Assembly (NCBI RefSeq): GCF_014303395.1
Contig: NZ_CP060298.1
Location: 3,367,001-3,431,000 of the forward strand
Length of the DNA: 64,000 bases
Origin: Nakamurella sp. PAMC28650
Lineage (GTDB): Bacteria > Actinomycetota > Actinomycetes > Mycobacteriales > Nakamurellaceae
Direction: 5' to 3'
A program made the position numbers and the translations under genes. Position 1 is the first letter of the stretch; every line of letters starts with the position of its first letter. The notes below the pieces were generated by a model that ran no database searches, was not told the origin of the DNA, and was given only the letters and a program-made list of their open reading frames with translations. Below are positions 1 through 64,000 of this stretch, in pieces.

Positions 1-1360
<1,360 letters not shown>

Positions 1361-1375
1361 AAAGGCTTTCGGGGC

Positions 1376-3487
1376 CTATGGAAAGGCGCTGACCCGAACC
1401 GTCGAGTTCGGTGCGACCCGGCTGCCGCCCGAGGGGCTCTGGCTCAGCACCGAGGCACCGGACGCCCCGAACAGCGCGCTCACCTGCAGGCCGAGCCCGA
1501 GGTCGGACAGCTGCTGCCGGGCCTGCCCGACGTTGCCGTTGCTGACGTCCGGCACGGTCACCGCGTCGGACACGGTCAGGGTGATCGCCGGATTCGCCGG
1601 GTCGACGCGGCTGCCGGCCGACGGGCTGGTACCGATCGCCGATCCGCCGTCGACGTCCGGGTCGAACACCGGATCTGCGACGGTGACGGTGAAGCCGGAT
1701 CGTCGCAGATCGTCCGCGGCCTGGGTGACCGGCTCGCCCCGCACCGCCGGGACCTCGAGCGAGGAGGCGATCACGACCGAGACTGCTGAACCCGCCGGCA
1801 CCAACTGCCCCTTGGCCGGATCGGTCCCGATGACGGATCCGGAATCCACCTCGGTGTTGTAGACCTTCTCGTCCCGACCGACGGCGAACCCGGCCACCAG
1901 CAGCTTGTTCTTCGCGTCCTCCAGGGACTTCCCGGACACGTCGGGCACCGGCTCCGGCGGCGGCCCCCTCGACAGCACGATCAGGACGTCTGCCGAGATG
2001 TCCACTGCCGTATCGGCGGCCGGCACGGTCGTCACTACGGCGCCGGTCGGTACCGCGGCGTCGTACCGGTCGGCGGTCGGGTCGAGGCGCGGCGTCAGAT
2101 GGGCGGCCGTCACCGCCTGCGAGGCCTCGTCGACGGCGGTGCCCGCGGAGATGACCGGCACGACGGGACGTCCGGCGGACACCACCAGGTCGATCTCGGT
2201 GCCTCGCAGCACCCTGGCTCCGGTGACCGGATCGGTCCGGGCGACCGTGCCCTGTGGCACCGTGTCGTCGGGGGCGCTGGTGACGTGCGGCACCAGCCCG
2301 GCGTCCAGGACCAGCGTCTCGGCCGACTGCTGGAGGACGCCGACGGTCGCCGGGGTGTACGCCCAACGTCCGCTGCCGAGCCACCATCCGCCGACCGCCG
2401 CGGCGCCGCCGACCAGCAGCACGACGATGACGATCACCAACGTTCGTCGTAGCCGACGGGTCGAGCGGAGTTCCAGGACCGGGCTCAGCTCCGCGGTCGC
2501 CGGACCCACGGCGGCGACCACCCTGGTACCGGTCGGCCCGGCCGGCCGGGCGGTCACGTGCTCGGCGACCGGACGGGTGACGGCCGGGGGGCGCGAGGAG
2601 CCGGGCACCGGGACCACCGCCCTGGCCAGACCGAGGCGCGCCCGCAGCGCGACCAGGGCGGACAGGAAGGCGTTGGCATCCCGCGGCCGGGCGAACGGGT
2701 CACGCCTGGTCGCCGCCAGGATGAGATCGTCCAGTTCCAGCGGCACGCCGGGGGCCTGGTCGGTGACCGGGGGCACGTCGGAGTGGACGTGCTGGTAGGC
2801 GACCGAGATCGGGTTGTCGCCCAGGTAGGGGGTGTGGCCGGTCAGCATCTCGAACGCCACGATGCCCGCCGAGTAGACGTCGGACCTGGCATCGGAGGCA
2901 CCGGTGGACACCTGCTCCGGCGAGAGATAGGCGACGGTCCCGAGTATCACGTCACCGGTGGCCATGGTCTGCGAGGACACCGCCCTGACCAGACCGAAGT
3001 CGGCGACCTTGACCTCGCCACGGGAGGAGATCAGTACGTTCTCCGGCTTGACGTCGCGGTGGACCAGTCCCGCTGCGTGGGCGGCGCCGAGCGCCGAGAG
3101 CAACGGTTCCAGGATCGACATGGTCACCGCGACCGACAGGCCGCCCGACTCCCGGATCAGGTCACGCAGGGTGCCGCCGTCGACCAGTTCCATGACCAGG
3201 AAGACGATGTCGCCGTCCCGGCCCTGGTCGTACATCGCGACGACCCCGCGGTGGGCGAGCGCGGCCGCGCTCCTGGCCTCGCGTTCGAACCTCGTCAGGA
3301 ACGACGGGTCGGCCGCGAACGACGGTTTCATCACCTTGATCGCCACCGGCCGGTCCAGCCGCAGATCCATACCGCGATAGACCGTCGACATGCCGCCCCT
3401 GGCGATCATCGCGCCGACCCGGTACCGACCGTCCAGCACGGTGCCGATCAACGTGCGGCCACCCCGCCCGCCGTCAGAGGTACTCAC
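1376..3487 (-). CDS. pknL: Serine/threonine protein kinase with PASTA domains, PknL-like
   Basis: Membrane-anchored Hanks-type kinase of 703 aa. The N-terminal kinase domain (about residues 20-285) has the glycine loop ARGGMSTVYRG, the VAIK lysine (K51), HRDVKPEN, DFG and an SPEQ segment. A juxtamembrane linker leads to one TM helix (TLVIVIVVLLVGGAAAVGG) and then about five extracellular PASTA repeats (for example VPDVSGKSLEDAKNKL). PASTA domains of this type bind muropeptides, so the kinase probably senses cell-wall state. It faces an Rv2175c-like gene; in M. tuberculosis Rv2175c is a substrate of PknL. The GTG at 3487 is chosen because a TAGGAT box lies 8 nt upstream; extension further upstream would run into the neighbour's 5' region. 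Confidence 0.9.
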   Translation of the reverse strand: MSTSDGGRGGRTLIGTVLDGRYRVGAMIARGGMSTVYRGMDLRLDRPVAIKVMKPSFAADPSFLTRFEREARSAAALAHRGVVAMYDQGRDGDIVFLVMELVDGGTLRDLIRESGGLSVAVTMSILEPLLSALGAAHAAGLVHRDVKPENVLISSRGEVKVADFGLVRAVSSQTMATGDVILGTVAYLSPEQVSTGASDARSDVYSAGIVAFEMLTGHTPYLGDNPISVAYQHVHSDVPPVTDQAPGVPLELDDLILAATRRDPFARPRDANAFLSALVALRARLGLARAVVPVPGSSRPPAVTRPVAEHVTARPAGPTGTRVVAAVGPATAELSPVLELRSTRRLRRTLVIVIVVLLVGGAAAVGGWWLGSGRWAYTPATVGVLQQSAETLVLDAGLVPHVTSAPDDTVPQGTVARTDPVTGARVLRGTEIDLVVSAGRPVVPVISAGTAVDEASQAVTAAHLTPRLDPTADRYDAAVPTGAVVTTVPAADTAVDISADVLIVLSRGPPPEPVPDVSGKSLEDAKNKLLVAGFAVGRDEKVYNTEVDSGSVIGTDPAKGQLVPAGSAVSVVIASSLEVPAVRGEPVTQAADDLRRSGFTVTVADPVFDPDVDGGSAIGTSPSAGSRVDPANPAITLTVSDAVTVPDVSNGNVGQARQQLSDLGLGLQVSALFGASGASVLSQSPSGGSRVAPNSTVRVSAFP

Positions 3488-3495
3488 AGTGTCAG

Positions 3496-3501
3496 ATCCT
3501 A
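3496..3501 (-). promoter_or_regulatory. Leaderless -10 box for the pknL-like gene
   Basis: TAGGAT read on the minus strand, 8 nt before the GTG start, which fits the actinobacterial leaderless TANNNT pattern. No convincing -35 is visible. Confidence 0.5.
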
Positions 3502-3562
3502 GGGGTCCGATCCGTCGGCGCGGGTTCGACGTGCAGGGCGTTCGGATGGGACGCTGGAGCAC

Positions 3563-3940
3563 GTGTCGACCAACAGCGCCTCCGATCACCCCGCCGCGGC
3601 CCCGGACGCCGGGCCACCCCGTCTCGTCCCCGTCCCGGACATCGCGTCCACCCTGGGAATCATCGTGACCCGGGTGCACGGCCTGCTCCGCGAGCGTCAG
3701 CTGGTCGCCACCCGGGTCGACGGGGTACTACGGATCCCGGCCGAATTCATCCAGGACGGCGCCGTGGTGAAGGGCCTGCCCTCCACCATCACCCTGCTGT
3801 CCGACGCGGGGTACAGCGACCCGGAGATCATCGACTGGCTCTTCACCGCGGAGGAATCGCTCCCCGGCCGCCCGATCACCGCCCTTCGGGAGAACCGGGG
3901 CCGGGAGGTCCACCGCCGGGCCCAGGCTGCGGGGTTCTGA
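3563..3940 (+). CDS. Rv2175c-family DNA-binding protein
   Basis: 125-aa protein with a low-complexity N-terminal tail (about residues 1-20) followed by a winged-helix-like segment (PVPDIASTLGIIVTRVHGLL, then RQLVATRVDGVLRIPAEF) and a C-terminal helical part with YSDPEIIDWLFT, all characteristic of Rv2175c homologues. In M. tuberculosis Rv2175c is phosphorylated by PknL on an N-terminal Thr, which abolishes DNA binding. The divergent kinase here makes a kinase-substrate pair likely, although the tail of this protein offers Ser (STNSAS) and no Thr in the expected local context beyond T3. GTG start. It ends 5 bp before the convergent prenyl synthase stop. Confidence 0.85.
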   Translation: MSTNSASDHPAAAPDAGPPRLVPVPDIASTLGIIVTRVHGLLRERQLVATRVDGVLRIPAEFIQDGAVVKGLPSTITLLSDAGYSDPEIIDWLFTAEESLPGRPITALRENRGREVHRRAQAAGF

Positions 3941-3945
3941 CCTGA

Positions 3946-5061
3946 TCAGCGGTCGCGGGCCGTCGCGGCCAGGGCCAGCCGCCGCAGCTGTTCCCGGGCA
4001 CCCGCGCTGATCAGCGCCCTCCCGGTGTCGTCGAGAAGATCGAGCGTGCCGATGCCGCTGGCCAGCAGTTCGTCGATCCTGGTCTCGATGTCCGCCGGGG
4101 CGGTGGTGCCGGCCACCATCTGCGTCAGGTGCTCCACCCGGATCGGCGACAGCGCGGTGCCGACACCGGCGTCGAGCTCGGCCAGCAGGGTGGGTTGCTG
4201 CGCCAACGCCGATCTGGCCATCGCCAGCAGGACGGTCTTCTTGCCCTCGACCAGGTCCCCGCCGGCGGGCTTGCCCGTCACGGCCGGATCGCCGAAGACA
4301 CCCAGCAGGTCGTCGCGCAGCTGGAATCCGATGCCGATCGCCTTCCCGTACTCCCGCAGCGCGGCGATGGTGGCGGGTGATCCGTTCGCCAGCGCCGCCC
4401 CCAGGTGCAGCGGTCGCTCGACCGTGTAGGCGGCGGTCTTGTAACGGTTGACGATCATCGCATCGGCGGCGGCCACCTCCGGATCGGATGACTCGTCGGC
4501 GGAGATGCGCAGGTCCAGCAGTTGGCCGGCGAGCACCTCGGTCCGCATCGCCCGCCAGGCCGCCAGCGCCCCAGCCGGGTGACCGAGTTCCACGAGGCCA
4601 TCCGCGAACAGATCGTCGGCCCAGGCGAGTGCCAGGTCGCCCAGGAGCAGGGCCGAGGACAGGCCGTAGTGCTCGCCGTCGCCCGACCAGCCGTGGTCGG
4701 CGTGCAGCTTCTGCACCGACCGATGGACACTCGGCCGGCCCCGCCGGGTGTCGGATCGATCGATGATGTCGTCGTGCAGCAGCGCACAGGCCTGGATCAG
4801 CTCGAGCGCGGCTGCCGCTTTGATCACACCGGGCGGTGGTGCGGTGAGGCCACCGGTCTCCTGGGCGGCGACCCATCCCCAGCACAGGAACTGCGGGCGG
4901 AGCCGCTTGCCACCGGCCCGGATGTAGCCGATCAGCCGGTCCACGTCCGCCGACAGGCGTGAATCGATGGCCGTGACCTCGATCCTCCTGGCCGCCAGTT
5001 CGGCGGACAGGACGGTTTCGACGGCGGCGGTCGGATCTCCGATGCTCGGGGAGGGATGCAC
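3946..5061 (-). CDS. Polyprenyl diphosphate synthase (IdsA/GGPP synthase type)
   Basis: 371-aa all-helical trans-prenyltransferase making a linear prenyl diphosphate from IPP and an allylic primer. Visible motifs: GGKRLRP (residues 50-56), first Asp-rich motif in LLHDDIID (97-101) followed by RRGRPS, a FQLRDDLLGVFGD segment as second Asp-rich motif, and GGDLVEGKKT. Chain length (C15 or C20) cannot be read safely from the sequence. The position beside the Rv2175c-like gene matches idsA2 (Rv2173) of M. tuberculosis. GTG start at 5061, 40 bp from the divergent metF; only a weak CAGACT candidate -10 lies before it. Confidence 0.9.
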   Translation of the reverse strand: MHPSPSIGDPTAAVETVLSAELAARRIEVTAIDSRLSADVDRLIGYIRAGGKRLRPQFLCWGWVAAQETGGLTAPPPGVIKAAAALELIQACALLHDDIIDRSDTRRGRPSVHRSVQKLHADHGWSGDGEHYGLSSALLLGDLALAWADDLFADGLVELGHPAGALAAWRAMRTEVLAGQLLDLRISADESSDPEVAAADAMIVNRYKTAAYTVERPLHLGAALANGSPATIAALREYGKAIGIGFQLRDDLLGVFGDPAVTGKPAGGDLVEGKKTVLLAMARSALAQQPTLLAELDAGVGTALSPIRVEHLTQMVAGTTAPADIETRIDELLASGIGTLDLLDDTGRALISAGAREQLRRLALAATARDR

Positions 5062-5089
5062 GCCGCCCAGTCTGCATCAGGGGGACCGA

Positions 5090-5095
5090 TAGGCT
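5090..5095 (+). promoter_or_regulatory. Leaderless -10 box for metF
   Basis: TAGGCT 6 nt upstream of the metF ATG at 5102, with no Shine-Dalgarno between. It lies in the 40-bp divergent intergenic region shared with the prenyl synthase. Confidence 0.55.
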
Positions 5096-5101
5096 GCACC
5101 C

Positions 5102-6019
5102 ATGGTGACCGTCCGCGAGCGTCTGGCCGCGCCAGGCCCCCACTTCTCGGTGGAATTCTTCCCGCCCCGGGACGATGCGGAGGAGTCGACGCTCTGGCTC
5201 GCCATCCGGCGGCTGGAGCCGTTGCGCCCCGCGTTCGTCTCGGTGACCTACGGCGCCGGCGGCTCGCGTCGTGACCGCACCATCCGGATCACCGAGCGGA
5301 TCGCGGCCGAGACGACACTGCTGCCGGTCGCGCACCTGACGGCGGTCGGCCACTCGGTGGCCGAGCTGCGTCACGTCATCGGCTCCTATGCCTCCGTCGG
5401 CGTGCGGAACATCCTCGCGCTCCGCGGGGACCCGCCGGGGGAGGACCCGTCGGCGGAGTGGATCGCCCACCCGCAGGGCCTGCACCACGCCAGTGACCTG
5501 GTGGCGTTGACCCGGTCGCTGGGCGACTTCCACGTCGGGGTGGCCGCCTTCCCGGACATGCATCCGCGGTCGGCTGACCTGGCGTCCGATACCAGGTACT
5601 TCGCCGAGAAGGTCGCTGCCGGAGCGGACTACGCGATCACCCAGATGCTCTTCTCGGCGCAGGACTACGTGGGTCTGCGCGAGCGGTCGCTGCAGGCCGG
5701 CGCAGACATCCCGATCCTGCCGGGGATCATGCCGGTCACGTCCTACACCCGGCTGATGCGCATCATCGAGCTGTCCGGGCAGCGGGTCCCGGAGGATCTG
5801 GCCGGACAGCTGCACGGGGTGCAGGGCGATGCCGCGGCCGGTCGGGAGATCGGTATGCGGCACGCCATCGCGATGTGCGAGCAGTTGCTCGCCGAGGGTG
5901 CGCCCGGCCTGCACTTCTACACGTTCAACCGCTCCAAGGCGACCCTCGAGGTGCTCACGGCCCTGGGGATGACGCGCTCGAGTGGCCCGACCGGCCGGAT
6001 CCCCGCCCTGCAGACCTGA
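5102..6019 (+). CDS. metF: 5,10-methylenetetrahydrofolate reductase
   Basis: FAD-dependent TIM-barrel enzyme reducing 5,10-methylene-THF to 5-methyl-THF for methionine synthesis. 305 aa, normal for bacterial MetF. Canonical motifs: VEFFPPRDD, FVSVTYGAGGSRRDRT, ILALRGDPP, KVAAGADYAITQMLF, ILPGIMPVTS and LHFYTFNRS. This is the canonical family, not the short Rv2172c-type enzyme that sits at the equivalent mycobacterial position. The ATG start is supported by a leaderless -10. The antiporter gene follows 14 bp downstream with its own ribosome binding site. Confidence 0.95.
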   Translation: MVTVRERLAAPGPHFSVEFFPPRDDAEESTLWLAIRRLEPLRPAFVSVTYGAGGSRRDRTIRITERIAAETTLLPVAHLTAVGHSVAELRHVIGSYASVGVRNILALRGDPPGEDPSAEWIAHPQGLHHASDLVALTRSLGDFHVGVAAFPDMHPRSADLASDTRYFAEKVAAGADYAITQMLFSAQDYVGLRERSLQAGADIPILPGIMPVTSYTRLMRIIELSGQRVPEDLAGQLHGVQGDAAAGREIGMRHAIAMCEQLLAEGAPGLHFYTFNRSKATLEVLTALGMTRSSGPTGRIPALQT

Positions 6020-6033
6020 CCTGAGGGAGACCG

Positions 6034-7545
6034 ATGGACCTGGATACCGTTCAACGGGCATTCGGGCTGTCTTCCCTGGTACTGCTGGTGGCGCTGATCG
6101 CGATCCGGCTCTCCCGCCGCCTCGGGCTGCCGTCGTTGCTGCTCTACCTCGGCATCGGTCTGCTGCTGGGCAACCGCGGCCTCGGGATCGAGTTCTCCAA
6201 CACGATCCTGACGGAGCAGCTGGGCCTGGCGGCCCTTGTCTTCATCCTCGCCGAGGGCGGGCTGACCACCCGGTGGGCGAACGTCCGCCCGGTGCTCGGG
6301 CTGGGTGCCGCCCTGGCCACCGTCTCGGTGGTGATCAGCGTCGCGGTGGCCGGTGCGGGGGTCCACCTGCTGCTGGGCACCCATCTCGGTCTGGACTGGC
6401 GTACCTCCCTGCTGTGGGGTGCGGTGCTCTCCAGCACCGACGCGGCCGCGGTCTTCTCGGTGTTGCGCGGGGTCGGGGTCAAGCCCCGGCTGGGGGCCGC
6501 CCTGGAGTTGGAGTCCGGACTGAACGACGCGCCGGTGGTGATCACCGTGCTGCTGCTGGCCGGGATGACCCCCCTCCGGTGGACCGATCCCCTGCTGGTG
6601 ATCTACGAGCTGCTGGCCGGCGCGCTGATCGGCGCCGCCGTCGGGTTCATCGGCGCCTGGGGCCTGCGCCGCGGCGCCCTGCCGGCCGCCGGTCTGTATC
6701 CGCTGGCCACCATCGCCCTGATCGGTGGGGCCTACGCGGCCGGTCAGTACCTGCACGCGTCCGGCTTCCTGGCCACCTACGTCGCGGCCGTCATCCTGGG
6801 CAATTCACGGCTCCCGCACCGGGCGTCCACGCTGTCGTTCGCGGAGGGCTTCGGCTGGATCGCCCAGATCGGGTTGTTCGTGCTGCTGGGCCTGTACGTG
6901 GATCCCTACGAGCTCCCGGCCGCGCTGCTACCGGGCGCGGCGATCGGCCTGCTGGTGCTGGTGGTGGCCCGTCCGCTGTCGGTGGTCGCAGCCGCGCTGC
7001 CGTTCCGGATGCCATGGCGCGAACAGGCTTTCCTGTCGTGGTCCGGTCTGCGCGGTGCCGTGCCGATCGTGCTCGCGCTGATCCCGTTGATGCTGCGCGG
7101 CGATGCCCAGTCCCGGTCGATGGTCAACATCATCGTGGTGGTCGTCGTCATCTACACCTTGGTGCAGGGCACCACCCTGCCGTGGGTGGCGCGGAAGCTG
7201 GACGTCATCGCGCTGGGCCAGGCCACCGAGATCCAGGTCGAGGCCGCGCCGCTGGAGGAGATGAAGGCCCTGGTGCTGCAGGTCACCATTCCGCCGGCAT
7301 CGCGGATGCACGGCGTCTACCTCTCGCAGTTGCGACTGCCGACCGACGCGGTGGTCGCCTTGATCGTCAGGGACGCGCTACCGGTGCCGGTGGCCCCGAC
7401 GGTGCGGCTGCAGGCCGGTGACCAACTGCTGATCGTGACACCGGAACGCAATCGGTCGGCGACCGAACGAAGGCTGCGGGCGGTCAGCCGGGGTGGCGCA
7501 CTGGCCACCTGGTTCGGCGAGCGGGGTGATCCGGCCAGGACGTAG
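6034..7545 (+). CDS. CPA1-type K+(Na+)/H+ antiporter with TrkA-C domain
   Basis: 503-aa polytopic membrane protein of the monovalent cation:proton antiporter family, NhaP2/CvrA-like. The first about 390 residues hold roughly 12 TM segments, including the conserved [30 protein letters not shown] and [11 protein letters not shown] motifs; the S-T-D and N-D pairs form the ion-translocation centre in this family. A cytosolic RCK_C/TrkA-C-like domain follows (about 405-480: [22 protein letters not shown] ends in [12 protein letters not shown]), which usually regulates the transporter. The ATG is preceded by GAGGGAG at 5-6 nt spacing. Cation specificity cannot be decided from sequence. Confidence 0.9.
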
Positions 7546-7581
7546 CGGTCGGGCGCAGGCCCGAATGTTTGGGACACTGGG

Positions 7582-8163
7582 GTGGTGAATCTTCCCGAGG
7601 AGCCGGCCGAACCGGTCGCGGCCGAACCGCTGCGACCCCGGCGGATCGGCCTGGTGACGGCGCTGGCCCTGGTCGTCATCGCGCTCGATCAGCTGACCAA
7701 GCTGCTGGTGGTGGCCGATCTGGATCCCGAGGGTGCCCCGAAACGGATCCTGGGCGGCGTGGTGTACCTGTCGGTGATCCGCAACGCGGGCGCGGCGTTC
7801 TCCACCGCCACCGGGGTCACCTGGGTGCTCGCCCTGGTTGCGATCGCGGTGGTCGTGGTGATCATCCGGATGGCCCGCAAGCTGCGCTCGACCGCGTGGG
7901 CGATCGCCCTCGGCCTGATCCTGGGCGGCGCGATCGGCAACCTGATCGATCGGATCTTCCGGTCACCCGGCTTCCTGCGGGGCCATGTCGTCGACTTCAT
8001 CTCGCTGTTCGAGCCGGACGGTCGTCATTTCGCCGTCTTCAACCTGGCCGACTCCGGGATCACGCTCGGCGCGGCGGCACTGGTCCTGACGGCCTTCGCC
8101 GGGATCGACATGGACGGCCACCGGGCCAGGGGCAGGACCAAGAGAACCGAGGCGCAGAAGTGA
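7582..8163 (+). CDS. lspA: Lipoprotein signal peptidase (signal peptidase II)
   Basis: Aspartyl membrane protease that removes lipoprotein signal peptides after lipidation. 193 aa with four TM segments. Motifs: DQLTK (36-40), [18 protein letters not shown] with the catalytic Asp123, and FNLADSGI with the second catalytic Asp157. GTG start at 7582; GTG 7585 is an equally plausible start. The stop overlaps the GTG of the RluD-type gene (GTGA), an lspA-rluD pairing common in actinobacteria. Confidence 0.95.
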
Positions 8164-9086
8164 CCGACCACCGTGAACTCCCGGTACCGGACGGGCTCGA
8201 CGGCATGCGCGCCGACGCAGGCCTGGCCCGGCTGCTCGGGATCAGCCGGACCACCGTCGGCGCGATGATCGAGGACGGGGGAGTGCTGATCGACGGCTCG
8301 ACCGCCGTGAAGTCCGACCGACTGGCGCCGGGTATGTGGCTGGAGATCACCCTTCCGGCCCCGGTGCTCCCGCTGGTGGTCGTGCCGCAGAAGGTGGACG
8401 GGCTCGAGATCCTCTACCAGGACGCCGATATCGTGGTGGTCGACAAGCCGGTCGGGGTCGCCGCCCACCCGAGCCCCGGGTGGAACGGCCCGACCGTGCT
8501 GGGCGCGCTGGCGGCACTCGGCGTCACCCTGGCCACCTCGGGTTCGGCGGAACGGCAGGGCATCGTTCATCGTCTCGACGCCGGTACCACCGGAGCGATG
8601 GTGGTGGCCAAGAGCGAGCGCGCGTACTCGGTGCTGAAGGACGCCTTCCGGGACCGGACGGTGGAGAAGATCTACCACGCGATCATCCAGGGCTATCCGG
8701 ATCCCAGCGGCGGGACCATCGACGCGCCGATCGGCCGTCACCCGAAGTCGGATTGGAAGTTCGCGGTGGTGGCCGGCGGTCGGGACAGCATCACCCACTA
8801 CGAGACACTCGAGGCGTTCCGGTCGGCGACCCTCGTCGAGGTGCACCTGGAGACCGGTCGGACACACCAGATCCGGGTGCACTTCGCGGCCATGCACCAC
8901 CCGTGCGTCGGCGACACCACCTACGGAGCGGACCCGGCGCTGACCGCCCGGCTCGGTCTGACCAGGCAGTGGCTGCACGCCTACCAGTTGGCCTTCGCGC
9001 ATCCCGGCGACGGCCACTGGATCCAGTTCACGTCGCCCTACCCAGCGGATCTGGTCAAGGCCAAGGAGATCCTGGAAGCCGGTTGA
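8160..9086 (+). CDS. RluA/RluD-family 23S rRNA pseudouridine synthase
   Basis: 308-aa protein. An N-terminal S4 RNA-binding domain (about residues 15-75) is followed by the RluA-type catalytic domain; HRLDAGTTG contains the catalytic Asp140. Other family motifs: [14 protein letters not shown] and [14 protein letters not shown]. It isomerises uridines in large-subunit rRNA (RluD-like target inferred). The GTG overlaps the lspA stop. It ends 3 bp before the stop of the convergent hypothetical gene. Confidence 0.92.
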
Positions 9087-9089
9087 CGG

Positions 9090-10286
9090 TCAGGCCGGCC
9101 CGAACCCCCAGCTGACGGTGCGGTTGGCCAGGTCCGGCCGGACGCTCCAGCGCACCTCGGCCACCTCCGTCGCCGCGGGCACCAGGAAGACCGTCCATCC
9201 GGAGCCGTGCGCCCCGGCCGGAACACCGACCCGGTGCGCCGGGAACTGCGCGACCGCCATGGCGGCCTTCTGCAGGATGCTCCCGGTGCTCGACACCAGG
9301 ACCAGGTACAGGTCGGGGAGCGACTCGTAGTCGATCGGCCCCTGGTTGCCGATCGCGGTCTGGACCAGCAGGGCCCGCTCGCCCTGATCCAGCACGTATC
9401 CCGCCTGGGTCAGGATCTGGTCGGCCGGGTCGACGATCTGCTGCAGCGAGATGCTGAGGTTCTCGCCGAACAGACCGGCGACGTTCTGGGTCGGCTGCCC
9501 GGAGATCATCACCCGCCGGGTCGGGGAGGGGGCGTCGTCGGTCACCGCATGACGCGACGTGGCCGGGGGTGGGTCGCCCGCGTCACCGGGGTCGCCCGGG
9601 TCGGTCGGTTCGGGCGATCCGCCCGGTTCGGGCGGCGGGTAGGCCTGGGTGAGTTCCGGCGAGGGTTCCTCCGGTGGGGCCGGGGCGTCGTCCGTCCTGG
9701 CCCAGGAGGCAGCACCGGGGACCCCCCACGTCGCGCCCGGTCCGGTGGCCGGGCCCGCTGCGACCGGGGCCGGCTCCTCGGCGGCCGGTGGGGGCGTGCC
9801 GAACGGGGGCTGCCCGAGCGGGACGGCTCCGGCGATGGCCTGTTCGTGGGGCGGTACGGCCGATGCCGGCGGGAGGGGTGCCGGGGGGAGGGGTGCCGGG
9901 GGTGGTGGTGGTGGCACGACCGGGAGCTGTTGCACCGGTGGTGGTTCGACGGGGACAGGGACGGGCGCGGGTGCGGCGGCGGCGGGCGCGGGCTCGGCGG
10001 CGGCGGGCGCGGGTTCGGCGGCGGCGGGCACCGGGAACCCGCCGGTCGCGGGACCGGCCTGCGCGATCTGCCACAGCAACTGCCGGTCGCCCTCGGCGAC
10101 CAGGCGCAGCGGCAGGCCCCGCTCCGCCATCGTGACGAACCGGTCGGCGGCCTCGGCCTGGCTCATCCGGGCGTTCCAGGCGGCCTGGGGCAGGCCGATC
10201 GTTCCGTTGTTGATGATCTCGGCCAGGAGCCGGAGGTCGTCGGTGTCCGGCACAGGACGTCCGGCTGGCTGATCGGGTGTCGTCAC
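9090..10286 (-). CDS. Hypothetical protein: HTH-like N-terminus, Pro/Ala-rich linker, C-terminal beta domain
   Basis: 398-aa protein of unknown function. Residues about 15-75 look like a small helical/HTH unit (LRLLAEIINNGTIGL, then WNARMSQAEAADRF). Residues about 80-235 are an extremely Pro/Ala-rich, disordered linker with tandem repeats at the DNA level. Residues about 250-398 form a compact, strand-rich domain beginning near RRVMISGQPTQNVAGLF and ending in VRWSVRPDLANRTVSWGF. No signal peptide or TM helix, so it is probably cytoplasmic. GTG start with TAGCGT 7 nt upstream (leaderless). It lies divergent to dnaE1. Confidence 0.75.
   Translation of the reverse strand: MTTPDQPAGRPVPDTDDLRLLAEIINNGTIGLPQAAWNARMSQAEAADRFVTMAERGLPLRLVAEGDRQLLWQIAQAGPATGGFPVPAAAEPAPAAAEPAPAAAAPAPVPVPVEPPPVQQLPVVPPPPPPAPLPPAPLPPASAVPPHEQAIAGAVPLGQPPFGTPPPAAEEPAPVAAGPATGPGATWGVPGAASWARTDDAPAPPEEPSPELTQAYPPPEPGGSPEPTDPGDPGDAGDPPPATSRHAVTDDAPSPTRRVMISGQPTQNVAGLFGENLSISLQQIVDPADQILTQAGYVLDQGERALLVQTAIGNQGPIDYESLPDLYLVLVSSTGSILQKAAMAVAQFPAHRVGVPAGAHGSGWTVFLVPAATEVAEVRWSVRPDLANRTVSWGFGPA
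9971..10033. repeat. Three tandem 21-bp repeats in the Pro/Ala linker coding region
   Basis: Three adjacent 21-bp units (9971-9991, 9992-10012, 10013-10033) of the form G(T/C)TCGGCGGCGGCGGGCGCGG. On the minus strand they encode repeated PAPAAAE units. They are a likely site of slippage and length variation between strains. Confidence 0.8.
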
Positions 10287-10293
10287 CGGAGGG

Positions 10294-10299
10294 ACGCTA
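10294..10299 (-). promoter_or_regulatory. Leaderless -10 box for the Pro/Ala-rich protein gene
   Basis: TAGCGT on the minus strand, 7 nt before the GTG at 10286. The remaining divergent spacer up to dnaE shows no clear -35/-10 pair for dnaE. Confidence 0.45.
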
Positions 10300-10422
10300 C
10301 CCGCCGGGACCTCGAGCCGACTGTCGGGGCGGCGTGTTAGAACGGTGTCGGTCGTCGGCGAAGCTGCGGAACTGAGATGATGGCCGGACAGATTCGAGCA
10401 GCATCCGCACCGAGAATCGTCG

Positions 10423-10429
10423 AAGGAGG
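10423..10429 (+). promoter_or_regulatory. Strong Shine-Dalgarno that sets the dnaE1 start
   Basis: AAGGAGG with a 7-nt spacer to the TTG at 10437. It argues for the TTG start rather than the in-frame ATGs at 10377 and 10380, which have no ribosome binding site. Confidence 0.75.
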
Positions 10430-10436
10430 CCGTCAG

Positions 10437-13400
10437 TTGTCCGGGATTTCAGGCGATTCCTTCGTCCATCTGCACGTACACACCGAGTACTCGATGCTGG
10501 ACGGCGCGGCCCGGCTGGGGCACCTGTTCGAACGGGCCGGCGAGATGGAGATGCCGGCCCTCGCGATGACCGACCACGGCAACGTCTTCGGCGCACACGA
10601 TTTCTACAAGCAGGCGCGGGCGGCCGGCATCAACCCGATCATCGGCCTCGAGGCGTACGTGACGCCCAACACGTCCCGGTTCCACAAGAAGGGCGTGCGC
10701 TGGTCCGAGGGCGGCGACGACGACGTCTCCGGTTCCGGTGCCTACACCCACATGACCCTGCTCTCGGAAACCACCGAGGGCATGCACAACCTGTTCCGGC
10801 TGTCGTCGCGGAGCTCGCTCGAGGGCTTCTACTACAAGCCCCGCGCCGATCGGGAGTTGTTGAACCAGTACGCGAAAGGGCTGATCGCCACCACCGGCTG
10901 CCCGTCCGGTGAGGTGCAGACCTGGCTGCGGATCGGCAAGTACGGGAACGCGCTCGCCTCGGCTGCGGAATTCCGGGACATCTTCGGCAGGGAGAACTAC
11001 TTCGTCGAACTGATGGATCACGGGTTGTCCATCGAGACCAGGGTGCATTCGGGTCTGATGCGGATCGCGAAGGATCTGGAACTCCCGATGATCGCGACGA
11101 ACGACCTGCACTACGTCGATCCGGCGGACGCCGACTCGCACGAGGCGCTGCTGTGCGTGCAGTCCGGGAAGACGATGGACGACCCGAACCGGTTCAAGTT
11201 CGACGCGCGGGACTTCTACCTCAAGTCCCCCCGCGAGATGCGGGAGCTGTGGGAGGGCAAGTTCGACCTCAAGGAGGCCTGCGACAACACCCTGCTGATC
11301 GCCGAGCGCTGCAAGGTCGAGTTCGACGAGGACTCCTCCTACATGCCGCGCTTCCACGTGCCAGACGGCGAGACCGAGCAGAGCTGGTTCGTCAAGGAGG
11401 TGCAGATCGGGATGAACGCGCGCTTCCCGAACGGCATCCCGCCCGAGTGCCAGACGCAGGCCGAGTTCGAGATCGGCGTCATCACCGGGATGAACTTCCC
11501 CGGATATTTCCTGGTCGTCGCCGATTTCATCAACTGGGCCAAGACGAACGGCATTAGGGTCGGTCCCGGTCGTGGGTCCGGCGCCGGCTCGATGGTCGCC
11601 TACGCCATGCGGATCACCGACCTCAACCCGTTGCAGCACGGGCTGATCTTCGAGCGGTTCCTCAACCCCGAGCGCGTGTCCATGCCCGACTTCGACGTCG
11701 ATTTCGACGAGCGCCGCCGCGGCGACGTGATCCGGTACGTCACCGAGAAGTACGGCGACGACCGGGTGGCGCAGATCGTCACCTACGGCACCATCAAGGC
11801 CAAGCAGGCGGTCAAGGACTCCGCGCGGGTGCTCGGCATGCCGTTCTCCGTCGGCGACCGGATCACCAAGGTGATGCCCGCTCCGGTGATGGGCAAGGAC
11901 GTGCCGCTGTCCAAGATCTTCGAGCCGAGCGACGCCCGGTACTCCGAGGGGGCCGAGTTCCGGGCGCTGGTGGAATCCGACGTCGACGTGCGCCGGGTGG
12001 TCGACATGGCGAAGGGACTGGAAGGTCTCAAGCGTCAGTGGGGCGTGCACGCGGCCGGGGTCATCATGTCGTCCGAGCCGCTGCAGAACCTGATCCCGAT
12101 CATGAAGCGGGAGCAGGACGGCGCGATCATCACGCAGTTCGACTATCCGACCTGTGAATCGCTGGGTCTGATCAAGATGGACTTCCTGGGCCTGCGGAAC
12201 CTGACGGTCCTGGACGACGCGCTGATCAACATCAAGGCCAACCGCGGAGAGACGATCGTCCTGGAGGATCTGTCCCTGGACGATCCGAAGACCTTCGAAC
12301 TGCTGGCCCGCGGCGACACCCTCGGCGTCTTCCAACTGGACGGCGGCCCGATGCGGGCGCTGCTCCGGTCGATGAAACCTGACAATTTCGAGGACATCTC
12401 GGCGGTCGGCGCGCTCTACCGACCGGGTCCGATGGGTGCCAACTCCCACAACGAGTACGCCGACCGGAAGAACAACCGCAAACCGGTGGTCCCCATCCAC
12501 CCGGAGCTGGCCGAGGCGCTGTCGGAGATCCTGGGCGACACCTACGGACTGATCGTCTACCAGGAGCAGGTGATGGCGATCGCGCAGCACGTCGCCGGCT
12601 ACTCCCTCGGTGCGGCCGACCTGCTGCGCCGCGCGATGGGCAAGAAGAAGAAGTCGGAACTGGACAAGCAGTTCGCGAACTTCTCGGCCGGGATGACGGA
12701 TCGCGGTTTCTCACCGGCCGCCGTGCAGACGCTCTGGGACATCCTGCTGCCGTTCTCCGACTACGCCTTCAACAAGGCGCACTCGGCCGCCTACGGTCTG
12801 GTCTCGTACTGGACGGCGTACCTGAAGGCGAACTATCCGTCCGAGTACATGGCGGCGCTGCTGACCTCCGTCGGGGACGACAAGGACAAGTCGGCCGTCT
12901 ACCTGGCCGAGTGCCGGAACATGGGCATCAAGGTCCTGCCGCCGGACGTCAACGCGTCGGAGAAGAACTTCGCCCCGGTCGGCACGGACATCCGCTTCGG
13001 GCTGTCCGCGATCCGCAACGTCGGCGCCGGAGCCGTCGCGTCGCTGATCGCCACCCGCAAGGCCAAGGGCGACTTCGCCGACTTCTCCGACTTCCTGTCC
13101 AAGGTGGAAGCCGTGGTGTGCAACAAGAAGGTCGTCGAGTCGCTGATCAAGGCCGGTGCCTTCGACTCGCTCAAGCACCCGCGCAAGGGGCTGCTGATGG
13201 CCCATGCGGAGGGCATCGACCTCTACATGAACGTGAAGAAGGCGGAGGCCGCCGGGCAGTTCGACCTCTTCGGCGAGATGAGCGCCGAGGACGTCGGCGG
13301 GTCGCTCACCGTCACCGTTCCGGACACAGAGTGGGACCAGAAACTGCTGCTCGGTTTCGAGCGGGAGATGTTGGGGCTGTACGTCTCCGGTCATCCCCTG

Positions 13401-13967
13401 TCCGGGATCGAGCACGTCCTGTCGGCCCAGTCGGACGCGTCCATCCCGGACATCATCGACGGCACGGTCCCGGACCGGGCCACCGTCACGGTGGGCGGCA
13501 TCCTGACCGGTCTGCAGCGGCGGCTCACCAAGAAGGGCGACCCGTGGGCCTCGGCCCAGCTGGAGGATCTGGCCGGCGGGGTCGAGGTCGCCTTCTTCCC
13601 CAAGGTGTACGCCGAGTTCGCCCTGAGCCTGGCCGAGGACGCCGTGGTGCTGGTCAAGGCCAGGGTGTCCCGGTCCGACGACCGGCTCAGCCTGCACGCC
13701 CAGAGCGTGGTGCTGCCGGACCTGTCCGGCCCGTCCAGCAAGGGCCCGATGCAGGTCACCATGAGCGCCACCAGATGCACCCCACCCGTCGTCGACCGGC
13801 TTCGCGAGGTGCTGCAGAACCATCCCGGCACCACCGCGGTCCACCTGCGCCTGATGAACGGGGCCAGAGCCACCACGCTGCGCCTGGACGACGGTCTGCG
13901 GGTGACCTGGACGTCCGCGCTGATGGGTGACCTCAAGGCCCTCCTGGGTGCGGATTGCCTGGCATGA
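10437..13967 (+). CDS. dnaE1: DNA polymerase III alpha subunit (replicative)
   Basis: Replicative polymerase catalytic subunit, 1176 aa from the TTG start. An N-terminal PHP domain ([29 protein letters not shown]) is followed by the C-family palm with [14 protein letters not shown] and the catalytic Asp cluster in [12 protein letters not shown], then the fingers, a tandem HhH region and a C-terminal OB fold (about residue 1000 on: [18 protein letters not shown]). Full-length and intact, with PHP metal ligands present, so it could carry PHP-exonuclease proofreading as known for mycobacterial DnaE1. Its stop overlaps the next start (ATGA). The second polymerase in the window, at 33183, is the mutasome type. 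Confidence 0.97.
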
Positions 13968-14479
13968 ACGAGGAGTTGAGGCTCTGGCGGTCCGGTGCCG
14001 TCGTGGTCGGTGGCGCGGTGATCGTCGGTGCCCTGCAGGGGTGGCTCTGGTCCCGGATCGCGCCGGGTGAGCAGTTCTTCGTCAACACGGACGGATCGTT
14101 CGGCGGCCTGCCGACCGAGTCCTACCACCAGTTCACGTCGATCGCGATCTTCGCGCTGATCGGGTTGGTCGTCGCGGTCGCCGCCGCCACCCTGACCTGG
14201 CACTGGCGCTCGGTGCGCGGCGCCGCCATGGCGCTGGTGGTGGTCGGGGCGAACGGGTTGGGAGCGCTCACCGCCTACCTGCTGGGCCGGGTGCTGGCCA
14301 GTGGCATCGATCCGGCGACCGTCGGCAACAGCAGCACCGCATCGATCGTGACGGCGGCGCCGGTGCTGGGCAACGTCATGGTCGTCGTCGTGCAGCCGGC
14401 CATCGCCATCGCCGTGTACACCTTCCTGGTCGCCTGGAACGGACAGCCGGGGCTGGACCGCCCGCAGACTGCCGCCTGA
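13964..14479 (+). CDS. Four-TM membrane protein, DUF2567-like
   Basis: 171-aa integral membrane protein with about four TM helices (near residues 7-28, 50-72, 85-108 and 125-150) and an extracytoplasmic loop after TM1 ([16 protein letters not shown]). TM order plus the WSRIAP and TWHWRSVRG segments resemble the actinobacterial DUF2567 family; this assignment is from memory and moderate. The ATG at 13964 overlaps the dnaE1 stop, so it is co-translated with the polymerase. Function unknown. Confidence 0.65.
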
Positions 14480-14482
14480 TCG

Positions 14483-15550
14483 ATGCGGGTACTGCTGACC
14501 GGTGCCGCCGGCTTCATCGGGTCGACCATCGCCGACCTGCTGCAGGCCAGGGGCGACGAGGTGGTCCCGGTCGACCTGCTGCTCCCCAAGGCCCACGGCG
14601 TGCAGACCCCGCAGTGGTGCCCGGAAAACCTGGTCGTCGGCGACATCCGGGACTCCGAGCTGGTCGATGGCGTCCTACCCGGCGTTGACGTCGTCTGCCA
14701 TCAGGCGGCGATGGTCGGCCTCGGCGTCGATGCGGGCGACGCTCCCGACTACGCCGGGCACAACGTGCTGGGCACCGCCGTCCTGCTGTCCGCAATGGCG
14801 GCCGCTGGTGTGCGATCACTGGTGCAGGCGTCCTCGATGGTCGTCTACGGCGAAGGCCGCTACCGCTGCGCCGAGCACGGCGACGTCCGACCGGGGCCAC
14901 GACTTCCGGAGGCGCTGACGGCCGGCGAATTCGAACCGCCCTGTCCGCGGTGCGGCGCCCACCTGCAGTGGGCCACCATCTCCGAGGACGCACCGCTGGA
15001 CCCGCGGAACACCTATGCGGCCAGCAAACTGGCACAGGAACATTTCGCCGCCGCCTGGGCCCGGCAGACCTCTGGTGCCGTGACATCACTGCGCTACCAC
15101 AACGTCTACGGGCCGCGGATGCCGCGGGACACCCCCTACGCCGGAGTGGCCGCGATCTTCCGATCAGCGCTGGAATCCGGACGCGCACCGCGGGTCTACG
15201 AGGACGGCGGTCAGATGCGCGATTTCATCCACGTGCACGACATCGCGGCGGCGAATCTCGCGGCCATCGACCGACTCGCTGCCTCGAGGCCACCGTCAGG
15301 CGGAGAAGTGCTGGCCTGCAACGTGTCTTCCGGCGATCCGCACAGCGTCGGCGACTTGGCGGTCGCGTTGGCCCGCGTGATGGGCGGCCCGCCGCCGCTG
15401 GTGGTCGGCGGAGGACGGCCGGGTGACGTCCGGCACGTGGTGGCCGACCCGGCGCTGGCTGCTGACGTGCTCGGCTTCCGGGCCACCGTGCCCTTCGACA
15501 CCGGCGTCCGGGAATTTGCGACCGCCCCTATGCGGCCACCGGCAGCCTGA
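14483..15550 (+). CDS. NAD-dependent epimerase/dehydratase (extended SDR) with Cys/His insert
   Basis: 355-aa extended SDR. The N-terminal nucleotide-binding motif is GAAGFIGS (residues 7-14), the active-site YAASK has Tyr178 and Lys182, and YGPRMP and [13 protein letters not shown] are typical of sugar-nucleotide epimerases. Unusual is an insert at about residues 126-160 with C129-x2-H132 and C154-x2-C157, which looks like a structural zinc site. It begins 3 bp after the DUF2567-like gene and overlaps the convergent kinase gene by 23 bp. It probably acts on a nucleotide sugar for the envelope genes to the right, but the substrate is unknown. Confidence 0.85.
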
Positions 15551-16541
15551 CCTCGAAACGGCAGCCATCGCCGTGGTTCTGGACGGCGATCCTGCCGCCG
15601 TGGGCCTCCACCAGACCTCTGGCGATGGCCAGTCCCAGCCCGGCCCCCGCGGCATCGGGCATCGGCGAGCGGGCCTGCGAACCGCGGAAGGCCACGTCGA
15701 ACACCTTCGGCAGGTCGGGTTCGGCGATTCCGCCGCAGCTGTCCTGCACGGCCATCCAGGCCTCGCCTCCGTCGACGCCCGCCAGGAGCGTGACCGCCCC
15801 GTCCTCGGGGGTGTGCCGGACCGCATTCACCAGGAGGTTGCGGAGCACCCTGGTCAGTTCGGCGTCGGAACCCGAGACGGTCGGCCACCCGCCGTCGGCC
15901 CTGGCGTTGAGGACGACCCGGCGCTTGCGCGCGGAGGGCGCGGTGGATTCCATCGCATCGGCGACCAGACCTTCGACGGCGATGTCGTGGAAATGAAGCT
16001 TCAGCGCGCCGGCATTGATCTTGGACAGCTCGAAGAGGTCGTCCACCATGTCGGAGAGCCGGATGCTCTCGGTGTTGATCCGCCTGGCGTAGTCGGCGAT
16101 CTCCTGGGGGTCGACCACCACCGCGTCCTCCAGCGCCTCGCTCATCGCCCGGATCCCGGCCAGTGGGGTCCGGAGGTCATGGCTGACCCACGCCACCAGC
16201 TCACGCCGCGACGACTCTGCGGCCCGTTCGGTGGCCCGTTCCGTCTCGGCGGTCATGCCCGCGATCGCGATGCGCCGGCCGAGGAGCGCCGCAGCGGGCA
16301 CCACCGCGACGGCGATCAGGCCGCAGGTCACCGCCGTCCACCGCAGTTGGGTGGTGAACATGAAGCCGCTGATCGACACCACGAAGGCCAGGACGGAAAG
16401 GATCGGGATCGCGACAAGGGCAGCGATGTTGACGGCCACTGACCGCCCCCGGAGCAGAGCGAGCACCCCGAGTTCGATGGCCACGGTGATGACGCAGGCC
16501 ACCATGGCCCACGGCAGGATGTGCAGTACGTCGGTCCACAT
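15528..16541 (-). CDS. Membrane sensor histidine kinase (orphan)
   Basis: 337-aa sensor kinase. About three or four N-terminal TM helices (residues 8-90) have almost no extracytoplasmic domain, suggesting a membrane-embedded signal or partner. The dimerisation/phosphoacceptor motif is [11 protein letters not shown] with His121, followed by an N-box ([10 protein letters not shown]), a [12 protein letters not shown]-box and the [20 protein letters not shown]2 box. All catalytic boxes look intact. No response regulator lies in the window. The ATG has GGGAG at 7-nt spacing. It is the distal gene after the GT-C-like gene, 87 bp downstream of it. Confidence 0.88.
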
Positions 16542-16628
16542 GTCAAGCTCCCGTCGTCGTGTTCAGCGGGACCGACGAGTGCCGACGGAGCTCCCGGCAC
16601 CTCTTGGGTCGACCGTGTTGTCCATGAT

Positions 16629-17987
16629 TCACCAATAGGTCAGCTCCAGGTGATTGACCAGCAGTGCGATGACGATCTGCAGCCCCAGGGCGAGGGGCAC
16701 CAGCCGTCTCGGGAGCAGCGCCAACGAGGCGATCAGCCAGAATGCGAATGGCAACCAGATCCTCTCGGTCTCGGCCTTGGACAGGCCGGTGAGGTCCGCG
16801 ACCACGACGGCGGCGCCGGCGGCGAGCGAAAGTGCCGCCGGCACGAAGGTTTCCCGGTCAAGGCTGCGCCGCCTGGCCCTGGCGGCGATGAGCGCCGCCC
16901 GACGGAGCCCGGCGGCGACGGCCGGACCAGCCGACAGGGTGAGGGCGGCCGGGTTGGCCCAGACGTAGTAGGAGTAGGGCCGCAGACTCGCGACCCCCTG
17001 GTAGTACCGGATGGTCACCAGGCGCTCGCCCTGCAGCCAGTCGAATCCGGCCAGCGTGAAGGCGGCGGCGACCACGACGGCACCGGCCAGCGTTGCCGGC
17101 CAGACCCGGCGGTGGGCCGAGAGGGCGAGCGCCGTCAGGACGACGGCCGCGATCAGCACCAACCCGTAGGAGAGGTAGGCGGTGCAGCCGAGCAGCAACC
17201 CGCCGCCGCCGGCCATCAGGACACTGCGCCGCCGACTGCCGATCACGGCCAGCGCAACGCCCCAGGCTGCGACGCCTGCGAAGAGGCCGTCGGCCGACAC
17301 CCCCACCCAGACGGCTCCGGGGAAGAAGACGGCGAAGGGCAGGATGCGGCGTGCAGCATCAGGCGCGCCGAGGTCGCGAACCGTCAGGCAGACGGCCACT
17401 CCGGCCGATGATCCGACGGCGATCACCATGGCTCCGGCCCATCCGCCGCCGCCCAGCCCGATCCGGTCCAGCACCAGGAACACCAGCGTGGCACCCGGCG
17501 GATGGCTGGAGACATGGGTGGTCCAGGAGCCGGGCTGGAAGTCCAGGATGTGCCTGGTGAATCCCCGCAGGAACTCACCCACGCCGCCGATCCGGGGCAG
17601 GTCGTGAAGGTACTCGTTGTCGGTGGTCAGCCGGTCCACCCAACCCCGTTGCCAGCCGTCGACCAATGCCAGCGACGAGGTCCAGGCAATCGCGGCGACC
17701 ACCGCGAGCGGACCCAGCCTCCGCCAGGGCAGGGATGCGGAAATTCGCACGGCGTAGATCATCCCGAGAATCCCGAGGGTGATCGCAAATGGCGACCCGA
17801 TGCCGAGGTGCGGCATCACCCGCGAGAACAGCGGCGGTGCTTGCAGATTCAGCGGGACGCCTGCGTCGAGCAGCGCGTAGCCCACCGCGCACGCCACCGC
17901 CACCAGTGCGATCGCGGCGGCCACGGCCATCAGATCGCCGTGTTCGGCCCGCGTCGGAGGGGGAGTGGTCAGTGGTCGGTCGGTCAT
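16629..17987 (-). CDS. Polytopic membrane protein, GT-C glycosyltransferase-like
   Basis: About 452-aa protein with roughly 10-12 TM helices. A large first periplasmic loop region (about 100-170) includes the TTHVSSHPPGAT segment; a conserved His-Pro-Pro-Gly after TM helices is often seen in actinobacterial GT-C/GT39- and GT87-like lipid-linked sugar transferases, so the protein probably uses a polyprenyl-phosphate sugar. No catalytic Asp pair can be assigned with certainty. Start taken as the ATG at 17987; an in-frame GTG lies 6 bp upstream. A TAGGGT box sits 9 nt before the ATG. It is divergent from the GT2 gene, which fits a shared envelope-glycan role. Confidence 0.65.
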   Translation of the reverse strand: MTDRPLTTPPPTRAEHGDLMAVAAAIALVAVACAVGYALLDAGVPLNLQAPPLFSRVMPHLGIGSPFAITLGILGMIYAVRISASLPWRRLGPLAVVAAIAWTSSLALVDGWQRGWVDRLTTDNEYLHDLPRIGGVGEFLRGFTRHILDFQPGSWTTHVSSHPPGATLVFLVLDRIGLGGGGWAGAMVIAVGSSAGVAVCLTVRDLGAPDAARRILPFAVFFPGAVWVGVSADGLFAGVAAWGVALAVIGSRRRSVLMAGGGGLLLGCTAYLSYGLVLIAAVVLTALALSAHRRVWPATLAGAVVVAAAFTLAGFDWLQGERLVTIRYYQGVASLRPYSYYVWANPAALTLSAGPAVAAGLRRAALIAARARRRSLDRETFVPAALSLAAGAAVVVADLTGLSKAETERIWLPFAFWLIASLALLPRRLVPLALGLQIVIALLVNHLELTYW

Positions 17988-17996
17988 CTCCACCGC

Positions 17997-18002
17997 ACCC
18001 TA
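17997..18002 (-). promoter_or_regulatory. Leaderless -10 box for the GT-C-like gene
   Basis: TAGGGT on the minus strand, 9 nt before the ATG at 17987. Confidence 0.45.
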
Positions 18003-18041
18003 GACAGGCGGCGGGGCGATCGGCAGCTTGGGATGCGGACG

Positions 18042-18063
18042 AAAGAATTCGGAAAGGATTCGG
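18042..18063. promoter_or_regulatory. 11-bp direct repeat in the divergent promoter, possible response-regulator site
   Basis: AAAGAATTCGG followed directly by AAAGGATTCGG (10 of 11 identical), ending 37 bp before the GT2 -10 box. OmpR-type regulators typically bind tandem repeats with 10-11 bp phasing. The orphan histidine kinase in this cluster makes such a site plausible, but this is inference. Confidence 0.4.
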
Positions 18064-18100
18064 TAATCCGCGGGCGCCGTATTCGAGCCTGATCTCCCCA

Positions 18101-18106
18101 TAGGTT
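18101..18106 (+). promoter_or_regulatory. Leaderless -10 box for the GT2 gene
   Basis: TAGGTT with 8 nt to the ATG at 18115 and no Shine-Dalgarno between. Confidence 0.5.
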
Positions 18107-18114
18107 CTTGAGCC

Positions 18115-18804
18115 ATGAACCCCTCAGAAAAGTCGGTCGAGGTGATATTCCCGTGCCTCGACGAACTGGCGGCGTTGCCCGCGGTGCTCGCCGCTGTGCC
18201 GGCTGGATATCAGATCATCCTGGTGGACAACGGATCCACCGACGGAAGTGGCGAGTTGGCCCGGCGTCTGGGCGCCACCGTGGTGGTGGAGAGTCGCCGT
18301 GGATATGGCGCTGCGGTGCACGCCGGGCTGGCCGCCGCCACCGGGGAGGTGGTGGCGGTGATGGATTGCGACGGTTCGCTCGACCCGGCCGAACTCCCGG
18401 CGCTGGTCGCTGCGGTGCTCAAGGGCGGCTGCGATCTGGCCGTCGGTCGCCGGCTGCCGGTCCAGCGCCGGAGCTGGCCGTGGCACGCCCGGATCGGGAA
18501 CAGGGTGCTGGCCATGGTGCTGTCGCACTCGTCGAGCAACCTGTCGCTGGCCGATCTCGGCCCGGTGCGGGTGGCTCACCGGCTCGATCTGCTGGCGCTC
18601 GAGGTCGGTGACCGCCGCAGCGGCTATCCCGTCGAGACGCTGACCAGAGCCGCTCGCGCGGGCTGGCGGATCCAGGAGTTCGACGTCAGCTACCGTCGCC
18701 GGGCCGTCGGCACCCGCTCCAAGGTGTCCGGATCGATCCGCGGGACCGTGATCGCGACGGGCGACATCCTGCGGATCGTCCGTCGCGAGCGGGTGGCGGC
18801 ATGA
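18115..18804 (+). CDS. Glycosyltransferase family 2
   Basis: 229-aa GT-A fold transferase. VEVIFPCLDE, ILVDNGSTDGSGEL and AVMDCDGSLDP (DXD-type metal/nucleotide-sugar site at about residues 83-87) are typical of the dolichol-phosphate-mannose-synthase-like GT2 branch. There are no TM helices, so it works at the cytoplasmic membrane face. It heads a tightly coupled five-gene unit (GT2, DUF2064, methyltransferase, molybdoenzyme, membrane protein) with 1-4 bp overlaps throughout. Donor and acceptor are unknown. Confidence 0.88.
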   Translation: MNPSEKSVEVIFPCLDELAALPAVLAAVPAGYQIILVDNGSTDGSGELARRLGATVVVESRRGYGAAVHAGLAAATGEVVAVMDCDGSLDPAELPALVAAVLKGGCDLAVGRRLPVQRRSWPWHARIGNRVLAMVLSHSSSNLSLADLGPVRVAHRLDLLALEVGDRRSGYPVETLTRAARAGWRIQEFDVSYRRRAVGTRSKVSGSIRGTVIATGDILRIVRRERVAA

Positions 18805-19484
18805 ACCCGGCCACGGTGCTGGTGATGGCCAAGGCGCCGGTCGCCGGCCGGGTGAAGACCCGGCTCTGCCCGCCGCTGCTGCCGGCCCAGGCCGCGGATC
18901 TGGCCGCTGCCGCTCTGCTGGACACCGTGAGTTCGGTGGCCGCCACAGTGGACGCCCGCACGGTGGTTGCGCTGGACGGCGAAGTCCGCCATGCCCGACG
19001 CGCCGGCGAGCTGCGGGCTGCCCTGGCCGAGGTGACCGTGATCCCGCAGCAGGGGAACAGTTTTTCAGCACGGTTGGTCGCCGCGCACATCGATGCCGGA
19101 GGCGACGGACCCGTGCTGCAGATCGGGATGGACACGCCTCAACTCACCCCGATGATGCTGACATCGGCGATGGCCGTGCTGCGCGCGCCGCAGGTGGACG
19201 CGGTGCTCGGCCCGGCGAGTGACGGCGGCTGGTGGGCGCTCGGTCTGAGAGCGGCCGTCCATGCGCGGGTGCTGCGCGACGTGCCCTTGTCCCGTCACGA
19301 CACCGGTGAGCTGACTCTGTCGGCGCTGCGTGCCATCGGTCTCCGGGTGGAGATCCTGCCGACCCTCACCGATGTCGACACCTTCACCGATGCCATCCGC
19401 GTCTCGATGATCGCCCCCGGCACGCTGTTCGCGGCCGGCGTCCGCAAGCTCCTGACCGAGAACAGATTGCGAGCCGCATCTTGA
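18801..19484 (+). CDS. DUF2064 / TIGR04282-type transferase
   Basis: 227-aa protein of the DUF2064 family, related to nucleotidyl/glycosyltransferases with a GT-A-like fold. Diagnostic motifs: VMAKAPVAGRVKTRL near the N-terminus, IGMDTPQLTP in the centre, GPASDGGWWALGL and LRDVPLSRHDTGELT. Family members near GT2 genes are annotated as arsenosugar-type glycosyltransferases, but only a few are characterised, so that name should not be transferred. The ATG overlaps the GT2 stop (ATGA). Confidence 0.85.
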   Translation: MNPATVLVMAKAPVAGRVKTRLCPPLLPAQAADLAAAALLDTVSSVAATVDARTVVALDGEVRHARRAGELRAALAEVTVIPQQGNSFSARLVAAHIDAGGDGPVLQIGMDTPQLTPMMLTSAMAVLRAPQVDAVLGPASDGGWWALGLRAAVHARVLRDVPLSRHDTGELTLSALRAIGLRVEILPTLTDVDTFTDAIRVSMIAPGTLFAAGVRKLLTENRLRAAS

Positions 19485-20107
19485 ATGCCCTGAGCGTGTA
19501 CGAATCGGCATTGAGGGGCGGTTCGGCCTCCCTGGTGAACCAGCACGGCCGACACCGGGCCCTGCCGATCCCGCTGTGGGCCGGAGACGCCTGCGGCGCA
19601 GACGAAGTACTGCTGGAGAAGTGTGTCGGCCCGACGCTGGACGTGGGGTGCGGTCCCGGGCGGATGACCGCCGCGCTGACGGCCCGTGGCACAGCCACCC
19701 TGGGCATCGACATCTCGGCCCTGGCCGTCGACCTGACCAACGCCCGCGGCGGACTCGCCCTGCAACGGAGCGTCTTCGATGACGTCCCCGGCGAGGGCCG
19801 GTGGTCGCACCTGCTGCTCGCCGACGGCAACATCGGCATCGGTGGGGATCCGGCGCTGCTGTTGCGGCGATGTGGGCAACTGCTGGCCGCCGGCGGCAGC
19901 ATCCTGCTGGACGTCGACCCGCCCGGGTCCGGGGTGCTGGTGGAAAGGGTCCGCATCGAGCGCGACGGGCACAGCAGCGGTTGGTTCCGGTGGTGCTGGG
20001 TGGGCGCGGAGGTGCTGCCCGATCTGGCCGTACCGGCCGGCCTTGCGGTGGTGCGCACCTGGCTCGCTGCAGACCGCTGGCAGGCGCAGTTGGTGAAGAA
20101 GCGATGA
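19481..20107 (+). CDS. Class I SAM-dependent methyltransferase
   Basis: 208 aa. Rossmann-type methyltransferase with motif I LDVGCGPGRM (about residues 53-62), followed by LGIDISALAVDLTNARGG (motif II region) and LLADGNIGIGGD (motif IV region). The start is the TTG overlapping the DUF2064 stop (TTGA); the nearby ATG at 19485 is out of frame. The substrate is unknown; its position suggests methylation of a product made by the two upstream transferases. Confidence 0.85.
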   Translation: MNALSVYESALRGGSASLVNQHGRHRALPIPLWAGDACGADEVLLEKCVGPTLDVGCGPGRMTAALTARGTATLGIDISALAVDLTNARGGLALQRSVFDDVPGEGRWSHLLLADGNIGIGGDPALLLRRCGQLLAAGGSILLDVDPPGSGVLVERVRIERDGHSSGWFRWCWVGAEVLPDLAVPAGLAVVRTWLAADRWQAQLVKKR

Positions 20108-21273
20108 GCCTCACCGAGCGCCGGCCGCGGCCGCCGCGGCCGACCGACTATCCCTCCCGGCTGCACTCGGAGCGCCTGGCCGCGCGGGTGGGTCTGTGGC
20201 TCGGCGGCGCTTTCGCGATCTGCTTCGTCACCGGGTTGCTGAGCCACCTGATCCAACACCCGCCGGAGTGGTTCGGCTGGCCGAGCAGGCCGGTCTGGCT
20301 CTACCGGATCAACCAGGGCGTGCACGTCAGCACCGGGATCGCCTCGATCCCGCTGCTGCTGGTCAAGCTCTGGACGGTGTCGCCGCGCTTCTGGCAGTGG
20401 CCGCCGATCACCGGCATCGTCAATGCGCTGGAACGGCTCTCGATCTTCGTGCTGGTCGGGGCGGCGTTCTTCCAACTGATCTCCGGTCTGCTCAACGTGG
20501 CCGAGTGGTATCCGTGGACGTTCTTCTTCCCGCCCGTGCACTTCGCGATCGCATGGGTGGCGATCGGCGCCCTTGCCGTGCACATCGCGGTCAAGCTGCC
20601 GGTCATCCAGCGGTCTCTTGCCGGATCGGCCGACGACGATCCGCACCCCGTGACGGAGGGGGAGCCGCCGGCCACGCACGCCGGGCCGCTGTCCCGCCGA
20701 GGGCTGCTGGCCCTTGCCCTCGGTTCGGCGGGGGTGGCCGTCATCGCCACGGTGGGGGACAAGATCCCGGCGTTCCGAACGGTGTCGGTGTTGGCGCAGC
20801 GCAACGGATCCGGACCGCAGGGGCTACCGATCAACCGCACCGCCGGGGCCGCGGGCGTCACCGCGGCCGTCAGCGATCCCGACTACGCACTGGTCCTCAG
20901 CGGTGCCGGGGGTGACCACCGACTGACCCTCCGCCAATTGCAGGCGATGCCGCAGACCACCGCCACTCTGCCGATCTCCTGCGTCGAGGGTTGGTCGCAG
21001 TCGGCCACCTGGACCGGCGTCCGGCTGCGCGACCTGCTCGCGCTGATCGGTCCCGGCACTACCGGCGGGGCCAGGATGATCTCCGCGGAGGACGGCCTCT
21101 ACGGACAGAGCATGGTCACTGCTGACCTCGCCGCCGACGACCTGACCCTGGTAGCGCTCCGGCTGGAGGGCGAGCCGCTCGATCTGGATCACGGATTCCC
21201 GGCGCGGTTGATCGCACCGAGCAGACCCGGTGCGCTGCAGACGAAATGGCTCACCAGGATCGAAGCGCTGTGA
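20104..21273 (+). CDS. Membrane-anchored sulfite-oxidase-like molybdopterin oxidoreductase
   Basis: 389-aa protein in two parts. Residues about 25-175 hold four TM helices resembling a cytochrome b561-type heme unit, with His residues at helix ends (LSHLIQH, GVHVSTG, PVHFAIAW, VHIAVK). A twin-Arg-containing hydrophobic segment (SRRGLLALALGSAGVAV, about 198-214) leads to an exported molybdopterin domain (about 265-389) of the sulfite oxidase/MsrP fold with the molybdenum-ligating Cys293 in ISCVEGW. Likely a quinone-linked exported reductase or oxidase; the substrate is unknown. The ATG overlaps the methyltransferase stop. Confidence 0.85.
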   Translation: MSLTERRPRPPRPTDYPSRLHSERLAARVGLWLGGAFAICFVTGLLSHLIQHPPEWFGWPSRPVWLYRINQGVHVSTGIASIPLLLVKLWTVSPRFWQWPPITGIVNALERLSIFVLVGAAFFQLISGLLNVAEWYPWTFFFPPVHFAIAWVAIGALAVHIAVKLPVIQRSLAGSADDDPHPVTEGEPPATHAGPLSRRGLLALALGSAGVAVIATVGDKIPAFRTVSVLAQRNGSGPQGLPINRTAGAAGVTAAVSDPDYALVLSGAGGDHRLTLRQLQAMPQTTATLPISCVEGWSQSATWTGVRLRDLLALIGPGTTGGARMISAEDGLYGQSMVTADLAADDLTLVALRLEGEPLDLDHGFPARLIAPSRPGALQTKWLTRIEAL

Positions 21274-21692
21274 TGAGGTGGATCAGAGCGGCCCTGCTGG
21301 TGATCGGCATCGGGTGCGTCGTGGTCGGTGCCCGATTCCTGCTGGAGCGTTCGCACCAGGAGGTCATCTCGGCGGCGATCTGGTTCACCTTCCCGGCGGT
21401 GCTGTCCGATCTACTGCTGCTCCCCGTAGCGGCCGCGGTCGGTCACGTGCTGACCAGGGGACTGGCCCCGTGGGCCAGGCTGCCGGCCCAGGCGGCGGCC
21501 GTGCTGATCGGCACCCTCCTGCTGATCGCCGTGCCCTACCTGGCCAGACCCGGCCTGCACAGGGACAATCCGACGCTGCTGAACCGCGACTACGTGCTGG
21601 GCTACCTGGTCTACGTGGCGATCATCGTGGCGGCGGCTGCCGGGTGGGCCCTTCTGCGTCGCGTGGCCGGAACGCCGCGAACGGATCCGTGA
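21273..21692 (+). CDS. Small four-TM membrane protein
   Basis: 139-aa protein, almost entirely hydrophobic, with four predicted TM helices (about 4-24, 33-55, 68-90 and 105-130). The ATG shares one base with the upstream stop (TGATG); a GTG at 21270 is an alternative. It is the last gene of the GT2 unit and may form a membrane partner of the molybdoenzyme. It overlaps the convergent nrtR gene by 71 bp at their 3' ends. No family recognised. Confidence 0.7.
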   Translation: MRWIRAALLVIGIGCVVVGARFLLERSHQEVISAAIWFTFPAVLSDLLLLPVAAAVGHVLTRGLAPWARLPAQAAAVLIGTLLLIAVPYLARPGLHRDNPTLLNRDYVLGYLVYVAIIVAAAAGWALLRRVAGTPRTDP

Positions 21693-22377
21693 CCCGGAGT
21701 TCGGCGATGGTGAACCGGTGCAGCGCGGCCGGGCGCCCGCCGACCGGATTGCGCGGCCCGGTGGTGCCGGTCGGCGCGAGCATGCCGCGCCGCAGCAGGA
21801 TGCGGTGGAGGTTCGTCGGGTCGACGTCGTGGCCGAGCGCCGTGGCGTAGATCCGGCGGAGTTCGGCGACGGTGAACTCGGCGGGCGCCAGGGCGAACCC
21901 GATGTTGGTGTACGAGAGCTTCGCCTGCAGTCGGCGGTGCGCCTGGTCGATGATCCGTCCGTGGTCGAAGGCCGTCGACGGGAGTGCTCCGACCGGGTGC
22001 CAGGCGGTGTCCGGGGGCAGGCTCGGGTCGGCATCCAGGGGGACCAGTCCGAGGAAGCCGGTGGCGACCGTACGGGCGTCGGGCATCCGGTGTGGTGCAG
22101 AGAACACTCCGATCTGTTCGAGGTGCGACACCCGGGTGAGATCGACCTTCTCGGCGAGCTGGCGACGGGCCGAATCGTCCACGTCCTCGGCCGAGAGCAG
22201 CATTCCTCCTGGTAGGGACCATTTCCCGGCGTCCGGTTGCTGCCCGCGCTGCCAGAGCAGCACGTCCAGCGACGCTCCGCCGTCCTTCGTCGGCCGCACC
22301 GTGAAGACGGCGGCGAGCACCTCGACGAGTGTGTCCTGCAGATGGCCGGGGAATGACGGGCTGCTACCATGAGTCAT
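21622..22377 (-). CDS. nrtR: NrtR-type NUDIX transcriptional regulator of NAD synthesis
   Basis: 251 aa. The N-terminal NUDIX domain (about residues 15-150) carries a degenerate Nudix box ([18 protein letters not shown]), consistent with a sensor rather than a hydrolase; a C-terminal winged helix follows (about 165-235: [20 protein letters not shown], then HRFTIAEL). NrtR proteins repress nad genes and are released by ADP-ribose and related NAD metabolites. It is divergent from nadABC and shares a palindrome overlapping both promoters. The ATG at 22377 follows a perfect TATAAT by 7 nt, so the mRNA is likely leaderless. Longer versions upstream would run through the operator and into nadA. Confidence 0.9.
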
Positions 22378-22400
22378 GTTTTCGATTATAAGTCGAAAAC
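22378..22400. promoter_or_regulatory. NrtR operator palindrome with overlapping divergent promoters
   Basis: GTTTTCGA-n7-TCGAAAAC: perfect 8-bp arms with a 7-bp centre. The A/T-rich centre contains TATAAT on the minus strand (22390-22385), the -10 of nrtR 7 nt before its ATG, and TTATAAG on the plus strand, a candidate -10 for nadA. Binding would block both genes, giving autoregulation plus nadABC control. Confidence 0.75.
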
Positions 22401-22407
22401 CCCTGGC

Positions 22408-22413
22408 AGGAGG
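22408..22413 (+). promoter_or_regulatory. Ribosome binding site that sets the nadA start
   Basis: AGGAGG, 7 nt before the ATG at 22421. It argues against the in-frame ATG at 22376, which lies at the edge of the operator and would add 15 residues without a ribosome binding site. Confidence 0.8.
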
Positions 22414-22420
22414 ACGCGAC

Positions 22421-23413
22421 ATGTCGGCACCCACCCTCGATGTTCCAGGCTCGCTGGACTGGGTCGAGGAGATCCATCGCCTGGCGAAGGACCGCGACGC
22501 GGTCATCCTGGCGCACAACTACCAACTCCCGATCATCCAGGACGTCGCCCACCACGTCGGCGACTCGTTGGCGCTCTCACGGATCGCCGCCACCGCGCAG
22601 CAGTCGACGATCATCTTCTGCGGTGTCCACTTCATGGCCGAGACCGCCAAGATCCTCTCCCCCGAGAAGACCGTGCTGATCCCCGACGAGGCTGCCGGCT
22701 GCTCGCTCGCCGACTCGCTGACCGTCCAGGAGCTCCGCGCCTGGAAGGCCGACAACCCCGGCGCCGTCGTGGTTTCCTACGTCAACACGACCGCTGCGGT
22801 GAAGGCCGAGACCGACATCTGCTGCACGTCCTCCAATGCGGTGGAGGTCGTCGATTCGATCCCCCGTGACACTCCGGTGCTGTTCGGACCCGACCAGTTC
22901 CTCGGCGCCCACGTGCGCCGGGTCCTGCAGCGCGACAACATCAAGGTCTGGGGCGGCGAGTGCCATGTGCACGCCGGGATCAACGGTGCCGAGCTGTCCG
23001 CCAAGGCCGCCGCCCACCCGGACGCCGATCTGTACATCCACCCCGAGTGCGGATGCGCGACGAGTGCCCTCTACCTGGCGACCAGCGGCGCAGTCCCGAA
23101 GGAGCGGATCAAGATCCTGTCGACGGGCGAGATGGTCACCGCCGCAGCCACTTCGTCGTCCCGATCGGTCCTGGTCGCCACCGAGATCGGGATGATCCAC
23201 CAGTTGAGGCGGGCGGCCCCCGGGATCGACTTCCTGGCCGTCAACGAGAAGGCGTCCTGCCGGTACATGAAGATGATCACCCCTGAGAAGCTGATGCGAT
23301 CGTTGTTGGAGAACCGCGACGAGGTGCACGTCGATGCGGTCACCGCCGCCGCAGCCCGCGGAGCCGTCGAGCGCATGATCGCCATCGGCTCCTCCGGCGG
23401 AGGTGGCGAGTGA
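22421..23413 (+). CDS. nadA: Quinolinate synthase
   Basis: [4Fe-4S] enzyme condensing iminoaspartate with dihydroxyacetone phosphate to quinolinate. 330 aa. Motifs: [13 protein letters not shown], the [12 protein letters not shown] segment, [11 protein letters not shown] with a cluster Cys, YIHPECGC with the second, and [15 protein letters not shown] with the third. First gene of nadA-nadB-nadC-nitrilase. It is probably repressed by NrtR through the adjacent palindrome. The nadB start shares one base with its stop. Confidence 0.96.
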
Positions 23414-25005
23414 TGCCCGACTGGGAGGCCAGATCCCAGGTCGTCGTCGTCGGTACCGGTGTCGCCGGGTTGACGTGTGCGATCGACGTGGCGGCCACCG
23501 GCGTTTCGGTGCTGCTGCTGACCAAGGGCGCGCCGGACGAGGCCAACACCTACTGGGCCCAGGGCGGCGTGGCCGTGGTCCGCAACGAGCGTGACGCCGG
23601 TGACTCCGTCGGTGCCCACATATACGACACCCTGGTCGCCGGCGGTGGCCTGTCCGATGCCGCCGCGGTCGGGATGATCCTCACCGAGGGCCCGGCCGCG
23701 GTGGCCGGACTGGTGGCCAGGGGAGCCCACTTCGACGCCGGGCCCGACGGTCTGCTGCGGACACGCGAAGGTGGCCACTCGGCGAACCGGGTGATCCACG
23801 CCGGCGGCGACGCCACCGGCGCCGAGATCGAACGGTCGCTCCTTTCCGCCGACGGGCTGCCCGGCATGCTGACCGGGCACCAGGTGCTGGACGTCGTCCG
23901 GAACGCGGCCGGCCGGGCCGTCGGCGTCACCGTCCTCGCCGAGGACGGCACGGTGGGTCTGATCAGGGCCGATGCGGTGGTGCTGGCCACCGGCGGCGCC
24001 GGGCACCTGTATGCGGCCACCACTAACCCGGACGTCGCCACCGGCGATGGCCTGGCCATGGCCCTCCGGGCCGGCGCGGCACTGGCCGACCTGGAGTTCA
24101 TGCAGTTCCACCCGACCGTGCTGTTCACCGGCGGCGGGGTGCGCGGCCACCGGCCGTTGGTGACCGAGGCCGTCCGCGGCGAGGGCGCCGTGCTGATCGA
24201 CGCCACCGGGGCCAGGGTGATGGCCGGCGTCCATCCCCTGGGGGACCTGGCTCCGCGGGACGTGGTGTCGCTGGCCATCACCCGCCGGTTGGCCGGTGCG
24301 CCCGGCGGCGTGCGCGATCACGTGTTCCTGGATGCCACCGGGATTGCTCCGGACGTCTTCGCGCGGCGTTTCCCCACCGTGTCGGCGGCGTGCGCCGACG
24401 TCGGGATCGACCCGAACACCCAGCCCATCCCGGTCGCGCCGGCCGCCCACTACCACTGCGGCGGTGTGGTCACCGATCTGTTCGGCCGCACCACGGTGCC
24501 CGGCCTGTACGCGATCGGCGAGGTCGCCCGGACCGGCCTGCACGGTGCGAACCGCCTGGCCTCCAACTCCCTGCTGGAAGGTCTGGTGATGGGCGAACGC
24601 GCGGCCGCCGTGCTGCCGCGCGAGCTGGAAACCGGGCACGATGACCACGATCTGGTCCTTCCCGAGCTTCCGTCGTGCTCGGCGGAGGGCCGCGACGACG
24701 CCCAGGCCTTGATGAGCGCCCACGCCGGGATCGGCCGTGACGCAGCAGGTCTGGCCACCGCCGCCGCCGCCATCAGGGCCCGGCCCACGACCACCGCGAG
24801 CCGTGCCACCGTCGAGGCGGCGAACCTCGCCCTTGCTTCGCAGGCGCTGCTCGCGGCGGCAGTCGCCCGCACGGAGTCCCGGGGATGCCACGTCCGGACC
24901 GACTTCCCGGCCGCCTCGCCGGACCGGGCGACCTCCGTCGTGGTGGAATGTCGGGACGGCATCCTGTCCACCCACGTCGGGGATCTGGGGAGGGTGACGG
25001 CATGA
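23413..25005 (+). CDS. nadB: L-aspartate oxidase
   Basis: FAD enzyme oxidising L-aspartate to iminoaspartate, the substrate of NadA. 530 aa. Motifs: FAD-binding VVGTGVAGLTCAIDVA, NTYWAQGGVAVV, GGHSANRVIHAGGDATG, FMQFHPTVLF, and the C-terminal CGGVVTDLFG plus GLYAIGEVARTGLHGANRLA. The helical capping domain follows (from about residue 420). ATG start in a TGATG overlap with nadA; GTG at 23410 is a minor alternative. Its stop overlaps the nadC start (ATGA). Confidence 0.95.
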   Translation: MPDWEARSQVVVVGTGVAGLTCAIDVAATGVSVLLLTKGAPDEANTYWAQGGVAVVRNERDAGDSVGAHIYDTLVAGGGLSDAAAVGMILTEGPAAVAGLVARGAHFDAGPDGLLRTREGGHSANRVIHAGGDATGAEIERSLLSADGLPGMLTGHQVLDVVRNAAGRAVGVTVLAEDGTVGLIRADAVVLATGGAGHLYAATTNPDVATGDGLAMALRAGAALADLEFMQFHPTVLFTGGGVRGHRPLVTEAVRGEGAVLIDATGARVMAGVHPLGDLAPRDVVSLAITRRLAGAPGGVRDHVFLDATGIAPDVFARRFPTVSAACADVGIDPNTQPIPVAPAAHYHCGGVVTDLFGRTTVPGLYAIGEVARTGLHGANRLASNSLLEGLVMGERAAAVLPRELETGHDDHDLVLPELPSCSAEGRDDAQALMSAHAGIGRDAAGLATAAAAIRARPTTTASRATVEAANLALASQALLAAAVARTESRGCHVRTDFPAASPDRATSVVVECRDGILSTHVGDLGRVTA

Positions 25006-25898
25006 CGCCGGACGAATGGTCGCCCCGGACCCGCACGGCACTGGCGGACGCCGGGCTCGACCAGGAGACGGTGGCTGCCGTGGTGACCCGGGCGCTGGAC
25101 GAGGACTTCGCCGACGGCCCGGACGTCACGACGACCGCCACCGTGCCGGCCGACGCCGTGGCCGGGGCCGCCATCACGCCGCGTCAGCCGGGGGTCCTGG
25201 CGGGCGGACCGGTGGCGATCGCCATCTTCGACGCCATCCTCGGGCCGGGCAACTTCACCTTCGAGCTGGTCCCGGACGGGACCTTGCTGGTTCCGGGTGT
25301 GCCGGCGATCCTGCTGCGGGGCAGGGTGTCCGGCATCCTCACGGCGGAACGCACTGCGCTGAACATCCTGACGCACCTGACCGGGATCGCCAGTCTCACC
25401 AGGCAGTGGGTCGACGCCGTGCACGGGACCGGGGCGCGGATCAGGGACACCCGCAAGACGCTGCCCGGCCTGCGCGCGCTGGAGAAATATGCCGTCCGGT
25501 GCGGCGGTGGCGTCAACCACCGGATGAGCCTGGGCGACGCGGCCCTGATCAAGGACAACCACGTGGCGGCAGCGGGGTCTGTGCGGGCGGCCATCGACGC
25601 TGTACGTTCCGTGAGACCGGATATCCCGCTCGAGGTCGAGGTGGACACATTGGCGCAGCTCGACGAGGCCCTTGACGCAGGCGCCCAACTGATCCTGCTC
25701 GACAACTTCCGGCTCGCCGACACCGTGGAAGCCGTTCGCCGGACCAGGTCCGGCCATCCCGGCGTGATGCTGGAGTCCTCCGGTGGGCTGGCGCTGACGG
25801 ACGCGGCGGCCGTCGCCGCGACCGGCGTCGACTATCTGGCCGTCGGCGCCCTCACCCATTCATCGCCTGCTGTCGATCTGGGTCTGGACCTTCGATGA
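25002..25898 (+). CDS. nadC: Nicotinate-nucleotide pyrophosphorylase (quinolinate phosphoribosyltransferase)
   Basis: Converts quinolinate and PRPP to nicotinate mononucleotide. 298 aa. Motifs: LDEDFADGPDVTT, RVSGILTAERTALNIL, RDTRKTLPGLRALEKYAV, GGGVNHRMSLGDAALIKDNH, then EVEVDTLAQLDEAL and LESSGGLALTDAAAVA. Everything needed for de novo NaMN synthesis is thus in one operon. The ATG overlaps the nadB stop; its own stop overlaps the nitrilase start. Confidence 0.96.
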   Translation: MTPDEWSPRTRTALADAGLDQETVAAVVTRALDEDFADGPDVTTTATVPADAVAGAAITPRQPGVLAGGPVAIAIFDAILGPGNFTFELVPDGTLLVPGVPAILLRGRVSGILTAERTALNILTHLTGIASLTRQWVDAVHGTGARIRDTRKTLPGLRALEKYAVRCGGGVNHRMSLGDAALIKDNHVAAAGSVRAAIDAVRSVRPDIPLEVEVDTLAQLDEALDAGAQLILLDNFRLADTVEAVRRTRSGHPGVMLESSGGLALTDAAAVAATGVDYLAVGALTHSSPAVDLGLDLR

Positions 25899-26620
25899 GC
25901 GGAGCCCGGGAACCGCTGCGCATCGCCGCCGTGCAATGCCTTTCGCACCCCGGGGACATCGCCGGCACCGTCGCCGAACACGCCCGGCAGATCGACGAGG
26001 CCGCCGAGCTCGGTGCCGACGTCGTGCTGTTCCCTGAGCTCTCGCTCACCGGCTACGAGCCTGACCTGATCGATCTGCACGGCCTCCGGATCACCCCGGA
26101 CAGCGCGGTGCTGCAACCGATCTCGCTGATCTGCCAGCGGCGCAGGGTGCATGCCCTGGTCGGGGCGCCGACGGCGAGCGGGTCGCTACCGCAGATCGGA
26201 GTGCTGCACATCGACCCCCGCGGGGCCGTGCGGCAGATCTATGCGAAGCAGCATCTGGCCGTCGGCGAGATCGGCATCTTCAGTGCCGGTACCTCTCCCG
26301 GTCGGCTGACCGTCAACGGCTGGAAACTGGCGATGGCGGTCTGTGCGGACGCTGCCATGGAGTCGCACGCGGCCGCCGCGAGCGAGTCCGGAGCCGATGC
26401 CTACCTCGTCGGCGCTCTGTTCGTGATCGGTCGCGAGAAGCAGATCGACGTGCAGATGCGGCAGGCGGCGAGGAAGGGCATGTGGGTGGTGCTCGCCCAG
26501 TACTCCGGCGGAACCGGCGGCGGTCCGGCCTGCGGACTTTCCGGCGCATGGCGACCGGACGGCCGCGAGGTGACCCGGCTGGGCGCCGGCCCGGGTATTG
26601 CCCTTGTGGATCTCACCTAG
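25895..26620 (+). CDS. Nitrilase-superfamily carbon-nitrogen hydrolase in the nad operon
   Basis: 241-aa C-N hydrolase with the full catalytic triad: Glu48 in [12 protein letters not shown], Lys118 in YAKQHL and Cys150 in MAVCADAA. The protein is short, ends in a G-x-GIALVDL strand and has no extra domain, so it is a free amidase, not a full NAD synthetase. The ATG overlaps the nadC stop (ATGA), placing it under the NrtR-controlled promoter. A role in amide recycling or in glutamine supply related to NAD synthesis is possible but unproven; the substrate cannot be read from sequence. Confidence 0.88.
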
Positions 26621-26623
26621 GCT
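26618..26623 (+). promoter_or_regulatory. -10 box of the his operon
   Basis: TAGGCT, whose TAG is also the stop codon of the nitrilase gene. Transcription would begin near 26630, giving a leader of about 29 nt with ACGAGGAA as ribosome binding site before the hisD ATG. No good -35 seen. Confidence 0.45.
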
Positions 26624-26658
26624 GGAGTCGTCCAGCTACGAAACGAGGAACCGCCACC

Positions 26659-29673
<3,015 letters not shown>

Positions 29674-29677
<4 letters not shown>

Positions 29678-29826
29678 ACTGGTTCGCCTACGTGCTGATC
29701 CTGCTCGGCGGCTTTCTGATCGGCGGAGTGCTCTCCTTGTGGCGGGGTGGTTCCCGGGTGGCTGCGGTGATCATGGGAGTGTTCGCCGCTGGTTGCGTCG
29801 CCGGTGGGATCCTGTGGTTGGTGTGA
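29674..29826 (+). CDS. 50-aa membrane peptide between hisB and hisH
   Basis: Short gene with start and stop in overlap with both neighbours: its GTG overlaps the hisB stop and its TGA overlaps the hisH GTG (both GTGA). The 50-residue product is two TM helices (about residues 4-21 and 29-49) joined by a short basic turn (LWRGGSR), with Cys41 in the second helix. The double coupling argues that it is translated. Function unknown; no histidine enzyme of this size is known. Confidence 0.75.
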
Positions 29827-30452
29827 AGGTCGTCGTCCTGGACTACGGCTCCGGGAATCTCGCCTCGGCGGAGCGGGCGTTGCGCCGTACCGGTGCCGAC
29901 GTCGAGGTGACCGGGGATTTCGAGACCGCCATGGCCGCCGACGGTCTGGTGGTGCCCGGGGTGGGCGCCTATGCCGCCTGCATGGCGGGTCTGCGGGCGG
30001 TGCGGGGTGATCGGATCATCGGCCGGCGACTGGCCGGGGCGCGTCCGGTGCTCGGCATCTGCGTCGGCATGCAGATCATGTTCGAGTCCGGGGTCGAACA
30101 CGGCGAGCAGACCGAGGGCGTCGGCGAATGGCCGGGCACCGTGGAGAAACTGCATGCCCCGATCGTTCCGCACATGGGCTGGAACACCCTGCTGCCCGCT
30201 CCGGAGTCCAAGCTGTTCGCCGGGCTCGACCCGGAGACCAGGTTCTACTTCGTGCACTCGTACGCCGTCCGGCGATGGGAGTTGGAGGTCACCGGCCCGT
30301 TCACGCCGCCGGCGGTGACGTGGGCCGAGCACGGAGGTGACCGGTTCGTCGCCGCGGTGGAGAACGGACCGTTGTCGGCGACCCAGTTCCACCCGGAGAA
30401 GTCCGGTGACGCGGGTGCAGAAGTACTCGAGCGCTGGGTAGCCACGCTCTGA
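29823..30452 (+). CDS. hisH: Imidazole glycerol phosphate synthase, glutaminase subunit
   Basis: Class I glutamine amidotransferase feeding ammonia to HisF. 209 aa. [17 protein letters not shown] at the N-terminus, nucleophile Cys in [12 protein letters not shown], oxyanion-type [12 protein letters not shown], and catalytic His/Glu in [13 protein letters not shown] start overlapping the small gene. The operon stops here: hisA (priA) and hisF, which usually follow in actinobacteria, are not in the window; an SOS mutasome gene follows instead. Confidence 0.95.
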
Positions 30453-30461
30453 CGTCAGGGT

Positions 30462-30467
30462 TATCAT
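30462..30467 (+). promoter_or_regulatory. Leaderless -10 box of imuA'
   Basis: TATCAT, 7 nt before the GTG start of imuA'. Its last T is the first base of the SOS box, so LexA binding would cover the promoter. Confidence 0.65.
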
Positions 30468-30482
30468 CGAACTTGTGTTCGA
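30467..30482. promoter_or_regulatory. LexA (SOS) box of imuA'
   Basis: TCGAAC-TTGT-GTTCGA: perfect match to the mycobacterial-type SOS box (TCGAAC-N4-GTTCGA). It spans the start codon at 30475, so a bound repressor blocks initiation directly. Confidence 0.9.
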
Positions 30483-31194
30483 TTCCGATCGTCAGCAGGT
30501 AGTGGCCGAACTCCGCCGCAAGATGAGCGTGTCGGCCCGGCCGGTGCTCGCCGTACCGGCACCGCTGGCCGAGGTCCTGCCGCTGGGCGGTCTTCCCCGT
30601 GGCGGCGTGGTCAGCCTGATCGGTGCCAGTGGTTCCACCAGCCTGCTCCTTGCCCTGCTGGCAGCGCCGGCGAACGCATGGTCTGCCCTGGTCGGCCTTC
30701 CGGACGTCGGACTGCTGGCCGCCTCCGAACTGGGCGTCGACCTCAATCGCATCGTACTGGTCCCCGATCCGGGACCCGATGTGCTGCAAATCCTCTCGGT
30801 GCTGGCGGACGGGGTGGACATGATCGCCGTCGTCCCGCCCAAGGTACTGCCGCCGTCCCGGCTCAAGGTGCTGAACGCCCGGTTGCGGCAGAGCGGCACC
30901 GTGCTGCTGGTGGCCGGTCGCTGGCCGGGGGCAGACTTGGTGCTGCGGAGCCGGATCGAGGGCTGGGTCGGGCTGGGGCAGGGCCATGGCCGGCTCCGTG
31001 ATCGGGAACTGGTCGTCGAGGTCGAAGGACGCGGCGCCGCCGGTCGTCGCAACTCGGTGTCCATGTTCCTGCAGAGCAGCCGATCCAGGGTGGACATTGG
31101 CGTCATGCCGATCCGCTCGGTGGGCGGTGCCGTGTCGGAAGGTGCCGTGTCGGAAGGTGCCGTGTCGGAACCGGTGGTCGCCGAGGTCGGCTGA
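30475..31194 (+). CDS. imuA': ImuA'-like RecA-related mutasome protein
   Basis: 239-aa RecA-fold relative, the first part of the ImuA'-ImuB-DnaE2 mutasome for SOS mutagenesis. The core begins LGGLPRGGVVSLIGASGS; the position of the Walker A loop reads GASGSTS, lacking the usual Lys, so ATP binding is doubtful. The C-terminus ends in three GAVSE repeats from a 15-bp DNA repeat. GTG start inside the SOS box and a leaderless -10. Identification rests on family resemblance plus context (SOS box, imuB and dnaE2 following). Confidence 0.85.
   Translation: MFDSDRQQVVAELRRKMSVSARPVLAVPAPLAEVLPLGGLPRGGVVSLIGASGSTSLLLALLAAPANAWSALVGLPDVGLLAASELGVDLNRIVLVPDPGPDVLQILSVLADGVDMIAVVPPKVLPPSRLKVLNARLRQSGTVLLVAGRWPGADLVLRSRIEGWVGLGQGHGRLRDRELVVEVEGRGAAGRRNSVSMFLQSSRSRVDIGVMPIRSVGGAVSEGAVSEGAVSEPVVAEVG
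31126..31170. repeat. Three perfect 15-bp tandem repeats at the imuA' 3' end
   Basis: GGTGCCGTGTCGGAA three times without mismatch, encoding GAVSE each time. Likely recent slippage product; copy number may vary. Confidence 0.9.
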
Positions 31195-31212
31195 TCCCCG
31201 GCAGGACCCTCC

Positions 31213-31460
31213 GACGTCACCCCGCACCTGTGGTCGCCACGCCACACCTCCCGGATCACAACGAGCGGGTGCTCGGTGACGACAGGGGGTGCTCGGTGAC
31301 GAGAGGGGGTGCCGGACGCCACGCCGCACCTGTTGGGGTCACGCCGCAGCTGTGGTCGCCACGCCACACCTGTGGTCGCCACGCCACACCTCCCGGATCA
31401 CAACGAGCGGGTGCTCGGTGACGAGAGGGGGTGCTCCGTGACGACAGCAGGTGCTCGGGG
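31213..31460. repeat. Mosaic intergenic tandem repeat between imuA' and imuB
   Basis: The 363-nt gap 31195-31557 holds no gene but a block of about 12 units of 19-22 bp in two families: A (consensus TCGCCACGCCACACCTGTGG) and B (consensus TGACGAGAGGGGGTGCTCGG). Order: A2 B3 A4 B3. A 58-bp stretch is duplicated exactly at 31225-31282 and 31367-31424 (offset 142 bp). Reading frames stay open through it by chance of unit length, but there is no ribosome binding site or family. It is not a CRISPR array (no constant repeat with unique spacers). The block ends before the -35 of imuB. Confidence 0.85.
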
Positions 31461-31465
31461 CTCTC

Positions 31466-31495
31466 TTGTCGACTGTCGGACCCCTGATCTACTCT
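31466..31495 (+). promoter_or_regulatory. Promoter of imuB-dnaE2
   Basis: TTGTCG (31466-31471) and TACTCT (31490-31495) with an 18-bp spacer. The last base of the -10 is the first base of the SOS box, the same arrangement as at imuA'. Confidence 0.65.
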
Positions 31496-31510
31496 CGAAC
31501 AAAGGTTCGA
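31495..31510. promoter_or_regulatory. LexA (SOS) box of imuB-dnaE2
   Basis: TCGAAC-AAAG-GTTCGA, a second perfect SOS box, 47 bp before the imuB ATG. Confidence 0.9.
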
Positions 31511-31557
31511 TGACGTGCTGATTCGGCGGGATCTTCGATGTTTCCGAGGGAGATGTG

Positions 31558-33183
31558 ATGGGTGATACGGCTGTGTCTGGTGTGACTCAGGAGGCAAAGG
31601 CGCCACCCGATCGCGCCCGCACGCTGGTGATCTGGTGTCCGGACTGGCCTGCGGTGGCCGGTGCACGGCAGGCGGGGAAGCCTGCATCGGATCCGGTGGC
31701 CGTCTTCCACGCCAACCGGGTCCAGACGTGCACGGCAGCGGCGAGGGCCGAGGGCATCAGGGTCGGTCAGCGCAGGCGGGACGCCCAGTCCCGCTGCCCG
31801 GAGCTGTTGGTGCTCAAGGCGGACGAGGATCGTGATGCCCGACTGTTCGAGCCGGTGGTCACCGCGGTCGAATCGGTGGCTCCGGGGGTGGAGATCCTCC
31901 GGCCGGGGATGATCGCCTGCTCCGCGCGGGGCCCGGCACGGTTCTTCGGGAACGAGACCGCCGCTGCCGAGCGAATCGTCGACATCGTCGAGGCCCTCGA
32001 CGTCGAATGTTCCGTCGGTATCGCGGACTCGCTCTCGGTGGCGGTGCTGGCCGCCCGGCAGGTGAGGATCGTGCCGACCGGCGGTGATGGTGCGTTCTGT
32101 GCCGGGCTGCCGATCTCCGAGCTGGCCAGGGACCCGGCCATCTCCCCGCCGGACCGGATGGAACTGGTGGATCTACTGGTCCGCCTCGGCATCACCACTG
32201 CTGGGGCCTTCGCGGCATTGCCGGACGTCAAGGTGGCCACCCGGTTCGGAACGGATGCGGTGGTCGCGCACCGACTGGCCAAAGGGCTTGCGGAGCGGGG
32301 GATGTCACGACGGATCATTCCCGAGGAGCTGGCCGTCGAGCAGTCGTTCGACCCGTCGCTGGAGCGGGTCGATTCGGCCGCTTTCGCAGCCAGGGCGCTG
32401 GCCGAGCGGTTGCACGCCCGGCTGGCCGACGCCGGACTGGCCTGTACCCGGCTGGCGATCAGCGCGAAGACCGATCGGGGAGGGGAGCTGACCCGGATCT
32501 GGCGTTGCGCCCGGCCACTGACCGCGGCGGCGACCGCCGACCGGTTGCGGTGGCAGCTCGACGGATGGTTGACCGCCGGCCGCACCGCCGCCGCGCATGG
32601 CCCAGGGGGCATCACCCTGCTCCGGCTCGAACCGATGGAGGCGATCGGTGCGGGCCTGGTGCAGTACGGGCTCTGGGGGTCGGACGGTCAGGACGATCAA
32701 CGGGCCGGGTGGTCCTTCGCCAGGGTCCAGGGCCTGCTCGGCCCCGAGTCGGTGCTCTCGCCGGTGCGTTCCGGTGGCCGTGGCCCCATCGAGCGGATCA
32801 CCCTGCTGCCGTGGGGTGAGGAGAAGGTGCCGGCCCGTGATCCGGCCGCACCATGGCCGGGAGCCCTGCCGTCCCCGTCCCCGGCCCGTCTGCCGACGAC
32901 CGAGATCTCGGTGACGATGCTCGACGAGTACGGGGCACCGGTCGGCATCAGCGACAGAGGACTGCTCAGCGGTATGCCGGCCCGGCTGCACGGTGGTCAG
33001 CTCGATACGTCCTGGATCCGGAGCTGGGCCGGTCCCTGGTTGCTGGACGAGCGATGGTGGTCCTCGCCGGTGAGCACGCCGCCCAGACACCGGGCCCGGC
33101 TGCAGGTCCTGCCCGACGCCGGTCCGGCGATGCTGTTGCTGTTCGGGATCGACGGCTGGCAGATCGAGGGGGTGTACGACTGA
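31558..33183 (+). CDS. imuB: ImuB, catalytically dead Y-family polymerase adaptor
   Basis: 541-aa Y-family DNA polymerase homologue acting as hub of the mutasome. The palm motif that normally reads VDMDAFFA is here WCPDWPAVA and the SIDE motif is replaced by CSAR, so the catalytic carboxylates are lost, as in known ImuB proteins. A probable sliding-clamp-binding motif QYGLWG lies in the C-terminal half (about residue 370), comparable to the clamp motif of mycobacterial ImuB. The ATG at 31558 has GAGGGAG at 6 nt; GTG 31555 is possible. Its stop shares one base with the dnaE2 ATG. Confidence 0.92.
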   Translation: MGDTAVSGVTQEAKAPPDRARTLVIWCPDWPAVAGARQAGKPASDPVAVFHANRVQTCTAAARAEGIRVGQRRRDAQSRCPELLVLKADEDRDARLFEPVVTAVESVAPGVEILRPGMIACSARGPARFFGNETAAAERIVDIVEALDVECSVGIADSLSVAVLAARQVRIVPTGGDGAFCAGLPISELARDPAISPPDRMELVDLLVRLGITTAGAFAALPDVKVATRFGTDAVVAHRLAKGLAERGMSRRIIPEELAVEQSFDPSLERVDSAAFAARALAERLHARLADAGLACTRLAISAKTDRGGELTRIWRCARPLTAAATADRLRWQLDGWLTAGRTAAAHGPGGITLLRLEPMEAIGAGLVQYGLWGSDGQDDQRAGWSFARVQGLLGPESVLSPVRSGGRGPIERITLLPWGEEKVPARDPAAPWPGALPSPSPARLPTTEISVTMLDEYGAPVGISDRGLLSGMPARLHGGQLDTSWIRSWAGPWLLDERWWSSPVSTPPRHRARLQVLPDAGPAMLLLFGIDGWQIEGVYD

Positions 33184-36100
33184 TGGGCTGGTCGAACCCA
33201 CCGGTGCCGTGGCGGGAACTGGAACGCGCGCTCTCCGGCCTCCCCCCGTTGGAAGGCAGGGGCCCGCCGGCGACGGTCAGCCGAATCTCCGGGACCGCCG
33301 ATCTCGCCCCGATCCAGCAGCCGGTCCGGCGTCGACCCGAGATCGTCGTGCCCTACGCCGAGTTGCACTGCCACTCGGCGTTCAGTTTCCTGGACGGCGC
33401 GTCCACCCCGGAATCGCTTGCGGTGGAGGCGGCCCAGCTGGGGCTGGAGGCGTTGGCCCTCACCGATCACGACGGCTTCTACGGTGTGGTGCGTTTCGCC
33501 GAGGCGGCGAAGGACGTCGGTCTCCGCACCCTCTACGGCGCCGAGCTGTCGCTGGAGCTGCCGACCGGGCAGCTCGGTGTGCCGGATCCGGTCGGTCGCC
33601 ACCTGCTGGTGCTGGCCCGCGGCCAGGAGGGGTACCGCCGGTTGGCGCAGCAGATCAGCAAGGCTCAGCTTGAGGGCGGCGAGAAAGGCCGTCCTGTCTA
33701 CGATCTCGACGATCTGGCCCAGGCTTCGGACGATCAGTGGTTGATCCTCACCGGCTGTCGCAAAGGCAGTGTCCGGAGGGCTCTGGCCCTGGGCGGCCCG
33801 GCGCTGGCCGAGCTGGAGATCCGCCGTCTGATGGATCGGTTCGGGCGGAACAACGTCGTCGTCGAACTGAGCAACCACCAGCAACCCACCGACGACGAGG
33901 ACAACGACGAACTGGCCGTACTGGCCGGCTCCCTCGGCCTCGAGGTGGTCGCCACCACCGGAGCGCACTACGCCCTTCCCCGGGGGCACCGTCTCGGTAC
34001 GGCGATGGCTGCGGTCCGGGCCCGGCGAAGTCTGGACGAGGCGGATCCGTATCTGCCCGCCGGGCCGGCGGCGCACCTGCGATCCGGCGCGGAGATGGCC
34101 ACTCTGTTCGCCAGATACCCGACCGCGGTGCAGAACTCGACGAGGTTCGGACGGGAGTGCGCGTTCGACCTGATGCTGGTCGCCCCGCAGCTGCCGCCGT
34201 TCGACGTGCCGCCCGGTCACGACGAGAACAGCCACCTGCGGGTGCTGACGATGGTCGGGGCCGCCGGCCGGTACGGCTCACCCGAGCTTCGCCCCGACGC
34301 CTACGCGCAGATCGAGAAAGAGTTGCGCATCATCGAAAATCTGCATTTCCCGGGGTATTTCCTCATCGTGCACGACATCGTCGATTTCTGCCGACGTCAG
34401 GAGATCCTTTGCCAGGGAAGAGGTTCGGCGGCGAATTCGGCAGTCTGCTATGCGTTGGGCATCACCGCGGTCGACGCGGTCAAGTACGGGCTGCTCTTCG
34501 AGCGGTTCCTCGCCCCGGAGCGTGACGGGCCGCCGGACATCGACGTCGACATCGAGTCCGACCGCCGGGAGGAGGTCATCCAGCACGTCTACCAGAAGTA
34601 CGGCCGGGAGAGGGCGGCACAGGTGGCCAACGTCAACACCTTCCGCGCGCGAATGGCAGTGCGGGACATGGCCAAGGCGATGGGCCATTCCCCCGGACAG
34701 CAGGACGCCTACTCCAAAAAGCTCGACGGCTGGGTCCCGCTGGCCCAACAGGAAGAGACCGAGCACGCCATCCCGGCCGATGTACTGGCGTTGGCTGCCC
34801 AGATCCAGGACTACCCGAGGCATCTCGGGATCCACTCCGGTGGCATGGTGATCTGCGACCGACCCGTCGGGGAGGTCTGCCCGGTCGAGTGGGGGCGAAA
34901 GCCGAACCGGTCGGTGCTGCAGTGGGACAAGGACGACTGCGCGACGATCGGGCTGGTCAAGTTCGACCTGCTGGGCCTGGGCATGCTGTCGGCGCTGCAC
35001 TATGCGGTGGATCTGGTGCGCGAGCACGAGAACATCGAGGTGGATTTCGCCCAGCTCGATCTCGAGGAACCGGCGGTCTACGAGATGCTGCGCCGGGCGG
35101 ACTCGGTCGGCGTCTTCCAGGTCGAGTCCCGCGCGCAGATGGCGACCTTGCCGCGGCTCAAGCCACGCACCTTCTACGACCTGGTGGTGGAGGTCGCGCT
35201 CATTCGTCCCGGCCCCATCCAGGGCGGTTCGGTACATCCGTACATCAGGCGTCGCAACGGGCTGGAGCCGGTCGTCTACGACCACCCGGTGATGGAGCGT
35301 TCACTGTCCAAGACCCTCGGCATCCCGCTGTTCCAGGAACAGCTGATGCAGCTCGCCGTCGACGTCGCCGGCTTCGACGCCGGTGAGGCCGACCAGCTCA
35401 GGAGGGCGATGGGGGCCAAGAGATCCAGCGCCAAGATGGAGAAGATGAAGACCCGGCTCTACGACGGGATGCAGCACCTGCACGGGATCACCGGCGCGGC
35501 CGCCGACCGCATCTACGAGCGGCTGCTGGCCTTCGCCAACTTCGGGTTCGCCGAGTCGCACGCCCTCTCCTTCGCCGCGCTGGTCTTCTACTCCTCGTGG
35601 CTCAAGCTGCACCACCCCGCAGCATTCACCGCCGCACTGCTGCGGGCCCAGCCGATGGGCTTCTACTCACCGCAGTCGCTGGTCGCCGACGCCCGGCGGC
35701 ACGGCGTCAGCATCCGCCGGCCCGACATCAATCTCTCGGGAGCGCAGGCCGGGCTGGAGCCGGGGCCGGGGGGCCGGCCGGCGATCAGGCTCGGGCTGGC
35801 CGGTATCAGGACGATGGGCACCGAGGTGGCCGACCGGATCGTCGCGGCCCGGCCGGCCGCCGGTTACCGCGACATCGACGAGCTGACCAGAGCGATCACC
35901 CTGAGCACCCCGGAGGCCGAGGCGTTGGCCACCTCCGGAGCGCTGGACGCGCTCACCCTCCAGGGCGAGAAACCGAACGGCAAGGACCGACGACGGGCGC
36001 TCTGGGCGGTGGGCGCGGCGGCGGGGGAGCGTACCGGGACCCTCCCGGGCTCCATGGTCGGGCTCGATGCGCCGTCCTTGCCGGGGATGAGCGAGATCGA

Positions 36101-36500
36101 GCTGACGGTCGCCGATCTGTGGGCCACCGGGATCTCGCCGGAGGCATACCCGACCGAGTTCTCGCGGGAGAAGCTGGACGAGCTTGGGGTGATCTCGGCC
36201 AAGGGCCTGGCGGACGTCCCCCACGGCACCAGGGTCTTGGTGGCCGGGATGGTGACGCACCGCCAACGCCCGGCCACCGCGTCCGGGATCATCTTCATCA
36301 ACCTGGAGGACGAGTCGGGGATGATCAACGTCGTCTGTTCGACCGGGTTCTGGTCGAAGTACCGCAAGGTTGCGCGGGGATCGACATCGCTTCTGGTCAG
36401 AGGGATGCTGGAACGGCAGGGGGCGGCTTTCTCGGTGCTGGCCGAACGTATCGCCACCCTCGATCTGGTCGCCTCGACGCCTTCCCGGGATTTCCGGTGA
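33183..36500 (+). CDS. dnaE2: Error-prone DNA polymerase DnaE2 (ImuC)
   Basis: SOS-induced C-family polymerase for translesion synthesis, 1105 aa. PHP domain (ELHCHSAFSFLDGAS; ALTDHDGFYG), palm with CQGRGSAANSAVCYALG and the catalytic Asp cluster in PPDIDVDIESDRRE, fingers LKPRTFYDLVVEVALIRPGP, and C-terminal OB domain (VLVAGMVTHRQRPATASG). Shorter than DnaE1 and with the DnaE2-type N-terminus. TGATG coupling to imuB places it under the SOS promoter at 31466. It should depend on ImuB for clamp access, as in M. tuberculosis. Confidence 0.95.
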   Translation: MGWSNPPVPWRELERALSGLPPLEGRGPPATVSRISGTADLAPIQQPVRRRPEIVVPYAELHCHSAFSFLDGASTPESLAVEAAQLGLEALALTDHDGFYGVVRFAEAAKDVGLRTLYGAELSLELPTGQLGVPDPVGRHLLVLARGQEGYRRLAQQISKAQLEGGEKGRPVYDLDDLAQASDDQWLILTGCRKGSVRRALALGGPALAELEIRRLMDRFGRNNVVVELSNHQQPTDDEDNDELAVLAGSLGLEVVATTGAHYALPRGHRLGTAMAAVRARRSLDEADPYLPAGPAAHLRSGAEMATLFARYPTAVQNSTRFGRECAFDLMLVAPQLPPFDVPPGHDENSHLRVLTMVGAAGRYGSPELRPDAYAQIEKELRIIENLHFPGYFLIVHDIVDFCRRQEILCQGRGSAANSAVCYALGITAVDAVKYGLLFERFLAPERDGPPDIDVDIESDRREEVIQHVYQKYGRERAAQVANVNTFRARMAVRDMAKAMGHSPGQQDAYSKKLDGWVPLAQQEETEHAIPADVLALAAQIQDYPRHLGIHSGGMVICDRPVGEVCPVEWGRKPNRSVLQWDKDDCATIGLVKFDLLGLGMLSALHYAVDLVREHENIEVDFAQLDLEEPAVYEMLRRADSVGVFQVESRAQMATLPRLKPRTFYDLVVEVALIRPGPIQGGSVHPYIRRRNGLEPVVYDHPVMERSLSKTLGIPLFQEQLMQLAVDVAGFDAGEADQLRRAMGAKRSSAKMEKMKTRLYDGMQHLHGITGAAADRIYERLLAFANFGFAESHALSFAALVFYSSWLKLHHPAAFTAALLRAQPMGFYSPQSLVADARRHGVSIRRPDINLSGAQAGLEPGPGGRPAIRLGLAGIRTMGTEVADRIVAARPAAGYRDIDELTRAITLSTPEAEALATSGALDALTLQGEKPNGKDRRRALWAVGAAAGERTGTLPGSMVGLDAPSLPGMSEIELTVADLWATGISPEAYPTEFSREKLDELGVISAKGLADVPHGTRVLVAGMVTHRQRPATASGIIFINLEDESGMINVVCSTGFWSKYRKVARGSTSLLVRGMLERQGAAFSVLAERIATLDLVASTPSRDFR

Positions 36501-36524
36501 GCGCCGTCTGGCACGATCACCACC

Positions 36525-37019
36525 ATGAGCGAGGTGTTCGAACGTGCGTCGGTTTCCCTGGTCCTGGCGGACTATGCGGTGGCCGATCAGCTGGGAAAGC
36601 TCCAGATGGTCGGCGGCGGACTGCAGATCGTCGGCCGCGACCACGCCAAGGGCATCTCGTCCGCCTTCGCGCTCGTCGTCTCCCTGGACTTCCCGCCGGA
36701 GGTCTTCAACGAGCAGTACGCCTTCGAAGTGGTGCTGGAGGACACTTTCGGCTCGCCGGTGGAGCTGACCGCCGGGGGAGCCGGCGTGATGAGGTTCGGC
36801 CAGACCCTGCAGGTCGAGGAGCCCAACTTCCGCGGCAACGGCGTCCCGCGCCGCGCCCTTCCGGCCCGATCCCACGTGGTGCTCTACTTCAACACCGGCC
36901 TCCCGCTGCCGGCCGGTGGGGTACTGGTCTGGCGGGCCAGCATCGACGGCGAATCGCGACCCGACTGGACGCTGTCCTTCTTCGTCCCTGCGCCGCCCGC
37001 CGGACCGGTCCTCGGCTGA
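36525..37019 (+). CDS. Hypothetical protein, DUF6941-like
   Basis: 164-aa probably cytoplasmic beta-rich protein. The N-terminal pattern VSLVLADYAVADQLGKLQMVGGG and later FNTGLPLPAGGVLVWRASIDGE resemble the DUF6941 family (assignment from memory, moderate). No enzyme motifs. It sits 24 bp after dnaE2 and 1 bp before xth, so it may be co-transcribed with either; a weak CACGAT box lies 7 nt before its ATG. Confidence 0.65.
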   Translation: MSEVFERASVSLVLADYAVADQLGKLQMVGGGLQIVGRDHAKGISSAFALVVSLDFPPEVFNEQYAFEVVLEDTFGSPVELTAGGAGVMRFGQTLQVEEPNFRGNGVPRRALPARSHVVLYFNTGLPLPAGGVLVWRASIDGESRPDWTLSFFVPAPPAGPVLG

Positions 37020-37020
37020 C

Positions 37021-37809
37021 ATGAAATTCGCCACCTGGAACATCAACTCCGTCCGGGCTCGTCAGGACCGTCTGCTGGCCTTCCTGGAACGGTCCGACGT
37101 GGACGTGCTGGCGGTCCAGGAGACCAAGGCCACCGACGAGCAATTCCCGACCGCGGCGCTGGCCGCGCTCGGCTACGACGTTGCCCACCATGGGTTCTCG
37201 CAGTGGAACGGCGTCGCACTGATCTCCCGGGTCGGGATCGAGAACGTACGGCGCGGCTTCCCGGGGATGCCGACGTTCGGCGAACCCCCGGAGTCCGAGG
37301 CCAGGGCCATCGGAGCGACCTGCGGCGGGATCGACCTCTGGAGCCTCTACGTGCCCAATGGTCGGGGTCTGGACGACCCGCACTACGACTACAAGCTGGA
37401 GTGGTTGGCCGCACTGGCCTGGTTCACCACCGGCGAGCTGACGGCGGATCCGCAGCAACAGCTCGCCCTCTGCGGCGACTTCAACATCGCGCCGCAGGAC
37501 GAGGACGTCTGGGACATGGCGGCCTTCGACGGCAGTACCCATGTCAGTGCAGCGGAGCGGACGGCGTTCGGAAACCTCCTCGACAGCGGCCTTTCCGACG
37601 TGGTGCGCCCGCTGCTTCCGGGCCCGGGGGTGTACACCTATTGGGATTATCAACGGCTCCGATTTGCCAGGAGGGAAGGCATGCGGATCGACTTCGCCCT
37701 CGCGTCGGCGGCGCTGGCCCGGCGCGTCACCGGTGCCGTCATCGACCGCCAGGAACGCAAGGGCAAGGGCGCGTCCGACCATGCACCGGTGATCGTGGAA
37801 CTCGCATGA
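37021..37809 (+). CDS. xth: Exodeoxyribonuclease III (AP endonuclease)
   Basis: 262-aa Mg-dependent EEP-fold nuclease for base-excision repair. Motifs: ATWNINSVRAR, LAVQETKATD (metal-binding Glu), VPNGRGLDDP, LCGDFNIAPQDEDVWD, YTYWDYQ, RIDFALAS and the catalytic His in GASDHAPVIVEL. Begins 1 bp after the upstream stop and overlaps the amidotransferase start (ATGA). Proximity to dnaE2 suggests a DNA-repair neighbourhood, though no SOS box precedes it. Confidence 0.95.
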   Translation: MKFATWNINSVRARQDRLLAFLERSDVDVLAVQETKATDEQFPTAALAALGYDVAHHGFSQWNGVALISRVGIENVRRGFPGMPTFGEPPESEARAIGATCGGIDLWSLYVPNGRGLDDPHYDYKLEWLAALAWFTTGELTADPQQQLALCGDFNIAPQDEDVWDMAAFDGSTHVSAAERTAFGNLLDSGLSDVVRPLLPGPGVYTYWDYQRLRFARREGMRIDFALASAALARRVTGAVIDRQERKGKGASDHAPVIVELA

Positions 37810-38552
37810 CCCGCATCCTGGTCCTCGAACACGACGCCTCCGACCCGCTGCTGCGGATGGCGGACTGGTTGGCCGATGCCGGCGCGGAGGTGCGGGTGCT
37901 GCAGCTGCACGCGGGCGACCCGGTGCCGCCGGACCTGACCGGTTACGACGCGCTGATCAGCCTGGGCGGCGAGATGGGCGCCCACGACGACGACATCGCC
38001 CCGTGGCTGCCGGCGGCGCGGGATCTGCTGGCCACGGCGGTCGCGGCCCGGACGCCCACCCTGGGCGTGTGCCTGGGGTCGCAACTACTGGCCGTCGCCA
38101 CCGGTGGCACGGTCACGATCGGCGTCGACGGGCCGGAGATCGGGGCCTACCTGACCGCGAAACGCGATGCGTCGGAGAGCGATCCGCTGTTCGACGCGCT
38201 GCCGATGACGCCCGACGTCATGCAGTACCACTACGACGTCGTGTCGAGCCTGCCTCCGGGGGCGGTGCTGCTGCTGTCCTCGACCGGCTATCCGCACCAG
38301 GCCTGGCGGATCGGTCCGGCGGCGTGGGGGCTGCAGTTCCACATCGAGCCGGGCGCGGAGGACCTGCGCGCCTGGGGCCGGAGCGAGGGCCGCGAACCGG
38401 TGGGCCGGCTGGGGCCGGTGCTGGACCTCGCGGAGGAGACCATGGGCGAGGTGTGGCGGGACTTCACCGCCCGATTCGTGGCCTTCGCGGCCGAGCGGGA
38501 GAAGCCGGACATCGCCCTGCTCGGCCGGCGTCTGCCGCTGGACGGCTCGTGA
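37806..38552 (+). CDS. Class I glutamine amidotransferase-like protein
   Basis: 248 aa, GMP-synthase-like GATase fold. ISLGGEMGAHDDD near residue 60, nucleophile Cys in LGVCLGSQLLA, and a His/Glu pair in WGLQFHIEPGAE. Stand-alone members of this group occur in several amine-metabolism contexts, but the partner here is unknown. Overlapping ATGA/GTGA junctions couple it to xth and glnE; a link to glnE suggests nitrogen metabolism. Confidence 0.85.
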   Translation: MTRILVLEHDASDPLLRMADWLADAGAEVRVLQLHAGDPVPPDLTGYDALISLGGEMGAHDDDIAPWLPAARDLLATAVAARTPTLGVCLGSQLLAVATGGTVTIGVDGPEIGAYLTAKRDASESDPLFDALPMTPDVMQYHYDVVSSLPPGAVLLLSSTGYPHQAWRIGPAAWGLQFHIEPGAEDLRAWGRSEGREPVGRLGPVLDLAEETMGEVWRDFTARFVAFAAEREKPDIALLGRRLPLDGS

Positions 38553-41500
38553 CCCGACCGGCGGCCAGGACGCTGGCCCGCTACGGCCTCGGCGACAACG
38601 ACCGGGTGGCAGCAGATCTGGCCGAGTTGGGACTGTCGGTCGACCATTCGGTCGCCACCGGGGCGCAGGACGTGATGGCTGCGCTGTCCCGCACCGGTCG
38701 GCCGGAGTTGGCCGTGCACGGTCTGGCCGCACTGGTCAAGGCCGCAGAGGACGGGCCGCAGATCCTGGCCGCGCTGCGGGAACTGCCGAGGTTCCGCGGC
38801 CGGTTGCTGGCCGTGCTCGGCGGGTCGACCGGACTGTCCGAACATCTGGCCGCCAACCCGACCCAGTGGCGACTGCTGCTGGCGGAGGCTACCCCGGGTG
38901 ACCTGATCAATTCCCGGAGCATGCAGGAGGTGCTGTTCCGTGCGGTCGGGATCGACCCGGCCGCCCCGCCGTGCACCGGTACCGACGGGGCAAGGGCCAC
39001 CGTCGTCGGCGGCAAGGCGGTGCTGGCCCTGCGGCGTGCCTACCGCTCCCAGTTGCTCATCATCGCTGCGCACGATCTGGCGCCCGCGGTGGAGTCATCG
39101 CTGCCGGTCACCGCGCTGCCGGCGGTCTGCCACGCGCTGTCCGACCTCGCCGACGCCAACCTGCAGGCCGGGCTGTCGGTGGCGGCCGCCGCGCTGCCGG
39201 CCGGAGCCGCCCCGGCCCGGCTGGCGATCATCGCGATGGGCAAGTGCGGCGCCAAGGAACTGAACTACCTGTCCGACGTTGACGTCATCTTCGCCGCGGA
39301 GCACCCGGCGGGCGTCGACGGGGACGACGCCCGGATGCTCGCCACCGCAACGAATCTCGCCGCCGGGATGATGCGGATCTGCGGACAGGCGGCCTGGGAG
39401 GTGGATGCGGCGCTGCGCCCGGAGGGCAAGGCGGGTGCGCTGGTCCGGACGCCGGCCAGCCACACCGCGTACTACCGGCGCTGGGCGCACACCTGGGAGT
39501 TCCAGGCGTTGCTCAAGGCCCGACCGGCTGCTGGCGATCCCGAGGTGGGCAGGGCTTTCACCGACATGACCGCGGCCGGTGTGTGGAGTGCGGCCGGACG
39601 CGACTCCTTCGTCGACGACGTCCAGGCCATGCGCCGGCGTGTGGAGGCAAACATCCCCGACGACATCAAGGACAAGGAACTCAAGCTCGGGGCCGGCGGT
39701 CTGCGGGACGTCGAGTTCGCCGTGCAACTGCTGCAGCTGGTGCACGGACGGACCGATGCGGACCTGCGATTGCCCGGCACCCTGATGGCCCTGCGGTCGC
39801 TGATCCGCGGCGGCTACGTCGGACGGTCCGACGGCGCCGAGATGGCCGCCGCCTACACCTTTCTCCGTCGCGCCGAGCACCGACTCCAGTTGCAGCGACT
39901 GCGCCGCACCCACCTGCTGCCGGAGGACGAGGCGGATCTGGAGTGGCTGGCCAGGGCCGACGGCTACGCACCGACCGGCACCTCCTCGGCGGCCGAGGTG
40001 TTCACCGCCGATCGCACCCGGCACAGCGCGACGGTCCGCCGACTGCACGAGAAGCTCTTCTACCGCCCGCTGCTGCACGCCGTCGCCGCCGTGCCGAGCG
40101 AGGAGATGCGGCTCACCCCGGAGGCGGCCACCACCCGGATGGCGGCGCTGGGTTTCCGCAGCCCCGACTCGGCCCTGCGTCATCTGCGCGCGCTGACCTC
40201 GGGCGTCAGCCGTCGCGCCGCCATCCAGCGCACCCTGCTGCCGGTGCTGCTCGACACCTTCGCGAGCAGTCCGGATCCCGACGCCGGGTTGCTGTCCTAC
40301 CGGCAGGTGTCCGAGGCGCTGGCGGACACGCCCTGGTACCTGCGTCTGCTCCGCGACGAAGGGCTGGTCGCGCAGCGCCTCGGCACGCTGCTCGGTGGAT
40401 CGAAGCTGATCGGGAACCTGTTGGTCCGGGCCCCGGAGGTGCTGCGACTGCTGGTCGATGACGTGTCGCTGCTCGAACCGGAGCCGGCCGACGTCCGGAT
40501 GGCGTTGCTGTCCCGGTCCAAGCGGGCCGGTACCGCGCAGGAGACGGTGGACGCCGCGCGGTCGGCCCGCCGTCATGAGATGTTGCGCCTGGCCTGCGGG
40601 GACCTGCTGGGCCTGATCGACGTCACCGACATCATGGTGGGCCTGACGAGCGTGGCGGAGGCCTCGTTGCAGGCCGCCTACGACGCCTCTCTGTGGCAGG
40701 TGGCCTCCGAGCGGGGCGGCCGGGTCAGGGGCCGGCTCGCGGTGATCGGCATGGGCCGGCTGGGCGGGGCGGAGCTGAGCTACTCCTCCGACGCCGACGT
40801 CATGTACGTCGCCGAATCGCTCCCGGGGGAGGACCACCGCGGTGGCCTGGACGACATGAGCGCCGTCGCCGACCTGATGGCCAGATTCCTCGGACGCCCG
40901 ACCCCCGATCCGCCGCTGCTGGTGGACGCCAACCTCCGACCGGAAGGTCGGAACGGCCCGCTGGTCCGCACGCTGGATGCCTACCGGGCCTACTGGCACA
41001 AGTTCGCAGCACCCTGGGAGCGGCAGGCCCTGCTGCGTGCCAGGGCCATCGTCGGCGACCGGGAACTGGGTCGGGAATTCATCGCCGCGGCCGACGAGTT
41101 CCGTTACCCGCAGGGGGGTCTGGACGCCAAGGACGTCATCGAGATCAGGCGGATCAAGGCCAGGGTCGACGCCGAGCGGCTGCCTCGCGGCGCCGACCCG
41201 ACGACCCACACCAAGCTGGGTCGCGGCGGACTCTCGGACGTGGAGTGGACGGTGCAGCTGATCCAGCTGCAGCACGCCTACCAGGTACCGGGACTGCAGA
41301 CGACCCACACCCTCCCGGCCATCCTGGCCGCGGCCCAGGCCGGGATCATCTCCGATGCGGACGGCCAGGCGCTGCGCGGCGGCTGGCTGGAGGCGACCAG
41401 GACACGCAACGCCCTGATGCTCGTCCGCGGCAAACCCGAGGACCAGATCCCCTCGCACGGCCGGGAGCTGATGGGCATCGCCCGGGCCCTCGGCTACCCG

Positions 41501-41593
41501 GAGGGCGGCGACCCCGGCGAATTCGTCGACGACTACCGCCGCGCCACCCGCAAGGCCAGACGTGTGGTGGACCGGTTGTTCGACAGTGCCTGA
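38549..41593 (+). CDS. glnE: Glutamine synthetase adenylyltransferase/deadenylase
   Basis: 1014-aa bifunctional enzyme adding and removing AMP on glutamine synthetase. Two nucleotidyltransferase domains: the N-terminal one with GKCGAKELNYLSDVDVIF (about residues 230-247) and the C-terminal one with GMGRLGGAELSYSSDADVMY (about 733-752), each followed by a helical domain. The paired G-G/S-x-D-x-D signatures are intact, so both activities should be present. GTG start overlapping the amidotransferase stop. The nitrogen-control genes amtB-glnB-glnD follow after ftsY. Confidence 0.96.
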   Translation: MTRPAARTLARYGLGDNDRVAADLAELGLSVDHSVATGAQDVMAALSRTGRPELAVHGLAALVKAAEDGPQILAALRELPRFRGRLLAVLGGSTGLSEHLAANPTQWRLLLAEATPGDLINSRSMQEVLFRAVGIDPAAPPCTGTDGARATVVGGKAVLALRRAYRSQLLIIAAHDLAPAVESSLPVTALPAVCHALSDLADANLQAGLSVAAAALPAGAAPARLAIIAMGKCGAKELNYLSDVDVIFAAEHPAGVDGDDARMLATATNLAAGMMRICGQAAWEVDAALRPEGKAGALVRTPASHTAYYRRWAHTWEFQALLKARPAAGDPEVGRAFTDMTAAGVWSAAGRDSFVDDVQAMRRRVEANIPDDIKDKELKLGAGGLRDVEFAVQLLQLVHGRTDADLRLPGTLMALRSLIRGGYVGRSDGAEMAAAYTFLRRAEHRLQLQRLRRTHLLPEDEADLEWLARADGYAPTGTSSAAEVFTADRTRHSATVRRLHEKLFYRPLLHAVAAVPSEEMRLTPEAATTRMAALGFRSPDSALRHLRALTSGVSRRAAIQRTLLPVLLDTFASSPDPDAGLLSYRQVSEALADTPWYLRLLRDEGLVAQRLGTLLGGSKLIGNLLVRAPEVLRLLVDDVSLLEPEPADVRMALLSRSKRAGTAQETVDAARSARRHEMLRLACGDLLGLIDVTDIMVGLTSVAEASLQAAYDASLWQVASERGGRVRGRLAVIGMGRLGGAELSYSSDADVMYVAESLPGEDHRGGLDDMSAVADLMARFLGRPTPDPPLLVDANLRPEGRNGPLVRTLDAYRAYWHKFAAPWERQALLRARAIVGDRELGREFIAAADEFRYPQGGLDAKDVIEIRRIKARVDAERLPRGADPTTHTKLGRGGLSDVEWTVQLIQLQHAYQVPGLQTTHTLPAILAAAQAGIISDADGQALRGGWLEATRTRNALMLVRGKPEDQIPSHGRELMGIARALGYPEGGDPGEFVDDYRRATRKARRVVDRLFDSA

Positions 41594-41597
41594 GACA

Positions 41598-42971
41598 ATG
41601 ACTTCCGTGTCGACATGGATCTGGATAGTCATCGCGGTGGTCGTCGTGCTCGCTCTCGGGCTCGGAACGGGGCTGGTGCTCGGGCGCCGCCGCAAGGTGT
41701 CGCTGATCGCTCCGCCGCCGGACCCGGCCACCGCCGAGGTCAAGCCCCCGCCGGCCAGGGGCGGTTACCTGGCCAAGGGGTCCATCTCGCTCAGCAGCAC
41801 CACGGCCGAACGCACCGGGCCCGAACGCACAGAGCCCAGCGAGCGCACCGAGCGCACCGAGACCGACGGGCAGCCGGGGGTCGGCGACGACGCGGCCATA
41901 CCGCGCGACTCGATCCGCCGCGACGTGGTCGACGTGGAGCTGCCGGACGTACCGGACGTACCGGACGTCCCTGTCATCCCCGTGATGCCCACGAACCCCG
42001 TGATCGACGCGATCCCCGTGACCGAGGAGATCGCGCCGACCGAGGGCCGGCTGGGCCGGTTGCGTGGACGGCTGTCCCGGTCGCAGAACGCCTTCGGACG
42101 CTCGCTGCTCGGGCTGCTCGGGGCCGGCGCGCTGGACGAGGACTCCTGGAACGACGTCGAGGACACCCTGCTGATGGCCGACCTCGGCGCGGCCGCGGCC
42201 GCCGAGATCACCCAGAAGCTCCGGACCGAGGTGGCTACGCACGGCGTCACCGACTCGGTCTCGGCCAGGGCGCTGCTGCGCAAGGTGCTGATCGAGGCCG
42301 TCGAGACCGACGCGCAGGGGCAGGTACCGGACCGGACCGTCCGGGCGCTCCCGCACGACGGCCGACCGTCGGTGCTGCTGGTCGTCGGGGTCAACGGCAC
42401 CGGGAAGACCACCACCACCGGGAAGCTGGCCAGGGTGCTGGTGGCCGACGGTCGCACCGTGGTGCTGGGGGCGGCCGACACGTTCCGCGCCGCCGCCGCC
42501 GATCAGCTGCAGACCTGGGGCGAGCGGGCCGGCGCGACCGTCGTCCGGTCGGTCGCCGGCGCCGACCCGGCCTCGGTCGCATTCGACGCGGTGAAGCGGG
42601 GGATCGAGGACGGGGCCGACGCCGTGCTGATCGACACGGCCGGTCGTCTGCACACCAAGACCGGGCTGATGGACGAACTGGGCAAGGTCAAGCGGGTGGT
42701 GGAGAAGCTGGCGAAGGTCGACGAGATCCTGCTCGTCCTCGACGCCACCACCGGGCAGAACGGTCTGGTCCAGGCCAGGGTCTTCTCCGAGGTCGTCGAC
42801 GTCACCGGGATCGTCCTGACCAAGCTGGACGGGACCGCCAAGGGCGGCATCGTGGTGGCCGTGCAGCGCGCGCTGGGCGTGCCGGTGAAGCTGGTCGGGC
42901 TCGGCGAGGGGCCGGACGACCTCGCCCCCTTCGAGCCGGCCGCTTTCGTGGACGCTCTGCTGGGCGACTGA
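41598..42971 (+). CDS. ftsY: Signal recognition particle receptor FtsY
   Basis: 457-aa SRP receptor GTPase. An N-terminal TM helix (TWIWIVIAVVVVLALGLGTG, about residues 5-25) anchors the protein; an acidic, low-complexity A region with a VPDVPDVPV repeat follows (about 60-140). The NG domain runs from about 165: GVNGTGKTTTTGKLA (G1), DTFRAAAADQL, DTAGRLHTKTG (G3), TKLDGTAKGG (G4) and GLGEGPDDLAPF. It pairs functionally with ffh in this window. ATG chosen at 41598; a GTG at 41607 with GACAAT 7 nt before is a possible leaderless alternative. Confidence 0.95.
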   Translation: MTSVSTWIWIVIAVVVVLALGLGTGLVLGRRRKVSLIAPPPDPATAEVKPPPARGGYLAKGSISLSSTTAERTGPERTEPSERTERTETDGQPGVGDDAAIPRDSIRRDVVDVELPDVPDVPDVPVIPVMPTNPVIDAIPVTEEIAPTEGRLGRLRGRLSRSQNAFGRSLLGLLGAGALDEDSWNDVEDTLLMADLGAAAAAEITQKLRTEVATHGVTDSVSARALLRKVLIEAVETDAQGQVPDRTVRALPHDGRPSVLLVVGVNGTGKTTTTGKLARVLVADGRTVVLGAADTFRAAAADQLQTWGERAGATVVRSVAGADPASVAFDAVKRGIEDGADAVLIDTAGRLHTKTGLMDELGKVKRVVEKLAKVDEILLVLDATTGQNGLVQARVFSEVVDVTGIVLTKLDGTAKGGIVVAVQRALGVPVKLVGLGEGPDDLAPFEPAAFVDALLGD

Positions 42972-42990
42972 CCGCACGCATCTTCAGGTA

Positions 42991-43047
42991 GCAACACAGT
43001 GGTAACAGGCCGGAAACGCAATTTGGCCTAGTTCACCAGGGCGAAAC
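42991..43047 (+). promoter_or_regulatory. GlnR-type nitrogen regulator boxes upstream of amtB
   Basis: GTAAC (43002) - 6 nt - GAAAC (43013), preceded in phase by GCAAC (42991), and a second pair TTCAC (43032) - 6 nt - GAAAC (43043). This is the GTnAC-n6-GAAAC pattern bound by actinobacterial GlnR. It suggests GlnR activates amtB-glnB-glnD under nitrogen limitation. Confidence 0.65.
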
Positions 43048-43137
43048 ATGAACGGGCGCGGCAGGAAACACTCTCAGGTGAAGCTGTGCACGTTCGAGGA
43101 TCGACCGATCCGACTCCGTCCCCTGCCTGGAGGCCCG

Positions 43138-44852
<1,715 letters not shown>

Positions 44853-44855
44853 AAG

Positions 44856-47219
44856 ATGGCGGTCTTCCCGTTGGATTCGAGTTCATCGGATTCCAGAGCG
44901 GGTGGCTTCCCTGAACTCAGAGCCCAGTTGCTGGGCCGGACCGGTATCGCCGGTCCGGCCCGGCGCCGGGCTCTCGCTCGCCTGACCGACGGATGGCTGT
45001 CCGGCCTCGCAGCGGAGGCCGGCGTCAACGTGGGTGGTGTGGCGCTGGTAGCGGTCGGTGGATTCGGCCGGGGGGAATTGTCGCCGTTCTCCGATCTCGA
45101 TCTCGTGCTCCTGCATTCCACCGAGACCCCGGCCTCCTACGCGGAGATGCTGGCCGAGCGGCTCTGGTACCCGATCTGGGATTCGGGGATCAGGCTCGAT
45201 CACTCCGTACGTTCGGTCGGTGGGGCCCGGCAGATCGCCAAGATCGACCTCCCGGCCGTGCTGGGAATGCTCGATCTACGACACATCGCCGGCGATCCCG
45301 AACTGGCTGCCACGCTGCACCGCCGGGTACTGGCCGACTGGCGCACCGATGCGAAGGATCGCCTGCCGGCACTGCTGGCCTCCTGCCGGGAACGGGCCGA
45401 CCGCAGCGGCGAACTGGCCTTCGCCACCACCCCGGACCTGAAGGAGTCGCGCGGTGGGCTCCGCGACCTGGTGGTGATGCGCGCAGTGGCAGCCTCCTGG
45501 CTCGCGGACTGCCCGCACCAGGGGCTGGAGGAGGCACGCTCTGCGCTGCTGGACGTCCGGGACGCCGTCCAGACCGTCACCGGCCGGGCGACCGACCGTC
45601 TGCAGCAGCAGGACCAGGACGCCGTGGCCGCGCTGATGGGGCTCGACGACCGGGACATGTTGGTGCGTCACGTCTCCGCCATCGGTCGGACCGTCGTGCA
45701 CGCCAGTGACCTGACGTGGCACCGGGTCGGCCGGGTCCTCGCCGGATCCGGTCGCGGCGCGCTCACCGAGGCCGGCGACCGGCTGATCAGACGACCAGAT
45801 CGCACCCCGTTGGCCGACGGCATCGTCGAGCAGGACGGGGAGGCGGTGCTGGCGCGGGGGGTGAACCCGGCGACCGCCCCGGCACTGGCCCTGCGGGCGG
45901 CCGCGGCGGCGGCGCAGGCCGGACTGCCGGTCTCCCCGGCGACGGTGGTGCGGCTGGCCAGGACCCGGCCTGTGATGCCCGAACCGTGGCCGCGGGTCGC
46001 GCTGGACGCGTTCCTGTCGCTGCTGGGTTCGGGCGAGCCGATGATCACCGCCTGGGAGGGCCTGGACCAGGCCGGTCTGATCTCCGAGATGATCCCAGGG
46101 TGGGAGCGCCTGCGGTCGCTGCCGCAGCGCGATCCGATCCACCTGTTCACCGTCGACCGCCACCTGATGCAGACCGCGGTGAACGCATCCGCGTTGGTGC
46201 GCAGGGTGTCCCGGCCGGACCTGCTGCTGCTGGCCGCGATCTTCCACGACATCGGCAAGGGTCTGCCCGGTGACCACTCGACGGTCGGGGCCGAGATGAT
46301 CCCGGCCTGGCTCGGCCGGCTCGGGGTGGTCGAACCGGACATCGAGATCATCCGGACGCTGATCCGGCACCATCTGCTCCTCTCCGAGACTGCGGCGCAG
46401 CGTGACCCCGACGATCCGGCGACGGTGGCCGCGGTGGTGGACGCGCTCGGCACCGACTCGCCGTCGGCGGTCCTGGACCTGCTGCACGCGCTGACCGAGT
46501 CCGACGCCACCGCGGCCGGCCCTGCGGCCTGGTCGACGTGGAAGGCGAACCAGGTCAGGTATCTCGTCGAGCGGGTGCGGATGGTGCTGGCGGGCGAACC
46601 GCTCCCGGAGGTGCCGGACCTCAGTGCGACCGAGGTGGACCTGATCGCGGCCGGCGGCCCCGGGGTGGTCATCCGCACCGGGGAGACCGGACTCGAGGTG
46701 ACGGTGGCCGCTCCTGACCGGCCGGGGCTGCTGGCCGCGGCGGCCGGTGTGCTGAGCGTCCACCGGCTGACCGTGCGGGCGGCCTCGGTCCGGACGGTGG
46801 ACGGCGTCGGGTTGCAGACCTGGTCCGTCACCCCCGAATTCGGCGATCCGCCGGAGGCCTCGACGCTGAGGTCCGATCTGGTCAAGTCCCTGGACGGGTC
46901 GCTGGACATCGCCGCCCGGCTGGCGAAGCGGGCCCGCAATCGCAAGGTGGTCGGTGCGGCCCTACCGACCGTACGGATCGTCGACGGCGCGTCGGAGCGC
47001 GCGACGGTGCTCGAGGTGAGGGCACACGACGTTCCGGGCCTGCTGGCCTCGGTGGCCACCACGCTGTCCACCCTCGGGGTGGACGTGACCTCGGCCAGGG
47101 TGCACACCCGCGGCGCCGAGGTGGTAGACATCTTCTACCTGGTCACGCTGGACGGATCGATGCTCACCACCACCGGCGGCGCCGAGATCGTCGCCGCCGT
47201 CGTCGCAGCGCTGGGATAG
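44856..47219 (+). CDS. glnD: PII nucleotidyltransferase/nucleotidyl-removing enzyme
   Basis: 787 aa. N-terminal nucleotidyltransferase domain with GGFGRGELSPFSDLDLVLL (catalytic GG and D-x-D), a linker, an HD domain with AAIFHDIGKGLPGDHS for demodification, and two C-terminal ACT domains (LEVTVAAPDRPGLLAAAA and VLEVRAHDVPGLLASVAT) that sense glutamine. In actinobacteria GlnD usually adenylylates PII rather than uridylylating it. It follows glnB by 3 bp. Domain order and length are normal. Confidence 0.95.
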   Translation: MAVFPLDSSSSDSRAGGFPELRAQLLGRTGIAGPARRRALARLTDGWLSGLAAEAGVNVGGVALVAVGGFGRGELSPFSDLDLVLLHSTETPASYAEMLAERLWYPIWDSGIRLDHSVRSVGGARQIAKIDLPAVLGMLDLRHIAGDPELAATLHRRVLADWRTDAKDRLPALLASCRERADRSGELAFATTPDLKESRGGLRDLVVMRAVAASWLADCPHQGLEEARSALLDVRDAVQTVTGRATDRLQQQDQDAVAALMGLDDRDMLVRHVSAIGRTVVHASDLTWHRVGRVLAGSGRGALTEAGDRLIRRPDRTPLADGIVEQDGEAVLARGVNPATAPALALRAAAAAAQAGLPVSPATVVRLARTRPVMPEPWPRVALDAFLSLLGSGEPMITAWEGLDQAGLISEMIPGWERLRSLPQRDPIHLFTVDRHLMQTAVNASALVRRVSRPDLLLLAAIFHDIGKGLPGDHSTVGAEMIPAWLGRLGVVEPDIEIIRTLIRHHLLLSETAAQRDPDDPATVAAVVDALGTDSPSAVLDLLHALTESDATAAGPAAWSTWKANQVRYLVERVRMVLAGEPLPEVPDLSATEVDLIAAGGPGVVIRTGETGLEVTVAAPDRPGLLAAAAGVLSVHRLTVRAASVRTVDGVGLQTWSVTPEFGDPPEASTLRSDLVKSLDGSLDIAARLAKRARNRKVVGAALPTVRIVDGASERATVLEVRAHDVPGLLASVATTLSTLGVDVTSARVHTRGAEVVDIFYLVTLDGSMLTTTGGAEIVAAVVAALG

Positions 47220-47228
47220 CCTTGGATC

Positions 47229-48764
47229 GTGTTCGACACCCTCTCCGATCGTCTTGCCACCGTCCTCTCCAGTCTGCGGGGCAAGGGCCGGCTCTCCGCG
47301 GCCGATATCGACGCCACCGCACGCGAGATCCGGATCGCGCTGCTCGAGGCGGACGTGGCGCTGCCCGTCGTCCGCACGTTCATCGCCGCGATCAAGGAGA
47401 AGTCCAACGAGGCGATGATCTCGGCGGCGCTGAACCCGGCGCAGCAGGTCATCAAGATCGTCAACGACGAACTCGTCGACATCCTCGGCGGCGAGACGCG
47501 CCGGTTGGTGTTCGCGAAGAACCCGCCGACCGTCATCATGCTGGCCGGTCTGCAGGGCGCCGGCAAGACCACGCTGGCCGGCAAGCTGTCCCTGTGGTTG
47601 CGCAACCAGGGCCACGCACCGCTTCTCGTGGCCTGCGACCTGCAGCGTCCGAACGCCGTGACGCAACTGCAGGTGGTCGGCGAACAGGCCGGGGTGGCGG
47701 TCTTCGCGCCCGAGCCGGGCAACGGCGTCGGCAACCCGGTGGCCGTCGCCAGGGCCGGTATCGAATTCGCCAGGTCCAAGCAGCACGACATCGTCATCGT
47801 CGACACCGCCGGCCGTCTCGGCGTGGACGCCGAACTGATGCAGCAGGCCGCCGACATCCGCGATGCGGTCGACCCGAACGAGATCCTGTTCGTGCTCGAC
47901 GCAATGGTCGGCCAGGACGCGGTCACGACGGCCCAGGCCTTCGCCGACGGAGTCGGATTCACCGGGGTCGTGCTCACCAAGCTCGACGGCGACGCCCGCG
48001 GTGGCGCCGCGCTGTCGGTCCGGCAGATCACCGGCGTGCCGATCATGTTCGCCTCCACCGGCGAGAAGCTGGGCGATTTCGACACCTTCCACCCCGACCG
48101 GATGGCCTCGCGCATCCTCGGGATGGGCGACATGCTGACCCTGATCGAGCAGGCCGAGCAGCATTTCGAGGCCGACCAGGCCGAGGAGATGGCCGCCAAG
48201 CTGGCCGGCAACGACTTCACCCTGGACGACTTCCTGCAGCAGATGACGATGCTCAAGAAGATGGGACCGATCGGCGGACTGCTCGGCATGCTCCCCGGCG
48301 CCGGTCAGATGAAGGAGGCCCTGGCGGGCGTCGACGACCGCGACATCGATCGCACCGCCGCCATCATCCAGTCGATGACGCCGGCCGAGCGCAAGGACCC
48401 CAAGATCATCAACGCCTCCCGGCGGGTACGGATCTCCAAGGGCTCCGGCTCGACCGTGTCCCAGGTCAACGCGTTGGTCGAGCGGTTCTTCGAGGCCCGC
48501 AAGATGATGTCGGCGATGGCCGGACGGTTCGGCTTCCCTGGGGCCCGCGGCAACAACCGCAAGGCGGTCAAGGGTCGAAAGGGTAAGAAGGGCAAGGTGT
48601 CCGGCCGTGGCCCGACGCCCCCGAAGATGAAGGGCATGCCCGGCGGCTTCGGAATGCCCGGTATGCCGATGCCCGGCGGTGCGCCGCAGTTGCCGGCGGG
48701 CTTCGGTCTCGACCAGCTGCCGCCCGGGTTCGACCCGTCGCAGCTGAAGTTCCCGAAGAAGTAG
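47229..48764 (+). CDS. ffh: Signal recognition particle protein Ffh (SRP54)
   Basis: 511-aa SRP GTPase. NG domain: helical N (LSAADIDATAREIRIALLEA), G1 AGLQGAGKTTLAGKL, RPNAVTQL, DTAGRLGVD, TKLDGDARGG and GEKLGDFDTFHPDRM. Methionine-rich M domain from about residue 320 (MTMLKKMGPIGGLLGMLPG) with the SRP-RNA-binding helix (RRVRISKGSG, then MMSAMAG). The C-terminal tail is basic then Gly/Met/Pro-rich (MPGGFGMPGMPMPGG). GTG start 9 bp after glnD. The 4.5S RNA gene is not in the window. Confidence 0.96.
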   Translation: MFDTLSDRLATVLSSLRGKGRLSAADIDATAREIRIALLEADVALPVVRTFIAAIKEKSNEAMISAALNPAQQVIKIVNDELVDILGGETRRLVFAKNPPTVIMLAGLQGAGKTTLAGKLSLWLRNQGHAPLLVACDLQRPNAVTQLQVVGEQAGVAVFAPEPGNGVGNPVAVARAGIEFARSKQHDIVIVDTAGRLGVDAELMQQAADIRDAVDPNEILFVLDAMVGQDAVTTAQAFADGVGFTGVVLTKLDGDARGGAALSVRQITGVPIMFASTGEKLGDFDTFHPDRMASRILGMGDMLTLIEQAEQHFEADQAEEMAAKLAGNDFTLDDFLQQMTMLKKMGPIGGLLGMLPGAGQMKEALAGVDDRDIDRTAAIIQSMTPAERKDPKIINASRRVRISKGSGSTVSQVNALVERFFEARKMMSAMAGRFGFPGARGNNRKAVKGRKGKKGKVSGRGPTPPKMKGMPGGFGMPGMPMPGGAPQLPAGFGLDQLPPGFDPSQLKFPKK

Positions 48765-49838
48765 ATGGCCAGACCGCAGCCACTGCACATCACCGGTCGT
48801 GACGCGGCGACCGGTGAGTCCGTCGAGTACTGGACCGCCGGTGGTGTGTTCGTCGAAGGACCGATGACCGGAGCCGTCGAACTGACCGGATGGACCCTGC
48901 CGGGGTTCGTCGATGCGCACTGCCACATCGGGTACTCCGAGGACGGCGCAGTCACCCTCGGGGAGGCCGAAGCGCAGGCCCGGACCAACCTGGCCACCGG
49001 CGTGCTCGCGATCCGCGACTGCGGGTCGCCGATCGACACCCGGCCCCTGACCGATCGCGACGACCTGCCGATCCTGGTCAGGGCCGGCCGGCACATCGCC
49101 CAACCCAAGCGCTACATCCGCGGGCTCGGTGTCGACCTGGCGGACCCCGCCGACCTGCCCGCCGAGGTGGCCGCCCAGGTGGCCTACGGGGGTGGGTGGG
49201 TCAAGCTGGTCGGGGACTGGATCGATCGCGGTATCGGTGATCTGGCCCCGTTGTGGCCGGACGACCTGCTGGTCGAGGCGATCTCGGTGGCGCACGAGGC
49301 GGGGTGCCGCGTCACCGCGCACGTCTTCGGGGAGGACGCGCTGCCCGGTCTGCTGGCCGCCGGCATCGACTGCATCGAGCACGGCACCGGCCTGACGGCG
49401 GAGACCATCGACGAAATGGTCCGCCGCCGGGTGCACCTGATCCCGACGATGATCAACATCGTCAACTTCCCGATGTTCGCCGATGCAGCCACCCGTTTCC
49501 CCGCCTACGCCAAGCACATGCGTGACCTGCACGAACGCAGTGACGCCACCTTCGCGGCGGCCGTCGAAGCGGGAATTGCAGTGCACGCCGGGACCGATGC
49601 CGGCGGCTACATCGAGCACGGCCGGATCGTCGACGAGATCGTGGCGATGGGCCGGCTCGGCCTCGCGCCGCGGCGGGTGCTCGACGCCACCTGCCACGAC
49701 GCCAGGAACTGGCTGGGGCTGGGTGCGCAGGACCAGGGGGACTCGGCCGACCTGGTCCTCTACCCAGCGGACCCGGCGGTCGACCTCGAGGTGCTGCGCC
49801 ATCCGACCGCGGTGATCAGAGCCGGGCGGATCGTGTAG
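48765..49838 (+). CDS. Amidohydrolase-family metal-dependent hydrolase
   Basis: 357-aa amidohydrolase-superfamily barrel with the metal-binding DAHCHIG (about residues 48-54), a Lys in GGWVKLVGDW, His residues in VTAHVFGED and IEHGTG, and the final Asp in AGTDAGGYIEHG. It starts on the base after the ffh stop. An amidohydrolase after ffh is also found in M. tuberculosis (Rv2915c), so this is a conserved neighbour with unknown substrate. Confidence 0.88.
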   Translation: MARPQPLHITGRDAATGESVEYWTAGGVFVEGPMTGAVELTGWTLPGFVDAHCHIGYSEDGAVTLGEAEAQARTNLATGVLAIRDCGSPIDTRPLTDRDDLPILVRAGRHIAQPKRYIRGLGVDLADPADLPAEVAAQVAYGGGWVKLVGDWIDRGIGDLAPLWPDDLLVEAISVAHEAGCRVTAHVFGEDALPGLLAAGIDCIEHGTGLTAETIDEMVRRRVHLIPTMINIVNFPMFADAATRFPAYAKHMRDLHERSDATFAAAVEAGIAVHAGTDAGGYIEHGRIVDEIVAMGRLGLAPRRVLDATCHDARNWLGLGAQDQGDSADLVLYPADPAVDLEVLRHPTAVIRAGRIV

Positions 49839-50003
49839 CCACCGGGGTATGGCAGAATAGGCGCGTTACGGCCGTCGCCCGGCCCCTCTCTCCGGGTAAT
49901 GGCCGCCATTGGTGCGTTTTGGACCGCTAACCCCACGCGGATCGGATCGCCCGCCCTCTTGGCGGAACGCATACCGCCATCATGTTCAAGGAGCACTTCC
50001 CTC
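49839..50003 (+). other. Leader/promoter region of the rpsP operon
   Basis: 165 nt without a gene. It holds two short perfect stems: CCCGG-n9-CCGGG (49876-49894) and CCGCC-CTCTT-GGCGG (49951-49965). AAGGAG at 49988 serves rpsP with a 10-nt spacer. The promoter itself is unclear; AGAATAG near 49855 is the best -10 candidate. Confidence 0.4.
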
Positions 50004-50429
50004 GTGGCTGTCAAGATCAAGCTCGCTCGCTTCGGCAAGATTCGCGAGCCGTTCTACCGTGTCGTCGTCGCCGATGCCCGCACCCGCCGCAGCGGACGCG
50101 CCATCGAGGCCATCGGCAAGTACCACCCGAAGCTCGAGCCGTCGCTCATCGAGATCGATTCCGAGCGCGCGCAGTACTGGCTGGGTGTCGGCGCACAGCC
50201 GACCGAATCCGTGTTGTCGCTGCTCAAGGTCACCGGTGACTGGCAGAAGTTCAAGGGCCTCCCGGGCGCAGAGGGCACGCTGAAGCCGCAGCCCGAGAAG
50301 GTCGACAAGCGTGCCCGGTACGAAGCGGCCCTGGCCGCCATCGGCTCCGACGACGGGCCCTCGGCCACCACCGCCAAGAAGAAGGCCGCCGCCCCGGCTG
50401 CAGATGATGTCGTGGCAGACGAGAAGTGA
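50004..50429 (+). CDS. rpsP: 30S ribosomal protein S16
   Basis: 141 aa. Typical S16 core [34 protein letters not shown] and [13 protein letters not shown] (residues 1-85), followed by an Ala/Lys-rich actinobacterial C-terminal extension ([12 protein letters not shown]). GTG start at 50004 with AAGGAG upstream; longer readings from 49899 cross the leader and lack similarity. Its stop overlaps the khpA GTG. Confidence 0.96.
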
Positions 50430-50665
50430 GTGTGCTGACCGACGCCCTCGAGCATCTGGTCAAGGGCATCGTCGATCATGACGAGGACGTCCACGTCGAC
50501 CTGACCACCGGTCGTCGTGGGCGCACGCTGCAGATCCGGGTGCACCCTGACGATCTGGGCAAGGTCATCGGCCGCGGCGGTCGTACCGCGACTGCACTGC
50601 GGACGGTCATGTCGGCGGTCGGCGGGCGCGGAATCCGCGTCGACGTGGTCGACACGGATCGTTGA
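50426..50665 (+). CDS. khpA: KH-domain RNA-binding protein KhpA
   Basis: 79-aa single KH domain with the GXXG loop in [14 protein letters not shown] (about residues 47-60). Conserved between rpsP and rimM in Gram-positive bacteria; in firmicutes KhpA pairs with KhpB/EloR and binds RNA to influence cell elongation. GTG start overlapping the rpsP stop (GTGA), and TTGA coupling to rimM. Confidence 0.93.
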
Positions 50666-51174
50666 CGCAGCTCCAGGTCGGTCGGATCGGCCGGGCCCAC
50701 GGCATCCGCGGCGAGGTCACGGTGAACCCTTTCACCGACGACCCGGACGCCCGTTTCGCCGTGGGCTCGGAGCTGCAGACCGACTCGGCGGCCCGGCCCG
50801 TGATGGTGGTCTCCGGTGCCCGGCGCTCCGGTCCGGTACAGGTGATCGGGTTCGAGGGCATCGTCGATCGCAACACGGCCGAGACCCTCCGTGGGATCGG
50901 GCTCTTCGTGGACGCCGAGGCCCTGCCGGAACCGGAGGACGACGACGAGTTCTACGATCACCAGCTGATCGGTTTGGTCGTGCACCACCACAGCTCCGGT
51001 GACGTCCTCGGCGAGATCGTCGACGTGATGCACCCGCCGGCCGCACCCGTCCTGGTGGTGAACCGTCCCGACGGGACCGAGGAACTCGTCCCGTTCGTCA
51101 GCGCGATCGTGCCCGAGGTCGACATCGCCGCCGGCAGGGTCACCGTCGACCCGCCCGACGGCATGTTCGGGTGA
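50662..51174 (+). CDS. rimM: Ribosome maturation factor RimM
   Basis: 170 aa. N-terminal RimM beta-barrel with VGRIGRAHGIRGEVTVNPFTDDP, then a PRC-barrel domain (about residues 95-170) with DHQLIGLVVH and VDMSAGR-type VDIAAGRVTVDPPDGMF. Assists 30S assembly by binding S19. TTG start overlapping the khpA stop; its stop overlaps the trmD GTG. Confidence 0.95.
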   Translation: MTQLQVGRIGRAHGIRGEVTVNPFTDDPDARFAVGSELQTDSAARPVMVVSGARRSGPVQVIGFEGIVDRNTAETLRGIGLFVDAEALPEPEDDDEFYDHQLIGLVVHHHSSGDVLGEIVDVMHPPAAPVLVVNRPDGTEELVPFVSAIVPEVDIAAGRVTVDPPDGMFG

Positions 51175-51968
51175 ATCTCGACGTCATCACGATCTTCCCG
51201 GAATACCTAGCGCCACTGCGGGAGTCGTTGTTGGGACGGGCCATCTCCGATGGTCTGATCGGGTTGGCCGTGCACGACCTGCGGGACTTCGCCACCGACC
51301 GGCACCGCACCGTCGACGACACCCCGTACGGGGGCGGCGCCGGCATGGTGATGAAGGCCGACGTCTGGGGGCGGGCGATCGAGGCCGTCACCGCAGTGCC
51401 CTCGACGGGCAGCACCCTGATCGTGCCGACGCCGGCCGGCCGGTTGTTCGGCCAGGGGGTGGCCGCCGAACTGGCCACCCGCACGCAGCTCGTCTTCGCC
51501 TGCGGACGGTACGAGGGCATCGATCAGCGGGTGGCCGAGCACGCATCGGAATCCATGCAGGTGATGGAGCTCTCGATCGGGGACTACGTGCTGGCCGGGG
51601 GCGAGTCGGCCGTGCTGGTGATGGTGGAGGCCATCGCCCGGTTGATCCCCGGCGTCCTCGGCAATCCGCTCTCCGCCGTCACCGATTCGTTCGGCGAGGC
51701 CTCGCCCGGTCTGCTGGAGTACCCGAGCTACACCAGACCTCCGGAATACCACGGCCTCCCGGTCCCGCCGGTGCTGCTGTCCGGTCACCACGGTGCGATC
51801 GATCGGTGGCGACGGGACGAGTCCCTGAGACGCACGGCGCGCCGCCGACCCGATCTGATCGCCGCACTGGACCCGGCGGACCTGGACCGGGCCGACCGGG
51901 CCGTGCTCGACCGCGAACTGGGCCAGGAGCCTGCCATTTGGCCAGGTCGCGCTGATCTGGCAGACTAG
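51171..51968 (+). CDS. trmD: tRNA (guanine-N1)-methyltransferase
   Basis: 265-aa SPOUT methyltransferase making m1G37 in tRNA. DVITIFPEYLAPLRESL, DDTPYGGGAGMVMKAD, the knot VFACGRYEGIDQRV, ELSIGDYVLAGGESA and YTRPPEYHGLPVPPVLLSG are all diagnostic. GTG start overlapping rimM. Last gene of the coupled rpsP-khpA-rimM-trmD unit. Confidence 0.97.
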   Translation: MNLDVITIFPEYLAPLRESLLGRAISDGLIGLAVHDLRDFATDRHRTVDDTPYGGGAGMVMKADVWGRAIEAVTAVPSTGSTLIVPTPAGRLFGQGVAAELATRTQLVFACGRYEGIDQRVAEHASESMQVMELSIGDYVLAGGESAVLVMVEAIARLIPGVLGNPLSAVTDSFGEASPGLLEYPSYTRPPEYHGLPVPPVLLSGHHGAIDRWRRDESLRRTARRRPDLIAALDPADLDRADRAVLDRELGQEPAIWPGRADLAD

Positions 51969-51982
51969 CGAGGTTGTGAGTC

Positions 51983-52074
51983 GGCCGGGCATATCCCGTC
52001 GACTGCCGGTCGGCCCGCCGTGGGTCTGCCGTGACCGCCCACGAGACACGTCGTTTTCCCCGAGTCGCGGACTC
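51983..52074 (+). other. Structured rplS leader
   Basis: The 123-nt trmD-rplS gap contains a strong hairpin (GGCCGGGCA at 51983-51991 with TGCC-GGT-CGGCC at 52004-52015, 9 bp with a 3-nt bulge) and a small GAGTC-GCG-GACTC stem (52062-52074) directly before the AGAAGGAA ribosome binding site. It may be an L19 autoregulatory leader or simple processing signals. No U-tract follows the first hairpin. Confidence 0.4.
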
Positions 52075-52091
52075 AGAGAAGGAACTACATC

Positions 52092-52439
52092 ATGAACACC
52101 CTGGACGCTCTGGATGCCGCCTCGTTGCGGACCGATCTTCCGGATTTCCGGCCGGGCGACACCGTCAAGGTGCACGTCAAGGTCATCGAGGGCGCGCGCT
52201 CCCGTATCCAGATCTTCGCCGGCCACGTCATCCGTCGTCAGGGCGGTGGCATCCGCGAGACCTTCACCGTCCGCAAGGTCAGCTTCGGCGTCGGCGTCGA
52301 GCGCACCTTCCCGGTGCATTCCCCGAACCTGGACCGGATCGAGTTGGTCACCAAGGGCGATGTGCGTCGGGCCAAGCTCTACTACCTTCGGGAACTGCGC
52401 GGCAAGGCCGCCAAGATCAAGGAAAAGCGCGACCGCTGA
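52092..52439 (+). CDS. rplS: 50S ribosomal protein L19
   Basis: 115 aa. [56 protein letters not shown] and a C-terminal [15 protein letters not shown] are family signatures. ATG with AGAAGGAA at about 8 nt. Followed by a strong factor-independent terminator. Confidence 0.97.
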
Positions 52440-52450
52440 TCTTCCGATTC

Positions 52451-52488
52451 GGCCGCCGTCATCCAGACCGGATGACGGCGGCCTTTTC
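52451..52488 (+). terminator. Rho-independent terminator after rplS
   Basis: Perfect 14-bp stem GGCCGCCGTCATCC / GGATGACGGCGGCC with a 5-nt loop (AGACC) followed by TTTTCT. The clearest intrinsic terminator in the window. Confidence 0.95.
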
Positions 52489-52515
52489 TGTACCCACCCT
52501 TTATCCGGAGAGCCG

Positions 52516-52521
52516 TAGTCT
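52516..52521 (+). promoter_or_regulatory. Leaderless -10 box for lepB
   Basis: TAGTCT, 4 nt before the ATG at 52526 and 7 nt before the ATG at 52529. The second spacing fits the leaderless pattern better. Confidence 0.5.
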
Positions 52522-52525
52522 GACC

Positions 52526-53617
52526 ATGATGAACGAGGACGAGGCCGACAAACCTGCTGTCGGGGGACCATGGCAGGACTGGGTGGTCAGTTCCGACCAC
52601 GAGGCCTCTGCACCGCCGGCCGACACCTCGTCCGGGCCGCCGGGCGAGGATCACCAGGAGGCCGTCGGCAGATGGCGGCAGCAGTCCAAGAAGCGGAACC
52701 GGAAGACGAAACGTCCCTTCTGGGTCGAGCTGCCGATCCTGATCGTCGTCGCCTTCGCGTTGACCTTCCTGATCCAGACCTTCGTGGCCAAGGTCTACTA
52801 CGTGCCCTCCGGTTCGATGGAGAAGACGCTCCACGGCGTGCCTTCCGGTGGCGACCGCATCCTGGCCAGCAAGATCGTCTACGACTTCCGCGACCCGAAG
52901 CAGGGCGACATCGTCGTGTTCAAGGGCCCGGACAGCTGGGCGCCGGAGGCCGACATCGCCGGGCCGACCACCTGGATCGGCAAGGCCATGGCGTCATTGG
53001 GATCGGTGGTCGGCGTCGCCCCGCCGAACGAGAAGGACTTCGTCAAGCGGGTCATCGCGGTGGGCGGGCAGACGGTGGCCTGTTGCGACGCGAAGGGAAA
53101 TGTGACGGTCGACGGCAAGTCGCTCGTCGAGCCCTACATCTACGAGCCGATCCCGTTCGACCCCGGGGTGTCCGACTGCACCGTGCCGGGCATCGATACG
53201 GACCACTTCAGCTCGACGCGCTGCTTCGTGCCCTTCAAGGTCCCGATGGGACAGCTGTGGGTGATGGGGGATCACCGGAGCCAGTCGGCCGACTCCTCGT
53301 ACGAATGCCAGGGGCTCAGACAGTCGTTGGCAGACAAGTACATCCAGCAGTACGGGGGCGGGATCGGTTGTGCCCGGCCCATTCCGGCCGACGACGTGAT
53401 CGGCAAGGCGATCTTCATCGTCATGCCGCCGTCCCGGTGGGGCACGCTCGGCAACCCGGACATCGATCCGCAGGCGTTGGCGATCGGTCCCGGTCCCACC
53501 GCGGCCGTACCGGTCACCGGTGGTCTGCTGCTGACCCTCGGGCTCCGTGGGTCACTGGCGATGGTGCCGAGCAGACGCCGTCGACGGAGGGAACGAAAGG
53601 CCGCGCGCCGGCGATGA
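52526..53617 (+). CDS. lepB: Signal peptidase I
   Basis: 363-aa type I signal peptidase. A long charged cytoplasmic N-terminus (1-65), one TM helix (about 68-88), the catalytic Ser97 in [10 protein letters not shown], the general-base Lys174 in [11 protein letters not shown], box [11 protein letters not shown], and a second C-terminal TM segment (about 325-350) before a basic tail [13 protein letters not shown]. Two adjacent ATGs (52526, 52529) are possible starts. Its stop overlaps the rnhB ATG. Confidence 0.95.
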
Positions 53618-54288
53618 CCACAGGCTCCGGTTCCCGGCCGCACCTGCGGCTGGAGAAGGAATTGCTGCGCGGTGGACTGCAGCGGCTGGCGGCGATGGAC
53701 GAGGTCGGCCGCGGCGCGCTGGCCGGTCCGGTCAGCGTCGGCGTGGTGGTGGTGACGGCGCGGATCGGCCGGGTGCCGCTCGGCCTGAAGGATTCCAAGC
53801 TCATGACGCCGGCGGCGAGGCAGACCCTGCTGCCGGTGGTTCGCCGGTGGGCGGGGGAGTTCGCCGTCGGGCACGCCGGCCCGGCCGAGATCGACGCGGT
53901 CGGCATCATCGGTGCACTGCGGCTGGCCGGTCGACGTGCGCTCGCCCAACTACCGGCACCGGTCGATGCGGTGTTACTGGACGGCAACCACGACTACCTG
54001 TCCGAACCCGAACCGGTCCTGTTCTCCGACACCCCGCCGGTGTTCACCAGGATCAAGGCCGATCTCACCTGCGCCGGGGTGGCCGGAGCGAGCGTGTTGG
54101 CCAAGACCGAGCGGGACGGGATGCTGCGGCGGCTGGCGCTCGAGTACCCCGACTACCTGTTCGAGGTGAACAAGGGCTACGGCACCGCAGAGCACGTGGC
54201 GGCACTGCGGCGGCACGGACCGAGCGAGGTGCACCGACGGAGCTGGCGACTGCCGACCGGCGAGGTCGACCTCGCCGATGAGGGATGA
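53614..54288 (+). CDS. rnhB: Ribonuclease HII
   Basis: 224 aa. Removes RNA from RNA-DNA hybrids and single ribonucleotides. [17 protein letters not shown] with the catalytic D-E pair, [19 protein letters not shown] with the third carboxylate, and [24 protein letters not shown] overlap with lepB, the same pair order as in mycobacteria. Confidence 0.95.
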
Positions 54289-54325
54289 TGACAGGCGTGA
54301 TCCGCAGAGCCAGAGGAGCCAGCAG

Positions 54326-54646
54326 GTGAGTGCAGAGGATCTGGAGCAGTACGAGACCGAGATGGAGCTCCAGCTCTACCGCGAGTACCGCGACATCGTC
54401 GGGCAGTTCGCCTACGTGGTGGAGACCGAGCGCCGGTTCTACCTGTGCAACGCGGTCGACGTCCAGGTGCGCAATTCCGAGGGGGACATGTACTTCGAGG
54501 TGAGGATGTCCGATGCCTGGGTCTGGGACATGTACCGGCCGGCCAGGTTCGTCAAGAACGTCAGGGTCGTGACGTTCAAGGACGTCAACGTGGAAGAGCT
54601 GGACAAGCCCGATCTGCGCCTGCCGGAAGGCGAGACCTTCACCTGA
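54326..54646 (+). CDS. DUF2469 family protein (Rv2901c-like)
   Basis: 106-aa conserved actinobacterial protein. The sequence starting SAEDLEQYETEMELQLYREY with DIVGQFAYVVETERRFYL and WVWDMYRP is nearly invariant in the family. The GTG at 54326 matches the usual family start and has AGAGGAG 7 nt upstream; an in-frame ATG at 54278 would overlap rnhB and lacks a ribosome binding site. Function unknown. Confidence 0.93.
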   Translation: MSAEDLEQYETEMELQLYREYRDIVGQFAYVVETERRFYLCNAVDVQVRNSEGDMYFEVRMSDAWVWDMYRPARFVKNVRVVTFKDVNVEELDKPDLRLPEGETFT

Positions 54647-54647
54647 G

Positions 54648-54674
54648 TTGTCCCCATACCCGAAGCTGTCCACA
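54648..54674 (+). promoter_or_regulatory. Two DnaA-box-like 9-mers upstream of yraN
   Basis: TTGTCCCCA (54648-54656) and CTGTCCACA (54666-54674), each one mismatch from the high-GC actinobacterial DnaA box TTGTCCACA. They could be a chance pair or a DnaA-titration/regulatory site. Confidence 0.3.
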
Positions 54675-54722
54675 ATTTTCCGGCGGCGCTTCCCCCCGCG
54701 ACGCCGGAGGGCACAGGCTGCT

Positions 54723-54749
54723 CCCCGACGGACGTTTCGGTCCGCGGGG
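54723..54749 (+). other. GC-rich hairpin before yraN
   Basis: CCCCG-A-CGGAC pairs with GTCCG-CGGGG around a GTTTCG loop (10 bp, one bulge). Just upstream, CCGGCGGCG...CGCGACGCCGG forms another imperfect stem. No U-tract, so at most a weak terminator for the DUF2469 gene or a leader structure for yraN. Confidence 0.45.
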
Positions 54750-54763
54750 GATGGACGGGGTGG

Positions 54764-55135
54764 ATGGCCATGGCGTCGATTGCCGGCAACGAGCTGGGCA
54801 GACGGGGCGAAGATCTGGCGGCCGCGCACCTGGAGGGTCTGGGGTTGGTGATCCTGATGCGCAACTGGCGGTGCAAGGAGGGCGAGATCGACATCGTCGC
54901 CACCGACGGTCTTCAGCAGGTGGTGATCTGCGAGGTGAAGACCCGCAGCGGCGACGGATTCGGTTCACCGTTCGAGGCGGTCACCCAGGGCAAGCGGCGC
55001 AAGCTGCGACGGCTGGCCCAGGTCTTCCTCGCCGACTACGGGATGCGGTGGGTCAGCGTCCGGTTCGACGTGATCGGGGTCCTCGCGCGCCCCGGCCAGG
55101 AGGTCGAGCTTTCGCACATCGAGCAGGCCTTCTGA
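54764..55135 (+). CDS. yraN: YraN family (UPF0102) endonuclease-like protein
   Basis: 123 aa. Restriction-endonuclease-like fold with GNELGRRGEDLAAAHLEG, NWRCKEGEIDIVATDG and VICEVKTRSGDGFGSP, i.e. the E/D-x-K type nuclease motif. Homologous to Rv2898c. Start taken at 54764; the ATG at 54770 is equally possible. In mycobacteria and relatives comM and dprA come next; here the gene runs 171 bp into the convergent larC instead. Confidence 0.92.
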   Translation: MAMASIAGNELGRRGEDLAAAHLEGLGLVILMRNWRCKEGEIDIVATDGLQQVVICEVKTRSGDGFGSPFEAVTQGKRRKLRRLAQVFLADYGMRWVSVRFDVIGVLARPGQEVELSHIEQAF

Positions 55136-56344
55136 CGGGGCGGCCGGCAGCGGCCCGCCGACGACCAGTCCGGCGCGGTGGGCGGCCGAGACCGCCGCGT
55201 CCAGCACCTCTGCGGTGGGCCGGCGCGAATCCTGGGCGGCAGCCTGCACGGTGTCGAACTCGGGGGTCGCCCGGACGATCCGGCCGTCGCGGTGGGCGAT
55301 CTTGATGGCCACGGTGCTGCCGGCGACCGGCAGGTCGACCCAGCTCCTGGCCAGGACGTCCCTGTCGACCCGGTGTTCCCGGATGCCGATGGTGCTGGTG
55401 AGCGCGAAGATGCTGGCCCGCAGCAGCCGGCCCTGGGCGGGTCGGCACAGCACGCTCAGGGTGTGGGCCGGACGGCCCTTCTTCATCAGGATCGGGGTGA
55501 GCCACGCGTCGGCCGCCCCGTCCGCCAGGAGGGCCGTCAGGACGCCCGGCCACAGACGCGGGTCCATGTCGTCGATGTTGGTCTCCAGGACGAGGCCGGA
55601 CTCGGTCCCGGCGTCCGGTGAGGTGGGACTGCCGATCAGGACCCGGGTGACGTTCGGTCGATCCGGGAAGTCTTTGCTGCCGGCCCCGATCCCGATGGCG
55701 TGCAACGTCATCGGCGGGAGCGGCTCGCAGGCCGTGGCCAGCGTGGTCACCAGCGCCATCCCGGTCGGAGTGGTCAGTTCTCCGCGGCCACCGGTGCTCA
55801 CCTGCCAACCGATGGCGAGTTGCGCGACGGCCGGTACCGGCACGGCGATATCGCCGTGGGCGGTGGTGATCCGCCCGGAGCCGACCGCGACCGAGCCCGC
55901 GGTGATGCCGGTGATGCCGAGATCGTCGATGGCCGCGCAGACCCCGACCACGTCGGCGATCGAATCGAGGGCTCCGACCTCGTGGAAGTGCACGTCGTCC
56001 GCCGGGATGCCGTGGACGCGGGCCTCGGCGTCGGCCAGATGCGCGAAGACGGCCAGCACCCGGTCACGGATCGCGGGGTCCAGGTCGCCGCCCGCCAGCA
56101 GGATGCGGAGGTCGGCCCACCGGCGGTGCGGCGGGTCGTCGACCAGCACTGCGACATCGACCTTGGTGGCCCGCTGCCCCGCGCGGTCGACCTGGGTCCG
56201 ATCCAGCCGGACGGAACCGGGGATCACCAGGTCGACGGCCCGCTGGATGCCGGACAGCTGCGCGCCGGCGTCGAGCAGTGCGCCGAGCAGCATGTCGCCG
56301 GCCACCCCGGCGGACGCATCGATCCAGGCGTGTCCCCCCGTCAT
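54965..56344 (-). CDS. larC: LarC: nickel insertion into the pincer cofactor
   Basis: 459 aa. CTP-dependent cyclometallase that inserts Ni into the LarA pincer nucleotide. LarC signatures: WIDASAGVAGDMLLGALLDA, FHEVGALDSIADVVG, HGDIAVPVPA, GELTTPTGMALV, ETNIDDMDPRLWPG and MKKGRPAHTLSVLC. In Lactiplantibacillus plantarum larC is split into two frames; here it is one frame. The last roughly 55 residues, after AAHRAGLVVGGPLPAAPSE, lie antisense to yraN and look non-family, so the C-terminus is probably extended by loss of a stop. ATGA overlap with larB. Confidence 0.93.
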   Translation of the reverse strand: MTGGHAWIDASAGVAGDMLLGALLDAGAQLSGIQRAVDLVIPGSVRLDRTQVDRAGQRATKVDVAVLVDDPPHRRWADLRILLAGGDLDPAIRDRVLAVFAHLADAEARVHGIPADDVHFHEVGALDSIADVVGVCAAIDDLGITGITAGSVAVGSGRITTAHGDIAVPVPAVAQLAIGWQVSTGGRGELTTPTGMALVTTLATACEPLPPMTLHAIGIGAGSKDFPDRPNVTRVLIGSPTSPDAGTESGLVLETNIDDMDPRLWPGVLTALLADGAADAWLTPILMKKGRPAHTLSVLCRPAQGRLLRASIFALTSTIGIREHRVDRDVLARSWVDLPVAGSTVAIKIAHRDGRIVRATPEFDTVQAAAQDSRRPTAEVLDAAVSAAHRAGLVVGGPLPAAPSEGLLDVRKLDLLAGAREDPDHVEPDADPPHPVVGEEDLGQPSQLAPLALGDRLER

Positions 56345-57012
56345 CCCGGTGGCACCGGCGCAGCGATCTGTGCCGCCAGATGGCCTGCGCCGTAACCATT
56401 GTCGATGTTGACGACGCCGACGCCCGGCGAGCAGGAATTGAGCATGGACAGCAGCGCGGCGACGCCGCCGAACGAGGCACCGTATCCGACCGATGTCGGT
56501 AGCGCGATGACGGGCGCGGAGACCAACCCGGCCACCACGCTGGGCAGGGCCCCGTCCATCCCGGCGGCCACGATCAGCACCCTGGCGCTCCGCAGCAGCT
56601 CCAGCCGGGCCAGCACCCGGTGCAGTCCGGCCACCCCCACGTCGACGACCAGCGCGGTGGGACGTCCGAGATACTGCGCGCTCAGCAGCGCCTCGCGGGC
56701 GACCGGCAGATCCGAGGTTCCGGCGCTGACCACCACGACGAGCCCCCCGGTCGGCGAAGGGGGAGCGGAGGGCCAGATGACCAACCGGGAATCGTCGTCG
56801 TGCAACGCCTCCGGGAGTTCACCGAGGATCGCGTCGGCGTGGGCCGGTGTCGCCCTGGTGAACAGGACCACACCGTCGGCCCGGTCCCGGAACGCTGCGG
56901 CGATCTGCGCGACCTGCCCGACGGTCTTGCCCTGGCACAGGACGGCCTCCGGATAGCCGCGGCGCTGGGCCCTGGTGAAGTCCAGGGTGGCGAAATCCTC
57001 GAGCTCAGCCAT
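56341..57012 (-). CDS. larB: LarB: pincer cofactor biosynthesis, NaAD carboxylase/hydrolase
   Basis: 223 aa. Carboxylates the pyridinium ring of nicotinic acid adenine dinucleotide and releases AMP, the first step of the nickel-pincer cofactor. Related to PurE-type proteins; family motifs FTRAQRRGYPEAVLCQGKT, VVVSAGTSDLPVAREA, VGVAGLHRVL, VAAGMDGALPSVVAGL and NIDNGYGAGHLA. The ATG overlaps the larE stop by 8 bp. NaAD is an intermediate downstream of the nadABC route also encoded in this window. Confidence 0.94.
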   Translation of the reverse strand: MAELEDFATLDFTRAQRRGYPEAVLCQGKTVGQVAQIAAAFRDRADGVVLFTRATPAHADAILGELPEALHDDDSRLVIWPSAPPSPTGGLVVVVSAGTSDLPVAREALLSAQYLGRPTALVVDVGVAGLHRVLARLELLRSARVLIVAAGMDGALPSVVAGLVSAPVIALPTSVGYGASFGGVAALLSMLNSCSPGVGVVNIDNGYGAGHLAAQIAAPVPPG

Positions 57013-57841
57013 CGACCCGGACCAGCGGCAGGGTGAACGCACCGGACTGCACCCCGGCCAGATCGACGGCGGCGAAGCGGAAGCCGCTAGCCTCGGCCGC
57101 CTGCCGGATTCCGCTCCGCACCGGTTCGTGCACGGCCCGCAACAGATCGTCCTCGGTCAGTTCGATGCGGGCGACGTCACCGTGGTGCCGGACCCGTAGA
57201 TTGCCCAGACCCAGCCGGCGCAGGGCGGACTCCGTCTTCTCGATCTGCCGCAGCTTCTCGGGGCTGACGCTCTGGAAGTGCGGGACGCGGGAGGCCAGGC
57301 ACGGAGCGGCCGGCTTGTCGGCGCACGGCAGCTGCCAGCTCCTGGCCAGCCGCCGGACCGCGGCCTTGTCCAGACCGGCCTCGACCAGCGGGCGCAGCAC
57401 GTGGTGGTCCGTCGCGGCGCGGGCACCCGGACGGTCCGGCCGGAGCGAGTCGTCGGCGTTCTCGCCGTAGCCCACCGCATCCAGCCGGTGGGCGGCGATC
57501 ACCTCGTCGTCGATCCGGGTGAAGAGCTCGTCCTTGCAGTGGAAGCAGCGATCCGGTCCGTTGGCGCGGTAGGCCGGTCGGTCGCCCTCGAAGGTCGCGA
57601 CCTCCACGACCGGCACCCCGATGAACCGGGCCACCTCGTGGGCCGCGGTCCGCTCGTCCGCGGCCAGGCTGGGCGAGACCCCCAGCACGGCGACCACCCG
57701 ATCCGCGCCGAGGATCCGGACCGCCGCCGCCACCAGCACCGAGGAGTCCACGCCGCCGGAGAAGGCGACGCCCAGCCGCGTCACCCCCTCCAGGGCGACC
57801 CGGATGCGTTGCAGCGCAGCTTCTTCCCAGACCATGGTCAT
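57005..57841 (-). CDS. larE: LarE: ATP-dependent sulfur transferase of the pincer cofactor
   Basis: 278 aa. Adenylates the carboxylated pyridinium mononucleotide and transfers sulfur. PP-loop SGGVDSS (residues 28-34) and the CLASR segment with Cys181, at the position of the sacrificial Cys of L. plantarum LarE. C99-x2-C102 and C173 are additional cysteines; some LarE proteins use three Cys to hold a [4Fe-4S] cluster instead, so both mechanisms remain open. ATGA overlap with larA. Confidence 0.93.
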   Translation of the reverse strand: MTMVWEEAALQRIRVALEGVTRLGVAFSGGVDSSVLVAAAVRILGADRVVAVLGVSPSLAADERTAAHEVARFIGVPVVEVATFEGDRPAYRANGPDRCFHCKDELFTRIDDEVIAAHRLDAVGYGENADDSLRPDRPGARAATDHHVLRPLVEAGLDKAAVRRLARSWQLPCADKPAAPCLASRVPHFQSVSPEKLRQIEKTESALRRLGLGNLRVRHHGDVARIELTEDDLLRAVHEPVRSGIRQAAEASGFRFAAVDLAGVQSGAFTLPLVRVDG

Positions 57842-59136
57842 TGCTCTCCTCGTAACCGGAACAGGACCTCGCCGGCCTGGGGTAGGACGAGCGTGTCCGG
57901 GTCCGCCTCGAGGGCGGCCCGATCGACGCAGGCCGGGTCGAGGTAGTCCAGGTTAGCCGCGCGCACCACCGCTTCCGGGATGCCGGTGGCCAGCGTGACG
58001 GTGACCCGTCCGCGTTCGCCGTCCACCGGATCCCAGGTGCCGGCCCCCCGCAGGTGGGTCGAGTGCGCGAGGTCTCCCCAGTGGTGATCCTTGAATCTGT
58101 CCCACTGACCGAGGAAGTAGTCCCTGCAGTGGTAACCGATCTCGGTGATGGCCGGATGCATCGCGGAGAGCTCGTTGATGTGCGGTGCGTACAGGATGAC
58201 CTGTCCGCCGTCGGCCACCACCGGCTCGACCTTGTAGAACCCCTTGGCCCCCGTCCACATGTCCTGGTAGCGGGTCGGGATGATCGAGAGCACCCTGGCC
58301 ACCGGCGCGTCCAGGTACCGGACGTGGGTCAGGGCGGAGATGTCGGCGCAGGCCGCCCAGGCCGCCTCAGGGGTTCCGAAGGACGCCGCGTGCAACGCGT
58401 CGGTGCCGGACTCGGCGACCAGGCACAGGGCCAGACGGCGGCTCGGGATCAACGAGGCCGCCTCGTCGATCAGGGCGCGGACCGGAGTGATGCCGCGGGT
58501 CCCGATGATCTCGACGCTGCTGATCAGGGCCCCCAGCCAGTGCGAGAAGTCGATGACCTCCGGCCCGGCCACCCCGGGGAAGAAGTACTTGTTGCCGCCG
58601 GAGAAGCCGACCACTTCGTGCGGGAACACCGGCCCGACGACGATCGCGACATCGTGATCGACCACCGCCCGGTTCAGCACCACCTCGACGCTGCGGTGCA
58701 GTCGACCCCCCGACAGCTCGCCGACCCGCTCGGCGCTGATCGAACCGAGCGAGACGAACGTGTCCGGGTTCCACCACTCGTGGTTGCGGATCGTCATACC
58801 GGGGTAGGTGGCCGCCAGAGCGCCCTCGGCGTACCCGAGGTGCCGGGCCAGCTGGGCCTCGTCCATCGCGGCGTGGGTCCCCAGGGCGATCAGCACGGTG
58901 ACCTGGACGGCCCGTCCGGACAGGGCCCCGTGGAGGGCGGACAGCAGCAGTGGAAGCGGACAACTGCGCGTGCCGTCCGGGACGATCACGCAGACGCTCC
59001 TGCCGTCGAGGTCCTGTGCGGCCAGGGATTCGGCGACGAAGTCCCGGATCCGCTGCGGCGTCAGTACCCCCTGCGAACCACCGATCAGGGTGGCGCCGGA
59101 CCCGACCTCGCCGGCGGCTGACAGGGTGTTCCTCAT
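57838..59136 (-). CDS. larA: LarA homologue: nickel-pincer racemase/epimerase
   Basis: 432 aa. DUF2088/LarA family. Residues matching L. plantarum LarA: PDGTR (Asp54, Arg57), GTH (His88), a His in HEVVGFSGGNKYFFPG (His173), Lys183 that holds the cofactor, and Ni-ligand His199 in DFSHWLG. The 10- and 16-residue spacing of His173, Lys183 and His199 is the same as in lactate racemase. The substrate is not lactate by default: this superfamily includes 2-epimerases of longer hydroxyacids. First gene of larA-larE-larB-larC. Its ATG (59136-59134) overlaps the ATG of the divergent dehydrogenase fusion. Confidence 0.93.
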   Translation of the reverse strand: MRNTLSAAGEVGSGATLIGGSQGVLTPQRIRDFVAESLAAQDLDGRSVCVIVPDGTRSCPLPLLLSALHGALSGRAVQVTVLIALGTHAAMDEAQLARHLGYAEGALAATYPGMTIRNHEWWNPDTFVSLGSISAERVGELSGGRLHRSVEVVLNRAVVDHDVAIVVGPVFPHEVVGFSGGNKYFFPGVAGPEVIDFSHWLGALISSVEIIGTRGITPVRALIDEAASLIPSRRLALCLVAESGTDALHAASFGTPEAAWAACADISALTHVRYLDAPVARVLSIIPTRYQDMWTGAKGFYKVEPVVADGGQVILYAPHINELSAMHPAITEIGYHCRDYFLGQWDRFKDHHWGDLAHSTHLRGAGTWDPVDGERGRVTVTLATGIPEAVVRAANLDYLDPACVDRAALEADPDTLVLPQAGEVLFRLRGEQ

Positions 59137-61189
59137 GGGAGAACCTTGCACCGATGGCCCGGCGGCTGCAAATGTGTTGCCACGGCCGCCTGTTCGCATC
59201 GTCCACCTGGGCCTCGGCAATTTCTTCCGGGCCCATCAGGCCTGGTACACAGCGCACTCCCCGGACGCGTCGCAGTGGGGGATCGTCGCGTTCACCGGCC
59301 GGTCGACGGCCCTGGCCGAGGCGCTCACCGCCCAGGACTGCCGCTACACGCTGATCACCAGGGCGGCCGGGGGTGACACGGCCGAGGTGATCGGCAGCGT
59401 GGTCCAGGCGTTCCCCGGAGGCCGCCGCGAGGAGTTCCTCCGGTACCTGGCCGATCCCGCTGTCGCCGTGGTGACGCTGACGATCACCGAGGCCGGGTAC
59501 GTCCAGGGCGGAAGCGATTCGGCGGCGGGCAGGTTGGTGGAGGGTCTCGCGGCCCGTCGCGCGGCCGGGGGCGGTCCGCTGACGGTGGTGTCCTGCGACA
59601 ACCTCCCGGAGAACGGTTCGGTGACCTCGCGGATGGTCGGCGAGCATGCGGCCTCGGTCGATCCGGGACTGGCCGGATGGATCTCCGAGCACGTCAGCTT
59701 CGTCACCACGATGGTCGACCGGATCACCCCGGCCACCACGGCAGCGGACGGAGCGGTCGCACGGGAGCTGACCGGGTACGGCGACGCGGCCCCGGTCGTG
59801 ACCGAGCCGTTCTCGGAATGGGTGCTCAGCGGGCACTTCCCGGCGGGTCGGCCGTCCTGGGAGGCGGCGGGAGCCAGGTTCGTCCAGGACATCGCACCTT
59901 TCGAGCAGCGGAAGCTATGGCTGCTCAACGGTGCCCACTCGCTGCTGGCCTACGCCGGCAGCACTCTCGGCCACCTGACCATCGCCGAGGCCGTCGCAGA
60001 CCCCCGGTGCCTGGCCTGGGTGTCCGAGTGGTGGGACCTGGCGTGCGTCCACCTCACGTTGCCGGCCGGGGAGCTGGACGACTACCGGACGGCGCTGCTG
60101 GGGAGATTCGGGAACGCCCGGATACGGCACCTGCTGTCCCAGATCGCAGCGGACGGCTCGCAGAAGGTACCGGTCCGGTTCGTGCCGGTTCTCCGCCGGG
60201 AGCGTGCGGCCGGTCGAATGCCGGTGGGGGCGGTGCGGCCGGTGGCCGCCTGGATCAATCATCTGCGTGGGGCCGGCGTGCCGGTGAAAGATGTTGCGGC
60301 CGAACGGGTACAGGGGCTGGCCGCCGGTCCGCTGGAAGCGGCCGTCACGGCGGTCCTGGGATTCCTGGACGACGGTCTTGCTGCCGATCACGCTCTGGTG
60401 GCCGAGGTCCTCCGGCTGTGCGGGGTCCTGTCGGGGGTCGCTGCCGGGGTGCCACTGTCCCGGACGGCCGCCTCGATGGCCGTCGAATCGATCGGGTGGC
60501 GGTACCTGCTGGCCAACCTGTGCACCTCGGTCGCGGTCACCTCTACCCAGCAGGGTCTGTCGGTGGCTGCGGCAGCGGTGGCTGCGGCGGCGGTGGACGC
60601 CGGTGCAGATGCGGATCCGGGCGGTGCGCACCTGCACGTCGACCTCCGGCCGGACCGGGTGGAGATGTCGCTGCAGGACAGAACCACCGCGAGGGTCACG
60701 GCTCTCGATGTAATTCTGGCCCGGTGGATCACCACGGCCGTCGAGTCGCTCGGGCTCAGGACCTCGGGGGCGACGGCGGCCGCATCGACGCCTCCGGTAC
60801 AGATGCTCGAGATGGCCATCGACGCGATGGACATCGCGGCAATCCGGCCGTTCTGGAAAGCCGTGATGGCCTACGGCGACGAACCGGGGCTCGGTGGTCC
60901 CGAGGACGCCGTGGTCGACCCCGCCGGCCGGCTGCCGGCGATCTGGTTCCAGCAGATGCACGAGCCACGTCGGCAACGGAACCGGGTGCACTTCGACATC
61001 ACGGTGGCCCACGACGAGGCGGCCGCCAGGGTGGCCGCTGCGCTGGCGGCCGGCGGCGTCCTGGTGGACGAGTCCTCCGCGCGGTCCTTCTGGGTGCTGG
61101 CCGACGTGGAGGGCAACGAGGTGTGCGTCTGCACCTGGACCGATCGCGACGAGCGCGACGAACGGGAGCGTCTGGCTCAGGGCGGCTGA
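59135..61189 (+). CDS. Mannitol/uronate-type dehydrogenase fused to PCD-like and VOC domains
   Basis: 684-aa fusion. Residues 1 to about 440: long-chain polyol dehydrogenase family (mannitol dehydrogenase, fructuronate/tagaturonate reductase), with IVHLGLGNFFRAHQAWY and the catalytic K-x4-N-x2-H motif (Lys260, Asn265, His268). About 450-545: a pterin-4a-carbinolamine-dehydratase-like segment (GWRYLLANLCTSVAVTSTQQ) without the usual His-His-Pro active site. About 552-675: a VOC/glyoxalase-like domain (LEMAIDAMDIAAIRPFW, then RLPAIWFQQM and WVLADVEGNEVCVCTW). PCD-VOC pairs exist alone in actinobacteria; joined to a dehydrogenase they are not known to me. No internal stop. Divergent from larA and overlapping the convergent HxlR gene by 13 bp. 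Confidence 0.85.
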   Translation: MGEPCTDGPAAANVLPRPPVRIVHLGLGNFFRAHQAWYTAHSPDASQWGIVAFTGRSTALAEALTAQDCRYTLITRAAGGDTAEVIGSVVQAFPGGRREEFLRYLADPAVAVVTLTITEAGYVQGGSDSAAGRLVEGLAARRAAGGGPLTVVSCDNLPENGSVTSRMVGEHAASVDPGLAGWISEHVSFVTTMVDRITPATTAADGAVARELTGYGDAAPVVTEPFSEWVLSGHFPAGRPSWEAAGARFVQDIAPFEQRKLWLLNGAHSLLAYAGSTLGHLTIAEAVADPRCLAWVSEWWDLACVHLTLPAGELDDYRTALLGRFGNARIRHLLSQIAADGSQKVPVRFVPVLRRERAAGRMPVGAVRPVAAWINHLRGAGVPVKDVAAERVQGLAAGPLEAAVTAVLGFLDDGLAADHALVAEVLRLCGVLSGVAAGVPLSRTAASMAVESIGWRYLLANLCTSVAVTSTQQGLSVAAAAVAAAAVDAGADADPGGAHLHVDLRPDRVEMSLQDRTTARVTALDVILARWITTAVESLGLRTSGATAAASTPPVQMLEMAIDAMDIAAIRPFWKAVMAYGDEPGLGGPEDAVVDPAGRLPAIWFQQMHEPRRQRNRVHFDITVAHDEAAARVAAALAAGGVLVDESSARSFWVLADVEGNEVCVCTWTDRDERDERERLAQGG

Positions 61190-62142
61190 GGGACCAGCTC
61201 GAATCGTAGTTGCTGCCGGGCCATCGGCTGCCGGCACTGCGCGCAGCGAAGGAAGGGTTGGAACGGGTGCCCGCCGGCGTGGTGGAGGATGGCGAGTCCC
61301 GTACCCGGCGGCTGCGGATACCAGCGCTGGGCCCAGTCGAGGAGGAAGGCGAAGACCGGGAAGAACCCGAGACCCTTGTCGGTCAGCCGGTACTCCTCGC
61401 GGTCCACAGCGGTGCGGACCCGGCGCAGCACACCCAGTTCCTGGAAGCGGCCGAGCCGGTCGCTCAGCACGCCTGGCGCGATCCCGAGCTCCCTCTGGAA
61501 GTCGGCGAACCGGCGCACCCGCAGGAAGGCGGCGACCAGCAGCACGGTGCTCCACCGGTCGCCCAGGATCTCCAACGTCTGCGGCCGGTACGAGTCGGCG
61601 CGGGTCCGGTCGCGATCGCGCACCGTCCGGCGGTGATGACGAGCCACCGCCACCCTGCGGAAGGTGATCTCCGGGCCGGTGGTCACCGAGGTGTCCCGGG
61701 CCGTCACGGGGGCGGCGGAGCAGGTCCGGCAACCCAGCTCGGGCACGGTGAACCGGCCGCAGGTCAGATGCTCCAGACGGGCCGCCGCAGGGGAGTCCCG
61801 GCCGCCCGGATCGACCCAGGCCTGTTCCCACGACCAGATCGCCACGAGGAACTGCCAGAGGGGAAGACCCTTCTCGGTCAGTCGGTATTCCGTCCGGCGG
61901 CGACCACTGGTCCGGTAGGGACCGGGCGCCAACACGTCCGCGGCGACGAGTTCCCGGATCCGGGCGGACAGCACCGAGTCCGCCACGTCGAGGCTGTCGC
62001 GCCAGTCCGCGAACCGCCGGACGTGCCGGAGGAAGGCCTGTTGCAGGATCAGCAGGTTCCACTGGTCGCCGACCAGCAGCAGGGCCGAGCCGATCGCGCT
62101 CGGGGCGGGCGTGGCGGGTGTCGGCTCGTTCATCGGGCTCAT
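61177..62142 (-). CDS. Tandem double-HxlR winged-helix transcriptional regulator
   Basis: 321 aa with two HxlR-type winged helices in one chain: the first about residues 15-105 (LLLVGDQWNLLILQQAFLR; RIRELVAADVL; YRLTEKGLPLW) and the second about 175-270 (ILGDRWSTVLLVAAFLRVRR; RLGRFQELGVL; YRLTDKGLGFF). Each is followed by Cys residues (GCRTCSAA; LRCAQCRQ), resembling small zinc ribbons or redox sites. HxlR proteins normally dimerise, so a covalent pseudo-dimer is implied. Divergent from the thiolase-like gene, the likely target. ATG at 62142; ATG 62133 is an alternative. Confidence 0.85.
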   Translation of the reverse strand: MSPMNEPTPATPAPSAIGSALLLVGDQWNLLILQQAFLRHVRRFADWRDSLDVADSVLSARIRELVAADVLAPGPYRTSGRRRTEYRLTEKGLPLWQFLVAIWSWEQAWVDPGGRDSPAAARLEHLTCGRFTVPELGCRTCSAAPVTARDTSVTTGPEITFRRVAVARHHRRTVRDRDRTRADSYRPQTLEILGDRWSTVLLVAAFLRVRRFADFQRELGIAPGVLSDRLGRFQELGVLRRVRTAVDREEYRLTDKGLGFFPVFAFLLDWAQRWYPQPPGTGLAILHHAGGHPFQPFLRCAQCRQPMARQQLRFELVPQPP

Positions 62143-62154
62143 CTGTGGCGGATG

Positions 62155-62180
62155 GGTCAGGTCTTGTTACCTGGCTCTCT
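62155..62180. promoter_or_regulatory. Possible HxlR operator between regulator and thiolase genes
   Basis: The short divergent spacer contains CAGGT-n6-ACCTG (perfect 5-bp arms). With only 57 bp between start codons, a bound regulator would affect both genes. Low confidence as an operator. Confidence 0.3.
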
Positions 62181-62199
62181 CTACAGTAGCTTCAGAAAG

Positions 62200-63411
62200 G
62201 TGTTGGATGCCTACGTCTACGACGTGGTCCGGACGCCAAGGGGCCGGGTCAAGCGAAGCGGCGGCACACTGTCCGGCGTCGCGCCCCAGGAGTTGGTCGG
62301 TCAGTTGCTGCACGCCCTGGACACCCGGCTCGGGCTCGCCGAACGGCGGGTGCAGGTTCAGGAGATCATCCTCGGTGTGAGCACGGCCAGCCACGAGCAG
62401 GGCGCAGATGTGGCCAGGACATCGGTGATCTGGGCCGGCTGGCCGGATACCGTTTCCGGTGCGGTGATCTCGCGGCTCTGCTGTTCGGGTCTGGACGCGC
62501 TGGCCGCTGCGGCCGCCCAGGTCAGCAGCGGCATGGCCGACGTCGTGCTCGGCGGTGGCGTCGAGTCGATGTCCCGGGTTCCGATGCTGGCCGACCGGGC
62601 GGCGATCGCCTTCGACGAGGAACTCGGTGAGCGGACCGGGTTCGTCACGATCGGGGTGTCGGCCGATCTCACCGCGCAGGTGGCCGGAGTCACCCGCGAG
62701 CAGGCCGATGCCTATGCGCTGCAGTCACATCGACGTGCGGCAGCCGCGTGGGCGGCCGGGCACTACCGGCGCAGCGTGGTGCCGGTGCGGGGCGCGGACG
62801 GCGCGGTGCTGCTGGCCGCGGACGAGGGCATCCGGCCGACGATGACCGCCGAGGACTTCGCCGCCATGCCGCTGTTGTTCGCCGGCGATGCGGCCGCGCA
62901 CGCCCGGGTCGGCCGTCGACTTCCGGAGGTCGGTGAATTCCCTGCCGTGCACTCGGCGGCGACCGCGCCGCAGATGGTGGATGCTGCATCGCTGGCGCTG
63001 ATCGGGAACCTCGATGCGGCAGGGTATCTCGGTAGGGCGCCGCGGGCCAGGATTCTCTCGGCCTCGACCGGCGCAGTGCGCTCGCCTCTGCTGACCGGGA
63101 CCATTCCCTCCACCAGACGGGCGCTGGCCTCCGCGAAGTTGGGCGCGGCCGACATCGACATCGTCGAGGCCAACGAATCGTTCTCGGTCAGCCCACTGGT
63201 GGTCCTGCGCGAGTTCGGGTTCGACCCCGAGATCGTCAACGTCGACGGTGGGGCCGTCTCGATGGGTCACCCGCTGGGCGCCAGCGGCGGGATCCTGCTG
63301 GCCACCGCACTCGACGCACTGGAACGCACGGGCGGACGCTATGGGCTGCTGACCATCCCGGCCGCCCTCGGCCTGGCCACCTCTCTCGTCATCGAACGTC
63401 TCGACCCGTGA
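62200..63411 (+). CDS. Thiolase-family acyltransferase lacking the second catalytic Cys
   Basis: 403-aa thiolase-like protein. Nucleophile Cys94 in SRLCCSGLDA and His357 in VSMGHPLGASGG are present, and the usual NEAFA is NESFS. The C-terminal C-x-G-G-G motif that supplies the second active-site Cys is replaced by LTIPAALGLA (Pro387 region), so ordinary Claisen condensation or thiolysis may be impaired. It might act as a hydrolase or transferase, or as a partner of another subunit. GTG start at 62200, TTG 62203 possible. Its stop overlaps the thioesterase GTG. Confidence 0.85.
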   Translation: MLDAYVYDVVRTPRGRVKRSGGTLSGVAPQELVGQLLHALDTRLGLAERRVQVQEIILGVSTASHEQGADVARTSVIWAGWPDTVSGAVISRLCCSGLDALAAAAAQVSSGMADVVLGGGVESMSRVPMLADRAAIAFDEELGERTGFVTIGVSADLTAQVAGVTREQADAYALQSHRRAAAAWAAGHYRRSVVPVRGADGAVLLAADEGIRPTMTAEDFAAMPLLFAGDAAAHARVGRRLPEVGEFPAVHSAATAPQMVDAASLALIGNLDAAGYLGRAPRARILSASTGAVRSPLLTGTIPSTRRALASAKLGAADIDIVEANESFSVSPLVVLREFGFDPEIVNVDGGAVSMGHPLGASGGILLATALDALERTGGRYGLLTIPAALGLATSLVIERLDP

Positions 63412-63821
63412 ACGCAGAGCCCTCGGTCGAAGCGATGAACGCCCTGATGGCCGGGCGGCTGCCCGGTCTGATCGGTATGACGGTCACCGAGATCGGTGCC
63501 TCCCGCATCGCCGGTGCTTTGACGATCCGTCCGGGGCTGCTGGCCCCCAACGGGTATCTGCATGCGGCCACCGTCATCACGCTGGCCGACACGTTGTGCG
63601 GTCTGGGCTGCCGGCTGGCCCTGCCGGAGGACGCGGCAGGCTTCACCACGCTCGAGCTGAAATCCTCGTTCCTCGGGACCTGCCGCGACGGGACGATCAC
63701 GTGCGTGGCCGAGCTCCAGCACGGTGGCCGGCGGACCCAGGTCTGGGACGCGACGGTGCTGGACCCGGGCGGCCGCAAGATTGCCTTGTTCCGCTGCACC
63801 CAGATGATCCTGCACAGATGA
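63408..63821 (+). CDS. PaaI-type hotdog-fold thioesterase
   Basis: 137 aa. PaaI/4HBT hotdog fold with LLAPNGYLHAATVITLADTLCGLGC (catalytic region), TTLELKSSFLGTCRDG and the final strand WDATVLDPGGRKIALFRCTQM. It probably cleaves an acyl-CoA, perhaps from the thiolase-like enzyme with which it is translationally coupled (GTGA). Substrate unknown. Confidence 0.88.
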   Translation: MNAEPSVEAMNALMAGRLPGLIGMTVTEIGASRIAGALTIRPGLLAPNGYLHAATVITLADTLCGLGCRLALPEDAAGFTTLELKSSFLGTCRDGTITCVAELQHGGRRTQVWDATVLDPGGRKIALFRCTQMILHR

Positions 63822-63831
63822 TCGGGCACAC

Positions 63832-64000
63832 ATGACGGGGCGACCGTGGCGGGTGGTCCAGTGGGCGACCGGCGCGGTCGGGAAGACCACGCTGCGGGCG
63901 GTGATCGAGCACCCGGATCTGGAGTTGGTCGGTCTGTACGTCCACTCCGAGCGCAAACGCGGACTGGATGCGGGCGAGATCGCGCGGCGGGAGCCCACCG
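63832..64000 (+). CDS. DapB-N-like NAD(P)-dependent dehydrogenase (5' part, runs out of window)
   Basis: Only the first 56 residues are present. WRVVQWATGAVGKTTLRAV is the Rossmann-type nucleotide-binding start of the dihydrodipicolinate-reductase-N/2,4-diaminopentanoate-dehydrogenase-like family common in actinobacterial lipid loci. ATG 63832, 10 bp after the thioesterase stop. Cut by the window end, not necessarily truncated in the genome. Confidence 0.75.
   Translation, partial: MTGRPWRVVQWATGAVGKTTLRAVIEHPDLELVGLYVHSERKRGLDAGEIARREPT

Follow-up and report, generated by a model that had tools for sequence, protein, structure and literature searches.

Which reaction is served by a LarA protein whose gene stands back-to-back with that of a sugar-acid dehydrogenase? 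The question is raised by the window analyzed here, a stretch of 64,000 nucleotides from Nakamurella sp. PAMC28650. A preliminary description of this DNA had suggested that LarA interconverts C2 epimers such as gluconate and mannonate, and that the dehydrogenase oxidizes one of them in a short sugar-acid pathway.

Organization of the locus

The analysis of open reading frames and profile matches confirmed a larA-larE-larB-larC operon lying head-to-head with a gene of the mannitol/fructuronate-dehydrogenase family. All four lar genes are on the minus strand. The larA gene (57838-59136) codes for a predicted D-mannonate/D-gluconate 2-epimerase of the GntE type (432 aa). It is followed by larE for the sulfur insertase (57005-57841; TIGR00268, 260 bits, above the cut-off of 150), larB for cofactor synthesis (56341-57012; NF033503, 270.3 bits, above the cut-off of 175) and larC for nickel insertion (54965-56344; PF01969, 412.8 bits over stretch 7-380, with both the LarC1 and LarC2 models above cut-off). 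The start of larB, the ATG at 57012, was picked from the sequence, and its ORF is open up to a GTG at 57042. The interval 57838..61189, originally assigned to the complete operon, leaves larE, larB and larC outside. Tight ATGA coupling had also been described; ATGA overlaps could be read from the sequence at two of the three junctions, larA/larE and larB/larC, whereas larE and larB share an 8-base overlap (ATGGCTGA). The larE translation contains SGGVDS, CFHC and the cysteine of APCLASR, corresponding to the SGGxDS loop and CXXC-C cysteines of [4Fe-4S]-type LarE (motif according to the available part of PMC9283937).

LarA has the residues of a gluconate epimerase

The window LarA contains a Lar_N domain (PF09861, 75.7 bits), and its closest solved structure is 4nar, the proven gluconate epimerase GntE2 of Thermotoga maritima. 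In an alignment to 4nar, residues matching D72, R75, H108, H174, K184, H200 and K298 of LarA were present in all 82 subfamily rows. GntE enzymes are recognized by E, V, A and H where LarA1 has F175, F176, W358 and T359 (PMC11770544). The window LarA has E174, V175, A357 and H358, as do all 82 aligned subfamily members, A357 and H358 having been placed by sequence against 4nar and not by superposition on LarA1. The codons for the catalytic His173 and the following loop residues Glu174-Val175, likewise found in 82 of 82, are located at 58612-58620 of the minus strand. The presence of both histidines rules out the single-histidine LarA subfamily, as delineated in the available text of PMC12611868. 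The best of five Lar models in NCBIfam was NF052594 (nickel-dependent putative hexonate epimerase) with 150.6 bits; this is below the curated cut-off of 500 and the protein is therefore not filed under that model. The proposed interconversion of gluconate and mannonate by LarA is nevertheless well supported as a prediction by the GntE signature, by 4nar as the best structure and by the recurrent linkage to UxaC, UxuB and in places gluconokinase.

The divergent ORF is a fusion

The divergent gene encodes a Mannitol_dh/Mannitol_dh_C protein (PF01232 and PF08125). These domains, and a fold shared with mannitol dehydrogenase, place it in the polyol-specific long-chain dehydrogenase superfamily. 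In the divergent start region (59134-59173, no strand), an ATG at 59135-59137 does overlap the larA ATG at 59134-59136 within a shared CATG, as the preliminary description stated. However, the GTG at 59174 appears the likelier start, because the database copy from the window's own cluster (P0001, 671 aa) begins there; homologues P0002 and P0003 begin at about the same place. It is separated from the larA ATG by 37 bp.

The ORF extends to 61189 and had been taken for a plain dehydrogenase, but the dehydrogenase part (59174-60448, plus strand) stops near residue 436 and is joined in frame to a Pterin_4a-like and Glyoxalase_6 part (60449-61189, plus strand), giving 684 aa in all. PF18029 was matched in this C-terminal part. 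The Pterin_4a score was 13.7 bits, under the cut-off of 26, in the window and 26.6 in P0002. A frame error or missed stop is unsupported: the window has no stop between the parts, and the fusion recurs in P0002, which is 74% identical over 97%. The structure model of the glyoxalase part was poor (pLDDT mostly under 50). Among 12 NCBIfam models the dehydrogenase scored best with fructuronate reductase (NF011611, 229.8 bits); as the curated cut-off of 603 was not reached, we call it UxuB-like only.

Gene neighbourhood in related loci

Comparison of actinobacterial genomes demonstrated that the pairing recurs. Of 80 related loci, 52 have fructuronate reductase within 10 kb of LarA and 49 have glucuronate isomerase (UxaC) within this distance; the first of these counts makes the neighbourhood more than chance. 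Gluconokinase or mannonate dehydratase is the immediate neighbour of larA in a few loci, and relatives of the window retain larger clusters. UxuB was absent from 28 of the 80 loci, and UxuB and UxaC together from 25, within fetched flanks of which many were incomplete; the 51 loci with full flanks included 14 with neither gene, among them seven of the eight Kribbella loci. One genome scoring took the best four first-look candidates per genome.

A predicted nickel-dependent bypass

The proximity of fructuronate reductase and UxaC to LarA, with gluconokinase or mannonate dehydratase adjoining in a few loci, supports the order D-fructuronate, D-mannonate, D-gluconate. With a probability of about 0.7, we propose that the locus encodes a nickel-dependent bypass along this order, carried out by the UxuB-like dehydrogenase and by LarA with larE, larB and larC. 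The dehydrogenase would use NAD(P)H to reduce D-fructuronate to D-mannonate. The nickel-pincer nucleotide would be made by LarB, LarE and LarC and loaded into LarA, which would move hydride off and back onto C2, the two histidines serving as acid/base, to give D-gluconate. The product of gluconokinase, 6-phosphogluconate, would then enter the pentose phosphate pathway. Where UxaC lies nearby, as in many related loci, it would be the source of fructuronate. The sugar-acid route of the preliminary description is retained here, but oxidation of one epimer is less likely, since the context favours fructuronate reduction upstream of LarA; the dehydrogenase probably works as a reductase.

If this is true, glucuronate degradation in a wide range of Actinobacteria would use a nickel enzyme instead of the dehydratase UxuA, and glucuronate carbon would enter the pentose phosphate pathway through 6-phosphogluconate instead of flowing to KDG. 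For actinobacterial GntE-type LarA, whose native substrate was left open by its discoverers, this would also provide partner genes and a natural substrate that can be tested.

The canonical hexuronate pathway of E. coli proceeds through UxaC, UxuB and UxuA, the latter being the mannonate dehydratase that leads to KDG. It shares with the proposed bypass the fructuronate reductase step giving D-mannonate, whereas the UxuA step would be replaced by epimerization to gluconate. Neither UxuA (PF03786) nor UxaC (PF02614) was matched in the window genome at E 0.001, and the pair that defines the canonical pathway is thus not found there. The lack of a UxaC match counts against the route, because it leaves fructuronate without its usual source. 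Gluconokinase is present in the genome, elsewhere than in the module. Mutual exclusion of LarA and UxuA gave p 0.61 over all 394 genomes and p 0.022 within the 53 that have UxaC, 28 of which have neither. Loss of UxuA as a strict rule is unsupported by this class-wide test and by G016 (N. lactea, outside the 394-genome sample), which has both. The Corynebacterium glutamicum control strain has UxaC and neither UxuA nor Lar_N; it therefore lends the bypass no support and provides no test of it.

A pathway of this kind has been put forward before, and the initial statement that the pairing had not been described was wrong in this respect. A uronate-to-gluconate route was proposed for T. maritima by Rodionova et al. 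2012 and partly proven; in that organism gntE lies between the genes for fructuronate reductase and gluconokinase (as described in the available part of PMC6978723). For LarAH group 19, Desguin et al. 2020 noted that the surrounding genes relate to uronic acids (PMC7583248). In open-licence PubMed Central no paper was found for fructuronate reductase with lactate racemase, or for Nakamurella with glucuronate. The window LarA has the same catalytic and cofactor residues as T. maritima GntE2 (LarAH20), and in relatives of the window the genes found nearby, for fructuronate reductase and gluconokinase, resemble those around gntE. The window protein differs in being actinobacterial, with about 33% identity and the loop E-V in place of E-S, and its module has neither UxaC nor gluconokinase. 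GntE1 (LarAH19) of C. glutamicum is an actinobacterial gluconate epimerase of a group with uronic-acid gene context (PMC7583248). In Lactobacillus suebicus, a 6-phosphomannonate 2-epimerase also links uronate catabolism to 6-phosphogluconate by C2 epimerization; unlike in the proposed bypass, phosphorylation comes first, and the epimerase gene is unidentified in the part of PMC6978723 concerned.

Several observations weigh against the route: the NCBIfam cut-offs unmet for hexonate epimerase (150.6 of 500) and fructuronate reductase (229.8 of 603), the high Km of GntE1, the loci without UxuB and UxaC, the non-significant LarA/UxuA exclusion, and ManD homologues in G001 and G223.

Alternative explanations and origin of the module

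The Km of GntE1 for mannonate is 120 mM, and its discoverers doubted mannonate as the native substrate and turned to aldarates (PMC7583248). LarA could accordingly epimerize another sugar acid at C2, for example D-glucarate/D-mannarate as suggested by Desguin et al. for group 19, with the dehydrogenase acting at an adjacent uronate step. C2 epimerization of D-arabinarate is known for some LarAHs (available text of PMC11770544), and Kribbella larA genes stand apart from uronate clusters. We consider this unlikely: the recurrent partners UxaC, UxuB, GntK and ManD make or use mannonate or gluconate, and glucarate/mannarate would leave them unexplained.

The ends of the module bear on its history. 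The last 55 codons of larC run antisense into yraN, whose stop is at 55133-55135, and this tail is longer than in 30 LarCs listed from other loci; both end genes, larC and uxuB, extend beyond their expected ends into neighbours. The fused C-terminal part has a stand-alone homologue (68%) near yraN in the relative G001. The module was probably inserted between yraN and this gene, separate in the relative; insertion would have taken away the larC and uxuB stops, fusing uxuB to the downstream PCD-like/glyoxalase-like gene. The order yraN, membrane ORF, glyoxalase was found in G001 only, and 'replacement' depends on that one relative. The match of the window genome to the G001 membrane ORF is weak (79 bits, residues 13-134), and yraN was seen in none of five other loci returned for this ORF, which span 2.4-3.7 kb, so that a more distant yraN would be missed. 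LarA is of the Micromonosporaceae type and therefore probably horizontally acquired. At 0.717, the GC content of the block differs little from the 0.698 of the window and offers no hint of import; as the group in which the window's UxuB falls includes proteins named Nakamurella (P0012, P0018), import is indicated for LarA only. The window presents a module that seems to have been placed horizontally, severed from UxaC and joined to a further enzyme-like part.

Such a module could be a decaying import with no present metabolic role, UxaC and a transporter having been lost or never brought. The absent UxaC match, the run-on of larC and uxuB and the larger clusters of relatives are consistent with decay; this too seems rather unlikely, as no reading frame is broken, every conserved residue of LarA is intact, and the fusion shared with P0002 is not expected under drift alone.

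The dehydrogenase might also be a tagaturonate reductase or polyol dehydrogenase, with LarA acting on altronate/allonate or an unrelated hydroxy acid, the two being mere neighbours. Its D-arabinitol dehydrogenase score, 214.1 bits, is close to that for fructuronate reductase, and the partner in G223 scores higher with the arabinitol model (245.5 vs 207.6). This appears improbable in view of the nearest fold, fructuronate reductase 4im7, and of the Gln replacing the Arg of polyol enzymes, which was found in all 32 of 52 UxuB rows that matched the motif pattern, the other 20 being unscored. In addition, the neighbouring isomerase in G049 scores as glucuronate isomerase, above its cut-off.

Membership of the Lar_N family would suit an ordinary lactate-type racemase, but signature and structure make this reading very improbable.

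The fused C-terminal part

The fused part might conceivably be a new uronate (aldose-ketose) isomerase replacing UxaC, so that fused protein and nickel epimerase would by themselves form a two-protein route from glucuronate to gluconate. We regard this as very doubtful. The missing UxaC match, the fusion conserved in P0002 and a natural UxaC-UxuB fusion (P0023), indicating that two activities can be joined, speak for it; against it, the separate gene near yraN occurs in G001, whose genome has UxaC, and accidental insertion accounts for the fusion.

A loop deletion in the dehydrogenases of the window, P0002 and P0003 is weak as a special trait: three other short rows were found in the motif-based census, making six among the 37 scored of 52 rows.

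The lar-uxuB block and its proteins

On its minus strand the block (54965-61189) carries larC, larB, larE and larA; a single long open reading frame runs divergently from them on the plus strand. The four lar genes were named by Pfam and NCBIfam: LarB, LarE and both LarC models scored above their cut-offs, and LarA was recognised via Lar_N. The NCBIfam hexonate-epimerase model was the top-scoring Lar model for the window LarA, yet far under its cut-off. The overlap of the larA and dehydrogenase ATG codons noted in the preliminary description is real, but P0001, the database copy of the plus-strand protein and its own cluster, begins instead at GTG 59174, in alignment with the starts of its homologues P0002 and P0003.

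Pfam analysis of the plus-strand protein located PF01232 and PF08125 at residues 21-425 and PF18029 at residues 560-666. Its AlphaFold model is confident to about residue 436 and poor beyond, and is matched by solved long-chain dehydrogenases over residues 13-439. Pterin_4a (cut-off 26) gave a sub-threshold 13.7 bits for the middle part of the fusion and 26.6 in P0002, which has the same architecture and 74% identity over 97%. The adjoining gene (61177-62142, minus strand) encodes a protein with two tandem HxlR-type HTH stretches; the HxlR family is mostly single-domain and such a pair is unusual.

LarE (57005-57841, minus strand) contains four cysteines (two in CFHC, the others in LPC and APC) in the CXXC-C pattern, which a passage of PMC9283937 gives as the mark of [4Fe-4S]-type LarE. 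Judged by these cysteines, the protein probably binds a [4Fe-4S] cluster rather than being sacrificial, and the NCBIfam name may therefore not fit it.

LarA residues and the proposed pathway

All cofactor-binding and catalytic residues of LarA set out in PMC7583248, both catalytic histidines included, are kept in the window LarA (57838-59136, minus strand). These residues and the gluconate-epimerase signature E, V, A, H given by PMC11770544, the A and H being positioned through sequence alignment only, are invariant across 82 aligned subfamily members (from the 80 loci, three whose matched piece contains a stop were skipped; the window and the relatives G001, G049, G057 and G223 were added). 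T. maritima GntE2 (4nar) ranked first by a wide margin in sequence, profile and fold searches with the window LarA. By analogy, its chemistry would be that of the family as described in PMC7583248.

In the best-supported scheme the dehydrogenase, acting as a reductase, would convert D-fructuronate to D-mannonate, LarA would convert this to D-gluconate, and D-gluconate would then yield 6-phosphogluconate. Of the sugar-acid pathway first suggested for the two proteins, the epimerisation of mannonate and gluconate is well supported, by the signature and by GntE2 as nearest relative; the dehydrogenase, for which oxidation of one epimer was suggested, more likely acts upstream as a reductase.

The pairing had been thought undescribed. 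According to one part of PMC6978723, Rodionova et al. 2012 put forward the bypass for T. maritima, with gntE located between genes for fructuronate reductase and gluconokinase; another place in that paper names TM0042, similar to aldose 1-epimerases, and the account is uneven. In vitro work proved the epimerase step for GntE2 and GntE1; group 19 was observed to have a uronate context, with aldarates proposed as substrate (PMC7583248). The bypass is thus known in kind. The present analysis adds its breadth in Actinobacteria with UxaC (glucuronate isomerase), UxuB (fructuronate reductase) and gluconokinase, as well as the window's variant, in which the dehydrogenase is fused and UxaC is lacking.

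Neighbourhood of related larA genes

A LarA profile search matched at least 592 stretches, of which at least 578 were confirmed, and the best 80 were used. Partner genes were sought by tblastn with proteins of the window and its relatives as queries. This comparison across actinobacterial genomes, proposed in the preliminary description, found UxuB close to larA in 52 of the best 80 of at least 578 loci. In the same 80 there were UxaC (49), LarE (30), LarB (28), LarC (30) and a GntK-type gluconokinase (5), together with a LacI-type regulator (42), FGGY kinase (15) and GH2 enzyme (20), the last three tallies taking in low-identity matches, down to 24%. UxuB was directly divergent from larA (less than 700 bp between match ends) in six of them. 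Where flanks were complete (51 of these 80 loci), UxuB was present in 36, UxaC in 34 and neither in 14.

In relatives G001, G016 (N. lactea), G049 and G057 gene names were assigned by eye unless model-scored. The G001 cluster contains sugar ABC transporter genes, uxaC, uxuB, two oxidoreductase-like reading frames, LacI, larA, gntK, larE, larB and larC. In G016, G049 and G057 larA occurs together with uxaC, uxuB and LacI; G016 also has a beta-glucuronidase scoring above cut-off and an FGGY kinase for which gluconokinase is the best model (363 vs a cut-off of 648.55). G223 carries larC-larB-larE, larA, gntK and a UxuB-family gene, with no UxaC match at E 1e-10. At locus L059 larA is accompanied by ManD, which scores above its cut-off, by a KDPG aldolase above that of the eda model, and by a KDG-kinase-like protein that stays under its cut-off. 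Homologue P0023 (951 aa) is a natural fusion of UxaC and a UxuB-like dehydrogenase.

Near the eight Kribbella larA genes (L069, L075, L080, L081, L087, L091, L097 and L100; seven full-flanked) neither tblastn partners nor a uronate or lar cofactor cluster was found. Genes resembling FAD-oxidoreductases and flavin-monooxygenases were seen by eye near larA in L069, L080 and L097, and the Kribbella LarA possibly has another substrate.

Genome content and co-occurrence

The window's genome (5.63 Mb, one contig) has a single Lar_N match and a gluconokinase above cut-off; UxaC, the usual source of fructuronate, and UxuA (mannonate dehydratase) gave no match at E 0.001, and ManD was represented only by a weak relative in two adjoining pieces (60 and 48 bits). 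In a class-wide sample of 394 genomes (LarA subfamily at E 1e-60, UxaC and UxuA at E 1e-10) we found the LarA subfamily in 18, UxaC in 53 and UxuA in 20. LarA co-occurred with UxaC in 14 (p 2.5e-10) and with UxuA in none (p 0.61), kinship being ignored in both values; UxaC and UxuA co-occurred in 11. The 53 UxaC genomes comprised 14 with LarA, 11 with UxuA, none with both and 28 with neither, an absence of overlap that has a chance of 0.022 if kinship is ignored. Outside this sample, G016 carries both LarA and UxuA, and strong homologues of ManD are present in G001 and G223. These genomes and the sample counts indicate that the bypass is one solution among several and no rule. Distribution of LarA among kin is patchy: a close copy is present in 4 of 60 relatives, two of these among the 16 of the genus, and five more have distant Lar matches only.

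History of the locus

In G001 yraN is followed by a membrane-protein-like reading frame on the opposite strand (by eye; no Pfam match found) and then by a stand-alone glyoxalase-like gene, 68% identical to the glyoxalase-like part of the window fusion. In the window the lar-uxuB block sits between yraN and this part. LarC runs 55 codons past the yraN stop, antisense (54965-55135), and UxuB continues in frame, without a break, into the glyoxalase-like part (60436-60451). In the comparison loci (30 for LarC, 51 for UxuB) most of these proteins end close to the corresponding points, from a few up to a few dozen residues away; exceptions among the UxuBs include L070 (300 extra) and L059 (86). An insertion (or replacement) would explain this most simply: its boundaries would have fallen where larC and uxuB have their 3′ ends, with the loss of both stops. 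The overrun ends of the two genes resemble the two ends of an insertion.

In the LarA tree of 82 sequences the window groups with five Micromonosporaceae, G049 and G057 (100 bootstrap / 91 SH-aLRT), and N. lactea and G001 are placed apart. The window UxuB clusters with P0002 and P0003, within a wider set including Nakamurella-named proteins. Since these groupings differ, larA and uxuB need not have a common history.

Two transposase-like reading frames (by eye) lie about 2.7 and 11.3 kb past the window end (L162 6672-7655 and 15327-16571), and a copy of the second, nearly identical over the part compared, lies elsewhere in the genome (L161 10956-12200); the two frames are possible agents of the insertion. 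In L070 (Cellulomonas aerilata) the UxuB frame near 8.3-9.8 kb stays open about 300 codons beyond the expected end, possibly a second case of read-through.
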